Part shown: piece by piece, positions 1 to 43,740 of the stretch | Layout: every line of letters begins with the position of its first letter | Position numbering within the stretch: the stretch's first letter is position 1 | Made by a program: the position numbers and the translations under genes | Notes under the pieces: generated by a model | Seen by the model: only the letters and a program-made list of their open reading frames with translations | Database searches by the model: none | What the model was told of the DNA's origin: nothing | Assembly: GCA_946536145.1 (NCBI GenBank) | Contig: CAMNEA010000019.1 | Span: forward strand, 1-43,740 | DNA length: 43,740 bases | Direction: 5' to 3' | Source: an uncultured Butyrivibrio sp. | Lineage (GTDB): Bacteria; Bacillota; Clostridia; Lachnospirales; Lachnospiraceae

Positions 1-14
1 AGTATTCCTGCCAT
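1..14 (-). CDS. 5' end of an unidentified gene running off the left edge
   Basis: On the minus strand a GGAGG at 21-25 stands six bases before an ATG at 14-12, which then reads Met-Ala-Gly-Ile before the window ends. The ribosome binding site is canonical, so a real start is likely, but five codons say nothing about function. It lies downstream of hup and beyond the hup terminator hairpin, so it probably has its own promoter. Confidence 0.45.
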
Positions 15-120
15 TTGATTCCTCCAGCCGCTAAGGCCTCAACAGAATTAGAATTTTCTATTTATCATACCAGAAAAAGCGCCTCAAGCCCAAATCAATA
101 CTGAGTTTCCGGCACTTTTA

Positions 121-150
121 TAAAGAAAAATCCACGGCAGATGCTGTGGA
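121..150 (-). terminator. Rho-independent terminator of hup
   Basis: Reading the minus strand, a stem made from TCCACAGC and GCCGTGGA (one mismatch, four-base loop) is followed at once by a T-rich run (ATTTTTCTTT). It lies about 90 bases past the hup stop. A second small hairpin, CCACGG-TTT-CCGTGG at 171-185, sits between hup and this terminator. It has a T-rich tail only on the plus strand, so it may end a transcript entering from the other side or stabilise the hup 3' end. Confidence 0.65.
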
Positions 151-236
151 CTTTATCTACAGTCTGAGGACCACGGTTTCCGTGGCCCTTTCTGTTTTTA
201 TTCATTCGCAAATGAATTGCTGTCGGCATAACCAGA

Positions 237-515
237 TTATTTCTTGTTGACTGTGTCCTTAAGAGCCTTGCCGGCCTTGAACTTAGGAACTACAGCTGCA
301 GGAATCTTGATAGCTTCGCCTGTCTGAGGATTCTTACCTGTTCTGGCTGCTCTCTTGGATGTCTCGAATGTACCGAAGCCAACGAGCTGAACTTTGCCCT
401 TCTTCTTAAGCTCTTTTGAAACAACAGTTACAAAAGCCTCAACAGCCTTGCCTGCGTCCTTCTTTGAAAGTTCTGTTTCCTTTGCGATTGCATCGATAAG
501 CTCTGTTTTGTTCAT
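237..515 (-). CDS. hup: HU family nucleoid DNA-binding protein
   Basis: A 92-residue HU-type protein, the normal length for the family. HU dimers bend and wrap DNA without strong sequence preference. The N-terminal MNKTELIDAIA helix, the central GFGTFE turn and the RTGKNPQTGE DNA-binding arm are all present, with a Lys-rich C-terminus. The ATG at 515 is preceded by a GAGGGG ribosome binding site and a good promoter at 569-597. The gene is monocistronic: a terminator follows and a small membrane-protein gene is divergent upstream. HU cannot be told from IHF-like paralogues by sequence alone, but single-gene HU is usual in Firmicutes. Confidence 0.95.
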   Translation of the reverse strand: MNKTELIDAIAKETELSKKDAGKAVEAFVTVVSKELKKKGKVQLVGFGTFETSKRAARTGKNPQTGEAIKIPAAVVPKFKAGKALKDTVNKK

Positions 516-568
516 TATAAATTCCCCTCTCGATTTTTATTTTTGTGACTGAAATCACTACATGTATT

Positions 569-597
569 ATTTTAAGCGTGATAGCGCATAAATACAA
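569..597 (-). promoter_or_regulatory. Sigma-A-type promoter of hup
   Basis: On the minus strand TTGTAT (592-597) and TAAAAT (569-574) are separated by exactly 17 bases, about 55 bases upstream of the hup start codon. Confidence 0.65.
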
Positions 598-666
598 GGG
601 CTTTTCGTTATTCTCTTTTTTATTTCATTAATATATAATTATTTTATTAGAAAGGGAGGAGAGACT

Positions 667-960
667 ATGGAGGATTTATTATCAGTATTGGTTGATGTCG
701 TGATATTTGGCGTTGTGATCGCCGTCATACTCAGGAAAAAGGGGAAGAAAAACGAGGCTTCTTCAATGCCTCAGGGGCACAATAAGGTAGGCAGGTACGA
801 TACCTACAACAAGAAGAGTATCTTCAATGACTCAGGAGCCCAGCCGCATCTGCATGAGGCAAAGAAATACAAATCCATGTCTGACGCATCCAAGCTTCCG
901 CCAGGATATATACTTCTTAACGGGGAGCCTGTAAGGGTTGCTGATCTCGAGGGCAAATAA
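667..960 (+). CDS. Small single-pass membrane protein, function unknown
   Basis: A 97-residue protein. Residues about 4-22 (LLSVLVDVVIFGVVIAVIL) form one hydrophobic segment, followed at once by a basic RKKGKKN stretch; by the positive-inside rule this places the C-terminal 70 residues in the cytoplasm. The tail is polar, with a short conserved-looking end (PPGYILLNGEPVRVADLEG). GGGAGGA lies eight bases before the ATG. It is divergent from hup and closed by a strong terminator at 982-1040, so it is a one-gene unit. I do not recognise the family. A possible promoter (-10 TATAAT at 634-639) has no clear -35. Confidence 0.7.
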   Translation: MEDLLSVLVDVVIFGVVIAVILRKKGKKNEASSMPQGHNKVGRYDTYNKKSIFNDSGAQPHLHEAKKYKSMSDASKLPPGYILLNGEPVRVADLEGK

Positions 961-981
961 ACGGATCAAATATAAGAGCGT

Positions 982-1040
982 GACCGGGATATATCGAACA
1001 CTTATCCGGAAAGTGTTTGATATGTTCCGGTCATTTTTTG
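982..1040 (+). terminator. Long rho-independent terminator
   Basis: The arms GACCGG-GATATATCGAACACTT and its near-complement pair over about 22 bases with few mismatches, followed by ATTTTTTG. It closes the small membrane-protein gene and isolates the next operon. The longest open frame of the condensation gene begins inside this hairpin, which argues against that upstream start. Confidence 0.85.
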
Positions 1041-1069
1041 TCCGTATGTCTGTTAAGTCAAAAGGCCTA

Positions 1070-1098
1070 TTGGATGAGCGCAAAAACTGTGCTAAATT
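1070..1098 (+). promoter_or_regulatory. Promoter of the condensation/ACP/ligase operon
   Basis: TTGGAT (1070-1075), 17 bases, then TAAATT (1093-1098), with a TGC extended -10 at 1090-1092. It lies between the preceding terminator and the ATG at 1137. I saw no copy of the TetR inverted repeat of 4897-4918 here. Confidence 0.55.
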
Positions 1099-1136
1099 CT
1101 CGATTGTTCAAGGAAAGTGAAAAAAGGAGGTGCCTG

Positions 1137-2522
1137 ATGAGCACACAGTACCCGCTGACAGCGGCGCAGAAAATGCATAACAGATGGATATATGAATATA
1201 AGACACAACAGGTTTCAGGACTCAGCGTTGTGGCAGCTCTTAAGACAGAGCTTGACTTCGGACTTCTAAAGAAATGCCTGCAGCTGGAATTTGAAAGATA
1301 CGGCTGCATGAGGGTACGTTTTACCAAAGCAGATGAAAACGGAGATGTTAAGCAGTACATCATAAAACGGGAGACCAGGGACATCCCTCTTAAGGATCTT
1401 ACAGGCATGACTGTCGAAGAGGCAGACAATACTATGCAAAACTGGGCATACACAACCTTTGACGGCGATGATATCCCGATGTGTGACGTATTCATGCTAA
1501 AACTTCCTGAAGGCTATCGCGGTTTTTTCATTCACATGGATCACAGGCTTATTGACTCCTGTGGCGTTGCGGTGATGATACAGGATATCTTTTCGCTCTA
1601 CTGCCACTACAGGTTTGGCGGTGAATATCCCGCAGATCTTTCTGATTATGAGTCAGTTCTTGCATCCGACCTTAAAAAGGCCGGGAATGAAAAGCGATTC
1701 ATCAGGGATAAGAAATTCTGGGACGAGCAGCTGGACAGGCTCGGAGAGCCTCTGTACTGCGACATTCAGGGAAGGCAGATCCTTGATAAGGCAAGGAAGA
1801 AACACAAAAACAAAAACCTTCGCTCAGTTGATATTGAGAGAAAAAAGCTCTTTGTCGCAGTGAAGGACTATAAGCTGGAAAAAGAGCCGACAAAAGAGCT
1901 GATGGACTTTTGCAGAAGCCATGAGATATCTATGACGAACCTCCTTCTTCTGGGAATGAGAACATATCTCTCCAAACAGAATGAGGGACAGGAGGATATA
2001 ACGATACAGAATTTCATATCGAGGCGCTCCACTAAGGATGAGTGGATGTCGGGCGGAAGCAGGACAATAATGTTCCCCTGCAGGACAGTGATAAGCCCTG
2101 AGACAGACTTCCTGTCAGCTGCGTATGAGATCCAGAATATTCAGAACGGCATTTATATGCATAGCAACTATGATCCGGGTCTTATAGCTGATGAGATCAG
2201 AAAAAGATATAAAACGCCAAAGAATACGACCTATGTAAGCTGCTATCTGACTTATCAGCCGATGCAGGCAGCTATGGACAACCCATATATGAAAGATATA
2301 CCGTTTTTCGCGAAATGGTTCGCGAACGGGGCAGCGACCAAGAAGCTGTACCTGACCGTATCACATACACCCGATGGTGGAATGAATTTCTCATACCACT
2401 ATCAGACGGCAGAGCTTTCAGAAAAAGACATGGAGCTTATGCACTACTATCTGATGAGGATACTTTTCAGAGGAACAGAAGATCCCGGAAGAACAATCGG
2501 GGAAATAATTGAAATGGTTTAA
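1137..2522 (+). CDS. Free-standing condensation-domain (C-domain-like) acyltransferase
   Basis: A 461-residue protein of the chloramphenicol-acetyltransferase/NRPS condensation fold. It opens with YPLTAAQ, typical of C domains. The active-site motif appears as D135-H136-R-L-I-D140: the catalytic second His and the Asp of HHxxxDG are kept, but the first His is Asp and the Gly is Ser. Length matches one C domain with no attached A or T domain. The ATG at 1137 follows AAAGGAGG by six bases; the longer frame from 1017 would start in the upstream terminator. It begins an operon with a carrier protein (17-base gap) and an AMP-forming ligase, so it likely transfers a carrier-bound acyl or aminoacyl group to an amine or alcohol. 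The product is unknown. Confidence 0.85.
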   Translation: MSTQYPLTAAQKMHNRWIYEYKTQQVSGLSVVAALKTELDFGLLKKCLQLEFERYGCMRVRFTKADENGDVKQYIIKRETRDIPLKDLTGMTVEEADNTMQNWAYTTFDGDDIPMCDVFMLKLPEGYRGFFIHMDHRLIDSCGVAVMIQDIFSLYCHYRFGGEYPADLSDYESVLASDLKKAGNEKRFIRDKKFWDEQLDRLGEPLYCDIQGRQILDKARKKHKNKNLRSVDIERKKLFVAVKDYKLEKEPTKELMDFCRSHEISMTNLLLLGMRTYLSKQNEGQEDITIQNFISRRSTKDEWMSGGSRTIMFPCRTVISPETDFLSAAYEIQNIQNGIYMHSNYDPGLIADEIRKRYKTPKNTTYVSCYLTYQPMQAAMDNPYMKDIPFFAKWFANGAATKKLYLTVSHTPDGGMNFSYHYQTAELSEKDMELMHYYLMRILFRGTEDPGRTIGEIIEMV

Positions 2523-2539
2523 CATAAGGAGGAGACATT

Positions 2540-2779
2540 ATGAAGATCGAGAAGAAATTTAAGGAAATTGTAGCACAGTACTGCGATGTAAAACCCGAGG
2601 ATATGAAGATGAGCTTAAGGTTCAGGGAGGATCTGGGCTTTAGCTCACTGGATTTCATGTCAATGCTGGGAGAACTTGAAGATGAGTTTGACTTTGATCT
2701 TGAGCAGGAGAGCGCCACTAAGATCCATACCATAGGTGAAGCGATAGACTTTTTGGATCACATGGCACTGGCAGGCTAA
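2540..2779 (+). CDS. Acyl/peptidyl carrier protein
   Basis: A 79-residue acidic carrier protein. Residues 31-38 read DLGFSSLD, so Ser36 is the expected 4'-phosphopantetheine attachment site (the usual DSL is SSL here). Helices before and after match the four-helix ACP fold, and length is typical. AAGGAGGAG precedes the ATG. It is sandwiched between a condensation enzyme and an AMP-forming ligase with gaps of 17 and 12 bases, which makes it a dedicated carrier for this pathway and not the fatty-acid-synthase ACP. No phosphopantetheinyl transferase is in the window, so a housekeeping one would have to activate it. Confidence 0.88.
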   Translation: MKIEKKFKEIVAQYCDVKPEDMKMSLRFREDLGFSSLDFMSMLGELEDEFDFDLEQESATKIHTIGEAIDFLDHMALAG

Positions 2780-2791
2780 AAGGAGGGAACC

Positions 2792-4282
2792 ATGAAGAAT
2801 ATCAGGAGTATCTGGGATGAAGCAGTCGAAAACTACAGTGACTATGTGGCTCTTAAGTGGCTCTACAGAAAAGAAGTAAGGGAAAAGACCTACAAGGATA
2901 TCGACAGGATAGTAAAAAATGTCAGGACTACTCTGGAAGAACTTGATTTTGTCGGATCTCACATAGCTCTTATAGGAACGAGCTCGCCGGAATGGATAGA
3001 GAGCTATCTGGGAATAGTGACAGGCGTAAATGTGGCGGTTCCGCTGGATGCGCTTCTACCTGACGAGGAGCTTATAGATCTTTTGAACAGATCTGACAGC
3101 GTCGCGCTTTTCCTGTCACCTTCAAAGGAGGCGCTTAAAGAAAAGATAATCGCAAAATGCCCGCAGATCAGAAAGATATTCATGCTGACAAGTGAGGAGC
3201 TTGAGGGCTTTAAAACTGCTGATTATGACGTTCCGGGAGCAGCAGAGTATGAGATCGCGACTATAATCTATACCTCCGGAACCACCGGAAAGAGCAAGGG
3301 GGTAATGCTGACACAGGAGAATCTCTCCGAGAATGTCAGAAGTGTTGAATACTCAGCACATCCCGGATGTGTGGTGCTCAGTGTTCTTCCGATCCATCAC
3401 GCATATTGCCTTGTCATGGACTATTTAAAGACACTTTCACTTGGCTGCACCATATGCATCAATGACTCGTTCATGCACATGGTCAGAAACATGGGAATCT
3501 TTAAGCCGGAAGTCATGCTGATGGTGCCTCTTATGATCGAGACCATATATAAGAAGATAAATGGCCTGGGACCCAAGGCAAAAGAGATATTCGGCGGAAG
3601 GCTGCGCACAATTTTTACCGGAGGAGCTCATCTGGACCCCTTCTATATCGACAAGTTTGAGGAGTACGGAGTAAGCATCCTTGAAGGCTATGGCATGAGT
3701 GAGTGCTCGCCCGTTATCACCAGCAATTCCCCTGACGACCATAAGAAGGGATCAATCGGACGTCCGCTGAAAAATGTGGAAATTTCCTTTGAAAACGGTG
3801 AGATACTTGTGCGCGGCAGCAGCGTTATGAAGGGCTACTACAAGATGCCCGAAGAGACGCAAAAAGCCCTTAAGGACGGATGGCTTCACACCGGAGACAA
3901 GGGATACCTTGATGAGGACGGATATCTTTTCATAAACGGAAGGGTCAAGAACCTTATCATAATGTCTAACGGAGAGAATGTATCTCCGGAGGAGATAGAG
4001 AACAAGCTCTCGCTTAATCCTCTGATATCTGAAGTAGTGGTGACGGGAGAAAACAACGGTCTTACTGCAAGGATTTTCCCTGACATAGACGAGGCATCCG
4101 CAAGGAAACTGTCAGATGAAGAACTGGAAAAAGAGCTGTGGGCATTAATAAACGAATACAACAGCTCTCAGCCGGGCTACAGATATATAACGTCAATTAT
4201 TGTAAGAAAGACACCTTTTATCAGAAATACCACAGGCAAGATAAAGAGAAATGAGGCCGCAAAAGAGAGCACAGCTGCCTGA
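2792..4282 (+). CDS. AMP-forming acyl/aminoacyl ligase (ANL superfamily)
   Basis: A 496-residue adenylate-forming enzyme. Signature motifs are present in order: the P-loop-like YTSGTTGKSKG (residues 160-170), EGYGMSECSP, WLHTGDKGY, the hinge GRVKNLII and the C-terminal NTTGKIKR with the catalytic Lys. Such enzymes activate a carboxylic acid as an acyl-adenylate and load it on CoA or a carrier-protein thiol. The operon position after the ACP suggests it charges that ACP. It is about the size of a free-standing A domain or fatty-acyl ligase; I cannot read the substrate from the pocket. The operon ends tail-to-tail with tetR, only three bases separating the stops, and no terminator hairpin was seen between them. 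Confidence 0.88.
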   Translation: MKNIRSIWDEAVENYSDYVALKWLYRKEVREKTYKDIDRIVKNVRTTLEELDFVGSHIALIGTSSPEWIESYLGIVTGVNVAVPLDALLPDEELIDLLNRSDSVALFLSPSKEALKEKIIAKCPQIRKIFMLTSEELEGFKTADYDVPGAAEYEIATIIYTSGTTGKSKGVMLTQENLSENVRSVEYSAHPGCVVLSVLPIHHAYCLVMDYLKTLSLGCTICINDSFMHMVRNMGIFKPEVMLMVPLMIETIYKKINGLGPKAKEIFGGRLRTIFTGGAHLDPFYIDKFEEYGVSILEGYGMSECSPVITSNSPDDHKKGSIGRPLKNVEISFENGEILVRGSSVMKGYYKMPEETQKALKDGWLHTGDKGYLDEDGYLFINGRVKNLIIMSNGENVSPEEIENKLSLNPLISEVVVTGENNGLTARIFPDIDEASARKLSDEELEKELWALINEYNSSQPGYRYITSIIVRKTPFIRNTTGKIKRNEAAKESTAA

Positions 4283-4285
4283 TAT

Positions 4286-4864
4286 TTATCTCGATCCCAT
4301 AAAGGGAAGCACGCCATTTAAAAAGATGGTTGTAAGTACGTCGGCAACTTTGTCTTTGTCAGACGAAAAATCCTCCGAGATCCATTTGTGAAGGATGCCG
4401 ATGGTGCTTCCGATAGTTCCGGCTATCAGATATGAGTACTGCTCTCTTGAAACGTTTGCCCCGGTGCTCAGGTCTGATACGCTGGTGACATATTTGTGGA
4501 ACATTGTCATTGCTTTTTCAAAAAAGCCATCACCCCTTGCGCTCCTTAGAAGATTGGAGAGGAAGGGGTTTTTCTGTGTATAGCTGCAGATCGCAAGGAA
4601 ATAGGAAAAACACATATCCCTGTCGTTCTTGGGATGGAACCCTTCCATCATCCTGAATATATCGTCAATGGTCTTGTCTTCGGCTGCCTCCACAAGGGCG
4701 GGGATGTTCTCGTAGTGGTTGTAGAAAGTGCTTCTGACTATTCCTGCTTTCTTTATCACATCCGAAACGGTGATCTTTTCGTAGTTTTTTTCATGCAGCA
4801 GCAAAAAGAAGGCGTCTATGATGGCATCTTCCGCTGTGCTGTATCGCTCGTCCTGTTCATTCAT
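4286..4864 (-). CDS. TetR family transcriptional regulator
   Basis: A 192-residue protein with an N-terminal TetR helix-turn-helix (residues about 9-57, with ITVSDVIKKAGIVRSTFYNHYEN as the recognition region) and an all-helical ligand domain that looks like the TetR_C_33/AcrR-type end. It is convergent with the condensation/ACP/ligase operon and divergent from the double-glycine peptide gene at 5029. Its own promoter overlaps a 22-bp inverted repeat, which suggests self-repression. The ribosome binding site before the ATG is weak. Typical members respond to small hydrophobic ligands; control of the neighbouring operon is an inference from position. Confidence 0.88.
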   Translation of the reverse strand: MNEQDERYSTAEDAIIDAFFLLLHEKNYEKITVSDVIKKAGIVRSTFYNHYENIPALVEAAEDKTIDDIFRMMEGFHPKNDRDMCFSYFLAICSYTQKNPFLSNLLRSARGDGFFEKAMTMFHKYVTSVSDLSTGANVSREQYSYLIAGTIGSTIGILHKWISEDFSSDKDKVADVLTTIFLNGVLPFMGSR

Positions 4865-4896
4865 CTTTAATAAACCCTTTTCGCAATTTTTATAAT

Positions 4897-4925
4897 ATTA
4901 TGTTACCATATACATAATTAAACAA
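4897..4925 (-). promoter_or_regulatory. tetR promoter with overlapping inverted-repeat operator
   Basis: On the minus strand TTGTTT (4920-4925), 17 bases, then CATAAT (4897-4902) form a good promoter. Superimposed is the inverted repeat ATTATGT-N8-ACATAAT at 4897-4918, covering the -10 and the spacer. Size and position fit a TetR-type operator used for autoregulation, and it also lies upstream of the divergent peptide gene. Confidence 0.6.
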
Positions 4926-5028
4926 CAGAATCGGAAAAGATTTTTTTAAAATGTCTGCCAGGATTTATTCCGGTTCGTATAAATGGTTAGCAAACAAAAA
5001 TGAGTAATATTCAGGAGGGCATTTAGTG

Positions 5029-5259
5029 ATGAACGAGAAAGATATTGAGAAAAAAGTATTAAGTGATGAAGACCTTGAGGGAGTTAGCGGCGGAACACAG
5101 GCGCAGCCTCTTTTGTTCAGGGGAGAGGCTCCTAAAGCTGCAAGTGCTGTACAGAAGGGCAAGGCCGACAAGGCGAAAAATCTTGTCTACAAGGAAGAAA
5201 AGAAGGACTTTGATGGCAAACTCCTCTCAGGCGGATTTGATGGACCTACATATTGCTGA
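5029..5259 (+). CDS. Orphan double-glycine leader peptide (bacteriocin/RiPP-type precursor)
   Basis: A 76-residue peptide. Its N-terminus carries LSDEDLEGVSGG ending at residues 21-22, the classic leader recognised and cut by C39-peptidase ABC exporters. The remaining 54 residues are Lys-rich and polar, with a single Cys at the very end (FDGPTYC) and a second LSGG near the C-terminus. The ATG at 5029 has AGGAGG ten bases upstream; a GTG at 5026 would be seven bases away and add one residue. A strong terminator follows. No C39 exporter, maturase or immunity gene is recognisable in the window, so the transport machinery must lie elsewhere if it is functional. Confidence 0.7.
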   Translation: MNEKDIEKKVLSDEDLEGVSGGTQAQPLLFRGEAPKAASAVQKGKADKAKNLVYKEEKKDFDGKLLSGGFDGPTYC

Positions 5260-5272
5260 TAGTAAGTATCAT

Positions 5273-5305
5273 AAAGGGGCTGTCTGACAGCCCCTTTTGT
5301 TTTTT
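5273..5305 (+). terminator. Strong terminator after the double-glycine peptide
   Basis: AAAGGGGCTGTC and TGACAGCCCCTTTT form a tight stem followed by TTTTGTTTTTT. The stem is symmetrical and sits two bases past the stop of the convergent minus-strand gene, so it may serve both. Confidence 0.9.
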
Positions 5306-5306
5306 A

Positions 5307-6005
5307 TCATCTGATATTATATAGTGTGACAGATACATTTACTTTATCTTTTCCGATTGTTTTCTCCAATCGAGCACCTATCTGCAGGTTTTTACTCATT
5401 GAGATTGTGGAACCGTTCTTTATGCCATATACTGACTTTCCTGTATCGTAGTTGTATGTATGTAACCACAATACTTTCCACCCGTTCATGCCTTTAACAG
5501 TAACCTTCTTTTTTCCGCTTGTTTTAATAGTAGAATTGAAGTTTTTATTCAGCAATTTTGCATAATCCTTATTTCCGATCGTAAAGGACTTTACCGGATT
5601 GGAATACTTTAGATATTTAACGTTTTGTGATGTTGTATAGGTTTTATTCTGACGTTTGATCTTTAATGTTATTTTGGTACTGCCTTTTGCTTTTCTGGTA
5701 AGCCTGACGTAATTCTCTTTTGTGATTTTCTGGGTGAATATTTTTGGCTGTACAGTAGCAACTTTTGTGTTTGAACTCCTGGCGCTGATTAGTTTATCTC
5801 CTTTTTTTATATTATCGAGATACAATATCAGATTGGAATTATCATTGTCGGTAACCCAGAAATAAATTGTACTTTTGGCATCCCTTAATGTCGGGGCTTT
5901 CGATGCAGCATATGATGTTACAGGACATAATGCAAGTATGAATACTGCTGCTATCATCGAAGCAAGTATTCGTTTTAGATTTTTAGTGACAGTACTTTTT
6001 TTCAT
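5307..6005 (-). CDS. Secreted protein with bacterial Ig-like repeats
   Basis: A 232-residue exported protein. Residues 1-33 are a Sec signal peptide (basic N-terminus, hydrophobic core, cleavage after TSYA). The mature part is Lys-rich and beta-strand-like: SSNTKVATVQ followed by KAKGSTKITLKI resembles the Big_2 Ig-like fold found on Clostridia surface proteins, but no anchor (LPXTG, SLH, choline repeats) is visible. The start chosen is the ATG at 6005 because TAGGAGGG lies seven bases before it; an in-frame extension upstream lacks a ribosome binding site. Function is unknown; adhesion or wall association is only a guess. Confidence 0.75.
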   Translation of the reverse strand: MKKSTVTKNLKRILASMIAAVFILALCPVTSYAASKAPTLRDAKSTIYFWVTDNDNSNLILYLDNIKKGDKLISARSSNTKVATVQPKIFTQKITKENYVRLTRKAKGSTKITLKIKRQNKTYTTSQNVKYLKYSNPVKSFTIGNKDYAKLLNKNFNSTIKTSGKKKVTVKGMNGWKVLWLHTYNYDTGKSVYGIKNGSTISMSKNLQIGARLEKTIGKDKVNVSVTLYNIR

Positions 6006-6088
6006 TTTTATCTTCCCTCCTACGCACAAATTCAAACTGTTTTAATATGCAAATAGATTATAGCAATTCTGGCGGACTATTGATACAA

Positions 6089-6110
6089 AAAGAAAGACAA
6101 ATCTTTCTTT
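6089..6110 (+). promoter_or_regulatory. Inverted repeat upstream of the LysR gene
   Basis: AAAGAAAGA-CAAA-TCTTTCTTT has perfect 9-base arms, centred about 65 bases upstream of the LysR start. A possible extended -10 (TGC TATTAT, near 6128-6136) lies downstream of it. It may be an autoregulatory site or a weak minus-strand terminator-like hairpin; the sequence does not decide. Confidence 0.35.
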
Positions 6111-6165
6111 CCTTATAAAATGTCGTGTGCTATTATGAAAAAAATTATCGTAAGGGAGTATGCAC

Positions 6166-7062
6166 ATGACAATACTACAGCTTAAATATGTTATAGCCAT
6201 AGATGAGGAGTGCTCTATGCGCAAGGCGGCTGACAGGCTCTACGTCTCACAGCCCGGACTTTCAAGCGCGGTCAGGGATCTTGAGAGAGAACTCGGGATA
6301 CAGATATTTCAGAGAGTTCACAACGGCGTGGTCACCACGAGCGCGGGAGCATCTTTTATTGCCTATGCAAGAAGCGCGGTGGAGCAATTTGAGAGGGTAG
6401 AGGAAAAATATCTTGGAAAGGGAAATGACAAGCCTTCTTTTTCAGTTTCAATGCAGCACTATACTGTAGCTGTCAATGCCTTCATTGAGACTGTAAAAGA
6501 ATATGACCTCGATGAGTATCAGTTCTCGATAAATGAGACACAGACTTCAGAGGTTATTGAGGACGTCAAGACCATGAAGAGCGAGGTGGGGGTGATCGCC
6601 CTCAGTGATTTTAATAAAAATACATTTAAAAAGATCTTCGCGGATGCTTCGCTGGAGTTCAATGAGATATTCAGCCGCAACACCTATGCTTACCTCAGTA
6701 AGCGCCATCCGCTTGCTGACAGAGAGGAGATATCCCTTGAAGAGCTTCAGGATTATCCCTGCATGGTATTTGATCAGGGCAGCAATACCTCATTCTATTA
6801 CAGGGAGGAGGCGCTTGCCACCTACGACTACAAAAAGGTCATAAGTACCAATGAGAGAGCCACATCGATGGAGCTCATGCTGGGTCTTAACGGTTATGCT
6901 GTCGGAGCAGCTATGCTTGGAGACAGCATCAATTCATCTGAAATTATTGCCATAAAGCTAAAAGAGGAGGAGACGCTCACTTTCGGATACATTGTCAGAA
7001 AAGGCGGAGAACTCAGCGAAATGGCGCAGACATTTATCGAAAAACTGCAACAATATAAGTGA
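6166..7062 (+). CDS. LysR family transcriptional regulator
   Basis: A 298-residue LysR-type regulator of standard length. Residues 1-60 form the winged helix-turn-helix (MTILQLKYVIAIDEECSMRK, then AADRLYVSQPGLSSAVRDLE), and the rest is the periplasmic-binding-like effector domain. The ATG at 6166 is seven bases after AAGGGAG; the ATG at 6160 touches the ribosome binding site and was rejected. It is transcribed in the same direction as the NhaC gene 65 bases downstream, unlike the usual divergent LysR arrangement. Control of that transporter is plausible but unproven. Confidence 0.92.
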   Translation: MTILQLKYVIAIDEECSMRKAADRLYVSQPGLSSAVRDLERELGIQIFQRVHNGVVTTSAGASFIAYARSAVEQFERVEEKYLGKGNDKPSFSVSMQHYTVAVNAFIETVKEYDLDEYQFSINETQTSEVIEDVKTMKSEVGVIALSDFNKNTFKKIFADASLEFNEIFSRNTYAYLSKRHPLADREEISLEELQDYPCMVFDQGSNTSFYYREEALATYDYKKVISTNERATSMELMLGLNGYAVGAAMLGDSINSSEIIAIKLKEEETLTFGYIVRKGGELSEMAQTFIEKLQQYK

Positions 7063-7077
7063 TTGGGAGTAATACTA

Positions 7078-7086
7078 TGCTATAAT
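7078..7086 (+). promoter_or_regulatory. Possible extended -10 promoter of the NhaC gene
   Basis: TGC directly before a perfect TATAAT (7081-7086), 42 bases upstream of the NhaC start, with no good -35. A weak -35 plus extended -10 is typical of promoters needing an activator such as the LysR protein encoded just upstream. Confidence 0.4.
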
Positions 7087-7127
7087 AATGTTTATTTTTA
7101 TTCATTTTGACAGAAGGGGGAGGATTT

Positions 7128-8612
7128 ATGGATTTTACTATGGTCGAAGCCGGGTGGCTGTCTATTCTGCCACCAGTGATTGCAATCGTACTTGCTCTTG
7201 TTACTAAAGAGGTCTACTCATCTCTGTTTATCGGACTGATTTCCGGAACACTTATATACAGTTTTTTGAGCGGCGGGAGCATTATTACAGCTTTCGCGAC
7301 TGCCTTTGATATGATGTATGCCAAGATTGCGGACAATGCTTATATGATCATTTTCCTGGCTTTGCTCTGGGGAGTGGTCATACTTGTCTCGAAATCCGGA
7401 GGCAGTGAGGCCTACGGCAGATGGGCGCAGAAGAGGTTAAAGAGCAAAAGATCTGCCGCCATCGCAACCTCATTACTTGGGATTCTCATTTTTATCGACG
7501 ACGGGTTTAACTGCCTGACGGTCGGAACCGTTATGAGACCCATTGCTGACAAGCTTAAGATATCAAGGGAGAAGCTGGCATATATTATCGATGCAACGGC
7601 AGCACCGGTGTGCATTATTGCTCCGGTATCAAGCTGGGCAGTTGCTGTTGCCAGCGAGGTCAGTGAGACCAATGGATTTAATGTGTTTTTATCCACAATA
7701 CCATACAACCTGTATGCAATTCTGACTATCGTGATGGTCTTTGCCATAAGCATAACGGGGCTCGATTTTGGCCCTATGAAGAAGGCAGAAGATGATGCGG
7801 TGCAGAGTAAGGCAACAGATACTGCATCGAAGCAGGATCCCAATTCGGGGGGACAGGTAATAGACCTTGTACTTCCTGTACTTGTACTGGTGGTATGTGC
7901 GATTCTCGGAATGGCCTATGTGGGCGGATTCTTCCGGGGAGTTAGTTTTTCCGAGGCTATAGGCTATAATCCCACCGCAGGTCTTACACTTGGTGCTTTT
8001 GCAGGGCTTTTGTGTGCATTTGTGCTCTACATCCCAAGGAAGCTTATGACACCGAAGGAGTACGTGAAAAACATCGTTGACGGCATAAGCAATATCGTGC
8101 CGCCGATGCTGATACTTGTTCTGTCCTGGAGCCTTGGAGGTGTATGCAGACAGCTTATCGGCACAGGTGTGTTTATCTCCGGATTTGTCAGCGGATCACA
8201 TCTTCCGCTCGGATTTTTGCCGTTTATATTATTTATCGTGGCTGCGCTTATGAGCTTTTCAATGGGAACGAGCTGGGGAACATTTGGAATGCTTATACCC
8301 ATCGTTACGATGATATGTGCATCGGACGGAGCGGCTGCATACCTCATTCCGACCCTCGGGGCAACGCTGGCAGGATCTGTGTACGGTGATCACTGCTCGC
8401 CCATATCGGATACTACGATCCTTGCATCCACGGGTGCGAGCTGCGAACACATAAGACATGTGGAGACACAGCTTCCTTATGCAACGATTGTGGCAGTTAT
8501 ATGTGCTATCTGTTATCTTGTCACGGGATTTGCACTCACGCCGTGGACCGGACTTGCACTGGGGATAATGCTGGTGCTTGCTGCGATCTTTGTACTCAAC
8601 AGGAGAATATAA
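7128..8612 (+). CDS. nhaC: NhaC family Na+/H+ antiporter
   Basis: A 494-residue polytopic membrane protein with about twelve hydrophobic segments. Family signatures include FIDDGFNCLTVGTVMRPI, SFSMGTSWGTFG and GDHCSPISDTTILAS, all typical of the NhaC superfamily. Members exchange Na+ for H+ or couple Na+ with organic acids (the MleN malate/lactate type); the sequence alone does not separate these. GGGGGAGGA precedes the ATG at 7128; the upstream TTG at 7107 was rejected. A LysR gene lies just upstream and a bidirectional terminator directly overlaps the stop. Na+ or pH homeostasis is the likely role. Confidence 0.85.
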   Translation: MDFTMVEAGWLSILPPVIAIVLALVTKEVYSSLFIGLISGTLIYSFLSGGSIITAFATAFDMMYAKIADNAYMIIFLALLWGVVILVSKSGGSEAYGRWAQKRLKSKRSAAIATSLLGILIFIDDGFNCLTVGTVMRPIADKLKISREKLAYIIDATAAPVCIIAPVSSWAVAVASEVSETNGFNVFLSTIPYNLYAILTIVMVFAISITGLDFGPMKKAEDDAVQSKATDTASKQDPNSGGQVIDLVLPVLVLVVCAILGMAYVGGFFRGVSFSEAIGYNPTAGLTLGAFAGLLCAFVLYIPRKLMTPKEYVKNIVDGISNIVPPMLILVLSWSLGGVCRQLIGTGVFISGFVSGSHLPLGFLPFILFIVAALMSFSMGTSWGTFGMLIPIVTMICASDGAAAYLIPTLGATLAGSVYGDHCSPISDTTILASTGASCEHIRHVETQLPYATIVAVICAICYLVTGFALTPWTGLALGIMLVLAAIFVLNRRI

Positions 8613-8636
8613 AAAAGTGCCTGCGGCACTTTTTTA
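8611..8636. terminator. Bidirectional terminator between nhaC and the EAL gene
   Basis: AAAAAGTGCC-TGC-GGCACTTTTT: the stem is flanked by A-runs on one side and T-runs on the other, so it works in both directions between two convergent genes. Confidence 0.85.
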
Positions 8637-8651
8637 TAGGAAAAATTTCTT

Positions 8652-11144
8652 TTAAACAGATTCTTCAAGCTGATTCAGAACCTGGAAGTACATACTCTCA
8701 TCTGTTGTCCCATCATCGGAGCGCATCCGCATGGCATACTTTATCCTGATCGTGACAGGATTTCCGTCGAGCTCTTTTATGGACTCCAGCGCTTTTTTGA
8801 CCTTATCTGCCAGATCCTTAAGTTCAGAAATGTCACTTGTGTGGGTTATGAGAGCAAAAGTTGAGGCAAAGGTTCTTCCGACAGCGCAGCTTGTGCCGGT
8901 TACGGTAAGAATTTCCTGCCCCATCTTTTTGAGCAGCTTGTCGGTAAAGTCCTGACCGTAGGTACTTACTATTCGTTCATGGTTCTGATCCTTCAGGATA
9001 ATGAGCCCGAAGTCTTTTTGCTGCAGATTGTACTGGAAGGCGTAGTCTATCATTGAATCCGTCAGAGCCTTGGAATTCATGAGACCCGTTACAGAGTCGC
9101 TTCTTCTGGTGTTATACAGTGCATCGATACGTGAGAGCTCCTCGTCCACGTCAACAAAATATCCCATAAGACCGATGATCCTGCCATTCCTGTATATGGG
9201 CATCTTGTTGCAGACGATACTGTGTACGGTTCCGTTTATGATACACTGGGTCGGAACGTTGTAAATATGGGCGCCTTCATTTATAATGCTCTCTTCATCG
9301 TCCTGATAGGTCTTCTCATCAATATGCCAGGCCATGTCTTCATCGGTTTTACCACGAATTGCATCCACTGACGAAAAACCGTAATATTCAAGAAATGATC
9401 TGCTGGCGCCAAGGAATCTTCTGTCAGTATCCTTCCAGAAGAACTTGATAGTGGTGTGGTTTACTATATTGTCCCACATTTGCGGATCGATACGCACATC
9501 CTTCGAGGTATCGATTATGCCTTTTGCCTTGATATATTCGGAATCCGGAGCTATGAAATCATTTAAGGCTGCGGGAATTGACTTTATACAGAACAAGAAT
9601 TCTCCGCCGCCGGTGCCCGGGATTATCATAAGGGCTACTTCTTTCCACTCGTAGTTGCCATTCATCTGTTTGAGCCTGAAGATGTCCTCTATATAGCCGC
9701 TGACGCTCTCCTGAATCCTCTCGGATATGGAATCCAGATCCATAAAGGAAAGAAAACGTTCGGTGTCTTCTACGGCAACATGGTTTCTTACAAAGGCTCC
9801 GAACCTGTCTTTAAGACTTATATTGTGCGCATTGAACTCTGTTACATATAAGAACTTGCCAAGAAGAGGAGTGACCTTGTCGGCTGAAGGATTTATCTGA
9901 AGAACCATCTCGAAGAGGTGATTCAGCTCTTTTAACCTGAAATCGAGACTGTTTCTCTTGGAGAGTGCAATGTCGGAGGAGAGGTTTCGGATTGAGCCTT
10001 CTATTATGCAGTGTCCGGCATTCTCTGCAACGACCTGCGCCTGAAAGCACAGAATATTTCCGTTGGTTGTATAGTAAAGAGTTTCACGGCTCCTGGTCTG
10101 TTTGAGAAGATCGGCAAACTGTCTGTACTTCTTGATAAGCGGAGAGGAAGTGTGGTATATGAGTTTATCTATTTCTTCTAAAGAATGGTCATTTTCAAAG
10201 ATCTGTTTTTTGTAGGGGTCATTCATGAAAAGAGTCTTGAAATCCCTGCCATTGTCTTCTGTAAGCTCTAAAGGCTCATCTGTTGCCCTGGCTTTGAAGC
10301 TTGCTACTTCATAATAGTGACGCCACTGGCGGTGCTCCATATCTATCCCGCGCTGCTTTATATGGGAAAAGAACTCTTCAAGGGGCATGGGCTTTCCATA
10401 GTAATAGCCCTGGAGTCTTCCACATCCGATATCCCTTAGAAACTCAATCTGCTGCCTGGTCTCAACGCCCTCTGCAAGAGTCTTGATGTCGATATTTTTG
10501 GCCATAGTGACGGTGGAAGTTATGATAGCCTTTGTCTTGTCATTGAGGTTGGAAAGGAAATTCATATCAAGCTTAAGGGTATCAAAGGTGTAATCCTTAA
10601 GAAGGGTAAGCGAAGAGTAGCCGCTTCCGAAATCGTCCATCCAGACTTCGTAACCGGCATTTCTGAAGTTGTCGATAACACGCGTCATGAGCTCTGAATC
10701 AGAGACGATCATGCTCTCTGTTATCTCTATATGAATATAATCCCTGGGAATGTCGTATTTTTCTACAGCGTCCTCGACTACCTTGAGCATATCAGTAGTC
10801 TCAAAATCGAGACGTGAGAAATTGACTGAGACCGGAACTGCCGAAAGATTCGCGTTCATCCTGTCAGCTATATCGTGACATACGCGGTCAACTATAAAGC
10901 AGTCCAGCTTGTGAATCTGCCTGCTTGCTTCAAGAGTGCTGATGAACTTGTCGGGGGGAAGAAAACCGAACTCCGGATCGATCCATCTTGCCAGAGACTC
11001 GGCACCGCAAAGCTTACCTGTAAGAGAGCGGATCACAGGCTGATAATAGACTTTGATCCATCCGTTCTCTATGGCTGCATCAATGTTGTCAACAACATAT
11101 TCATCAAGCTTTTTGGTGTTTTTATTTGCGCCGGCAGTAGTCAT
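8652..11144 (-). CDS. c-di-GMP phosphodiesterase: EAL domain first, PAS, degenerate GGDEF last
   Basis: An 830-residue cytoplasmic protein. The EAL domain is N-terminal (about 20-260) and keeps the catalytic set: ESLAR (in place of EALAR), the Asn of VNFSRLDF, EITES, MDDFGSGYSSL, the Lys of DTLKLD, LAEGVET and QGYYYGKP. A regulatory middle follows, then a PAS domain (about 550-670), and a C-terminal GGDEF-like domain whose signature is RTFASTFAL (about 757-765), so cyclase activity is not expected. GGDEF-EAL proteins normally have the reverse order. No membrane segment was seen. The ATG at 11144 has TTGGAG nine bases upstream; a TTG 15 bases earlier lies in that site. It likely degrades c-di-GMP in response to the PAS ligand. 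Confidence 0.88.
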   Translation of the reverse strand: MTTAGANKNTKKLDEYVVDNIDAAIENGWIKVYYQPVIRSLTGKLCGAESLARWIDPEFGFLPPDKFISTLEASRQIHKLDCFIVDRVCHDIADRMNANLSAVPVSVNFSRLDFETTDMLKVVEDAVEKYDIPRDYIHIEITESMIVSDSELMTRVIDNFRNAGYEVWMDDFGSGYSSLTLLKDYTFDTLKLDMNFLSNLNDKTKAIITSTVTMAKNIDIKTLAEGVETRQQIEFLRDIGCGRLQGYYYGKPMPLEEFFSHIKQRGIDMEHRQWRHYYEVASFKARATDEPLELTEDNGRDFKTLFMNDPYKKQIFENDHSLEEIDKLIYHTSSPLIKKYRQFADLLKQTRSRETLYYTTNGNILCFQAQVVAENAGHCIIEGSIRNLSSDIALSKRNSLDFRLKELNHLFEMVLQINPSADKVTPLLGKFLYVTEFNAHNISLKDRFGAFVRNHVAVEDTERFLSFMDLDSISERIQESVSGYIEDIFRLKQMNGNYEWKEVALMIIPGTGGGEFLFCIKSIPAALNDFIAPDSEYIKAKGIIDTSKDVRIDPQMWDNIVNHTTIKFFWKDTDRRFLGASRSFLEYYGFSSVDAIRGKTDEDMAWHIDEKTYQDDEESIINEGAHIYNVPTQCIINGTVHSIVCNKMPIYRNGRIIGLMGYFVDVDEELSRIDALYNTRRSDSVTGLMNSKALTDSMIDYAFQYNLQQKDFGLIILKDQNHERIVSTYGQDFTDKLLKKMGQEILTVTGTSCAVGRTFASTFALITHTSDISELKDLADKVKKALESIKELDGNPVTIRIKYAMRMRSDDGTTDESMYFQVLNQLEESV

Positions 11145-11179
11145 ATGTGATATCTCCAATGACAGCTAGTGTTAATTTG

Positions 11180-11208
11180 AGCATAACACATATTATGTGC
11201 CGGCGCAA
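11180..11208 (-). promoter_or_regulatory. Promoter of the EAL gene with a short palindrome in the spacer
   Basis: On the minus strand TTGCGC (11203-11208), 17 bases, TATGCT (11180-11185). The spacer contains the palindrome CACATA-T-TATGTG (11187-11199), a possible operator, perhaps for the XRE regulator encoded just upstream. Confidence 0.45.
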
Positions 11209-11213
11209 AGTGA

Positions 11214-11717
11214 TTATTTGAGTTTACCAAGTTTGTCCTTATTGATCTTGCCGTCAGCAATCATACTTGCAACCCAGACTTTGAGTGATTCTACGGTAAG
11301 GTCGATCTGGTCAAGCTGCTTCTGGATATTGACAAAATCAGGCAGCTCATCATCCGATATCACGCCATCTGCGGTAATATCTATGAGCCTGTTCTTCTGG
11401 GAGTCAAGAGAATTGAGGGCGGCCAGCATACCGAGAACAATCTCGGACAGTGAGGAGGCCCTGACCTCCGGGACTGTGTCTTTTCCAATCCTGCACTCGT
11501 GAGTGCAGTAGTAGTTGCAAAGCTCTGGCCTTTTGTAAGCCCTTGCCATATCTACTACATCCTCGGGAAGAATAGCGGTCTTGCCTGTCTCAAGTTTTTC
11601 AAGGCGGCTCTCGGAGATGGTGCCTATGATCTCACTGGCCTCGGCTCTTGTAAGCCCTGCCTTTTCCCTTGCCTCAAAATAAATATTCTTGTTTTCTTTT
11701 ATTGATTTCTTTCCCAT
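11214..11717 (-). CDS. XRE family helix-turn-helix protein with Cys-containing C-terminal region
   Basis: A 167-residue protein with an N-terminal Cro/C1 HTH (about 10-65: FEAREKAGLTRAEASEIIG then ESRLEKLETGKTAI). A short Cys cluster, CNYYCTHEC, follows, then a helical tail (LDSQKNRLIDITADG, DKLGKL) that looks like a dimerisation region. The ATG at 11717 is 16 bases past the stop of the phosphoribosyltransferase-like gene, so the two are co-transcribed and probably translationally linked; the ribosome binding site is weak. Its target is unknown; self-regulation or control of the adjacent EAL gene are possibilities. Confidence 0.7.
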   Translation of the reverse strand: MGKKSIKENKNIYFEAREKAGLTRAEASEIIGTISESRLEKLETGKTAILPEDVVDMARAYKRPELCNYYCTHECRIGKDTVPEVRASSLSEIVLGMLAALNSLDSQKNRLIDITADGVISDDELPDFVNIQKQLDQIDLTVESLKVWVASMIADGKINKDKLGKLK

Positions 11718-11733
11718 TGTAATTAGTTCCCGG

Positions 11734-12378
11734 TTATTGAAGTATGCTGTATCCAAAGCTGTTTACAAGAGCATCAATCTTCCTGCCCTGTTTGCAAAGC
11801 GGACACTCTGAAGGAGCATAGGATGAGAACTCCGGGATATCCTCAGGTCTGAAAACCGAGATGACAGGAATGCCATCCACTTCCTTGACAGCACTGAAGA
11901 TCGCGCAGGCTCCTGAGATGTCGGCTCCGTAGTAGCGGACGCCCTCCATCATTCTCTCCAGAGTACGTCCTGTCGTAAGTGAGCCCATGAGGATCAGCAC
12001 GTGCTTGCCCCTGATAGCCAGCTGAAGATTGTCTCTGAAGATTATCTGTCCGCTTGACGCGTACTCCGGTGCCACCACGTAAACAGTCCTGTGGGCGTTG
12101 TAGTTGAGTACGCCTGCTCTTGTCAGCTCTTCGGCAAGATATGTTCCGATGACCTCTGTCCCGTCAGCACATACAATTGTGTCCACAGGAGTGGAGACTG
12201 TGTAGTGCATCGCAAGGATGGTGGCAACTCCGTGAGCTTCGCTGCAGCGGGTCTTCATCGTCCCTATCTCCATATAATGAGTAATATGAGAATGGGTGGT
12301 GGCGAAGTGACCCGGAACGATTTTAAGTGATACGTTGGAGTTCATAGATGCAGGTACTTTTGTGTATTGACTTAACAT
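11734..12378 (-). CDS. Type I phosphoribosyltransferase-like protein (PyrE-like, altered PRPP loop)
   Basis: A 214-residue protein with the core of the type I phosphoribosyltransferase fold. The segment HVLILMGSLTTGRTLERMM aligns with the PRPP-binding loop, but the paired acidic residues that normally precede TTG are Met-Gly. The C-terminus has a CPLC pair (ECPLCKQGRKID) seen in some orotate phosphoribosyltransferase-like proteins. ATAAAGGGGG lies eight bases before the ATG. It starts a two-gene unit with the XRE gene from a strong promoter at 12411-12438. No other pyrimidine genes are near, so a non-biosynthetic or regulatory PRPP/nucleotide-binding role is as likely as true OPRTase. Confidence 0.6.
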   Translation of the reverse strand: MLSQYTKVPASMNSNVSLKIVPGHFATTHSHITHYMEIGTMKTRCSEAHGVATILAMHYTVSTPVDTIVCADGTEVIGTYLAEELTRAGVLNYNAHRTVYVVAPEYASSGQIIFRDNLQLAIRGKHVLILMGSLTTGRTLERMMEGVRYYGADISGACAIFSAVKEVDGIPVISVFRPEDIPEFSSYAPSECPLCKQGRKIDALVNSFGYSILQ

Positions 12379-12410
12379 ACTTAAAACCCCCTTTATTTAT
12401 ATTTACATAC

Positions 12411-12438
12411 ATTATAACATGATAAATCGCTTATCCAA
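12411..12438 (-). promoter_or_regulatory. Strong promoter of the PRT-like/XRE operon
   Basis: On the minus strand TTGGAT (12433-12438), 16 bases, TATAAT (12411-12416) with a TGT extended -10. The -35 overlaps the metY stop codon, so the two units are adjacent with no gap. Confidence 0.7.
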
Positions 12439-13708
12439 GGGCGTTTTCAATATCTGCGATAAGGTCTTCCTTGTCCTCAAGTCCGCAGGACATTCTGATA
12501 AGACCTGCAGGGATACCGGCTTCTTTGAGCTGTTCGTCACTCATCTGACGGTGAGTGGAAGTTGCGGGATTGAGACAGCACGTTCTGGCGTCTGCAACGT
12601 GTGTTTCAATTGCTGCAAGGCGGAGCTTTTTCATGAAGCTCTCTGCAGCGGGTCTTCCTCCCTCAATCTCAAAGGATACAACTCCGCAGCCTCCGTTCGG
12701 CATATATTTTCTGGCGAGTTCATAATAGGGATCCGATTCAAGTCCCGGGTAATTAACTCCTACTACCTTGTCGTGAGCTGAAAGGAACCTCGCGACAGCC
12801 AGGCCGTTCTCAACGTGCCTTGGCATGCGCACATGAAGAGACTCAAGACCGAGGTTTAAGATAAACGCATTCTGAGGTGACTGTATGCATCCGAAATCCC
12901 TCATGAGCTGGGAGGTACACTTGGTTATGAAAGCTCCCTCTTTTCCGAATTTCTCAGCATATACGATGCCGTGATAAGACTCATCGGGAGTGGTAAGTCC
13001 CGGGAACTTGTCAGCGTGTGCCATCCAGTCAAACCTGCCGGAATCGACTATGGCTCCTCCGACACCTGCTCCGTGTCCGTCCATATATTTGGTTGTGGAA
13101 TGGGTCACTATGTCGGCTCCCCACTCGATCGGCCTGCAGTTTACAGGTGTTGGGAAGGTGTTGTCCACAATAAGGGGTACGCCGTGAGCATGGGCAGCCT
13201 CAGCGAATTTCTCAATGTCAAGGACTGTGAGGGCTGGATTGGCGATGGTTTCACCAAAGACGGCTCTTGTATTTTCCTTAAAGGCGGCGTCCAGCTCATC
13301 TCTTGAAGCTGTCGGGGAGACGAAGGTCACCTCGATTCCCATCTTAGCCATTGTGACAGCTATGAGATTGAAAGTTCCGCCGTATATCGATGATGAGGCA
13401 ACGATGTGACTTCCGTTCTCGCATATATTAAAGAGGGCAAAAAAGTTGGCTGCCTGTCCCGATGATGTGAGCATTGCAGCGCTGCCGCCCTCGAGCGCTG
13501 CGATCTTGGCTGCTACGTGGTCGTTGGTGGGATTCTGAAGTCTTGTATAAAAATAGCCTGATGCCTCCAGATCAAAGAGTTTACCCATATCCTCGCTGGT
13601 ATCATACTTAAATGTTGTTGACTGAATGATGGGGATCTGTCTCGGCTCTCCGTTTGCCGGCTTGTATCCCGCCTGGACACACCTGGTTCCTATTCCATGC
13701 TGACTCAT
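12431..13708 (-). CDS. metY: O-acetylhomoserine sulfhydrylase (Cys/Met metabolism PLP enzyme)
   Basis: A 425-residue PLP enzyme of the cystathionine-gamma-synthase family. Features include YFYTRLQNPTNDHVAAKIAALEGG near the start, the cofactor-contacting SSIYGGTFNL, DNTFPTP, and THSTTKYMDGHG with the PLP-binding Lys. The roughly 425-residue length and its ending (RMSCGLEDKEDLIADIENAL) fit the MetY branch, which makes homocysteine from O-acetylhomoserine and sulfide in one step. AAGGAGGAG precedes the ATG. It is divergent from a lipoprotein gene. A near-perfect inverted repeat lies upstream at 13744-13768. A methionine gamma-lyase is the main alternative. Confidence 0.88.
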   Translation of the reverse strand: MSQHGIGTRCVQAGYKPANGEPRQIPIIQSTTFKYDTSEDMGKLFDLEASGYFYTRLQNPTNDHVAAKIAALEGGSAAMLTSSGQAANFFALFNICENGSHIVASSSIYGGTFNLIAVTMAKMGIEVTFVSPTASRDELDAAFKENTRAVFGETIANPALTVLDIEKFAEAAHAHGVPLIVDNTFPTPVNCRPIEWGADIVTHSTTKYMDGHGAGVGGAIVDSGRFDWMAHADKFPGLTTPDESYHGIVYAEKFGKEGAFITKCTSQLMRDFGCIQSPQNAFILNLGLESLHVRMPRHVENGLAVARFLSAHDKVVGVNYPGLESDPYYELARKYMPNGGCGVVSFEIEGGRPAAESFMKKLRLAAIETHVADARTCCLNPATSTHRQMSDEQLKEAGIPAGLIRMSCGLEDKEDLIADIENALG

Positions 13709-13743
13709 TAAAACTCCTCCTTAGATTGTTTGAATTATAAGCC

Positions 13744-13768
13744 GCCGGACAGACCAGAGTTGTCCGGC
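13744..13768 (-). promoter_or_regulatory. Inverted repeat upstream of metY
   Basis: GCCGGACA-N9-TGTCCGGC, perfect 8-base arms, 36 bases upstream of the metY start. A TATAAT on the minus strand (13734-13739) is just downstream, so the repeat overlaps the expected -35 zone. It could be an operator or a leader hairpin; there is no T-tract, so it is not a terminator. Confidence 0.45.
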
Positions 13769-13869
13769 CGTTCATGAAATTTATATTTTCTTTCTATAAT
13801 AAACCACTATTCTTTACTTTGATAGGGTATAATTTATTATATTTTATGCTTTTATATAGGGAGGAAAAA

Positions 13870-15654
13870 ATGAGAATCAGAAGAAAACTAATAGCAGCAT
13901 CGCTGGCAGTAACGATGATCGCCGGCATTACAGGATGCTCCGGCGCAGAAACAAATTTACCTGAAGATACTACTCAGGACAGCGCGGCATCAGAGCAAGA
14001 CACCCAAAAAGAGGCTGATGCAGGCAGTGCCTCAAAAGATGAGCAGCAGGCAGAGAATGCCGGAGGGCAGGAAGAGCCAGGCAAGGAAAGCGACCAGACT
14101 GCCACTGAGGATACTGCGGCAGACAAGGGAGGTGCCTCTTTAAAGGCTCCTGCCGTTTACAGAAAGTCTGAGTATATCTTTGAGAATGACGAATCCGGTA
14201 AATATGATCAGTGTCTGTGTGAGGGAAGGATAACCAGCCTTACCATGGATGATGACAGCAAGGCAGCATTTCCGGCGCTCTACGAGTCGTTCACAGGTTA
14301 CTTCGATACCAGGGAGTCTGAGGCTAATAGCAGAAAGACAGAATTTACAAATGACAACATAGAGTATCGTGCAGGCATCACACCTGAGGAAACAGATCCT
14401 ATGATCTACACGGCAAGTGTTGAGCTTGATCATGCAGTAAGACGTCTTGATGAGAAGTATCTGAGCGTGCTTACCACCTTATATACCTTCAGCGGCGGAG
14501 CGCATGGCTACACCGAGTTTGGCTCGCTGAACCTCGATGTGGCAACAGGCAGGGACCTTTCGCTGATGGATATTGTTCCGGATCGCAAGGCATTTACGGA
14601 CTATCTTGTCAAATCTCTTTTGGATACCTATGGAAAAGACGCTTTCTTTGCTTCAGAAACTGATGGCGGATTTGAGAGCCAGATCCAGAACTATGTCGAC
14701 AACACCTTCGACCCTGAAAATCCGGTCGAAGATGAGAACGGCTATGCCGGATATTTTGTATGGACCCTGGATGCTGACGGCATTACAGTCTTTTTCAACG
14801 CCTATGATATAGCGCCCTATGCCTATGGAACTATCACGGCAATGATTCCCTATTCGACAGGCCTTATAGATTCCGCATATGTCCCCGCGGATGACTGCAG
14901 TATCATAACTGAGCTTACCAAATATATGCCTGTCTTTGCTGATACCGACAAAGACGGAGTGGCCGAGGCCTATGAGTGCACCAACATACCGGATGAGATG
15001 AACGAAGGCGACAGCAAGGCTTTTGAAGTAAGCGGTGAGAAAGGAAAGGTTACTCTTGACACATACTTTTACGGATTCGTACCTTACCTTGTAAGAGCGC
15101 AGGGCAAGCATTTCCTTCTGGTCGATCTGTCTGAGATGAATGACTACCAGGAGATGTATACCTTCAGTCTTGATAATGGTGAGGTCGGTAAAGAGGTTAT
15201 CCTTGATGCCAATTCAAGCACAGGCTATTATGACAATGAGCAGGATGTATATTATTCAGCCTGCCTTACAGACAGCGCAGCAATGCGTCTTTCGTCCAGA
15301 ATGGACATCCTGAGCACCTACAGCGCCGGCAAGACCTATCATATGAACGAAGACGGCAGCGCAGTCAGTGATGATAAGTATTACATCATCAATTCAGGCA
15401 TTACTCTTAAATCTGTAAAGGATATCGAGGGTGAGAGCATAGATGATGAAGGAAACAGCCTCGGAAGTATTACTATTCCTTCAGGCAGCGAATTCTCGTT
15501 TGTCAGAACCGACGCAGAATCATGTGTTGACTTTAAGCTGGGCGATGGCAGCATGGTGAGGATCGCTGTTGAGAAGGATGAAGAGAACTGGGGCTACAAG
15601 ATCGGCGGTGTCAACGCTGAGGAACTCTTTGAGACGCTCTACTACGCGGGCTGA
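13870..15654 (+). CDS. Lipoprotein with DUF4163/DUF3298 (RsiV/PdaC-like) region
   Basis: A 594-residue lipoprotein. The signal ends in the lipobox ITGC with Cys23. About 75 low-complexity acidic residues (Glu, Gln, Asp, Ala) follow as a wall-spanning linker. Residues about 95-330 resemble the DUF4163 plus DUF3298 pair seen in RsiV and PdaC (ASVELDHAVRR and FSGGAHGYTEF, then a Leu-Asp motif with DIVPDRKAF). The remaining 260 residues form another beta-rich region I do not recognise. The start is the ATG at 13870, after GGGAGGAAAAA; the longer frame adds a hydrophobic extension without a ribosome binding site. It precedes the NAD operon by 38 bases but is probably functionally separate. Confidence 0.75.
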   Translation: MRIRRKLIAASLAVTMIAGITGCSGAETNLPEDTTQDSAASEQDTQKEADAGSASKDEQQAENAGGQEEPGKESDQTATEDTAADKGGASLKAPAVYRKSEYIFENDESGKYDQCLCEGRITSLTMDDDSKAAFPALYESFTGYFDTRESEANSRKTEFTNDNIEYRAGITPEETDPMIYTASVELDHAVRRLDEKYLSVLTTLYTFSGGAHGYTEFGSLNLDVATGRDLSLMDIVPDRKAFTDYLVKSLLDTYGKDAFFASETDGGFESQIQNYVDNTFDPENPVEDENGYAGYFVWTLDADGITVFFNAYDIAPYAYGTITAMIPYSTGLIDSAYVPADDCSIITELTKYMPVFADTDKDGVAEAYECTNIPDEMNEGDSKAFEVSGEKGKVTLDTYFYGFVPYLVRAQGKHFLLVDLSEMNDYQEMYTFSLDNGEVGKEVILDANSSTGYYDNEQDVYYSACLTDSAAMRLSSRMDILSTYSAGKTYHMNEDGSAVSDDKYYIINSGITLKSVKDIEGESIDDEGNSLGSITIPSGSEFSFVRTDAESCVDFKLGDGSMVRIAVEKDEENWGYKIGGVNAEELFETLYYAG

Positions 15655-15692
15655 TCGGATAGAGAGATGTCTGCAGATTAAAGGAGACTGAT

Positions 15693-17420
15693 ATGGAGAA
15701 TATTGGGATAGTTTTTGGGTGTTTTATACCTCTTCACAAGGGACATGAGTCTCTTATAAAAAGAGCTCTTGATGAGAACGACCGCATCATCATTGCGGTT
15801 TGCGGCTATCAGGAGGACAGGGGCAAGGATTTCCTTCCCTTTACGGTGCGGCACAAGCTGGTTAAGGAGATGTTTCATGACAATCCCAAGGTCATTGTGG
15901 GCATCATCGATGACAAAAAGATCGGCCTGGATGGAACCTTTACTCATGAGAACTGGGTTGCGTGGGGAAAAGAACTCTTTTCCTCAGTGGCTATTGACCC
16001 GGACAGCGCACATTTTAACTGGTATACGGGAGAGCCCTCCTATGTGGAGAAACTCTCACCTATATATCCTGATCACACATTCAACCTGGTTGACAGACAG
16101 ATCATCAAGACGAGCGGCTCCAAGATAAGGAAGAGTCCGGCGGTAATGTCTGATGACATCAACGAAACATTTAGAGAATACCTGAGCAAAACAGGCAAAC
16201 TGGAGGACAATCCGATGAAACCCATAATTGACAGCTTACTGGAGACCGACCTATACAAATTCTCGATGGGTCAGGCTATCTATCACAACTTCCCTGATTA
16301 CACAACGACCTGGACTTTCAGGTGCAGGAATAAGGATGTGAAGTTCACGGATGAGATGGTGGAAGAAATAAAGCGTCAGATATATCTGTACTGCGACCTC
16401 AACTTTACTGAGGACGAGCTCAATTATCTGGCGGGGATCAAATGGATCAAGAAATCCTACATCGATTTCCTGAGGCTCTGGCATCCAAGGTATGAGGATT
16501 TCACGATAGGGACAGACGCTGAGTGCGGACTTAGCATTGAGACCAACGGCACCTGGCTCAACACCTCGATGTATGAGATCCCGACTCTTGCCATTGTCAA
16601 TGAGGTCTACTTCAGAATGGCTTATGACTATGATGATCTGATGGATTCCTTTGAGAAGAGACTGGATGACAAGATAGCTCTTTTAAAGGATGGCACATAC
16701 AGAATCGGAGCCTTCAGTGAGTTCGGCCTTAGAAGAAGGCTCTCGGCGCAGGCGCAGGAGCTCGCTGTTCTGAAACTTAAAAACGCTAAACTTACGAAGT
16801 CCAAATTTGTCGGAACCTCCAACGTACTTCTTGCCAAGAAGCTCGGGGTAGCACCTGTGGGAACCATGGCGCATGAGTGGATCATGTGCGTAGGCCAGGG
16901 CAATCACAAGCATAATCCCGCTTACTCCAACTGGTATGCCCTTGACTACTGGGTAAAAGAGTATGGAATCTTAAACGGAACCGCCCTTACGGATGCGATC
17001 ACTACGGACTGCTTCCTTAGAGACTTCCAGCTGACCTACTCAACTCTTTTCTCCGGTGTAAGACACGACAGCGGAGATCCGATAGAGTGGGGAGAGAAGA
17101 TGATCGCTCACTACAAGAGCCTTGGGATAGACCCGACGACCAAGACGCTGCTCTTTAGCGACAGTCTTGATTTCAAGAGGGCCAATGACATCAATGCCCA
17201 TTTTGAGGGCCGCGCTAAGGTCGCATTCGGAATCGGAACATATATTGCCAATGACACCAAGGTTCCTGCTCTTAACATTGTAATGAAGACTACTGCCTGC
17301 AACGGTCAGGATGTTGCCAAGGTCTCAGACGTGGAGGGCAAGGGAATGTGCAAGAACCCCGACTATGTTGACTATCTCCAGAGGTGCATCGACTGGAGAA
17401 TGCAGCACGAGATGACATGA
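15693..17420 (+). CDS. Fusion of NadR-type (Na)MN adenylyltransferase and nicotinate phosphoribosyltransferase
   Basis: A 575-residue two-domain protein. Residues 1-170 are a NadR-type nucleotidyltransferase: FGCFIPLHKGHESL with the HxGH pair at 15-18, NWVAWGKELF, and the SGSKIRKSP signature near 141. Residues 175-575 are a complete nicotinate phosphoribosyltransferase (LLETDLYKFSMGQAIYHNF, FSEFGLRRR, GTSNVLLAK, GVRHDSGDP, FGIGTYI). So nicotinate to NaMN and NaMN to NaAD may occur in one polypeptide, followed by NadE encoded 15 bases downstream. A good internal ribosome binding site precedes Met175, where a stand-alone PncB would start. AAAGGAGA precedes the first ATG. The NadR-type domain usually prefers NMN; its use of NaMN here is inferred. 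Confidence 0.88.
   Translation: MENIGIVFGCFIPLHKGHESLIKRALDENDRIIIAVCGYQEDRGKDFLPFTVRHKLVKEMFHDNPKVIVGIIDDKKIGLDGTFTHENWVAWGKELFSSVAIDPDSAHFNWYTGEPSYVEKLSPIYPDHTFNLVDRQIIKTSGSKIRKSPAVMSDDINETFREYLSKTGKLEDNPMKPIIDSLLETDLYKFSMGQAIYHNFPDYTTTWTFRCRNKDVKFTDEMVEEIKRQIYLYCDLNFTEDELNYLAGIKWIKKSYIDFLRLWHPRYEDFTIGTDAECGLSIETNGTWLNTSMYEIPTLAIVNEVYFRMAYDYDDLMDSFEKRLDDKIALLKDGTYRIGAFSEFGLRRRLSAQAQELAVLKLKNAKLTKSKFVGTSNVLLAKKLGVAPVGTMAHEWIMCVGQGNHKHNPAYSNWYALDYWVKEYGILNGTALTDAITTDCFLRDFQLTYSTLFSGVRHDSGDPIEWGEKMIAHYKSLGIDPTTKTLLFSDSLDFKRANDINAHFEGRAKVAFGIGTYIANDTKVPALNIVMKTTACNGQDVAKVSDVEGKGMCKNPDYVDYLQRCIDWRMQHEMT
16202..16217 (+). promoter_or_regulatory. Internal ribosome binding site and ATG inside the NMNAT-NAPRT gene
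   Basis: GGAGG at 16202-16206, eight bases, then an in-frame ATG at 16215-16217 that begins Met-Lys-Pro-Ile-Ile, exactly at the boundary of the NAPRTase domain. This could give a separate 401-residue NAPRTase in addition to the fusion, or mark an ancestral gene start. Confidence 0.45.
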
Positions 17421-17435
17421 TGAAAGGAATAATAT

Positions 17436-18185
17436 ATGGGAGCAAACAGCTTTAACCCGGAAAAAGAAATAGATGGAATTACAAAATGGATACAGGACTG
17501 GTTTGCAGAGAACGGGCCGAAGGCGGATGCCGTGATAGGTCTTTCGGGTGGCAAGGATTCAACAATAGTTGCAGCCCTTCTTGTAAGGGCTCTGGGGAAA
17601 GAGAGAGTCGTGGGCGTACTTATGCCGGATGGCGAGCAGAAAGACATTGCCGATTCCATGAAGGTTGCAGAGCTTCTTGGGATCAGGTCCTACATCGTCA
17701 ATATCCATGAGGCAGTGCAGGGAGAGCTAAATGCCCTTAAGGCTGCAGGGATCGAGGCTGGAAAGGACGCTGTCATCAACACTCCTCCCAGGATCCGCAT
17801 GACTACCCTCTATGCAATTGCGCAGTCGCTTCCCGGTGGCGGACGCGTCACCAATACCTGTAACAGGTCGGAGGATTATGTCGGCTACTCCACCAAGTAC
17901 GGCGATGCAGCAGGGGACTTCAGCCCGTGCGCGGACTACCTTGTGTGCGAGATGCTTCAGATTGGTGATGCATTGGGACTTCCTTCTGAACTCATACACA
18001 AGACTCCGTCAGACGGGCTGTCCGGAATGTCAGATGAGGACAAGCTGGGATTTACCTACGCAGTGCTCGATAACTATGTTTTGACAGGAGTATGCGAGGA
18101 TGCTGCTACGAGAGAAAAGATAGACCATCTCCACGTCATCAATCTTCACAAGCTGAAAACGATCCCTACCTATCATAGGAACTAA
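17436..18185 (+). CDS. nadE: Ammonia-dependent NAD+ synthetase
   Basis: A 249-residue NAD+ synthetase. The ATP PP-loop SGGKDS is at 37-42; MPDGEQKD, TPPRIRMTTLYAIAQ and NTCNRSEDYVGYSTKYGDAAGDFSP are hallmark segments for ATP/NaAD binding. The length fits the single-domain ammonia-using form without a glutaminase domain. It converts NaAD to NAD+, the last step of the Preiss-Handler route whose first two steps are encoded by the fusion gene just upstream; GAAAGGAAT precedes the ATG. The operon therefore salvages nicotinate to NAD. Confidence 0.95.
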   Translation: MGANSFNPEKEIDGITKWIQDWFAENGPKADAVIGLSGGKDSTIVAALLVRALGKERVVGVLMPDGEQKDIADSMKVAELLGIRSYIVNIHEAVQGELNALKAAGIEAGKDAVINTPPRIRMTTLYAIAQSLPGGGRVTNTCNRSEDYVGYSTKYGDAAGDFSPCADYLVCEMLQIGDALGLPSELIHKTPSDGLSGMSDEDKLGFTYAVLDNYVLTGVCEDAATREKIDHLHVINLHKLKTIPTYHRN

Positions 18186-18208
18186 ATTTTCGGAGACGAC
18201 ATTTGGAA

Positions 18209-18238
18209 TTGCATAATGAATAAAAATTCATGTATAAT
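18209..18238 (+). promoter_or_regulatory. ddh promoter with palindrome in the spacer
   Basis: TTGCAT (18209-18214), 18 bases, TATAAT (18233-18238). The spacer holds the inverted repeat ATGAAT-AAAA-ATTCAT (18216-18231), a candidate operator or just AT-rich symmetry. Confidence 0.6.
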
Positions 18239-18274
18239 ACGACAAAATAAATTTGTTGACAGGAGGAAATACCA

Positions 18275-19261
18275 GTGAGTTTAAGAGTGGGAATTTTAGG
18301 TTACGGCAATCTCGGCAGGGGAGTTGAGATTGCTCTTGAGAAGGCTCCTGACATGGAGCTTGTTGCTGTATTTACCAGAAGAGATCCGGGCAGTCTTTCA
18401 ATAAGAACCGAGGGCGTTCCGGTTGTAGCTGCAGACAAGGCGGCTGAGTGGCAGGACAAGATAGATGTGATGATCCTCTGCGGAGGAAGCGCAACGGATC
18501 TTCCTGTTCAGACTCCGGAGTATGCTAAGATGTTCAATGTTGTTGACAGCTTTGACACACATGCAAGGATCCCGGAGCACTTTGCAAATGTTGACGCTTC
18601 TGCCGGACAGTCCGGACATGTGGCTGTCATCTCCTGCGGATGGGATCCGGGAATGTTCTCTCTTGCAAGAGTATACGGCAGCGCTATCCTTCCGGACGGC
18701 AACGATTACACCTTCTGGGGCAAGGGCGTATCCCAGGGACACTCAGATGCCATCAGACGTATCAAGGGTGTTAAGAATGCCAAGCAGTACACCATCCCTG
18801 TTGAAAGTGCTCTTGAGGCTGTAAGGAGCGGCATTAATCCTGAGCTCACAACCCGCCAGAAGCACACCAGGGAGTGCTTTGTGGTTCTTGAAGAAGGCGC
18901 GGATGCTGCAGCCGTAGAAAAAGAGATCAAGGAGATGCCAAACTATTTCGCTGACTATGACACAACAGTTCATTTCATCAGCGAGGAGGAGCTTATCAGG
19001 GATCACAGCGGCATGGCTCATGGCGGCTTTGTTTTCAGAACCGGCAAGACCGGCGTAAACAACGAGCATAACCACGTTATCGAGTACAGCTTGAAACTCG
19101 ATTCAAACCCTGAATTCACAACTAGCGTTCTTGTGGCAATCGCAAGGGCAGCCTGCAGATTATCAGCTGAGGGTGCAAAGGGCTGCAAGACAATTCTTGA
19201 TATTCCTCCGGCATATCTCTCAGACAAGTCCGGAGAAGAGCTCAGAGCCCACATGCTCTGA
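18275..19261 (+). CDS. ddh: meso-diaminopimelate D-dehydrogenase
   Basis: A 328-residue NADPH-dependent dehydrogenase of standard length. The N-terminal Rossmann motif GILGYGNLGRGVE is followed by VFTRRDP, the substrate-domain segments CGWDPGMFSLARVY, TFWGKGVSQGHSDAIRRI, and the C-terminal LDIPPAYLS. It makes meso-DAP from tetrahydrodipicolinate plus ammonia in one step, giving lysine and peptidoglycan precursors; it is common in Clostridia and Bacteroides. The start is GTG at 18275, eight bases after AGGAGG. The unit is monocistronic, with its own promoter and a terminator at 19289-19340. Confidence 0.95.
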   Translation: MSLRVGILGYGNLGRGVEIALEKAPDMELVAVFTRRDPGSLSIRTEGVPVVAADKAAEWQDKIDVMILCGGSATDLPVQTPEYAKMFNVVDSFDTHARIPEHFANVDASAGQSGHVAVISCGWDPGMFSLARVYGSAILPDGNDYTFWGKGVSQGHSDAIRRIKGVKNAKQYTIPVESALEAVRSGINPELTTRQKHTRECFVVLEEGADAAAVEKEIKEMPNYFADYDTTVHFISEEELIRDHSGMAHGGFVFRTGKTGVNNEHNHVIEYSLKLDSNPEFTTSVLVAIARAACRLSAEGAKGCKTILDIPPAYLSDKSGEELRAHML

Positions 19262-19288
19262 TTTGGGGCTATAATAGAAGACAGACAG

Positions 19289-19340
19289 GCGTCAGGGACA
19301 GGTCTCTTTTTAAAAACGCAGATCCCTGACGCTCTTTTTC
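19289..19340 (+). terminator. Terminator after ddh
   Basis: GCGTCAGGGA and TCCCTGACGC pair perfectly around a 24-base loop, followed by TCTTTTT. The loop is long for a simple terminator but the tail is good. The MATE gene starts 13 bases later. Confidence 0.75.
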
Positions 19341-19353
19341 AGAGAGGCTTATC

Positions 19354-20706
19354 ATGGCACAACCAAAAAACAGAAGGGAGTATATGACAAAGACTCCCGT
19401 ACCAAAGCTGATACTTTCCATGTCAGTTCCTACAATAATAAGTATGATGGTGACAGCCATCTACAACACAGCTGATACATTTTTTGTGGCAAGGGTATCC
19501 GATATACCGCAGGTCAACACAAATGCGATCGCGGCAGTAGGGCTTGTATTTACAGTAATGGCCATTATACAGGCTTTTGGTTTTTTCTGCGGACACGGCT
19601 CGGGAAACTACCTCTCGAGGATGCTTGGGGCAGGTAATCACAAGGAGGCTGACGAGATGGCGTCAACCGGGTTTGCGATTGCCATTATACTGGGAATTAT
19701 CTTCGCGTTAGTTGGAAATATATTTGTTACACCGATAGCGCAGTTTCTCGGTGCAACCGATGCGACGTTGGAGTTCACCAAAGAGTATATGAGGATAATC
19801 CTGTTTGGCGCGCCATTTATGATGGCTCAGTTTGTGATCAATAACCAGTTAAGGTTCCAGGGAAGCGCAGTCTATGCGATGGTCGGGCTTATGTGCGGAG
19901 CTGTCATGAACATGGGTCTTGATCCGCTGCTTATTCTTGTATTTCGAATGGAGGTGAGAGGAGCAGCAATCGCCACGGTGATGGGACAGATAACAAGCTT
20001 TGTGGTTCTTTTGATTGGAACAAGCAAGGGCGAGAACATTAGACTTAGTATCAGGAATGTCCATATCAACGGCTATTATATTAAGGAGATAATCAACGGA
20101 GGAGCACCTTCCCTTTTCAGACAGGGACTAGCGGCGATTTCCACACTCCTTCTTAACAGGACTGCCGGAGCACTCGGCGGAGAGGCAGCAATTGCCGGAA
20201 TGTCAGTTGCGGGGAGGATCATGCTGATGATGGCATCTGCCCTCATAGGATTCGGACAGGGCTATCAGCCGGTCTGCTCCTTCAACTACGGCGCCGGACT
20301 TACAGGCAGGGTAAAAGAGGGATTCTGGTTCTGTGTGAAGTATTCGACGATATTCCTCATCGCTGTAGGAGCGCTGTGCTTTGGCGCAGCCGGGCAGATC
20401 ATTTCGTTTTTTACAAAAGATCCGGCTGCGATATCCGTAGGAGTTGCAGCGCTACGATTCCTGTCGGCATCTCTGCCTCTCTCGGGAGCTATAGTGATCA
20501 GCAATATGATGCTTCAGTCGATAGGAAAAGGCGTTAAGGCTTCAATAACAGCTTCTGCGAGGAACGGATTCTGCTTTATACCTCTGATCCTGATCCTCCC
20601 GCAGTTTCTCGGGATCCTTGGAGTTGAGATGGCTCAGGCATGCGCGGATGTGCTCTCACTCCTGGTAGCGCTTCCCATGGCGCTTTCGGAGCTTCGCAGG
20701 TTCTGA
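19354..20706 (+). CDS. MATE family efflux transporter
   Basis: A 450-residue multidrug and toxin extrusion (MATE) protein with about twelve transmembrane segments. Typical opening PKLILSMSVPTIISMMVTAIYNTADTFFVA, GHGSGNYLSRMLGAGN, and the mid-protein repeat of the same pattern (MMASALIGFGQGYQPVCSFNYGAG) show the duplicated six-helix halves. It exchanges Na+ or H+ for cationic or organic compounds; substrate not readable. GAGAGG lies six bases before the ATG at 19354; an ATG at 19384 is too close to its upstream AAGGGAG. Its TGA stop is the first codon of the 8-bp duplication flanking a MITE-like element. Confidence 0.9.
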   Translation: MAQPKNRREYMTKTPVPKLILSMSVPTIISMMVTAIYNTADTFFVARVSDIPQVNTNAIAAVGLVFTVMAIIQAFGFFCGHGSGNYLSRMLGAGNHKEADEMASTGFAIAIILGIIFALVGNIFVTPIAQFLGATDATLEFTKEYMRIILFGAPFMMAQFVINNQLRFQGSAVYAMVGLMCGAVMNMGLDPLLILVFRMEVRGAAIATVMGQITSFVVLLIGTSKGENIRLSIRNVHINGYYIKEIINGGAPSLFRQGLAAISTLLLNRTAGALGGEAAIAGMSVAGRIMLMMASALIGFGQGYQPVCSFNYGAGLTGRVKEGFWFCVKYSTIFLIAVGALCFGAAGQIISFFTKDPAAISVGVAALRFLSASLPLSGAIVISNMMLQSIGKGVKASITASARNGFCFIPLILILPQFLGILGVEMAQACADVLSLLVALPMALSELRRF

Positions 20707-20785
20707 TAATCGTTACTGTTCACTCGCATACAGCTCGCTCCAGTAACGTATTCGCGCATTTCTGTCTGAACAGTAACTGATAATC
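20704..20785 (+). mobile_element. MITE-like element with 11-bp inverted ends and 8-bp target duplication
   Basis: A 66-bp core (20712-20777) begins GTTACTGTTCA and ends TGAACAGTAAC, a perfect 11-bp inverted repeat. It is flanked on both sides by an identical 8-bp direct repeat TGATAATC (20704-20711 and 20778-20785). The left copy supplies the TGA stop of the MATE gene. There is no coding capacity. An internal CAGTAACG (20741-20748) can also pair with CGTTACTG of the left end. A T-run (20785-20792) follows, so the folded element could also act as a terminator for the MATE gene. Confidence 0.6.
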
Positions 20786-20817
20786 TTTTTTTATAGCCTT
20801 CGATAAGCGTTTAGTGC

Positions 20818-20881
20818 TTGCAAACATGCATCAATACGAGTAAATTATATTAAAAATACAAGTAAGTCCGCCGGGCGGACT
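20818..20881 (+). promoter_or_regulatory. metQ promoter and leader palindrome
   Basis: TTGCAA (20818-20823), 17 bases, TAAATT (20841-20846). Downstream, AGTCCG-CCGGG-CGGACT (20865-20881) is a small perfect hairpin directly before the GAGGAGG ribosome binding site; it may be an operator or a translational control stem. It is not an S-box or T-box by inspection. Confidence 0.5.
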
Positions 20882-20898
20882 AATGAGGAGGAAAAAGT

Positions 20899-21837
20899 AT
20901 GAAAAAGAATGTTTTGGCAAGTCTTGTACTTGCAGGCTCACTTGCATTCGGTGTCCTTACCGGATGCGGCTCACAGGCACCTGCTGATCAGGGCGCTCAG
21001 ACCCAGGATGCAGATGCTCAGGCAGCAGATAACAAGGCTGCAGAGAGCGCACCTGCTGCATCAGCAGATGGCGACAAGAAGATTACAGTTGGCGCAACAC
21101 CTGTACCTCACGCAGAGATCCTTGACAACATTGTAAAGGAAGTTCTTGCAGAGGATGGCTGGGAGCTTGAGACCGTAGTATTTTCTGACTACGTGCTTCC
21201 GAACACATCACTTGAAGAGGGCGAGCTTGATGCCAACTACTTCCAGACACTTGGATACATGAACCAGCAGAACTCAGATGCAGGTCTTCACCTCAAGGCT
21301 GTTGCAGGAGTTCACATCGAGCCCATGGGCATCTACTCTCAGAAATACAAGTCTCTTTCTGAGCTTCCTGACGGGGCTACAATCGGTATTCCCAATGACC
21401 CTGACAACGGAGAGAGAGGAATTGACCTTCTTGTACAGAAGGGACTTCTCGTATCAAAGGGAAGCTTTGGAACAGATGACAATTACACTGAGGATTCTCT
21501 TTCAAAGGATAAAGAGGCCAATCCTCACGGCTACGTGATCACACCACTTGAGGCAGCAAGCCTTCCTCTTTCACTTCCTGATCTCGACGCTGCGACCATC
21601 AACGGCAACTATGCCCTTGAAGCAGGTCTTCCTGCAGAGTTCCCGGCTCTTGATATCGAGGAGTTCGACGATGAGACAACTGTAAAGAGAACAAACTTCC
21701 TTGTTGTAAAGGAAGGCAATGAGAATTCCGAGAAGGTACAGGCTCTCATCAAGGCGCTCACCTCAGACAAGGTTAAGGAGTACATCGACTCCACCTACAA
21801 GGGAGCAGTTATCACATCATTTATCGATCCACAGTAA
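20899..21837 (+). CDS. metQ: Methionine ABC transporter substrate-binding lipoprotein (NlpA family)
   Basis: A 312-residue lipoprotein. The lipobox is LTGC with Cys23, then a 25-residue Ala/Gln/Asp linker. The mature part has MetQ hallmarks: KKITVGATPVPHAEIL, VFSDYVLPNTSLEEGELDANYFQTLGYMNQQN, GIYSQKYKSLSELPDGATIGIPNDP and the C-terminal DKVKEYIDSTYKGAVITSF. It binds methionine outside the cell and hands it to MetNI, encoded downstream. A strong terminator separates metQ from metNI, which allows the binding protein to be expressed at a higher level. GAGGAGG precedes the ATG. Confidence 0.92.
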   Translation: MKKNVLASLVLAGSLAFGVLTGCGSQAPADQGAQTQDADAQAADNKAAESAPAASADGDKKITVGATPVPHAEILDNIVKEVLAEDGWELETVVFSDYVLPNTSLEEGELDANYFQTLGYMNQQNSDAGLHLKAVAGVHIEPMGIYSQKYKSLSELPDGATIGIPNDPDNGERGIDLLVQKGLLVSKGSFGTDDNYTEDSLSKDKEANPHGYVITPLEAASLPLSLPDLDAATINGNYALEAGLPAEFPALDIEEFDDETTVKRTNFLVVKEGNENSEKVQALIKALTSDKVKEYIDSTYKGAVITSFIDPQ

Positions 21838-21888
21838 TATCCCGGCGCAAAGTGGGCTCATCTGTCTACCTGCTGAACCAGAAATACG

Positions 21889-21921
21889 GACACGTCACTC
21901 TTCTGTGGCGTGTCATTTTTT
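21889..21921 (+). terminator. Terminator between metQ and metN
   Basis: GACACGTCAC and GTGGCGTGTC form a 10-base stem with one wobble and a 6-base loop, followed by ATTTTTTG. It separates the two methionine transport units. Confidence 0.88.
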
Positions 21922-21957
21922 GTTCTATAACAGAAATTTGCAAAGCATTCTTTTCTA

Positions 21958-21986
21958 CTGTGAAAAAGAGGAATCTGTGGTATAAT
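21958..21986 (+). promoter_or_regulatory. metNI promoter (extended -10)
   Basis: CTGTGA (21958-21963, weak -35), 17 bases, TATAAT (21981-21986) with TGG extended -10. It gives metNI its own start independent of metQ. Confidence 0.5.
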
Positions 21987-22028
21987 ATTCTCTCGTATCA
22001 GAAACTTAGCAAGGAAAGAAATAAAAGC

Positions 22029-23003
22029 ATGATAAGTATTGAGAATGTACAGAAGTCATTTAAGAATAACGAGGTACTTAAGGATATCTCCATTCAGATA
22101 GAGGACGGAGAGATCTACGGTATAATCGGCCAGTCCGGTGCCGGCAAGTCGACGCTTCTTCGCTGCATCAACGGACTTGAGTCCTACGATCAGGGCAGCA
22201 TCACTGTTGACGGCAACCTCATCAATATCAGGGACAAGAAGAGCCTGAGGCTTCAGCAGAAGAAGATGGGAATGATCTTCCAGAGCTTTAACCTGTTGGA
22301 GAGGCTTGACGTATACCAGAATGTGGCTCTTCCTATGAAATTCTGGGGGATACCTGCCAATACACCACAGGCCAAAGAAAAGATACTAAAGCTTATAAGG
22401 CTTGTAGGACTCGAGGAGAAGATGCATCAAAAGCCAAGGGAGCTTTCCGGCGGTCAGAAGCAGAGAGTGGCAATTGCAAGGGCGCTTGTGCTTGATCCCG
22501 AGATCCTTCTTTGCGATGAGGCGACAAGCGCGCTTGATCCTGAGATAACAAAAGGAATCCTGGCGCTCCTTCAAAAGATCAACAAGGAGATGGGTATCAC
22601 AATAGTCGTTGTCACTCACCAGATGGAGGTCGTCAAGCAGATATGTCAGAGGGTTGCCTTTTTAAATCATGGCAAAGTGCTGGCTGTAGGTAAGCCCGAG
22701 CAGCTGTTCGTATGGCCCAAGGAAAAGGAGATAAGAGATTTCCTCAGGGAAGAGAGCGACAAGCTTCCATCAAGCGGAGTCAACCTGAAGCTCTTTTTCT
22801 TCGGAGAGGGCAATCAGAGACCGATCGTCACACAGATGTCACAGGAACTTCAGACCGACTTCAACATCTGCTGGGCAAGACTTGAGGATTTCAGGGAAGA
22901 TGTCTATGGAAGCCTTGTCCTCAACATGCAGGAGAAGGACCTTGAGAGAGCCTGCGCATTCCTTGATTCCAGGAATGTAACATGGGAAGTCATATCTAAA
23001 TGA
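22029..23003 (+). CDS. metN: Methionine ABC transporter ATP-binding protein
   Basis: A 324-residue ABC ATPase. Walker A GQSGAGKST, Q-loop IFQSFNLL, signature LSGGQKQRVAIARAL, Walker B EILLCDEATSALDP and the H-loop THQ are in order. The last 75 residues (from GVNLKLFFF to WEVISK) form the NIL domain, the methionine-sensing regulatory domain typical of MetN. The ATG at 22029 was chosen because AAGGAAAG lies upstream and the protein then starts MISIENVQKSF; the longer frame reads through the terminator and promoter. It is followed by metI 29 bases later. Confidence 0.93.
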   Translation: MISIENVQKSFKNNEVLKDISIQIEDGEIYGIIGQSGAGKSTLLRCINGLESYDQGSITVDGNLINIRDKKSLRLQQKKMGMIFQSFNLLERLDVYQNVALPMKFWGIPANTPQAKEKILKLIRLVGLEEKMHQKPRELSGGQKQRVAIARALVLDPEILLCDEATSALDPEITKGILALLQKINKEMGITIVVVTHQMEVVKQICQRVAFLNHGKVLAVGKPEQLFVWPKEKEIRDFLREESDKLPSSGVNLKLFFFGEGNQRPIVTQMSQELQTDFNICWARLEDFREDVYGSLVLNMQEKDLERACAFLDSRNVTWEVISK

Positions 23004-23032
23004 TAAGGAATTAATAATAGGAGGAATCTTAA

Positions 23033-23695
23033 ATGTCAGGAATTTTATCCGGTGCGGGCATGACCTCGGTTGTCATGAAAGCCTTCAATCAGACTTTATA
23101 CATGGTGTTCTGGTCAACACTCTTTTCTGTAGTACTCGGGTTTATACCGGCGATCATTTTGACGCTTACGGCTCCGGATGGACTTAAGCCCAACAAGATC
23201 GTATATGAGATATTAAGCTTTATTGTCAACGTGTTCAGAAGCTTCCCTTTCATAATCCTTCTGGTCATCCTGATACCGTTTACGAGGATGATAGTTGGAA
23301 AGTCGATAGGAACTACTGCTTCAATTGTTCCCCTGACCGTATCTGCTATTCCGTATATAGCAAGGGTCTTTGAGACGAGCCTTAGAGAGACCAATCCGGG
23401 CGTGATCGAAGCGGCGAGATCATTTGGCGCGTCCAATTTCCAGATACTGATGAGGGTATATGTCAAGGAGTCGATACCCAGGATGCTCAACGGAGTTGTT
23501 CTGCTTGTGATCTCTCTTATAGGTTATTCAGCCATGGCCGGAACCGTTGGAGGCGGAGGAATAGGAGATATAGCGATCAGATACGGATACCAGCAGTACA
23601 AGACCGATTACCTGATAGTCTGCTCGGTTATATTGATAGCATTTGTTCAGCTCATACAGATGCTGGGCAATCACATGTATAAAAAGATGTCTTAA
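23033..23695 (+). CDS. metI: Methionine ABC transporter permease
   Basis: A 220-residue inner-membrane permease with five transmembrane segments. It has the EAA motif (FETSLRETNPGVIEAARSFGAS) that docks on MetN, and the typical IPRMLNGVVLLVISLIGYSAMAGTVGGGGIGD. It completes the MetNQI importer. AGGAGGA precedes the ATG. The stop codon is inside the terminator palindrome. Confidence 0.94.
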   Translation: MSGILSGAGMTSVVMKAFNQTLYMVFWSTLFSVVLGFIPAIILTLTAPDGLKPNKIVYEILSFIVNVFRSFPFIILLVILIPFTRMIVGKSIGTTASIVPLTVSAIPYIARVFETSLRETNPGVIEAARSFGASNFQILMRVYVKESIPRMLNGVVLLVISLIGYSAMAGTVGGGGIGDIAIRYGYQQYKTDYLIVCSVILIAFVQLIQMLGNHMYKKMS

Positions 23696-23707
23696 GACAT
23701 CTTTTTT
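23681..23707 (+). terminator. Terminator overlapping the metI stop
   Basis: AAAAGATGTC-TTAA-GACATCTTTT is a perfect 10-base stem with a 4-base loop, followed by more T. The TTAA loop contains the metI TAA stop. Confidence 0.88.
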
Positions 23708-23741
23708 CATATGTATTTAGAAAAAGAGGAAGGAGACACAA

Positions 23742-24545
23742 ATGGACAAGTATGAAAACCTGATATCAAAACTAAAGTCATACGGAAGTGTTGCGATAGC
23801 GTTTTCCGGGGGTGTGGATTCAGCTTTTCTTTTGTATGCCGCAAGGCAGGCACTTGGGGATAAGGTTCTCGCCATCACGGCATCGTCTGGTCTTTTTCCA
23901 AAGAGAGAAATGAATGAGAGCCTTGAGTTTTGCAAAAAGCTGGGCGTAAAACATGTGGTCCTTGAAGTGGATGAGCTTGCGGTTCCCGGATTTAAGGATA
24001 ATCCGAAGGACAGGTGCTATATCTGCAAAAAGGATCTGTTTACCAAGCTGATCAAGACTGCCTCTGATAACGGGATACCAAACCTTGCTGAGGGGTCAAA
24101 TACCGATGATGTGGGAGATTACAGGCCGGGACTTCTGGCTATCAAAGAGCTTGCGGTTAAGAGTCCTTTAAGGGAAGCCGGGCTTTCCAAGGATGATATA
24201 AGAAAGCTCTCTAAGGAATTCGGTCTTCCTACCTGGGATAAGCCGTCTTTTGCGTGCCTTGCAAGCCGCTTTGTCTACGGCGAGCATATCACAGGAGACA
24301 AGCTCAGGATGGTAGAGGAAGCTGAGGAGTTTTTAAAAAGCCTTGGCTTTAAACAGTTCAGGGTAAGGATCCACGGAGACAGCTCTTTTCTTGCAAGGAT
24401 AGAGCTTCCGACAGAAGATCTGCCTAAAGCGGCTGCAGGAGATCTTTTGGAAAAGATCAATCAAAAGCTTAGGGAGATCGGGTTTGTATATGTGACGCTT
24501 GATCTTGGAGGCTACAGGATGGGGAGTATGAACGTAGGGGTATGA
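23742..24545 (+). CDS. larE: LarE-type ATP-dependent sacrificial sulfur transferase
   Basis: A 267-residue PP-loop enzyme: SGGVDS at 22-27, RCYICKKDLF, GSNTDDVGDYRPG, and PSFACLASRF. Cys172 in the last motif matches the position of the sacrificial cysteine in the Lactobacillus plantarum enzyme that donates sulfur to the nickel-pincer cofactor of lactate racemase. No larA, larB or larC lies in the window, so the enzyme may serve a pathway elsewhere or a different sulfur-transfer reaction; ExsB-like relatives are the alternative. AAGGAGAC precedes the ATG. It overlaps apbE by four bases (ATGA), so the two are translationally coupled. Confidence 0.85.
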   Translation: MDKYENLISKLKSYGSVAIAFSGGVDSAFLLYAARQALGDKVLAITASSGLFPKREMNESLEFCKKLGVKHVVLEVDELAVPGFKDNPKDRCYICKKDLFTKLIKTASDNGIPNLAEGSNTDDVGDYRPGLLAIKELAVKSPLREAGLSKDDIRKLSKEFGLPTWDKPSFACLASRFVYGEHITGDKLRMVEEAEEFLKSLGFKQFRVRIHGDSSFLARIELPTEDLPKAAAGDLLEKINQKLREIGFVYVTLDLGGYRMGSMNVGV

Positions 24546-25561
24546 GAAGATCTGCCGGGATAGCTGCAGCGTTTTTTTTACTGATCGTGACTATGGGCTG
24601 CAGCTTTGGAAAAAGAATAAATACATCGGGCCTCTTTGCGATGAATACGGTGATGGAGCTGCAGGTCGAGGGAGATGAAAAGCTCCTTACTCACGCGGAA
24701 GAGATGATAAGATCCCTTGAAAAAGAGCTTTCGGTGACGGATGAATCAAGCGAGATATATCTTCTTAATCAATCCGGCAGCGTTTATCTTTCGGAGGATG
24801 TGAGTGACATTTTGAAGAGGGCGCTCAAAGTGTGCGATGAGAGCGGAGGAGCGCTGGATATTACGATCTATCCCGTACTCAGGGCGTGGGGATTTACAAC
24901 CGGAAGCTACCGTGTCCCTGAAGATGGTGAGATAGAGCAGCTGCTTTCAAAGGTCGGCTATAGCAATGTGCAGCTTACTGATGACGGTCATGCAGAGATT
25001 TTAATGGGATCCGCGGTTGACCTTGGCAGCGTGGTAAAGGGATACACAGGCAGCGCGGTAGCTGAATACTTCAGAAGTGAAGGCGTCACTTCAGCTCTTA
25101 TAAACCTTGGCGGAAATGTAGAGTGCGTTGGAACCAGGCCGGATGGGGAAAAGTGGAAGATCGCGATAAAAAGTCCGTTTGAAGACTCTTCAACAGGAGT
25201 GATCGGTGTCCTTGAGGCAGAAGATGAGGCGATAATAACTTCAGGCGGCTACGAGAGATTTTTTGAAAAGGACGGGGAAGTGTACTGGCACATCCTCGAC
25301 CCTGAGACCGGCAGGCCTGCAAAGAGCGGACTATCATCTGTGACTGTAATAGGAAAGGACGGTCTTAGGTGCGACGGCCTGTCAACAGCACTCTTTGTGA
25401 TGGGGCTTGACGATGCGATCAGGTTCTGGAAAACTGCAGGCGACTTTGAGGCGGTATTTATTACAGATGACGGGAAGGTCTATGTCACAGAAGGAGCGGC
25501 ACCGGATTTTTCCCTTACAGCTGAGTACAGGGATGCGGCTCTTAGTATTGTCAACAGGTGA
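24542..25561 (+). CDS. apbE: FAD:protein FMN transferase lipoprotein
   Basis: A 339-residue ApbE family protein. The N-terminus is a lipoprotein signal (VTMGC, Cys20), so it acts outside the membrane. Family motifs are visible: AMNTVMELQV, LGSVVKGYTGSAVAEYFRSEGV, ALINLGGNVECVG, HILDPETGRPA and the metal-binding DGLSTALFVMG. It transfers FMN from FAD onto Ser/Thr of partners such as RnfD, RnfG or NqrC; no such subunits are encoded here. It begins inside the larE stop (ATGA overlap), which links it to larE. Confidence 0.93.
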   Translation: MRRSAGIAAAFFLLIVTMGCSFGKRINTSGLFAMNTVMELQVEGDEKLLTHAEEMIRSLEKELSVTDESSEIYLLNQSGSVYLSEDVSDILKRALKVCDESGGALDITIYPVLRAWGFTTGSYRVPEDGEIEQLLSKVGYSNVQLTDDGHAEILMGSAVDLGSVVKGYTGSAVAEYFRSEGVTSALINLGGNVECVGTRPDGEKWKIAIKSPFEDSSTGVIGVLEAEDEAIITSGGYERFFEKDGEVYWHILDPETGRPAKSGLSSVTVIGKDGLRCDGLSTALFVMGLDDAIRFWKTAGDFEAVFITDDGKVYVTEGAAPDFSLTAEYRDAALSIVNR

Positions 25562-25622
25562 ACCATATAATATGATGAGGCATGGGGCAATAATTAAAAG
25601 TAAGTAAAAGGATGGAGAAGGT

Positions 25623-27272
25623 GTGAATAATAAGAAGATACTTGAGAACAAACTGTTTTTGTACCTGACAGAGTTTTTTGCCGGGATGAGCGTGATGGCG
25701 GTCGAGCTTGGAGCGAGCAGGCTCCTTGCCCCATATTTCAGCTCATCTCAGATCGTGTGGACTATTATAATAGGAACTATCATGATCGCAATGGCGCTGG
25801 GAAATATCTACGGCGGAAGGAGGGCGGATAAAGACCCGGATCCGGGCAGGCTCTATGCGAGGATCCTCATCGCCGCGCTCTGGATAGCAGCCATACCCGT
25901 AGCCGGCAAATACATCATACTTGGAATATCAGCGGTGCTTGTTTTTGCGGTCAACAGCAATTTTCTTGTTATTGCCGCATTTGCAGCCTGCATGGTTGTG
26001 TTCGTGTTCCCGCTGTTTCTCCTTGGAACAGTAACGCCAAGCCTTGCCAAGTATACGACGGATTCCCTCGAGGACAACGGCAGGATAATTGGAACACTCG
26101 GGGCGTTCAATACAATAGGAAGCATCATCGGAACTTTTGTGCCGACCTTCGTGACAATCCCGGCTGTCGGTACTTCCATTACATTTCTGATATTTGCAGG
26201 CATACTGCTGCTGCTTTCAATTCTGTACTTTGTAAGTCCGGGCGAGGGTGAAGGCACAAGCTTTCGCGGCGGTAAAAAGGTAATTGCCGGAATCCTTATC
26301 TTTATCCTGTGCGTGATTTTCGGTCACAGCACGAGCTTTGCTTTCTGGGAGGACAACCTGACCTTTGAGGGCGAGTCAGTATACAACTATCTTCAGGTTA
26401 AGGAGGATGACAGAAGCGTCATCTTATCTACAAATGTTCTCTTTGGTGTCCAGTCCATCTATATGAAGGAGGACACCCTGACAGGAATGTACTACGACTA
26501 TGCGCTTGCTGCTCCTTTCATGTCGGGAGTCAGGGATAAAGAGAAAATGGGAGAAAAGACAAAAGTCCTTATTCTTGGAATGGGATCCGGGACCTATGCA
26601 ACCCAGCTGGAAAGATACTTTGACTGCGTTGACATAAAGGGAGTGGAGATTGATGAGAGGATAACCGATCTTGCTCACAGGTACTTTGAGCTGCCGAAGA
26701 GCCTGGAGGTTACGACCTATGACGGAAGAGCTTACCTTGCAGCAATAGATGATAAGTACGATGTGATAATGGTGGATGCATATCAGGACATCACAATTCC
26801 GTTCCAGATGTCCTCTGAAGAGTTTTTTACAATGGTCAAAGAGCACCTTGCTCCGGGTGGAGTGATGGTCGTAAACATGAATATGTACAGCGAGGATCCG
26901 CAGGATCTTGAGGCGGGGAGCATTAACACCTATCTGGCAGATACCATCGCTTCTGTCTTTGAAAATGTGGTAACCGTCGATGTGCCTTACGCTACCAACA
27001 GAGAACTTTTTGCTTCAGGAGACGACGCCTTTATGGACAGGCTCTTGTCTAATGCAGAGGCTGAAGAGGACGCAGATCTTAAGAAGCTCATGGAGAATAC
27101 CTATGCATCGGCTGTCAGGTACGAAAGTACAGGCCATGTCATGACCGACGACAAGGCACCGGTGGAACTTCTTGGTATGCGACAGATCGACCTTATTATC
27201 AGGAACGAAGTGGATTATTACAGAAAAGTCTATGACAACTACGGTATCCGGGGACTTCTGGAACTTTTGTGA
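25623..27272 (+). CDS. Membrane-anchored spermidine-synthase-like protein
   Basis: A 549-residue two-part protein. Residues 10-245 hold about seven transmembrane helices resembling the MFS-like module of fused SpeE proteins (FFAGMSVMAVELGASRLLAPYF). The C-terminal 290 residues are a Rossmann methyltransferase/aminopropyltransferase-like domain with GMGSGTYATQLERYF, the ligand Asp/Glu of VEIDERITDLA, and YDVIMVDAYQD. The start is GTG at 25623, after GGAGAAGG. Fused forms are known, but their substrates are not established and polyamine synthesis should not be assumed. It is followed by an unknown gene and the TetM-NYN gene; the 35-base gap suggests one transcript. Confidence 0.8.
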   Translation: MNNKKILENKLFLYLTEFFAGMSVMAVELGASRLLAPYFSSSQIVWTIIIGTIMIAMALGNIYGGRRADKDPDPGRLYARILIAALWIAAIPVAGKYIILGISAVLVFAVNSNFLVIAAFAACMVVFVFPLFLLGTVTPSLAKYTTDSLEDNGRIIGTLGAFNTIGSIIGTFVPTFVTIPAVGTSITFLIFAGILLLLSILYFVSPGEGEGTSFRGGKKVIAGILIFILCVIFGHSTSFAFWEDNLTFEGESVYNYLQVKEDDRSVILSTNVLFGVQSIYMKEDTLTGMYYDYALAAPFMSGVRDKEKMGEKTKVLILGMGSGTYATQLERYFDCVDIKGVEIDERITDLAHRYFELPKSLEVTTYDGRAYLAAIDDKYDVIMVDAYQDITIPFQMSSEEFFTMVKEHLAPGGVMVVNMNMYSEDPQDLEAGSINTYLADTIASVFENVVTVDVPYATNRELFASGDDAFMDRLLSNAEAEEDADLKKLMENTYASAVRYESTGHVMTDDKAPVELLGMRQIDLIIRNEVDYYRKVYDNYGIRGLLELL

Positions 27273-27307
27273 ACCTGCACCGGGTTTATAAGTCGAGGAG
27301 AAGATTA

Positions 27308-27730
27308 ATGAGCAGTGATTTAAGAGCGGAAGACAAATATGCACAACAGATGAAGGCACTTCTCATGATCCAGGTCATGGGTCAGACCAGTGTCAACTTT
27401 TTAAATAAGAAGAAACTGGGGAGAGAGATGCAGGAACATCTGTCCGCATTTGACCTTGAGGAGGGTGAGCTCATAGAGTTTGCGGAGTTTTTTGTTCAGT
27501 CAAGCATGAACTCCAAGGCCTACAAGACCGCCGTCTTTGGGGCAATTCCCATGAGCGATGCCGGTGCTGCCACAAGACTTGCAGCGGACATAGATGAGAT
27601 AACGAGGGTAATTCCGGGGCGGCTCGGGATGGAGATCGATGCCGGGAATTTAAGAACTGCTCTTCTTTCAGCATATAAGAAACTTATACCTAACGCTGAA
27701 GGGCTTCTCTCCGAGCAGGGTATTGAGTAA
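27308..27730 (+). CDS. Unknown 140-residue cytoplasmic protein
   Basis: A helical, acidic protein with no signal or membrane segment. The ATG at 27308 follows GAGGAGAAG by about six bases; the longer frame from 27269 has no ribosome binding site. It starts SSDLRAEDKYAQQMKALL and continues as predicted helices, with ELIEFAEFFVQSSMNSKAYKTAVFG in the middle. I do not recognise the family. It ends 15 bases before the TetM-NYN gene, so the two are likely co-transcribed and may be functionally linked. Confidence 0.75.
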   Translation: MSSDLRAEDKYAQQMKALLMIQVMGQTSVNFLNKKKLGREMQEHLSAFDLEEGELIEFAEFFVQSSMNSKAYKTAVFGAIPMSDAGAATRLAADIDEITRVIPGRLGMEIDAGNLRTALLSAYKKLIPNAEGLLSEQGIE

Positions 27731-27745
27731 ACAGAGGATTTGCTG

Positions 27746-30448
27746 ATGGCAAAATATATTACGATCGGGATTCTTGCCCATGTTGATGCGGGCAAGACAA
27801 CTTTGTCGGAGGGCATGCTGTATCTCTCCGGAGCAATAAGGAATATGGGAAGGGTGGATAAGAGAGACACCTTTCTTGATACATACGAATTAGAGAGAGC
27901 CCGCGGGATAACTATTTTTTCCAAGCAGGCTGTCTTTGATTATGGGGATATCACGTATACGCTGCTGGATACGCCGGGACATGCGGACTTTTCTCCCGAG
28001 ATGGAAAGGACGCTGCAGGTTCTGGATATGGCGGTACTTCTGGTGAGCGCTGCCGATGGTGTCACGGGACAGGCAAAGCTTCTGTTCAGGCTTCTTGAGC
28101 ATTATCATGTGCCGACAGTTCTTTTCATAAACAAGATGGATCAGATAAAGGATGACCGTGACAGCGCTAAGAAAGATATCCTTAATGAGTTAAAGAGCAG
28201 CCTAAGCAGCCACATTGTGGACTTTACAAACGGATGGGAGGACGAGTCTGTAAGAGAGGAAATCGCTGTCTGTGATGATGAGCTGCTTGCCGGATTTCTC
28301 GAGGGCAAGGACATATCAAAGGACCAGGTAAAGAGCCTTGTAAATGATAGAAAATGCTTTCCTGCGCTGTTTGGCTGCGCGCTGAAAATGGACGGTGTAA
28401 AAGAGCTGCTGGATACGGTCACAGAGTATTCGGTGTCTTTTTCTGAAATAGATTCTGCCGCAAAAGACAGCTTTGGAGCAAGGATCTTTAAGATCAGCCG
28501 CGATGATGGCGGCAACAGACTGACACACCTTAAAATAACAGGCGGATCCCTTAAAGTCAGAGACCAGGTGGGTGATGAGAAGATAGATCAGATAAGAGTC
28601 TATTCGGGTGATAAGTTTTCGGCAGTTCCGCAGGCAGAGGCCGGGATGGTAGTCGCGGTTCTTGGACTGTCCGGAGGAAGGGCAGGCGAAGGCCTTGGAA
28701 ACCTTAAAGACAAGAGCGTCTCAGAAGTCATTGCGCCTATTTTTTCGTCGGCGCTGATTCTTCCTGAGGGAGCTGACGCATCGGTCGTGTACAGACAGCT
28801 AAAGAGCCTTGAGGAAGAGGAGCCGATGCTGAGCGTATCGTACCTCGAGGAGACCGGAGAGATACAGCTTCAGCTGATGGGCGATGTGCAGAAGGAGATT
28901 CTTGCGCACCTGATAAAGACCAGGTTTGGACTTGATGTCAAATTTGGGCCGGGACACATCGTTTACAAGGAGACCATAACAGAACCGGTGGAGGGAGTTG
29001 GACACTTTGAGCCGCTTAGGCACTACGCGGAAGTTCATCTTCTTCTTGAGCCTCTTGAACCGGGGAGCGGATTGCAGTTTGACAGCAGGTGCAGCACTGA
29101 TGAGCTGTCACTCAACTGGCAGCGGCTCATAATGACTCACCTTGCGGAAAAGAAACACCGGGGCGTCCTTACGGGGGCTGAGATAACTGACATAAGGATA
29201 ACGCTCCTTGCCGGAAAAAGCCACGTCAAGCACACAGAGGGCGGAGATTTCAGACAGGCTACCTACAGGGCTGTAAGGCAGGGGCTGATGATGGCAGACT
29301 CTGTTCTGCTTGAACCGGTTCTGGACTACAGACTTGAGGTGCCATCTGACTACGTGGGCAGGGCGCTCACGGATATGCAGAGGATGAACGCGACAGTGTC
29401 CGGACCTGAGATAGAGGGGACAATGTCAGTGATATCGGGGATCGTGCCTGCCGCAAGCTTTGGAGATTATGCCAAGGATGTAGCAGCCTATACAAGGGGC
29501 GAGGGGAGGATATTCACCACGCTCAGCGGCTATGCTCCATGCCACGACCAGGAGGAGATCATTACGCAGAAAAACTATGATCCGCAGGCTGATCCGGGCA
29601 ATTCGCCGGATTCGGTGTTCTGCATGCACGGCGCAGGAACAGTCATACCCTGGGATCAGGTGAGGGAGCACATGCATGTCCAGTCAGGGTGGGATCCCGA
29701 GAGCAAAGCCATAACAACTGACCTGTCGGACAACATCGACATGGAGGCGCTAAAAAAGCTTCAGAAAAAGATCAGAAACAAAGATAACAATGAAGAGAGA
29801 TCTTTTGACGAGATAGAAAGAGAGCTTCGGGCTACGGAAGGCGAACTTAAGGCAATATTTGAGAGAACTTACGGGCCTGTCAAAAAGAGATACGAGGAAA
29901 AAGAAAGCGTTTATCAGGGACTGACCAAAGAAGAAAAAGAGGCGCGAAGAGACCTTGAGCTCGAGCAGCAAAAGAGAGAAAAATATGAGAATGCCAAAGG
30001 CCAGAGCCCGGATGAATACAAGGAGTATCTGCTTGTTGACGGATACAATATTATTTATGCATCAGATGAGCTCAAAAGCCTTTCGGCTGCCGATCTTAAA
30101 GCGGCGAGGGACAAGCTTATAGATATCCTCATCAATTTCCAGGGCTTTCGCAGGGAGAGGGTGATCCTTGTCTTTGATGCCTACAAGGTCCCCGGGGGAA
30201 AAGAGCATGTCGAGGAAACGTCAGGTCTTTTGATTGTTTATACAAAAGAAGCAGAAACGGCGGATCAGTACATTGAAAAAGCTGCCCATGAAATCAGCAA
30301 AAAATACAGGGTAAGTGTTGCAACTTCCGATGCGATAGAACAGGTTATCGTGATGGGCAGCGGCGCATTAAGGCTTTCTGCCAGGGACTTCTGGGAAGAG
30401 GTAGAAAGAACCGCTCAGAGCATAAGAGAAAAAATTAAAGATATATAA
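27746..30448 (+). CDS. TetM-like ribosome GTPase fused to a C-terminal NYN (YacP/Rae1-like) nuclease domain
   Basis: A 900-residue protein. Residues 1-650 are a TetM/TetO-class translational GTPase: G1 AHVDAGKT (11-18), ERARGIT, DTPGHADF (D75), NKMD (129-132), GCALK, and the EF-G-like domains III-V (FGPGHIVYKETI; GHFEPLRHYAEVHLLLEPL). The tetracycline-protection loop sequence of true TetM is not evident. Residues about 665-760 are a charged helical linker. The end is a NYN/PIN-type domain (YLLVDGYNII) with four conserved acidic residues at D765, D811, D840 and D862. Rae1/YacP cuts mRNA in the ribosomal A site; TetM-type GTPases bind there. The ATG at 27746 has AGAGGA seven bases upstream. Confidence 0.85.
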   Translation: MAKYITIGILAHVDAGKTTLSEGMLYLSGAIRNMGRVDKRDTFLDTYELERARGITIFSKQAVFDYGDITYTLLDTPGHADFSPEMERTLQVLDMAVLLVSAADGVTGQAKLLFRLLEHYHVPTVLFINKMDQIKDDRDSAKKDILNELKSSLSSHIVDFTNGWEDESVREEIAVCDDELLAGFLEGKDISKDQVKSLVNDRKCFPALFGCALKMDGVKELLDTVTEYSVSFSEIDSAAKDSFGARIFKISRDDGGNRLTHLKITGGSLKVRDQVGDEKIDQIRVYSGDKFSAVPQAEAGMVVAVLGLSGGRAGEGLGNLKDKSVSEVIAPIFSSALILPEGADASVVYRQLKSLEEEEPMLSVSYLEETGEIQLQLMGDVQKEILAHLIKTRFGLDVKFGPGHIVYKETITEPVEGVGHFEPLRHYAEVHLLLEPLEPGSGLQFDSRCSTDELSLNWQRLIMTHLAEKKHRGVLTGAEITDIRITLLAGKSHVKHTEGGDFRQATYRAVRQGLMMADSVLLEPVLDYRLEVPSDYVGRALTDMQRMNATVSGPEIEGTMSVISGIVPAASFGDYAKDVAAYTRGEGRIFTTLSGYAPCHDQEEIITQKNYDPQADPGNSPDSVFCMHGAGTVIPWDQVREHMHVQSGWDPESKAITTDLSDNIDMEALKKLQKKIRNKDNNEERSFDEIERELRATEGELKAIFERTYGPVKKRYEEKESVYQGLTKEEKEARRDLELEQQKREKYENAKGQSPDEYKEYLLVDGYNIIYASDELKSLSAADLKAARDKLIDILINFQGFRRERVILVFDAYKVPGGKEHVEETSGLLIVYTKEAETADQYIEKAAHEISKKYRVSVATSDAIEQVIVMGSGALRLSARDFWEEVERTAQSIREKIKDI

Positions 30449-30501
30449 AACTTAAAAAGGACAACTTATTATCTAAAAAAAGTATAAAAAATGCAATGGA
30501 T

Positions 30502-30532
30502 TTGCACTCTTTCGCACGGAAAACACTATAAT
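30502..30532 (+). promoter_or_regulatory. Possible promoter of the chemoreceptor gene
   Basis: TTGCAC (30502-30507), 19 bases, TATAAT (30527-30532). The spacing is longer than ideal. No sigma-28-type flagellar promoter was recognised. Confidence 0.4.
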
Positions 30533-30575
30533 AAAAAATATGACTTTGCGTGTTTTTTAGAAGGAGGAAGTATAC

Positions 30576-32342
30576 ATGAATCAGAAAAACGGTTCGGGAT
30601 TTAAGGCGCCACTCGGAGTACTGCTTCTTGGAGCTACAGCAGTACTTATAGTTGCTCTCGTTGCAAGTGTTATTTTCAGCAGCACCCAGATGAAAAGCAT
30701 TGAGAGTAATGATGAAGAAGTCTATTACAATATGCTCTATACAATAAGCACGAAGCTTATCAATGCTGACAGAGACCTTTATCAGGCGATGAATGCGGCA
30801 GTTCAGGTCAACGCATATAGTTCGTATATGCCTCCTGAGAAGGTGCAGGGATATGTCGATGATTATATATCAAACAGGCAGCAGGCTTTAGACGGTGTAA
30901 ATGAGGCGGCTGCGCTGGCAAGGAAAGATGATGTCCTGTTCAATCAGCTCAAGGATAGTGACGGAGACTCTTTCTCCCAGATGTACAGCAATTTTGACGC
31001 CCAGTTCAATAAGTGGATAGCAGTCTATGATCCTGCGACAAACGAGGGTGATATTGAGTCATTTAGTGTAGAGTTTGAAGCTACCAGAGACTATATCAGT
31101 AATATGTCTGACATTGTCGAAACGTGGGCAGATTCTAAGAGAGCGGAGAATAGTGCTAAGATAGGTGCCAGGATTGTTGCCAGCGCTATTATATTCAGTG
31201 TAATTGCGGTTATCCTGTTTGTTGTTACCTGCATCATCATAATGATGATACTTAAGACCCTTAAGAGAATGATCGCTGATGTCGAGAGAATGTCAGAGGG
31301 CGATTTTGTTACGAAGATCAGAGCTGACAGTACAGTAGTTGAGTTCAATAATATTTTGTCGGCACTTGAGTCCATGAGGCATGAACTGAGAAATGCACTT
31401 GTTAAAGTCATAGACCATGCTGATACAGTCAATACAAAGGCTGAGCTTGCAAAGGATTCAATATCAAGTTCACAGAAGACAACTACAGATATCTCATCTG
31501 CTGTAAATGATCTGGCAACAGGTGCTACAGCGATGGCGGAAGATGTACAGAGCACTTCTTCGATCACAGTCAATATTGGATCTTCAGTTGACAACGTTCT
31601 TGACTCTGCAAATGCCAATCTTGAGAGAGGCAAACAGGTCTTCGACGAGTCTACCAGGGTTAAGGATCAGCTTGAGCAGATCAAGATCCAGGATCAGAAG
31701 AACGATGAGATGGCCGGACAGGTTGCAGATTCTGTAAATGAAACAGCAAGCGTTGTGGCTCAGATATCTACAGCGGCTGAGTCCATCATTTCAATAGCAA
31801 GTCAGACCAACCTCCTTGCGCTCAATGCTTCAATTGAGGCAGCAAGAGCCGGCGAAGCAGGTAAGGGATTTGCAGTTGTTGCCGATAACATCAAAGACCT
31901 TGCCGGAGATACCAACAGCCTTGCCGGTGAGATCACCAACATGCTTTCGACCATTACCGATTATTCGCAGAAGAATAAAGAGCTGACTGAGAACATCAAG
32001 GCAGCAATTACCAATGAGACAATGGCTCTCGAGGAGATGAGCGAGTCCTTTGATCAGATGCTTGCACTTCTTCGCGAGACCGAGGAGGGCAACCGGCAGA
32101 TCGTTGAACTTGTTGAGTCCATGAACTCAGACAAGGAGAGCATCATGAATTCCGTGGAGTCACTCTCAAGTATCTCCGAGGAGAACGCAGCTTCAACACA
32201 GGAGACAAGCGCTTCGCTCATGCAGCTTGACACCAACATGGAATCTGTTGTTGAGCAGGCACAGGATCTTCAGAGGATTGCTGAGGAGCTCACAGCCAAC
32301 GTCAAATACTTCAAGGTTGAGCTTCCTCCCAATCAGAAATAA
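30576..32342 (+). CDS. Methyl-accepting chemotaxis protein
   Basis: A 588-residue transmembrane chemoreceptor. The first membrane helix (about 12-34) and a second (about 195-222) bracket a roughly 160-residue extracellular sensor that looks helical. A HAMP domain ([23 protein letters not shown]) and a long signalling coiled coil follow, with the hairpin tip [29 protein letters not shown] that contacts CheW/CheA. AAGGAGGAAG precedes the ATG. The ligand is not predictable. It is followed by a convergent terminator and sits in the same window as a CheY and a CheX-like protein. Confidence 0.94.
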
Positions 32343-32353
32343 AACAGTTTTGC

Positions 32354-32385
32354 GGGGCTGTCGCACTAATTAGTGTGGCAGCCCC
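32354..32385. terminator. Bidirectional hairpin between the chemoreceptor and GH105
   Basis: GGGGCTG-TCG-CACTAATTAGTG-TGG-CAGCCCC forms a long symmetrical hairpin between two convergent genes. The T-tracts are modest on both sides (CCTTTG on plus; GCAAAACTGTTTTT on minus). Confidence 0.65.
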
Positions 32386-32396
32386 CCTTTGAATCT

Positions 32397-33542
32397 TTAG
32401 CTGTTGCGCCTGAGTATTTCCGTATATGCAAGAATAAGAGGAGCCACGCCTTTGGCTTCGTTTTCAACCACAGGCTCCGAGAAGTAGTAATCAAGCGATC
32501 CGTTTCTGTGCTGGGCGCCTCCAAGACCTGCTACAAGACAGATACCGCCAAGCTTGGGCGATCCATCTTCGTTGCGTGAGAGGTACTTTTCGGTGATACC
32601 GTCGAAAGCTCTTTTTCCCATCTCCTCAAAGCGCTTGGGGAGATAACCAAGCCGTACGCCTTTTAAAAGACCGTAAGCAATAAGTGCTGTGCCTGAGGTC
32701 TCGAGGTAGTTCCTCTCATCATCCTTTTTATCAACTATCTGATAGAACATGCCGCTCTCATCCTGGAACGGGATAAGCGCATTTGCAAGGTTTTCAAGCA
32801 TTGTCTGAAGATATCTGTACTCGTAGTACATGGATTCATCCATCGCCTCTGCCGTATCAACAAGAGCTACAGTGAACCATCCAAGGGCTCTTAGCCAGAA
32901 GTTCGGACTCTTACCGGTTTCTTTATCGGCCCAGTACATCTCTCTGCTCTCGTCGTAGCCGTGGTAGTAAAGACCTGTCTTTTCATCCTTCATCAGCTCC
33001 TCAACGTTTTTGAACTGCCTGAAAGAATCAAGGCACCCCTTCATCTTGTTGTAGCGCTTCTCATACTCCATGTAGAAAGGCTGGGCCATATAGAGACCGT
33101 CAAGCCAGACCTGATGGGGGTAGATGTTTTTGTGCCAGAAATTGCCTGCGTTTGTTCGCGGCATTGAATCAAGCTGGCTTCTTGCAGTATCCATGGCTTT
33201 TCTGTATTTTTCCTTGCCGGTGAGGTCATAGAGCCTGAAGAGATTCTTGGAAGGGTTGATGTTGTCAAGGTTGTACTCGGCGGGATCATAGGTTTTTATT
33301 GAGCCGTCTTCCTGTACAAAAAAGCCCACAAAGTTATCCGCAAAATCGAGGTATTTCTTATCTCCTGTCATCTCGTAGAGTGAGAGAACGGCAGTGATCA
33401 TGCATCCGTCGATGTAGTTCCACTTGTTGGGCTTGCCGGAAAGAACCATCTCCTTGTTCCAGTAGGGGTGCTCCGCATCGGATTTATCAAGGAGAAAGTC
33501 AACGTACTCGTCCAGCATCTTATAGGTTTCTTCGCTTGTCAT
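32397..33542 (-). CDS. GH105 unsaturated rhamnogalacturonyl hydrolase
   Basis: A 381-residue alpha6/alpha6-barrel enzyme of the YteR/GH105 type. Typical segments are NPSKNLFRLYDLTGKEKY, the catalytic region HQVWLDGLYMAQPF with Asp148, GLYYHGYDESREMYWADKETGKSPNFWLRALGWF and ETSGTALIAYGLLKG. It removes unsaturated galacturonyl residues from rhamnogalacturonan fragments made by lyases. No signal peptide, so it acts in the cytoplasm on imported oligosaccharides. TTGGAG precedes the ATG. Its promoter overlaps a palindromic operator shared with the divergent aminopeptidase gene. Related GH88 is the main alternative. Confidence 0.9.
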   Translation of the reverse strand: MTSEETYKMLDEYVDFLLDKSDAEHPYWNKEMVLSGKPNKWNYIDGCMITAVLSLYEMTGDKKYLDFADNFVGFFVQEDGSIKTYDPAEYNLDNINPSKNLFRLYDLTGKEKYRKAMDTARSQLDSMPRTNAGNFWHKNIYPHQVWLDGLYMAQPFYMEYEKRYNKMKGCLDSFRQFKNVEELMKDEKTGLYYHGYDESREMYWADKETGKSPNFWLRALGWFTVALVDTAEAMDESMYYEYRYLQTMLENLANALIPFQDESGMFYQIVDKKDDERNYLETSGTALIAYGLLKGVRLGYLPKRFEEMGKRAFDGITEKYLSRNEDGSPKLGGICLVAGLGGAQHRNGSLDYYFSEPVVENEAKGVAPLILAYTEILRRNS

Positions 33543-33569
33543 TATAAATCTCCAATCTTTTTTCTTTGT

Positions 33570-33611
33570 ATTATTTAGTTGACCGGATCAAAATGTAAGT
33601 GCTTACATTTT
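33570..33611 (-). promoter_or_regulatory. GH105 promoter overlapped by a LacI-type palindromic operator
   Basis: On the minus strand TTACAT (33593-33598), 17 bases, AATAAT (33570-33575). The -35 lies inside a near-perfect 22-bp palindrome at 33590-33611: arms AAAATGTAAG and CTTACATTTT around a 2-base centre. The TGTAAG-TG-CTTACA core is of the kind bound by LacI/GalR-family repressors and is close to a cre site, so carbon control of pectin-fragment use is likely. Confidence 0.65.
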
Positions 33612-33639
33612 AACATATAATTGGAAAATATGATATACT
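33610..33639 (+). promoter_or_regulatory. Aminopeptidase promoter abutting the same operator
   Basis: TTAACA (33610-33615), 18 bases, TATACT (33634-33639). The -35 overlaps the last two bases of the palindrome at 33590-33611, so one regulator could affect both divergent genes. Confidence 0.55.
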
Positions 33640-33671
33640 ATTTTCTGCAACTTTCTGAAAGGATTAGATAA

Positions 33672-34943
33672 ATGGAAAAGAATTCAGTTACGAGTAAGAT
33701 GCTGGACTTTATAAACGCATCTCCTACCTGTTTCCATGTTGTGGACAATATTAAGAAGCTGCTCACGGACAATGGATTTAGAGAGCTTTTGGAAGATGAG
33801 GAGTGGAATTTAGAGAGCGGCAGGTTCTTTGTGACCAGAAACGGCTCGTCCATCATCTCTTTTGTAATACCGGACAAGGACTTCAAGGGCTTTCACATGA
33901 TAGCAAGCCACAGCGATTCTCCCACTTTCAAGATCAAGGAGAACCCGGAGATTGGAGCGGGGAGTGCTTATGTGACGCTCAATGTGGAGAAGTACGGCGG
34001 GATGCTCTGCGCGCAGTGGCTGGACAGACCTCTTTCCGTTGCGGGGCGCATCTTTGTGGAAAAGAATGGAAAGGCGGAGCAGATACTTGTCAATGTGGAC
34101 AGGAATCTTCTTATCATTCCGTCTCTGGCGATTCACATGAACAGGGAGGCCAACGACGGATACAAGTACAATGCCCAGAAAGATATGCTTCCGCTGTTTG
34201 GAGATGAGAAGTCAGAGGGCAGGTTTTTTGAGATAATCGCTTCATCCGCAGGGGTAGATAAAGACAGTATCCTCAGCCATGACCTGTTTTTGTACAACAG
34301 GGTTGAGCCGACTTTGTGGGGTGCGGACAACGAGTATATAGCAAGTGCCAGACTTGACGACCAGGAGTGCGTATATACGACTTTGCACGGTTTCATTAAG
34401 GCGCAGCCAAGAGACTTTGTCTCAATGCACTGCGTATTTGACAACGAGGAGGTTGGCAGCACGACCAGACAGGGAGCTGCATCGACTTTTCTTAAGGATA
34501 CTCTTGAGAGGATAGGCCAGGGACTTGGAAGGAGCAGCCAGCAGTACCACACAGCGATTGCCCAAAGCTTTATGATCTCTGCGGACAATGCGCATGCGTA
34601 TCATCCCAACAATATGGATAAGGCCGATCCCGTGAACAGGCCTGTCATAAACGGGGGCATCGTCATCAAGTACAATGCAGCTCAGAAGTATACGACAGAC
34701 GCATTCTCTGCAGCGCAGTTCAAGCTCTTTTGCAAAGAGGCAGGCGTGCCTTATCAGATATTTACGAACCGCTCGGATATGGCCGGAGGCTCAACGCTCG
34801 GCAATATATCAGCAGCGCAGGTACCGGTTAGTACGGTGGATATAGGACTTGCGCAGCTTTCGATGCACTCGCCCTATGAATCGGCAGGAAGCAGGGATCC
34901 GGAGTATCTATCATCGGTGTCAGAAGTGTTTTTTGGTAAGTAA
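33672..34943 (+). CDS. apeB: M18 family aminopeptidase
   Basis: A 423-residue metallo-aminopeptidase of standard M18 length. Metal and active-site segments are present: ASHSDSPTFKIK, SARLDDQECV, DNEEVGSTTRQGA, SADNAHAYHPN, and SMHSPYESAG. It removes N-terminal residues (often acidic or neutral) from peptides in the cytoplasm as a dodecamer. AAAGGA precedes the ATG. It is divergent from GH105 and shares its operator region, though no functional link to pectin use is known for this family. Confidence 0.94.
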   Translation: MEKNSVTSKMLDFINASPTCFHVVDNIKKLLTDNGFRELLEDEEWNLESGRFFVTRNGSSIISFVIPDKDFKGFHMIASHSDSPTFKIKENPEIGAGSAYVTLNVEKYGGMLCAQWLDRPLSVAGRIFVEKNGKAEQILVNVDRNLLIIPSLAIHMNREANDGYKYNAQKDMLPLFGDEKSEGRFFEIIASSAGVDKDSILSHDLFLYNRVEPTLWGADNEYIASARLDDQECVYTTLHGFIKAQPRDFVSMHCVFDNEEVGSTTRQGAASTFLKDTLERIGQGLGRSSQQYHTAIAQSFMISADNAHAYHPNNMDKADPVNRPVINGGIVIKYNAAQKYTTDAFSAAQFKLFCKEAGVPYQIFTNRSDMAGGSTLGNISAAQVPVSTVDIGLAQLSMHSPYESAGSRDPEYLSSVSEVFFGK

Positions 34944-34997
34944 TGAATTTTCACTATCTGGGAAAATCGTTCGGTAATCCTATATATGGAGGAATAA

Positions 34998-36305
34998 ATG
35001 GGAATTTTTGGTTTATTTGGCAATAAAAAGAATGAGACAGAGTCAGAAGAAGCAAGGGAAGCTGCGCTCAGGGAGCAGCAGGATAAGAAAACCGAAGAGG
35101 TAAAAAAGGTCTATGAGGGAATGGAGTGGCCTACGGTTCCGCGCCACAACAACGTGGTCATAGGTAATGCAGAAAATGACAGCGAGGAGAAGCCGGAAGA
35201 TACGTTGACCATCGAGAGAAAAAATGAGGTGGGTGAACTTATCTATGAGCAGAACCTCTCGCCGAATGCGTTTGCTGATCTTTCAGGGCAGGAGCTTTTG
35301 TTCCTGCTGACAGCGATGGAAGCTTTTAACAAGAAGGCTCCTCTGCCGGGGTTCGAGTCCAACTCGAGGAAGGTTTACTACGAACTGCTCGGAAGGATAA
35401 GAGATGCGAAGGTTCTGTATGTGCTCTACGACAAGAGCACCGGATATCCATTCATTGAGAACGGCTATAGCTATGTCTATTTTGAAAAAGAGCTGGCGGA
35501 GAGAATGGCAGCTGTCTATGAGAAACAGTTTCACAAGCTCTCAGCTCTTGAGCGCAAGGTAGTGGATGATGAGAGCCCTTCAAACAAGAAGGCAGGGCTG
35601 TTTGAGTTCTTTTACTATCTTGGCATTGAGAACCTTGTCATTGACAACGGCGGATACAGGGCTAGATTTAAGAGAAATGAGATTGTTGCTGCTCCCGGTG
35701 ACTGGAATGCGGATGATAAGGACAAGGCTCCTTCAAATCCGGAGCTCAACTTTGCCATGACGGATCTTATCCAGGAGGCAAAGTGGCCTGTGAACTATGA
35801 TAAGAAGAGGGATGTTCTTAAGGGCAAGGAGATGAGGATGATTACTCTGGTAAGGAACGGCACATTTATTGTTCCTATGCAGCATGAGGGCCCTGCGCAG
35901 GTTATGGAGGACGGAAGGATCCGGCTCGACAAGGATACCAAGACGAAATTTCTTCTTATGAAAGCTCCGGATGGCAGGCAGTTTGTCCCGGTATGCACAG
36001 ACGGCTTTGAATTTGCAAGGATCAACAAAGACAGGGAATGGAATGCTGCCATTTTCAGATTCAGGGATCTTGTGCGCCTTGTTAATGACAAGGATGGGAT
36101 AAGGATCAATCCTGCGGGACAGGGTATTGTTGTGCCCAAGCAGCAGATGATGCTGATAGAGATGGCCGGCCAGCAGGCAGATGCACTCAGGGGGAAAAAG
36201 GCAAAAAAGGGAACTGCAGGACTATCTGACGATGAGGCAGTTACAAAAGCCCTTGGCCAGGCACTTGAAAAAATGAAAGATGAAAATAGGCATGACGCTG
36301 ATTAA
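34998..36305 (+). CDS. SseB-like protein with charged N-terminus
   Basis: A 435-residue soluble protein. It begins MGIFGLFGNKK followed by a long charged, coil-like stretch. Two regions resemble the SseB fold: one around LYVLYDKSTGYPFIENGYSYVYFEK, and a clearer C-terminal one around TFIVPMQHEGPAQV, KFLLMKAPDGRQFVPVCTDGFEF and FRFRDLVRLVNDKDGIRINPAG. SseB proteins are widespread but their biochemical role is not settled. TGGAGGAA precedes the ATG. It is followed 76 bases later by the MshEN-CheX-like gene, and the strand and spacing allow co-transcription. Confidence 0.6.
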   Translation: MGIFGLFGNKKNETESEEAREAALREQQDKKTEEVKKVYEGMEWPTVPRHNNVVIGNAENDSEEKPEDTLTIERKNEVGELIYEQNLSPNAFADLSGQELLFLLTAMEAFNKKAPLPGFESNSRKVYYELLGRIRDAKVLYVLYDKSTGYPFIENGYSYVYFEKELAERMAAVYEKQFHKLSALERKVVDDESPSNKKAGLFEFFYYLGIENLVIDNGGYRARFKRNEIVAAPGDWNADDKDKAPSNPELNFAMTDLIQEAKWPVNYDKKRDVLKGKEMRMITLVRNGTFIVPMQHEGPAQVMEDGRIRLDKDTKTKFLLMKAPDGRQFVPVCTDGFEFARINKDREWNAAIFRFRDLVRLVNDKDGIRINPAGQGIVVPKQQMMLIEMAGQQADALRGKKAKKGTAGLSDDEAVTKALGQALEKMKDENRHDAD

Positions 36306-36381
36306 ATCGCTTGTTATCGTACAGGGTTTAGTCTAAAATTGTAATAAGTATATCGATATTGAGTATATCTAGGAGAAGGAT

Positions 36382-37269
36382 ATGTTTGATCGTCTAATCG
36401 GCACTTATCTTGTGGAGCAGGGACTGATAACCCGCTTACAGCTTGAACAGGTCTATAAGACACAGGAATCGAAGCGGGCCAAGCTGGGCGTCATCGCTGT
36501 GGCTGAGAAACTTATGTCAATAGCGCAGGCAGAACAGGTAAATATGCTTCAGGCTTCCATGGACAAGCGCTTTGGAGATATTGCAATTGAAAAGGGCTAC
36601 CTGTCACAGAATCAGGTCTCAAGGCTTCTGGAACTTCAGGGCAACAATTACCTTGTGTTTTTGCAGTCCGTTGTTGATCTGGGGCTTTTAACCATGGAGC
36701 AGCTAAGCGGCGCGGAGGCAGACTACCAAAGGCAGCATGGCTTTACCGAGAGCGATATGGCTGCGCTCAAGACAGGTGATGTGGAGCAGGCTGTACCAAT
36801 TTTCCTCCATACCGACGATCCTATGTACAAGGCAATGTTCACAATGGGCATTAAGAATATGTATCGTCTTGTCGATGACCATATATATGTGGGCAGATCT
36901 TATACTGCCAATGTCCTGAAGGAAGAGGTTCTGGGATATCAGAGGTTTCATGGTGACCAGGCTGCGGTTGTGGCCATCTCGGGCAAGTACAATGATGTCA
37001 AGAATATGGCGATCGCCTATACAAAAGAGGAGTTCATAGACACCAGGGAGGATGCCCTTGATGCCGTCTGCGAACTTATTAACTGTATAAATGGTCTTTA
37101 TGCAACTGAGCAGAGCAGGATTGACAAGAAGATCGATCTTGATCCTCCCAATTTTATGACGAGTTTTTCGCAGGCGAAATGTCAGGAGATGATCGTCATG
37201 CCTGTGTATATATGCGGCGGCGAGGTAAAGTATGCAATAGCAATATCAAAGGAACTTGTTATTATATGA
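36382..37269 (+). CDS. MshEN-like repeats fused to a CheX-like phosphatase domain
   Basis: A 295-residue protein. The N-terminal 115 residues carry repeats of the type seen in MshEN/GspE-N domains: residues 6-28 (IGTYLVEQGLI, then Leu21 and Gln28), residues 63-86 (RFGDIAIEKGYL, then Val79, Leu82-83 and Gln86) and a third degenerate one near 95-116. MshEN domains bind c-di-GMP. The C-terminal half resembles CheX/CheC: TREDALDAVCELINCINGL has the E231-x-x-N234 pair of CheY-P phosphatases. CheY is encoded 23 bases downstream. AGGAGAAGG precedes the ATG. Binding of c-di-GMP is inferred; some MshEN consensus positions differ. Confidence 0.7.
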   Translation: MFDRLIGTYLVEQGLITRLQLEQVYKTQESKRAKLGVIAVAEKLMSIAQAEQVNMLQASMDKRFGDIAIEKGYLSQNQVSRLLELQGNNYLVFLQSVVDLGLLTMEQLSGAEADYQRQHGFTESDMAALKTGDVEQAVPIFLHTDDPMYKAMFTMGIKNMYRLVDDHIYVGRSYTANVLKEEVLGYQRFHGDQAAVVAISGKYNDVKNMAIAYTKEEFIDTREDALDAVCELINCINGLYATEQSRIDKKIDLDPPNFMTSFSQAKCQEMIVMPVYICGGEVKYAIAISKELVII

Positions 37270-37292
37270 CAGAAGTTATGGAGGCGCATAAG

Positions 37293-37661
37293 ATGATAAG
37301 TGTTCTGATTGTTGACGATTCGAGGACGTCGAGGAGCATACTGAAAGATATCCTTGAAAGAGCAGGTTATAAGATTGCCGGAGAAGCCATAAATGGCAAA
37401 GAGGCTGTTGAGATGTATGCAAAACTCCTTCCCGATATTGTTACCATGGATATTACCATGCCGGAAATGGATGGGATAGAAGCCCTGAGGCAGATAAGGC
37501 AGGGATATCCGGATGCCAGGATAGTGATGATAACAGCTGCCGGACAGAAAGAAAAAATGCTTGAGGCAGTCAAGCTTGGGGCGACCGAGTTTGTATCCAA
37601 GCCTTTTATGGAAGAGAGCGTTATAGACGCGCTCGAGCATTGCAAAAAAGAGATGAAATGA
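37293..37661 (+). CDS. cheY: CheY-like single-domain response regulator
   Basis: A 122-residue receiver domain with no output domain. D8 and D9 bind Mg2+, D53 is the phosphoacceptor (IVTMDITMPEMDG), T81 and K103 complete the switch set. The ATG at 37293 is eight bases after GGAGG; longer frames start inside the upstream gene. It is encoded directly after the CheX-like protein, which probably removes its phosphate. The window also holds a chemoreceptor, but no CheA. Confidence 0.93.
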   Translation: MISVLIVDDSRTSRSILKDILERAGYKIAGEAINGKEAVEMYAKLLPDIVTMDITMPEMDGIEALRQIRQGYPDARIVMITAAGQKEKMLEAVKLGATEFVSKPFMEESVIDALEHCKKEMK

Positions 37662-37666
37662 TGAAG

Positions 37667-37699
37667 GGGAGTCAATGGGGACGTTTCTCATTGACTCCC
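37667..37699 (+). other. Strong hairpin between cheY and the SDR gene
   Basis: GGGAGTCAATG and CATTGACTCCC pair perfectly (11 bases) around an 11-base loop. There is no T-tract after it, so it is either a processing or stability element or a weak terminator. The SDR ribosome binding site follows at about 37720. Confidence 0.55.
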
Positions 37700-37730
37700 G
37701 CCTACTTTCCGGGAAAGATTGGAGCTATCA

Positions 37731-38453
37731 ATGAACAGAAAAGTTTTTGTGTCGGGAGCCTCCAGAGGGATAGGAAGGGCAATCGCTGAAGTATTTGCCC
37801 AAAAAGGAGACGAGCTTTTTATCACCTGTTTAAATAATATAGAAGAAATGGATCGCTTTGCCAAAGAGATGAGTGAGCGGTTTGGCGTAAGATGCAGCGC
37901 CTACAGATGTGATATGTCCGATAATGATGAAGTCAGAAAACTCTTTGATGAGATCGGAGATGTGGACATACTGATCAACAACGCCGCAGTTGCATGGATA
38001 GGACTTCTTACTGATATGGATGAACGGGACTGGAGGCGGGTGATGGGCACAAACCTTGACAGTCTCTTTTATACCTGCAGGGCAGTTGTCCCTTCGATGG
38101 TAAGAAGGCAGAAGGGAACGATCATAAATATCTCATCGGTGTGGGGCAGCGTCGGAGCATCCTGTGAAGTTGCATATTCTGCTTCCAAGGGCGGTGTCAA
38201 TGCTTTTACAAGAGCGCTGGCAAAAGAGCTGGCACCGAGCGGGATCAGTGTCAATGCGATAGCCTGCGGCGTCATAGATACCGATATGAACAGGAAAGAG
38301 CTGAGCGAAGCGGATCTTGCGGAACTTGAGGATGAGATTCCAAAGGGAAGAATGGGCAATCCCAAGGAGGTCGCAGACCTTGTGATAAGTATATGTGACG
38401 CGCCTTCGTATCTCACGGGTCAGATCATTACGATCGACGGGGGATGGATATAA
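37731..38453 (+). CDS. Short-chain dehydrogenase/reductase (FabG-like)
   Basis: A 240-residue classical SDR. The cofactor motif SGASRGIG is at 8-15; NNAA, the catalytic Ser of NISSVWGS, the YSASKGG Tyr-Lys pair and the C-terminal YLTGQIITIDGGW are all in place. It closely resembles 3-oxoacyl-ACP reductase but no other fatty-acid genes adjoin it, so the substrate is uncertain. The start is the ATG at 37731, after TTGGAG; a TTG 12 bases upstream was rejected. It follows a strong hairpin after cheY and precedes trxB by about 107 bases. Confidence 0.85.
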   Translation: MNRKVFVSGASRGIGRAIAEVFAQKGDELFITCLNNIEEMDRFAKEMSERFGVRCSAYRCDMSDNDEVRKLFDEIGDVDILINNAAVAWIGLLTDMDERDWRRVMGTNLDSLFYTCRAVVPSMVRRQKGTIINISSVWGSVGASCEVAYSASKGGVNAFTRALAKELAPSGISVNAIACGVIDTDMNRKELSEADLAELEDEIPKGRMGNPKEVADLVISICDAPSYLTGQIITIDGGWI

Positions 38454-38466
38454 GATTAAAAAATGC

Positions 38467-38494
38467 TTTACAAACAAAATAAATATGATAATAT
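38467..38494 (+). promoter_or_regulatory. Possible trxB promoter
   Basis: TTTACA (38467-38472), 16 bases, TAATAT (38489-38494), about 70 bases upstream of trxB in an AT-rich gap. Confidence 0.35.
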
Positions 38495-38560
38495 TAAATT
38501 GCACACAATGTATATGATTTTTGTTTCAAATATAAAGCTTAATAAACAGGAGGATAAACT

Positions 38561-39499
38561 ATGTACGATCTTATAATAATCGGTTCAGGCCCCGCAGGAC
38601 TTTCAGCTGCCGTATACGCAAAAAGAGCAGGTCTCAACATGCTCATAATTGAGAAAAACCCCGTCAGCGGAGGACAGATAATAGATACCTACGAGGTGGA
38701 TAACTATCTTGGAATTCCCGGTGTCAATGGCTTTGACCTGGCGATGAAGTTCAGAGAGCATGCGGATAAGCTTGGAGCAGAGTTTGCAGACGGAACAGTG
38801 ACAAAGGTAGAAGTCATTGATAAGGGCAGCGATACCAAGGCACCTGTTTATAAAGTGGTTACAGATGCAGGAGAGTATGAGACACACACTGTCATCCTCG
38901 CAACAGGTGCACATCACTCCAAGCTTGGCGTTCCGGGCGAGGAGGAGTATACCGGCAAGGGTGTATCATACTGTGCAACCTGTGACGGAGCTTTTTATAA
39001 AGGAAAGGTTACTGCTGTAAACGGCGGCGGAGATGTTGCGGTTGAGGATGCCATATTCCTTTCAAGATTCTGCAGCAAGGTTTACCTCATCCACAGAAGA
39101 GATGAACTTCGCGCTACCAGGATCCTTCAGGATGAGCTGTTTGGACTTCCCAATGTGGAGATTATATGGGACAGCGTTGTCAAAGAGATAAATGGAGAGG
39201 ACAAGGTTAATTCTGTTCATATTGAAAATGTGAAGACCAAAGAAGAGAAAGATGTTACAGTTGATGGCATATTTGTTGCAATAGGAATTCATCCTTCCAC
39301 GGATCTTTTTGCGGATCTTTTAGAGTGTGATGAAAAGGGCTATGTAGTAGCATCTGAGGATGGCGCCACATCGATGCCGGGCATCTTTGTTGCGGGAGAT
39401 TCGCGTAAGAAGCGCCTTAGACAGATTGTTACAGCTGTCGCTGACGGTGCCAATGCTGTTACATCCGTACAGGATTTTCTTGTAGGGAAAGAAAAATAA
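38561..39499 (+). CDS. trxB: Thioredoxin-disulfide reductase
   Basis: A 312-residue flavoenzyme. The FAD motif GSGPAGLSAAVYAKRAG starts at residue 8, the redox pair C138-A-T-C141 lies in YCATCDGAF, the NADPH-binding region is GGGDVAVEDAIFL with HRRDELRA, and the C-terminal FAD motif is GIFVAGDSR. It reduces thioredoxin using NADPH. AACAGGAGG precedes the ATG. No thioredoxin gene is adjacent. It is monocistronic as far as can be seen; no clear terminator follows, and the next gene has its own strong promoter. Confidence 0.95.
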   Translation: MYDLIIIGSGPAGLSAAVYAKRAGLNMLIIEKNPVSGGQIIDTYEVDNYLGIPGVNGFDLAMKFREHADKLGAEFADGTVTKVEVIDKGSDTKAPVYKVVTDAGEYETHTVILATGAHHSKLGVPGEEEYTGKGVSYCATCDGAFYKGKVTAVNGGGDVAVEDAIFLSRFCSKVYLIHRRDELRATRILQDELFGLPNVEIIWDSVVKEINGEDKVNSVHIENVKTKEEKDVTVDGIFVAIGIHPSTDLFADLLECDEKGYVVASEDGATSMPGIFVAGDSRKKRLRQIVTAVADGANAVTSVQDFLVGKEK

Positions 39500-39534
39500 T
39501 TATAATTATTATTAAAAAAAAATAAAGAATTAGA

Positions 39535-39563
39535 TTGACAAACCGGCATATGTGGCGTATATT
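39535..39563 (+). promoter_or_regulatory. Near-consensus promoter of the NlpC/P60 gene
   Basis: TTGACA (39535-39540), 17 bases, TATATT (39558-39563). One of the best promoters in the window. Confidence 0.75.
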
Positions 39564-39605
39564 TTTAAAAGATGTAACAAATTCGTAACATTTTGGAGGT
39601 TAGTT

Positions 39606-40928
39606 TTGAAGAAGCCATATATGCAGTTAGCTGCTTTAGCTATGACAGCTGCAATGACATTCACAAATTTCAGCATAGATTCCTATGCTTCATCCAATAA
39701 AGTCACAAGCGTAATGCCTCAGGCAGGTATCACATTTGCGCTTGGCAGCAACCAGGTATCGCTCTCCAATCTTCAGGAGACTGTAGAGTCTGAGAAGGCT
39801 GAAGCGGAAGCTTCATCCGGCGCTGAGAAGTCAGTTGCCCAGGAGATCAACGAGTCCGAAGGCGCTGTAACTAATATAACACCTCTTGCATCAACTGTAA
39901 CAGACAGCATTTTGTCAGATATTCAGAATGCTACAGGCGCTATCATCAGCAACGTTCAGGAGGATGATGCAGAAGCCCGCAAGGAAGAGGAGATGTTCAA
40001 GACTTTGGTCATCGCCAAGGTTCATGATTATGTTAATGTACGTGATCTTCCTGATGAGAATGAAGGTGAGGTAGTCGGCAAGCTTTATGACAAGTCGGTA
40101 GGTACCTTCATAGAGGAAGAGAATGGCTGGTACAAGATCAAGTCAGGATCGGTTGAAGGTTATGTTAAGGGTGAGTACTGTGTTACCGGTGAAGATGCAG
40201 TTGACCTTGCCAGAGAAGTAGGAACAAGGATTGCAACCGTAACAACTACCACACTTAAGGTTAGAGGGGGCCCGGGGCTTGATGAAGAAGTTTTGGGTCT
40301 GGTTCCTATAGAGGATCAGCTTGTAGTAGAGGAAGAGCTTGACGGTTGGGTCAAGGTTAGTATCGAGGAAGGTGACGGTTTCGTATCACTTGACTATGTA
40401 ACACTTTCAACAGAGTTTGTTAAGGCTGAGTCCAAGGCAGAGGAGGAAGCCCGTCTTGCCAAGGAAGCTGCTGAAAGAGAAGCCGCTGCCAAGGCTGCCG
40501 CCAAGGCAACCAAGAAGGGATCTACCAAGAGTTCTGAGCCAAGGAGCTACAACTCAGCAGGATCTTACACTACAGCAACAAGTTCTATCGGTTCTGCGGT
40601 TGCACAGTTTGCTCTTCAGTTTGTCGGCAACCCTTATGTATACGGTGGAACATCACTTACTAACGGAGCTGACTGCTCAGGATTTGTAATGAGCGTTTAC
40701 AACAATTTCGGTGTAAGCCTTCCGCACAGCTCAGGTGCTGACAGAAGCGTTGGCGCAGCAGTAGACGGACTTGCCAATGCACAGCCCGGAGACATCGTAT
40801 GTTACTCAGGACACGTTGCTATCTACATCGGCAATGGTCAGATCGTACATGCTTCTACAGCCAAGACCGGTATCAAGGTATCTGATGCAGGCTATCGTTC
40901 AGTGCTTGCTGTAAGAAGAATCTTCTGA
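39606..40928 (+). CDS. Secreted SH3b and NlpC/P60 cell-wall endopeptidase
   Basis: A 440-residue exported hydrolase. A signal peptide covers about 30 residues (cleavage near SYA). Two SH3b domains follow (KVHDYVNVRDLPDENEGEVVGKL and TTTTLKVRGGPGLDEEVLGLV), then an Ala/Lys/Glu-rich linker, then NlpC/P60 with C357 (ADCSGF), H403 (SGHVAIYIG) and H415 as the catalytic triad. It cuts gamma-D-Glu-DAP-type bonds in peptidoglycan. The start is TTG at 39606, six bases after GGAGG; the only upstream in-frame ATG lies inside the promoter. A strong promoter and terminator bracket the gene, so it is a separate unit. Confidence 0.88.
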   Translation: MKKPYMQLAALAMTAAMTFTNFSIDSYASSNKVTSVMPQAGITFALGSNQVSLSNLQETVESEKAEAEASSGAEKSVAQEINESEGAVTNITPLASTVTDSILSDIQNATGAIISNVQEDDAEARKEEEMFKTLVIAKVHDYVNVRDLPDENEGEVVGKLYDKSVGTFIEEENGWYKIKSGSVEGYVKGEYCVTGEDAVDLAREVGTRIATVTTTTLKVRGGPGLDEEVLGLVPIEDQLVVEEELDGWVKVSIEEGDGFVSLDYVTLSTEFVKAESKAEEEARLAKEAAEREAAAKAAAKATKKGSTKSSEPRSYNSAGSYTTATSSIGSAVAQFALQFVGNPYVYGGTSLTNGADCSGFVMSVYNNFGVSLPHSSGADRSVGAAVDGLANAQPGDIVCYSGHVAIYIGNGQIVHASTAKTGIKVSDAGYRSVLAVRRIF

Positions 40929-40948
40929 TAAATAATTATTGAATAATT

Positions 40949-40986
40949 AAGACAGATTGCAATTTGATTTGCAGTCTGTCTTTTTT
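40949..40986 (+). terminator. Terminator after the NlpC/P60 gene
   Basis: AAGACAGA-TTGCAA and its complement TTGCAG-TCTGTCTT form a good stem, followed by TTTTTTG. Confidence 0.85.
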
Positions 40987-41114
40987 GTTTAATTAGGGAA
41001 TTCGTACTACACAAAAGTGCATTTGTAAAGTGTTTACGTCATCTTCTTCAAAAATGCACATAAATTTAAAAGTCAACCACAAATTTTATTTTTTCTTAAG
41101 AGTTTTTTTAAAAG

Positions 41115-41215
41115 TTATCCACAAAGGCTGATTATAAAAAAGCGTTTTTACGACTTATACACGAAGTTATCCACATTGTCCACAAAAATATGATACAAAA
41201 AGCCCGTTTTACACA
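41115..41215 (+). other. Cluster of DnaA-box-like 9-mers in an AT-rich gap
   Basis: Within the 413-base gap 40929-41341, five same-strand 9-mers match TTATNCACA: TTATCCACA (41115-41123, exact), TTATACACG (41155-41163, one mismatch), TTATCCACA (41167-41175, exact), TTGTCCACA (41176-41184, one mismatch, abutting the last) and TTTTACACA (41207-41215, one mismatch). An AT-rich stretch (41216-41264) follows, with TAG repeats nine bases apart. The rest of the gap holds the NlpC/P60 terminator and the hpf promoter. This could be a replication origin, a DnaA titration site or DnaA control of hpf. Confidence 0.6.
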
Positions 41216-41264
41216 ATAGAAACAATAGATATTTTTTATACAATTTGCACAAAATATAATTAAA

Positions 41265-41294
41265 TTGCGCTGTGCTGGCTATCAATGTTATAAT
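41265..41294 (+). promoter_or_regulatory. hpf promoter
   Basis: TTGCGC (41265-41270), 18 bases, TATAAT (41289-41294) with TGT extended -10. Confidence 0.65.
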
Positions 41295-41341
41295 ACTTTT
41301 AATAATAACGCCGCAAATGGCTGAGCAAAGGGGATGATTGC

Positions 41342-41872
41342 ATGAAATTTACTATCGCAGGCAAAAACATTGATGTAACACCCGGACTTAAGGCAGCAGT
41401 AGAGGAGAAGATCGGTAAGCTGGAAAAGTACTTTACTCCTGATACGAATGCCAATGTGACACTTAGTGTGGATAAGGAGAGACACAAGATTGAAGTGACC
41501 ATACCTGTTAAGGGCAAGATAATCCGCGCTGAGCAGGTAAGTAATGACATGTATGTATCTATCGACCTTGTCGAGGAGGTTATTGAGAGACAGCTCAAGA
41601 AGTACAAGAGTAAACTTGTTGACAAGCAGCAGGCAGAGGCAAGCAACTTCAAGAAGGAATACATTGAGTCCGACTATATGGACGACGAGGACATCCGCAT
41701 CGAGCGTATGAAGAAGTTTGATCCGAAGCCTATGTATGCCGAGGATGCATGCGTACAGATGGAGCTTCTCGGACACAATTTCTTTGTGTTTGTCAATGCC
41801 GAGACTGATCAGGTTAATGTAGTTTACAAGAGAAAAGGCAATACTTACGGCCTTATTGAACCGGAAATCTGA
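41342..41872 (+). CDS. hpf: Long-form ribosome hibernation promoting factor
   Basis: A 176-residue protein. Residues 1-100 form the HPF/YfiA ribosome-binding domain (FTIAGKNIDVTPGLKAAVEEKIGKLEKYF), then a linker, then the C-terminal dimerisation domain (RMKKFDPKPMYAEDACVQMELLGHNFFVF, ending VVYKRKGNTYGLIEPE) of the long form. Such proteins pair two 70S ribosomes into inactive 100S particles in stationary phase. AAAGGGGATG precedes the ATG. It has its own promoter and a strong terminator, and lies directly downstream of the DnaA-box-like cluster. Confidence 0.95.
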   Translation: MKFTIAGKNIDVTPGLKAAVEEKIGKLEKYFTPDTNANVTLSVDKERHKIEVTIPVKGKIIRAEQVSNDMYVSIDLVEEVIERQLKKYKSKLVDKQQAEASNFKKEYIESDYMDDEDIRIERMKKFDPKPMYAEDACVQMELLGHNFFVFVNAETDQVNVVYKRKGNTYGLIEPEI

Positions 41873-41888
41873 TTTCTTATATTTTTAT

Positions 41889-41917
41889 AAAATAGCCCCC
41901 TTTGAGGGGCTATTTTT
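41889..41917 (+). terminator. Terminator after hpf
   Basis: AAAATAGCCCC and GGGGCTATTTTT pair around CTTTGA, followed by T residues. Confidence 0.92.
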
Positions 41918-41918
41918 G

Positions 41919-41947
41919 TTGCATTTGACTAGTCTGTATGCTAAAAT
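41919..41947 (+). promoter_or_regulatory. thl promoter
   Basis: TTGCAT (41919-41924), 17 bases, TAAAAT (41942-41947) with TGC extended -10. It begins right after the hpf terminator tail and leaves a leader of about 75 bases before thl. Confidence 0.6.
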
Positions 41948-42028
41948 AAATCTGTTCTGACAAAAATTTATCAATCAGAGCAAGCGAAGGTTTATACAAG
42001 AAAATCAAATAAATGGAGGTAATACGTT

Positions 42029-43219
42029 ATGGCAAAAAAGGTGGTTTTGGCAGGTGCCTGCAGAACAGCTATCGGCAAGATGGGCGGAGCACTCAGCAAT
42101 ACTCCTGCAGCTGAACTTGGTACTATCGTTATCAAGGAAGCGCTTAACAGAGCAGGTGTAAAACCTGAACAGGTTGATGAGGTTCTGATGGGCTGTGTTA
42201 TCCAGGCAGGTCTTGGACAGAACGTGGCAAGACAGTCATCAATCAAGGCAGGAATTCCCAATGAGGTTCCCGCTGTTACTATTAACGTAGTATGCGGTTC
42301 CGGTCTGAACTGCGTAAACATGGCAGCAGATCTTATTCTTGCAGGAGAGGCTGATATTGTTGTTGCCGGCGGTATGGAGAACATGTCAATGGCTCCTTAT
42401 GCACTTCCTAATGCACGTTTCGGATATCGTATGAACAACGGCACAGTTGTAGATACAATGGTAAACGATGCTCTTACTGATGCATTCAATCACTATCACA
42501 TGATGATAACAGCAGAGAATATTTGTGACAGATGGGGACTTACAAGAGAGGAACTCGATGAGTTCTCAGCTAACTCTCAGCAGAAATGCGAGAAGGCACA
42601 GGCTGAGGGTAAGTTCAACGATGAGATCGTTCCCGTTCCTGTTAAGGTTAAAAAGGAAATGGTAGAGTTCAAGGTTGATGAGGGTCCTCGTGCCGGCACA
42701 ACAGTTGAGACTCTTTCAAAGCTTAGATGCTGCTCCGGTAAGGAGGGCGGCCTTGTAACAGCAGGTAATGCATCAGGCATCAACGACGGTGCTGCTGCAA
42801 TTGTTGTTATGAGTGAAGAGAAGGCTAAAGAACTTGGCGTTACACCTATGGCAACATGGGTAGGCGGAGCTCTTGCAGGTGTCGAGCCTGAGATTATGGG
42901 TATCGGACCTGTTGCAGCAACCAGGAAGGTACTTAAGAAGACAGATCTTACACTTGATGATATCGATCTTATCGAGGCTAACGAAGCATTCGCTGCTCAG
43001 TCTGTAGCAGTTGCCAAGGATCTTGGATTCGATATGAGCAAGGTCAATGTAAACGGTGGAGCAATCGCTCTCGGACACCCTGTTGGAGCATCAGGATGCC
43101 GTATTCTTGTTACACTTCTTCATGAGATGAAGAAGAGAGAGGATGCCAAGAAGGGTCTTGCAACTCTTTGCATCGGCGGCGGTATGGGCTGCGCTACTAT
43201 CGTAGAAAAATATGAGTGA
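42029..43219 (+). CDS. thl: Acetyl-CoA acetyltransferase (thiolase)
   Basis: A 396-residue biosynthetic thiolase. The acyl-accepting Cys89 is in [16 protein letters not shown], the His of GHPVGASG and the Cys of CIGGGMGC complete the active site. It condenses two acetyl-CoA to acetoacetyl-CoA, the first step of butyrate formation. ATGGAGGT precedes the ATG. It is followed, after a 268-base structured spacer, by crotonase; in Butyrivibrio this cluster continues with hbd, bcd and etf genes, which would lie beyond the window. Confidence 0.96.
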
Positions 43220-43234
43220 TATAGGGATTCAAAC

Positions 43235-43365
43235 TGAAGCGGTCTGCCGTGCTTGCACTGGGCAGACTGCTTTAGCTTGAAGACCGAACAGACATGAGGA
43301 AGTAGCGCGGCAGCGCGGATTCCGAATGTCTGTAGCATGACGGGAGCGAAGCGGAGTCATGCGTA
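43235..43365 (+). other. Three consecutive hairpins in the thl-crt spacer
   Basis: Three stems can form in a row. H1 pairs GCGGTCTGCC (43239-43248) with GGCAGACTGC (43261-43270), with one G-T wobble. H2 pairs ACAGACAT (43288-43295) with ATGTCTGT (43326-43333), with an inner GCGC-GGCA-GCGC. H3 pairs GCATGAC (43335-43341) with GTCATGC (43356-43362). None has a T-tract suited to termination. They lie between the thl stop and the 26-bp repeat array. Confidence 0.55.
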
Positions 43366-43368
43366 TTT

Positions 43369-43457
43369 CACGAATTAAGTAGATTATTCGTGTTTTATCA
43401 CGAATAAATAGATTCGTGTTTTATTACGAATAAATAGATTCGTGTTTTATCACGAAT
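43369..43457 (+). repeat. 26-bp palindromic tandem repeat before crt
   Basis: The unit is ATTCGTG-TTTTAT-CACGAAT-AAATAG, repeated with period 26 at 43386, 43412 and 43438, preceded by one CACGAAT half (43369-43375). The second unit has TACGAAT in place of CACGAAT. Each unit is itself an inverted repeat, so adjacent arms can pair in several registers. The array ends about 30 bases before the crt start. No unique spacers are present, so it is not CRISPR. Confidence 0.85.
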
Positions 43458-43487
43458 TAAGTAGATAAAAAACAGGAGGGTTTTAAA

Positions 43488-43740
43488 ATGGGCTTTGTTA
43501 ATTGCGAGTTAAAAGACAAGATTGCTGTGATCACCATCAACAGACCTGAGGCTTTAAATGCACTTAATTCTCAGGTACTTGATGACCTTGAAGCTGCATT
43601 TGACGGTCTTGACACTGATGTTGTAAGAGCTGTTGTTCTTACAGGTGCCGGAGAGAAGTCATTTGTTGCAGGAGCTGACATCGGAGAGATGAGCACCCTG
43701 ACCAAGGCTGAGGGTGAGGCATTCGGCAAGAAGGGCAACG
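43488..43740 (+). CDS. crt: Crotonase / 3-hydroxybutyryl-CoA dehydratase, 3' end beyond the window
   Basis: The first 84 residues of an enoyl-CoA hydratase. The opening MGFVNCELKDKIAVITINRP and EALNALNSQVLDDLEAAFD match the crotonase fold, and VLTGAGEKSFVAGADIGEM contains the oxyanion-hole segment. ACAGGAGG precedes the ATG at 43488 by about seven bases. In this context it dehydrates 3-hydroxybutyryl-CoA to crotonyl-CoA in butyrate synthesis. The frame is open to the window's last base. Confidence 0.94.
   Translation, partial: MGFVNCELKDKIAVITINRPEALNALNSQVLDDLEAAFDGLDTDVVRAVVLTGAGEKSFVAGADIGEMSTLTKAEGEAFGKKGN

Follow-up and report, generated by a model that had tools for sequence, protein, structure and literature searches.

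What does a protein do that carries a translation-type GTPase and a predicted Rae1-like ribonuclease domain in one chain? The question is raised by a gene in the window, i.e., the whole stretch of 43,740 nucleotides from an uncultured Butyrivibrio sp. that was analyzed (contig CAMNEA010000019.1). An initial annotation, made from the DNA letters, had described the product as a TetM-class GTPase with intact G motifs joined through a charged linker to a YacP/Rae1-like NYN domain, and had suggested that it enters stalled ribosomes and cuts the message.

Architecture of the fusion and its NYN half

The open frame at 27746-30448 (forward strand) starts with ATG, is preceded by AGAGGA at 27733-27738, and encodes 900 residues with zero inner stops; its full-length AlphaFold2 model had a pLDDT of 88 and a pTM of 0.70. 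The features of the gene and of its upstream neighbor are listed below.

27269..27730, +, upstream DUF6553 gene, 15 nt ahead of the fusion start (Pfam DUF6553, 2.1e-17)
27746..30448, +, whole gene: translation GTPase, C-terminal extension, linker, and NYN fusion, 900 aa (open frame, Pfam, AlphaFold2)
27755..28429, +, G domain, residues 4-228, with AHVDAGKTT, DTPGH, and NKMD (GTP_EFTU, 4.7e-51)
28475..28948, +, EF-G-like domains II and III, residues 244-314 and 331-401 (EF-G_D2, 8.5e-07; EFG_III, 2.4e-08)
28955..29296, +, domain IV, residues 404-517 (EFG_IV, 2.7e-18)
28988..29035, +, domain IV tip loop 1, residues 415-430, VEGVGHFEPLRHYAEV (partly family-specific residues)
29213..29254, +, domain IV tip loop 2, residues 490-503, GKSHVKHTEGGDFR (YYSPVST here in TetM-like rows)
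29303..29551, +, EF-G-like domain V, residues 520-602 (EFG_C, 2e-16)
29552..29710, +, C-terminal extension, residues 603-655, with an SVFC motif (unfused homologues end around here)
29711..30016, +, charged helical linker, about residues 656-757 (low model confidence, pLDDT blocks 48-75)
29843..29875, +, linker motif ELxxIFxRTYG with E700, I704, and T708 (seen in the fused form only)
30029..30439, +, predicted NYN_YacP nuclease domain, residues 762-898, with D765, D811, D840, and D862 (Pfam, 1e-47)

The DUF6553 gene and the fusion gene are perhaps on one transcript. By analogy, domain IV is expected to be the ribosomal A-site arm of the protein.

The assignment of the C-terminal half to the YacP/Rae1 type of NYN domain was borne out by both profile and fold. 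Residues 762-898 matched the Pfam NYN_YacP profile at 162.6 bits (cut-off 24.6; 1e-47), and B. subtilis Rae1, about 40% identical to this half, was the only relative of solved structure found for it (4.7e-24 for 5mq9). When modeled alone, the NYN part gave a pLDDT of 86 and a pTM of 0.82, and it matched the Rae1 structures 5mq8 and 5mq9 with a Foldseek TM of 0.80, which is the NYN/PIN fold whose absence would have counted against the initial annotation. The four acidic residues to which it had drawn attention, D765, D811, D840, and D862, are present at those positions, align with Rae1 D7, D53, D81, and D104, and did not vary in either alignment of fused proteins (40 and 79 sequences, the window's own counted in both); the block 861-870 around D862 was of low confidence (59) in the full-length model. 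Three divergent fused proteins lying outside these alignments (L253, L254, and L255) carry DSYN or DAYN at the DGYN position, with the first aspartate retained. The NYN fold and the four aspartates are thus common to the fusion and to Rae1/YacP of B. subtilis, but the latter is a separate protein, whereas the NYN domain of the fusion is joined to a GTPase. In the accessible portions of the sources, Rae1 is described as an endoribonuclease of the A site, and entry into stalled ribosomes has been proposed for it (PMC6613710, PMC10100781, PMC8266666).

The charged linker of the initial annotation was found between the GTPase and NYN halves (about residues 656-757). As measured, the stretch comprises 110 residues with 25 K/R and 29 D/E, and the same measure gave 61-112 residues across the fused proteins. 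E700 was invariant in 40 fused rows and present in at least 90% of 79, and the strict ELxxIFxRTYG motif occurred in 28/44 fused proteins, 0/28 unfused GTPases, and 0/21 stand-alone YacP proteins.

The two NYN types also differ at their C termini. B. subtilis Rae1 has a C-terminal tail (an ExxR-type stretch at the end) within which R166 is located, and R166P is among its loss-of-function mutants in that organism, according to the accessible part of PMC6613710; the NYN domain of the window copy stops before reaching this tail. The tail was reached in 21/21 stand-alone YacP proteins, the same 21 from which the tail model had been built, versus 22/41 and 25/78 fused NYN domains, and was missing in 19/41 and 53/78. 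As a counterpoint to the losses, about half of one fused sample (22/41) keeps the tail. NYN domains of at most 150 residues made up 12/41 and 30/78 of the fused samples versus 0/21 of the stand-alone proteins. The frequent absence of this tail from fused copies suggests that the NYN domain now depends on its partner.

These two elements bear on an alternative that we consider unlikely, in which the GTPase has a ribosome task of its own (e.g., clearing the A site), the NYN domain is a passenger working on RNA by itself, and the fusion couples expression only. The length and poor order of the linker would suit this arrangement; evidence against it is a linker element that is conserved in the fused clade and found in neither parent, together with the dependence on the partner suggested by the tail loss.

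The GTPase half and its relation to Tet proteins and EF-G

The label TetM-class held for the overall layout and failed on score, tip loop, and tree. With the NCBIfam tet_protect model, the fusion scored 420.8 bits and three of its relatives 381-448 bits, below the cut-off of 775, whereas two TetM/W-type proteins used as positive controls passed at 819 and 874. The EF-G profile TIGR00484 gave 279.1 bits, below its cut-off of 659.4. Among proteins of solved structure, TetO and TetM scored best against the GTPase half. The G motifs are intact, as first claimed: D14, K17, D75, H79, and D132 occurred in 72/72 rows (44 fused and 28 unfused) and H12 in 70/72.

Adding two divergent fused proteins to these gave the 74 rows used to compare the domain IV tip. 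In tip loop 1, the residues H426, Y427, and E429 (74/74 rows) correspond to F, W, and S in three TetM-like rows, and H420, E422, and P423 are common to both groups. In tip loop 2, H496 and T497 occurred in 74/74 rows (V and S in TetM-like rows) and G499 and G500 in 72/72, but not in both of the two divergent rows; D501 and F502 are again common to both groups. The fusion has SHVKHTE at the place of the TetM-like YYSPVST. Beyond the tip, C599, just ahead of the C-terminal extension, was present in 44/44 fused and 27/28 unfused rows, and C626 in 42/44 and 27/28; the two further divergent fused rows each lack one of these cysteines.

The 44 fused rows formed a single clade in the GTPase tree (SH-aLRT 99), as did the 28 unfused rows (SH-aLRT 91). 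Judged from these sequences, the GTPase half is a family of its own beside the Tet proteins, a separate clade with its own domain IV tip, and the unfused GTPases are, on the same basis, the sister clade of the fused form. The five-domain EF-G-like layout, intact G motifs, and some tip residues are common to the fusion and Tet(M)/Tet(O)/Tet(W), but the fusion falls below their cut-off, has another tip loop and an extra C-terminal extension, and lies in a separate clade. EF-G has the same domain order and fold and a histidine at position 493, but most other tip residues checked differ, and its clade is also separate.

H493 aligns with a histidine that is invariant in EF-G (5/5 rows) and that presumably contacts the codon-anticodon pair. 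This alignment could be taken to favor cleavage of a ribosome-bound RNA other than mRNA, e.g., A-site tRNA or rRNA, but the solved relatives found for the NYN half were all Rae1 structures, and Rae1 is described in the literature as cutting mRNA; we regard such a target as very improbable.

We give equally little credence to a protein that protects the ribosome from tetracycline or another drug, with the NYN domain adding an RNase step to resistance. A resistance role was guessed in 2015, when the GTPase-NYN architecture was noted in ten clostridial species as Tet proteins (PMC4342817, in its accessible part), and it finds support in TetO and TetM as best-scoring solved relatives, in the residues common with TetM-like rows (H420, E422, P423, D501, and F502), in the RefSeq naming of an Agathobacter rectalis copy as TetM/TetW family, and in relatives of the unfused form on Ligilactobacillus salivarius plasmids. 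Set against these are the score of 421 bits for a cut-off of 775 that both controls exceeded (819 and 874); the replacement of YYSPVST by SHVKHTE in tip loops that the accessible part of PMC4342817 ties to drug removal; the presence of a separate Tet-type gene in G142, a genome of the same genus; and an occurrence (NYN frames of at least 840 aa in 96/120 Lachnospiraceae genomes) that, with no mobile-element gene among the window proteins scanned, does not resemble that of an acquired gene. Tetracycline resistance as the main reading is disfavored by the profile score, with its two positive controls, and by the tip loops.

As far as the accessible part of PMC4342817 goes, its Tet-NYN fusions have the same architecture in clostridiales and are very probably the same proteins as the present family; no other mention of the fusion was found in the portion of the literature searched. 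That source treats them as Tet proteins of ten species, whereas here they form a separate GTPase family in a class-wide sample. New relative to 2015 are the non-Tet GTPase family, its unfused sister clade, and its wide spread, as well as the exclusion of yacP, its absence or decay between rlmB and sigH, and the loss of the Rae1 tail. In RefSeq, at least two members of the GTPase family are named tetracycline resistance proteins. The guess in the initial annotation that Clostridia proteins of about 900 residues labeled as translation GTPases share this design proved correct.

Distribution of the fusion and the fate of yacP

The fusion was present in 118/343 sampled genomes of the class, a count that includes G308, with NYN and GTPase in one frame. 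An NYN frame of at least 840 aa occurred in 96/120 genomes sampled from the window's own family (Lachnospiraceae, an assignment resting on named relatives); 105 of the 108 NYN-bearing genomes had a single NYN match, and the GTPase family was found in 105/108 NYN-bearing and 0/12 NYN-less genomes. Within this sample, G005 has a stand-alone yacP and no GTPase. G030 carries, where one contig ends, a second NYN fragment that could be another copy.

A full separate yacP was found in 1/118 genomes with the fusion versus 16/23 with the unfused GTPase (Fisher p 8e-15, not corrected for kinship); in G401, an intact yacP accompanies the fusion. Weak second NYN matches (21 bits) in G239, G293, and G326 were not counted as Rae1. 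A separate NYN_YacP accompanied the unfused GTPase in 16/23 genomes versus 83/202 GTPase-negative genomes (p 0.014), a modest link in that 11 of those 16 genomes come from one family code. NYN_YacP was absent in 7/23 genomes carrying the unfused GTPase, and the GTPase therefore has a use without the nuclease; these counter-examples led us to reject the idea that the GTPase strictly requires Rae1. Both the 7/23 and the 83/202 genomes in which one partner occurs without the other favor the passenger arrangement considered above, and the rarity of a full separate yacP beside the fusion (1/118) counts against it, although yacP could become redundant beside a passenger NYN domain as well.

Stand-alone yacP lies in the cluster cysS-mrnC-rlmB-yacP-sigH (rlmB nearby in 18/21 loci, sigH in 17/21), whereas the fusion gene of the window has other neighbors. 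sigH adjoined rlmB in 17/26 fused loci, with yacP intact in one, a clear remnant in two, and a doubtful trace in one (E 0.28); in the other 13/17, no yacP trace was detected between the two genes at E up to 10. In G142, rlmB likewise meets sigH and yacP is absent. The rlmB slot was not found in the window's own assembly, which is 72.7% complete. It appears that the fusion replaced the stand-alone Rae1/yacP that related bacteria carry; the NYN tree did not resolve a single origin of the fused NYN domain (3 changes, weak support).

The surroundings of the fused gene gave no pathway hint, because no neighbor family recurred in more than 6/40 loci. Five window neighbors served as queries against the other loci searched. 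For DUF6553, ApbE, and GH88 there was no tblastn match at 1e-3; close homologues were found for the MCP gene (64-75%) in three loci and for the MFS/spermidine synthase-like gene in one (L138). The ten neighbors of six unfused GTPase genes were unrelated. No mobile-element gene was seen among the window proteins scanned. Of 1120 plasmid records matched by the domain IV-V part, none reached 60% identity; the 12 matches listed were two Clostridia replicons (252 and 518 kb) and ten L. salivarius plasmids, and the three plasmids inspected were all typed non-mobilizable, the L. salivarius one carrying the unfused form. An acquired mobile gene was rejected on these grounds. NYN matches on C. difficile "plasmids" were not counted as mobile Rae1, because the inspected match falls within cysS-rlmB-yacP-sigH-tuf-secE-nusG, a stretch that looks chromosomal. 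A defense role was also rejected, with 0 families of PADLOC-DB anti-phage models matching the fusion at E up to 0.001.

Proposed action on the ribosome

We consider it probable that the fusion is a ribosome-acting endoribonuclease that replaces stand-alone Rae1 in most sampled Lachnospiraceae and many further genomes of the class. The initial annotation stands in its pairing of an EF-G-like GTPase with a Rae1-type NYN domain, each half retaining its active-site residues, and ribosome-directed mRNA cutting is still the best reading of the role; the Tet class of the GTPase holds only loosely. The GTPase half, in its GTP form, would bind the ribosome at the A site, and the tethered NYN half would then cut the mRNA on the GTPase-bound ribosome, so that a paused message would be destroyed at the place of the pause. 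In the fusion, the GTPase would also provide the contact with the ribosome for which Rae1 may rely in part on its C-terminal tail, and this would account for the tail having become dispensable.

Rae1 and domain IV of such GTPases presumably each occupy the A site, and since the two could not be there at once, a hand-over on the linker of ∼100 residues would be needed. More tentatively, the protein may be a GTP-gated, ribosome-borne mRNA cutter, a possibility that we rate somewhat below an even chance: the GTPase, using its histidine-bearing tip, would probe the A site where a ribosome has paused and pass this site to the NYN domain once GTP is hydrolyzed. The NYN domain would then cut the codon, and the fusion would be a core factor of quality control in gut Clostridia, where it would have displaced Rae1.

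Where members of the GTPase family bear Tet names, resistance genes could be overcounted in gut data. B. subtilis Rae1 is a separate protein whose route to the ribosome and choice among ribosomes are not settled in the literature searched; the natural covalent pairing of a Rae1-type domain with a translation-type GTPase (96/120 genomes of the family, 118/343 of the class) points to a partner for Rae1 and makes the question testable. The unfused pairs, the fused forms, and the decaying yacP copies are a natural series for experiments.

Domain architecture of the fused protein

The gene under study and its product were as follows.

27746-30448, + strand, fused gene (900 aa)

Pfam placed a complete EF-G-like GTPase at residues 4-602 of this protein and NYN_YacP at residues 762-898 (162.6 bits versus a cut-off of 24.6), which bears out the YacP-like NYN domain proposed in the initial annotation. 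When compared with the PDB by phmmer, the GTPase part matched TetO (3.3e-80) and TetM, and residues 761-899 matched Rae1/YacP (5mq9, 4.7e-24). The full-length AlphaFold2 model (pLDDT 88, pTM 0.70; input alignment of 79 fused proteins) exhibited poor order in the linker (∼656-757) and low confidence at 861-870. The NYN domain modeled separately is predicted to adopt the anticipated NYN/PIN fold, matching Rae1 with a TM score of 0.80; its matches at E ≤ 0.001 were 5mq8 and 5mq9 chains only, and a profile built from 42 fused NYN domains likewise retrieved only 5mq8/5mq9 from the PDB at E ≤ 1. The four acidic residues reported earlier as retained, D765, D811, D840, and D862, indeed align with Rae1 D7, D53, D81, and D104 and are invariant across the 79-row alignment of fused proteins. 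D7 and D81 are reportedly residues that were tested in Rae1.

The fusion architecture is already published (PMC4342817); no further mention of it turned up in the literature covered. Upstream, a DUF6553 gene (window 27269-27730) ends 15 nt before the fusion and overlaps by 4 nt the end of an MFS/spermidine synthase-like gene, the three perhaps forming one transcript. The DUF6553-fusion arrangement was not seen in other loci searched, and no neighbor family accompanied the fused gene at more than 6 of 40 loci.

The GTPase family and its domain IV tip

The earlier description of the GTPase as TetM-class holds for its complete EF-G-like layout and not for its family: against the NCBIfam model tet_protect, whose cut-off is 775, the window protein scored 420.8 bits and three other members of its GTPase family scored 381-448 bits, versus 819 and 874 bits for two intact TetM/W-type control proteins from sampled genomes. 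The GTPase of the fusion is a family of its own. In a GTPase tree of 82 rows (quick LG+G4 search, one long outgroup row, divergent fused loci L242 and L256 left out), the 44 fused proteins formed one clade (SH-aLRT 99), 28 unfused relatives formed another (SH-aLRT 91, not starred), and the two jointly stood apart from TetM-like and EF-G rows (SH-aLRT 100).

According to PMC4342817, Tet proteins contact and dislodge tetracycline with the loops at the tip of domain IV. The corresponding loops in the window protein are GHFEPLRHYAEV and KHTEGGDFR. Tip residues were counted in 72 rows (44 fused and 28 unfused), with later-fetched rows selected by the HTxGGDF motif and the selection thus partly circular for loop 2; this filter lost no unfused locus and passed over two fused loci, L242 of genome G308 (GHFEPLRHYSEV / KHTSSGDF) and L256 of G120 (AHFEPIRHYAEV / KHTEPPDF). 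H420, E422, P423, H426, Y427, E429, H496, T497, D501, and F502 were constant in 74/74 rows. The three TetM-like rows have H420, E422, P423, D501, and F502 in common with the family, but carry F, W, S, V, and S at 426, 427, 429, 496, and 497. H493, found in 71/72 family rows, is common to 5/5 EF-G rows. A resistance role for the fused protein is possible, the closeness to TetO and TetM being on its side, and is disfavored by us with the tip and the tet_protect scores on the other.

An extension follows domain V, and this region carries two conserved cysteines, C599 where the domain ends and C626 beyond it (window 29540-29623); unfused members terminate about there. C599 was present in 44/44 fused and 27/28 unfused rows (the remaining row is truncated and gapped), and C626 in 42/44 and 27/28; of the divergent fused rows, L242 lacks C599 and L256 lacks C626. 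The TetM-like and EF-G rows compared lack both family cysteines, which might serve a metal or redox role.

RefSeq gives the name TetM/TetW family tetracycline resistance protein to the Agathobacter rectalis fused protein (L277:1717-4518) and also to an unfused Ligilactobacillus salivarius plasmid relative (L276:2849-4768); both have the non-Tet tip. The latter (639 aa) keeps HT at 496-497 and differs at 493 and 495. For a Monoglobus copy, the name given is "translation factor GTPase family protein".

Distribution of the fusion and fate of separate yacP

Named relatives, among them Butyrivibrio, served to infer the group names of sampled genomes. NYN_YacP was detected in 108 of 120 Lachnospiraceae genomes, in frames of at least 840 aa (96), 174-184 aa (6), or intermediate length (6), and the GTPase family was found in 105/108 NYN-bearing and 0/12 NYN-less genomes. 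G005, G054, and G115 were the NYN-bearing genomes lacking it. A match in G054 (1.3e-42) that would have been the 106th case was set aside, its 644-codon frame being probably Tet-type. NYN_YacP in G115 and G054 (G115:C43:27866-28273 and G054:C16:22009-22500) occupies 690- and 260-codon frames with no GTPase family match; these may be broken fusions or have other partners.

Across 343 Clostridia genomes, NYN_YacP occurred in 217 and the GTPase family in 141 (118 fused and 23 unfused). Frames of at least 840 aa were present in 110 of the 118; the frame is shorter or broken in G163, G181, G190, G291, G303, G308, G353, and G411, which we classed as fused since they also contain NYN_YacP. One unfused genome, G321, has a frame of 293 codons only. 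A full separate yacP was found in 1/118 fused genomes (G401) versus 16/23 unfused genomes (Fisher p 8e-15, ignoring kinship), 11 of these 16 belonging to one family code (f37). NYN_YacP occurred in 83/202 genomes without the GTPase, compared with which 16/23 gave Fisher p 0.014, again ignoring kinship. The domain was absent from seven unfused genomes (G144, G147, G173, G187, G296, G321, and G404), where a search at E ≤ 0.1 returned nothing except one 13.7-bit match in G187. A phylum-wide draw of 249 genomes yielded the GTPase family in 18, of which 13 were labeled same phylum only, 2 of the 13 being unfused. Among the named records (80 retained from at least 590) are Butyrivibrio, Intestinimonas, Anaerovorax, and Fusibacter, along with numerous Lachnospiraceae and Oscillospiraceae. 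A "Bacteriophage sp." record of 32 kb, unannotated and derived from human faeces (MT835563.1, 7593-7964), encodes an NYN 63% identical to that of the window, which may be phage cargo or bacterial contamination.

Stand-alone yacP lies between rlmB and sigH, with rlmB nearby in 18 and sigH in 17 of 21 loci; NCBIfam confirmed the identities of rlmB, sigH, and cysS, and mrnC, which had no NCBIfam match, was named from position. We surveyed this slot in 28 fused genomes besides G000, 26 of which yielded rlmB loci; sigH adjoins rlmB at 17 of these loci, and the other 9 show none. Within the rlmB-sigH slot, yacP is intact in G401; G141 has a remnant interrupted by stops and frameshifts (3e-12), G235 retains a C-terminal remnant (2e-10), and G415 shows a trace of 19 residues that is doubtful (E 0.28). 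Thirteen of the 17 slots had no yacP trace at E ≤ 10, including that of G142, from the same genus as the window, in which the matches to rlmB and sigH share 7 nt. In the assembly that contains the window (72.7% complete), no rlmB match reached the cut-off. Decayed yacP copies of two fused genomes, between rlmB and sigH, are at:

L197:2355-2715, decayed yacP
L200:1312-1485, decayed yacP

A ∼97 kb Clostridioides difficile "plasmid" record (L278:1-6408) carries cysS, an RNase III-domain gene, thyX, rlmB, an NYN gene, sigH, tuf, secE, and nusG, and resembles a stretch of chromosome entered as a plasmid; it is the one inspected of 12 Clostridioides plasmid records with an NYN match.

Divergence of the nuclease half and proposed action at the A site

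A model built from 21 stand-alone YacP proteins was matched to its end, through the C-terminal tail, by 21/21 of these (by construction) and by 22/41 and 25/78 fused NYN domains, and the NYN part was at most 150 residues in 0/21 stand-alone versus 12/41 and 30/78 fused cases; these counts exclude three fused proteins having DSYN or DAYN. We describe the tail loosely because a strict tail-end pattern matched only 7/21 stand-alone and 0 fused proteins. By alignment, B. subtilis R166 falls within the tail, and R166P is among the loss-of-function suppressors listed in PMC6613710. Mapped by parsimony on the tree of fused GTPases, tail state required 6 changes, loss and regain being indistinguishable. 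The fused clade retains a linker motif that includes E700, I704, and T708 and whose strict form occurs in 28/44 fused, 0/28 unfused, and 0/21 stand-alone proteins. In a weaker NYN tree (61 rows), stand-alone YacP proteins of the window's order were interspersed with fused ones, and the fused group took 3 changes, so that the fused NYN may have one origin or several.

An unfused GTPase (∼650 aa) was present in 10 of 21 tested genomes with stand-alone yacP, one copy being truncated. Six unfused GTPases from genomes without NYN_YacP (L225, L230, L233, L237, L240, and L241) branch close to the unfused clade's base, next to the NYN-bearing row L224, and have unrelated gene neighbors (e.g., DNA ligase, SpoIVA, and a YlmH-like gene). 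The presence of unfused GTPase in NYN-less genomes shows that the GTPase is useful in its own right.

Rae1 is presented in PMC6613710, PMC10100781, and PMC8266666 as a ribosome-associated A-site endoribonuclease with proposed entry into stalled ribosomes. Judging by its family, a five-domain GTPase like this one would bind the ribosomal A site. The replacement of yacP, together with the tail loss in many fused copies, would be most simply explained if the GTPase now brought the nuclease to the ribosome. Because both halves want the A site, the GTPase and NYN halves would act there sequentially, as the long linker would permit.
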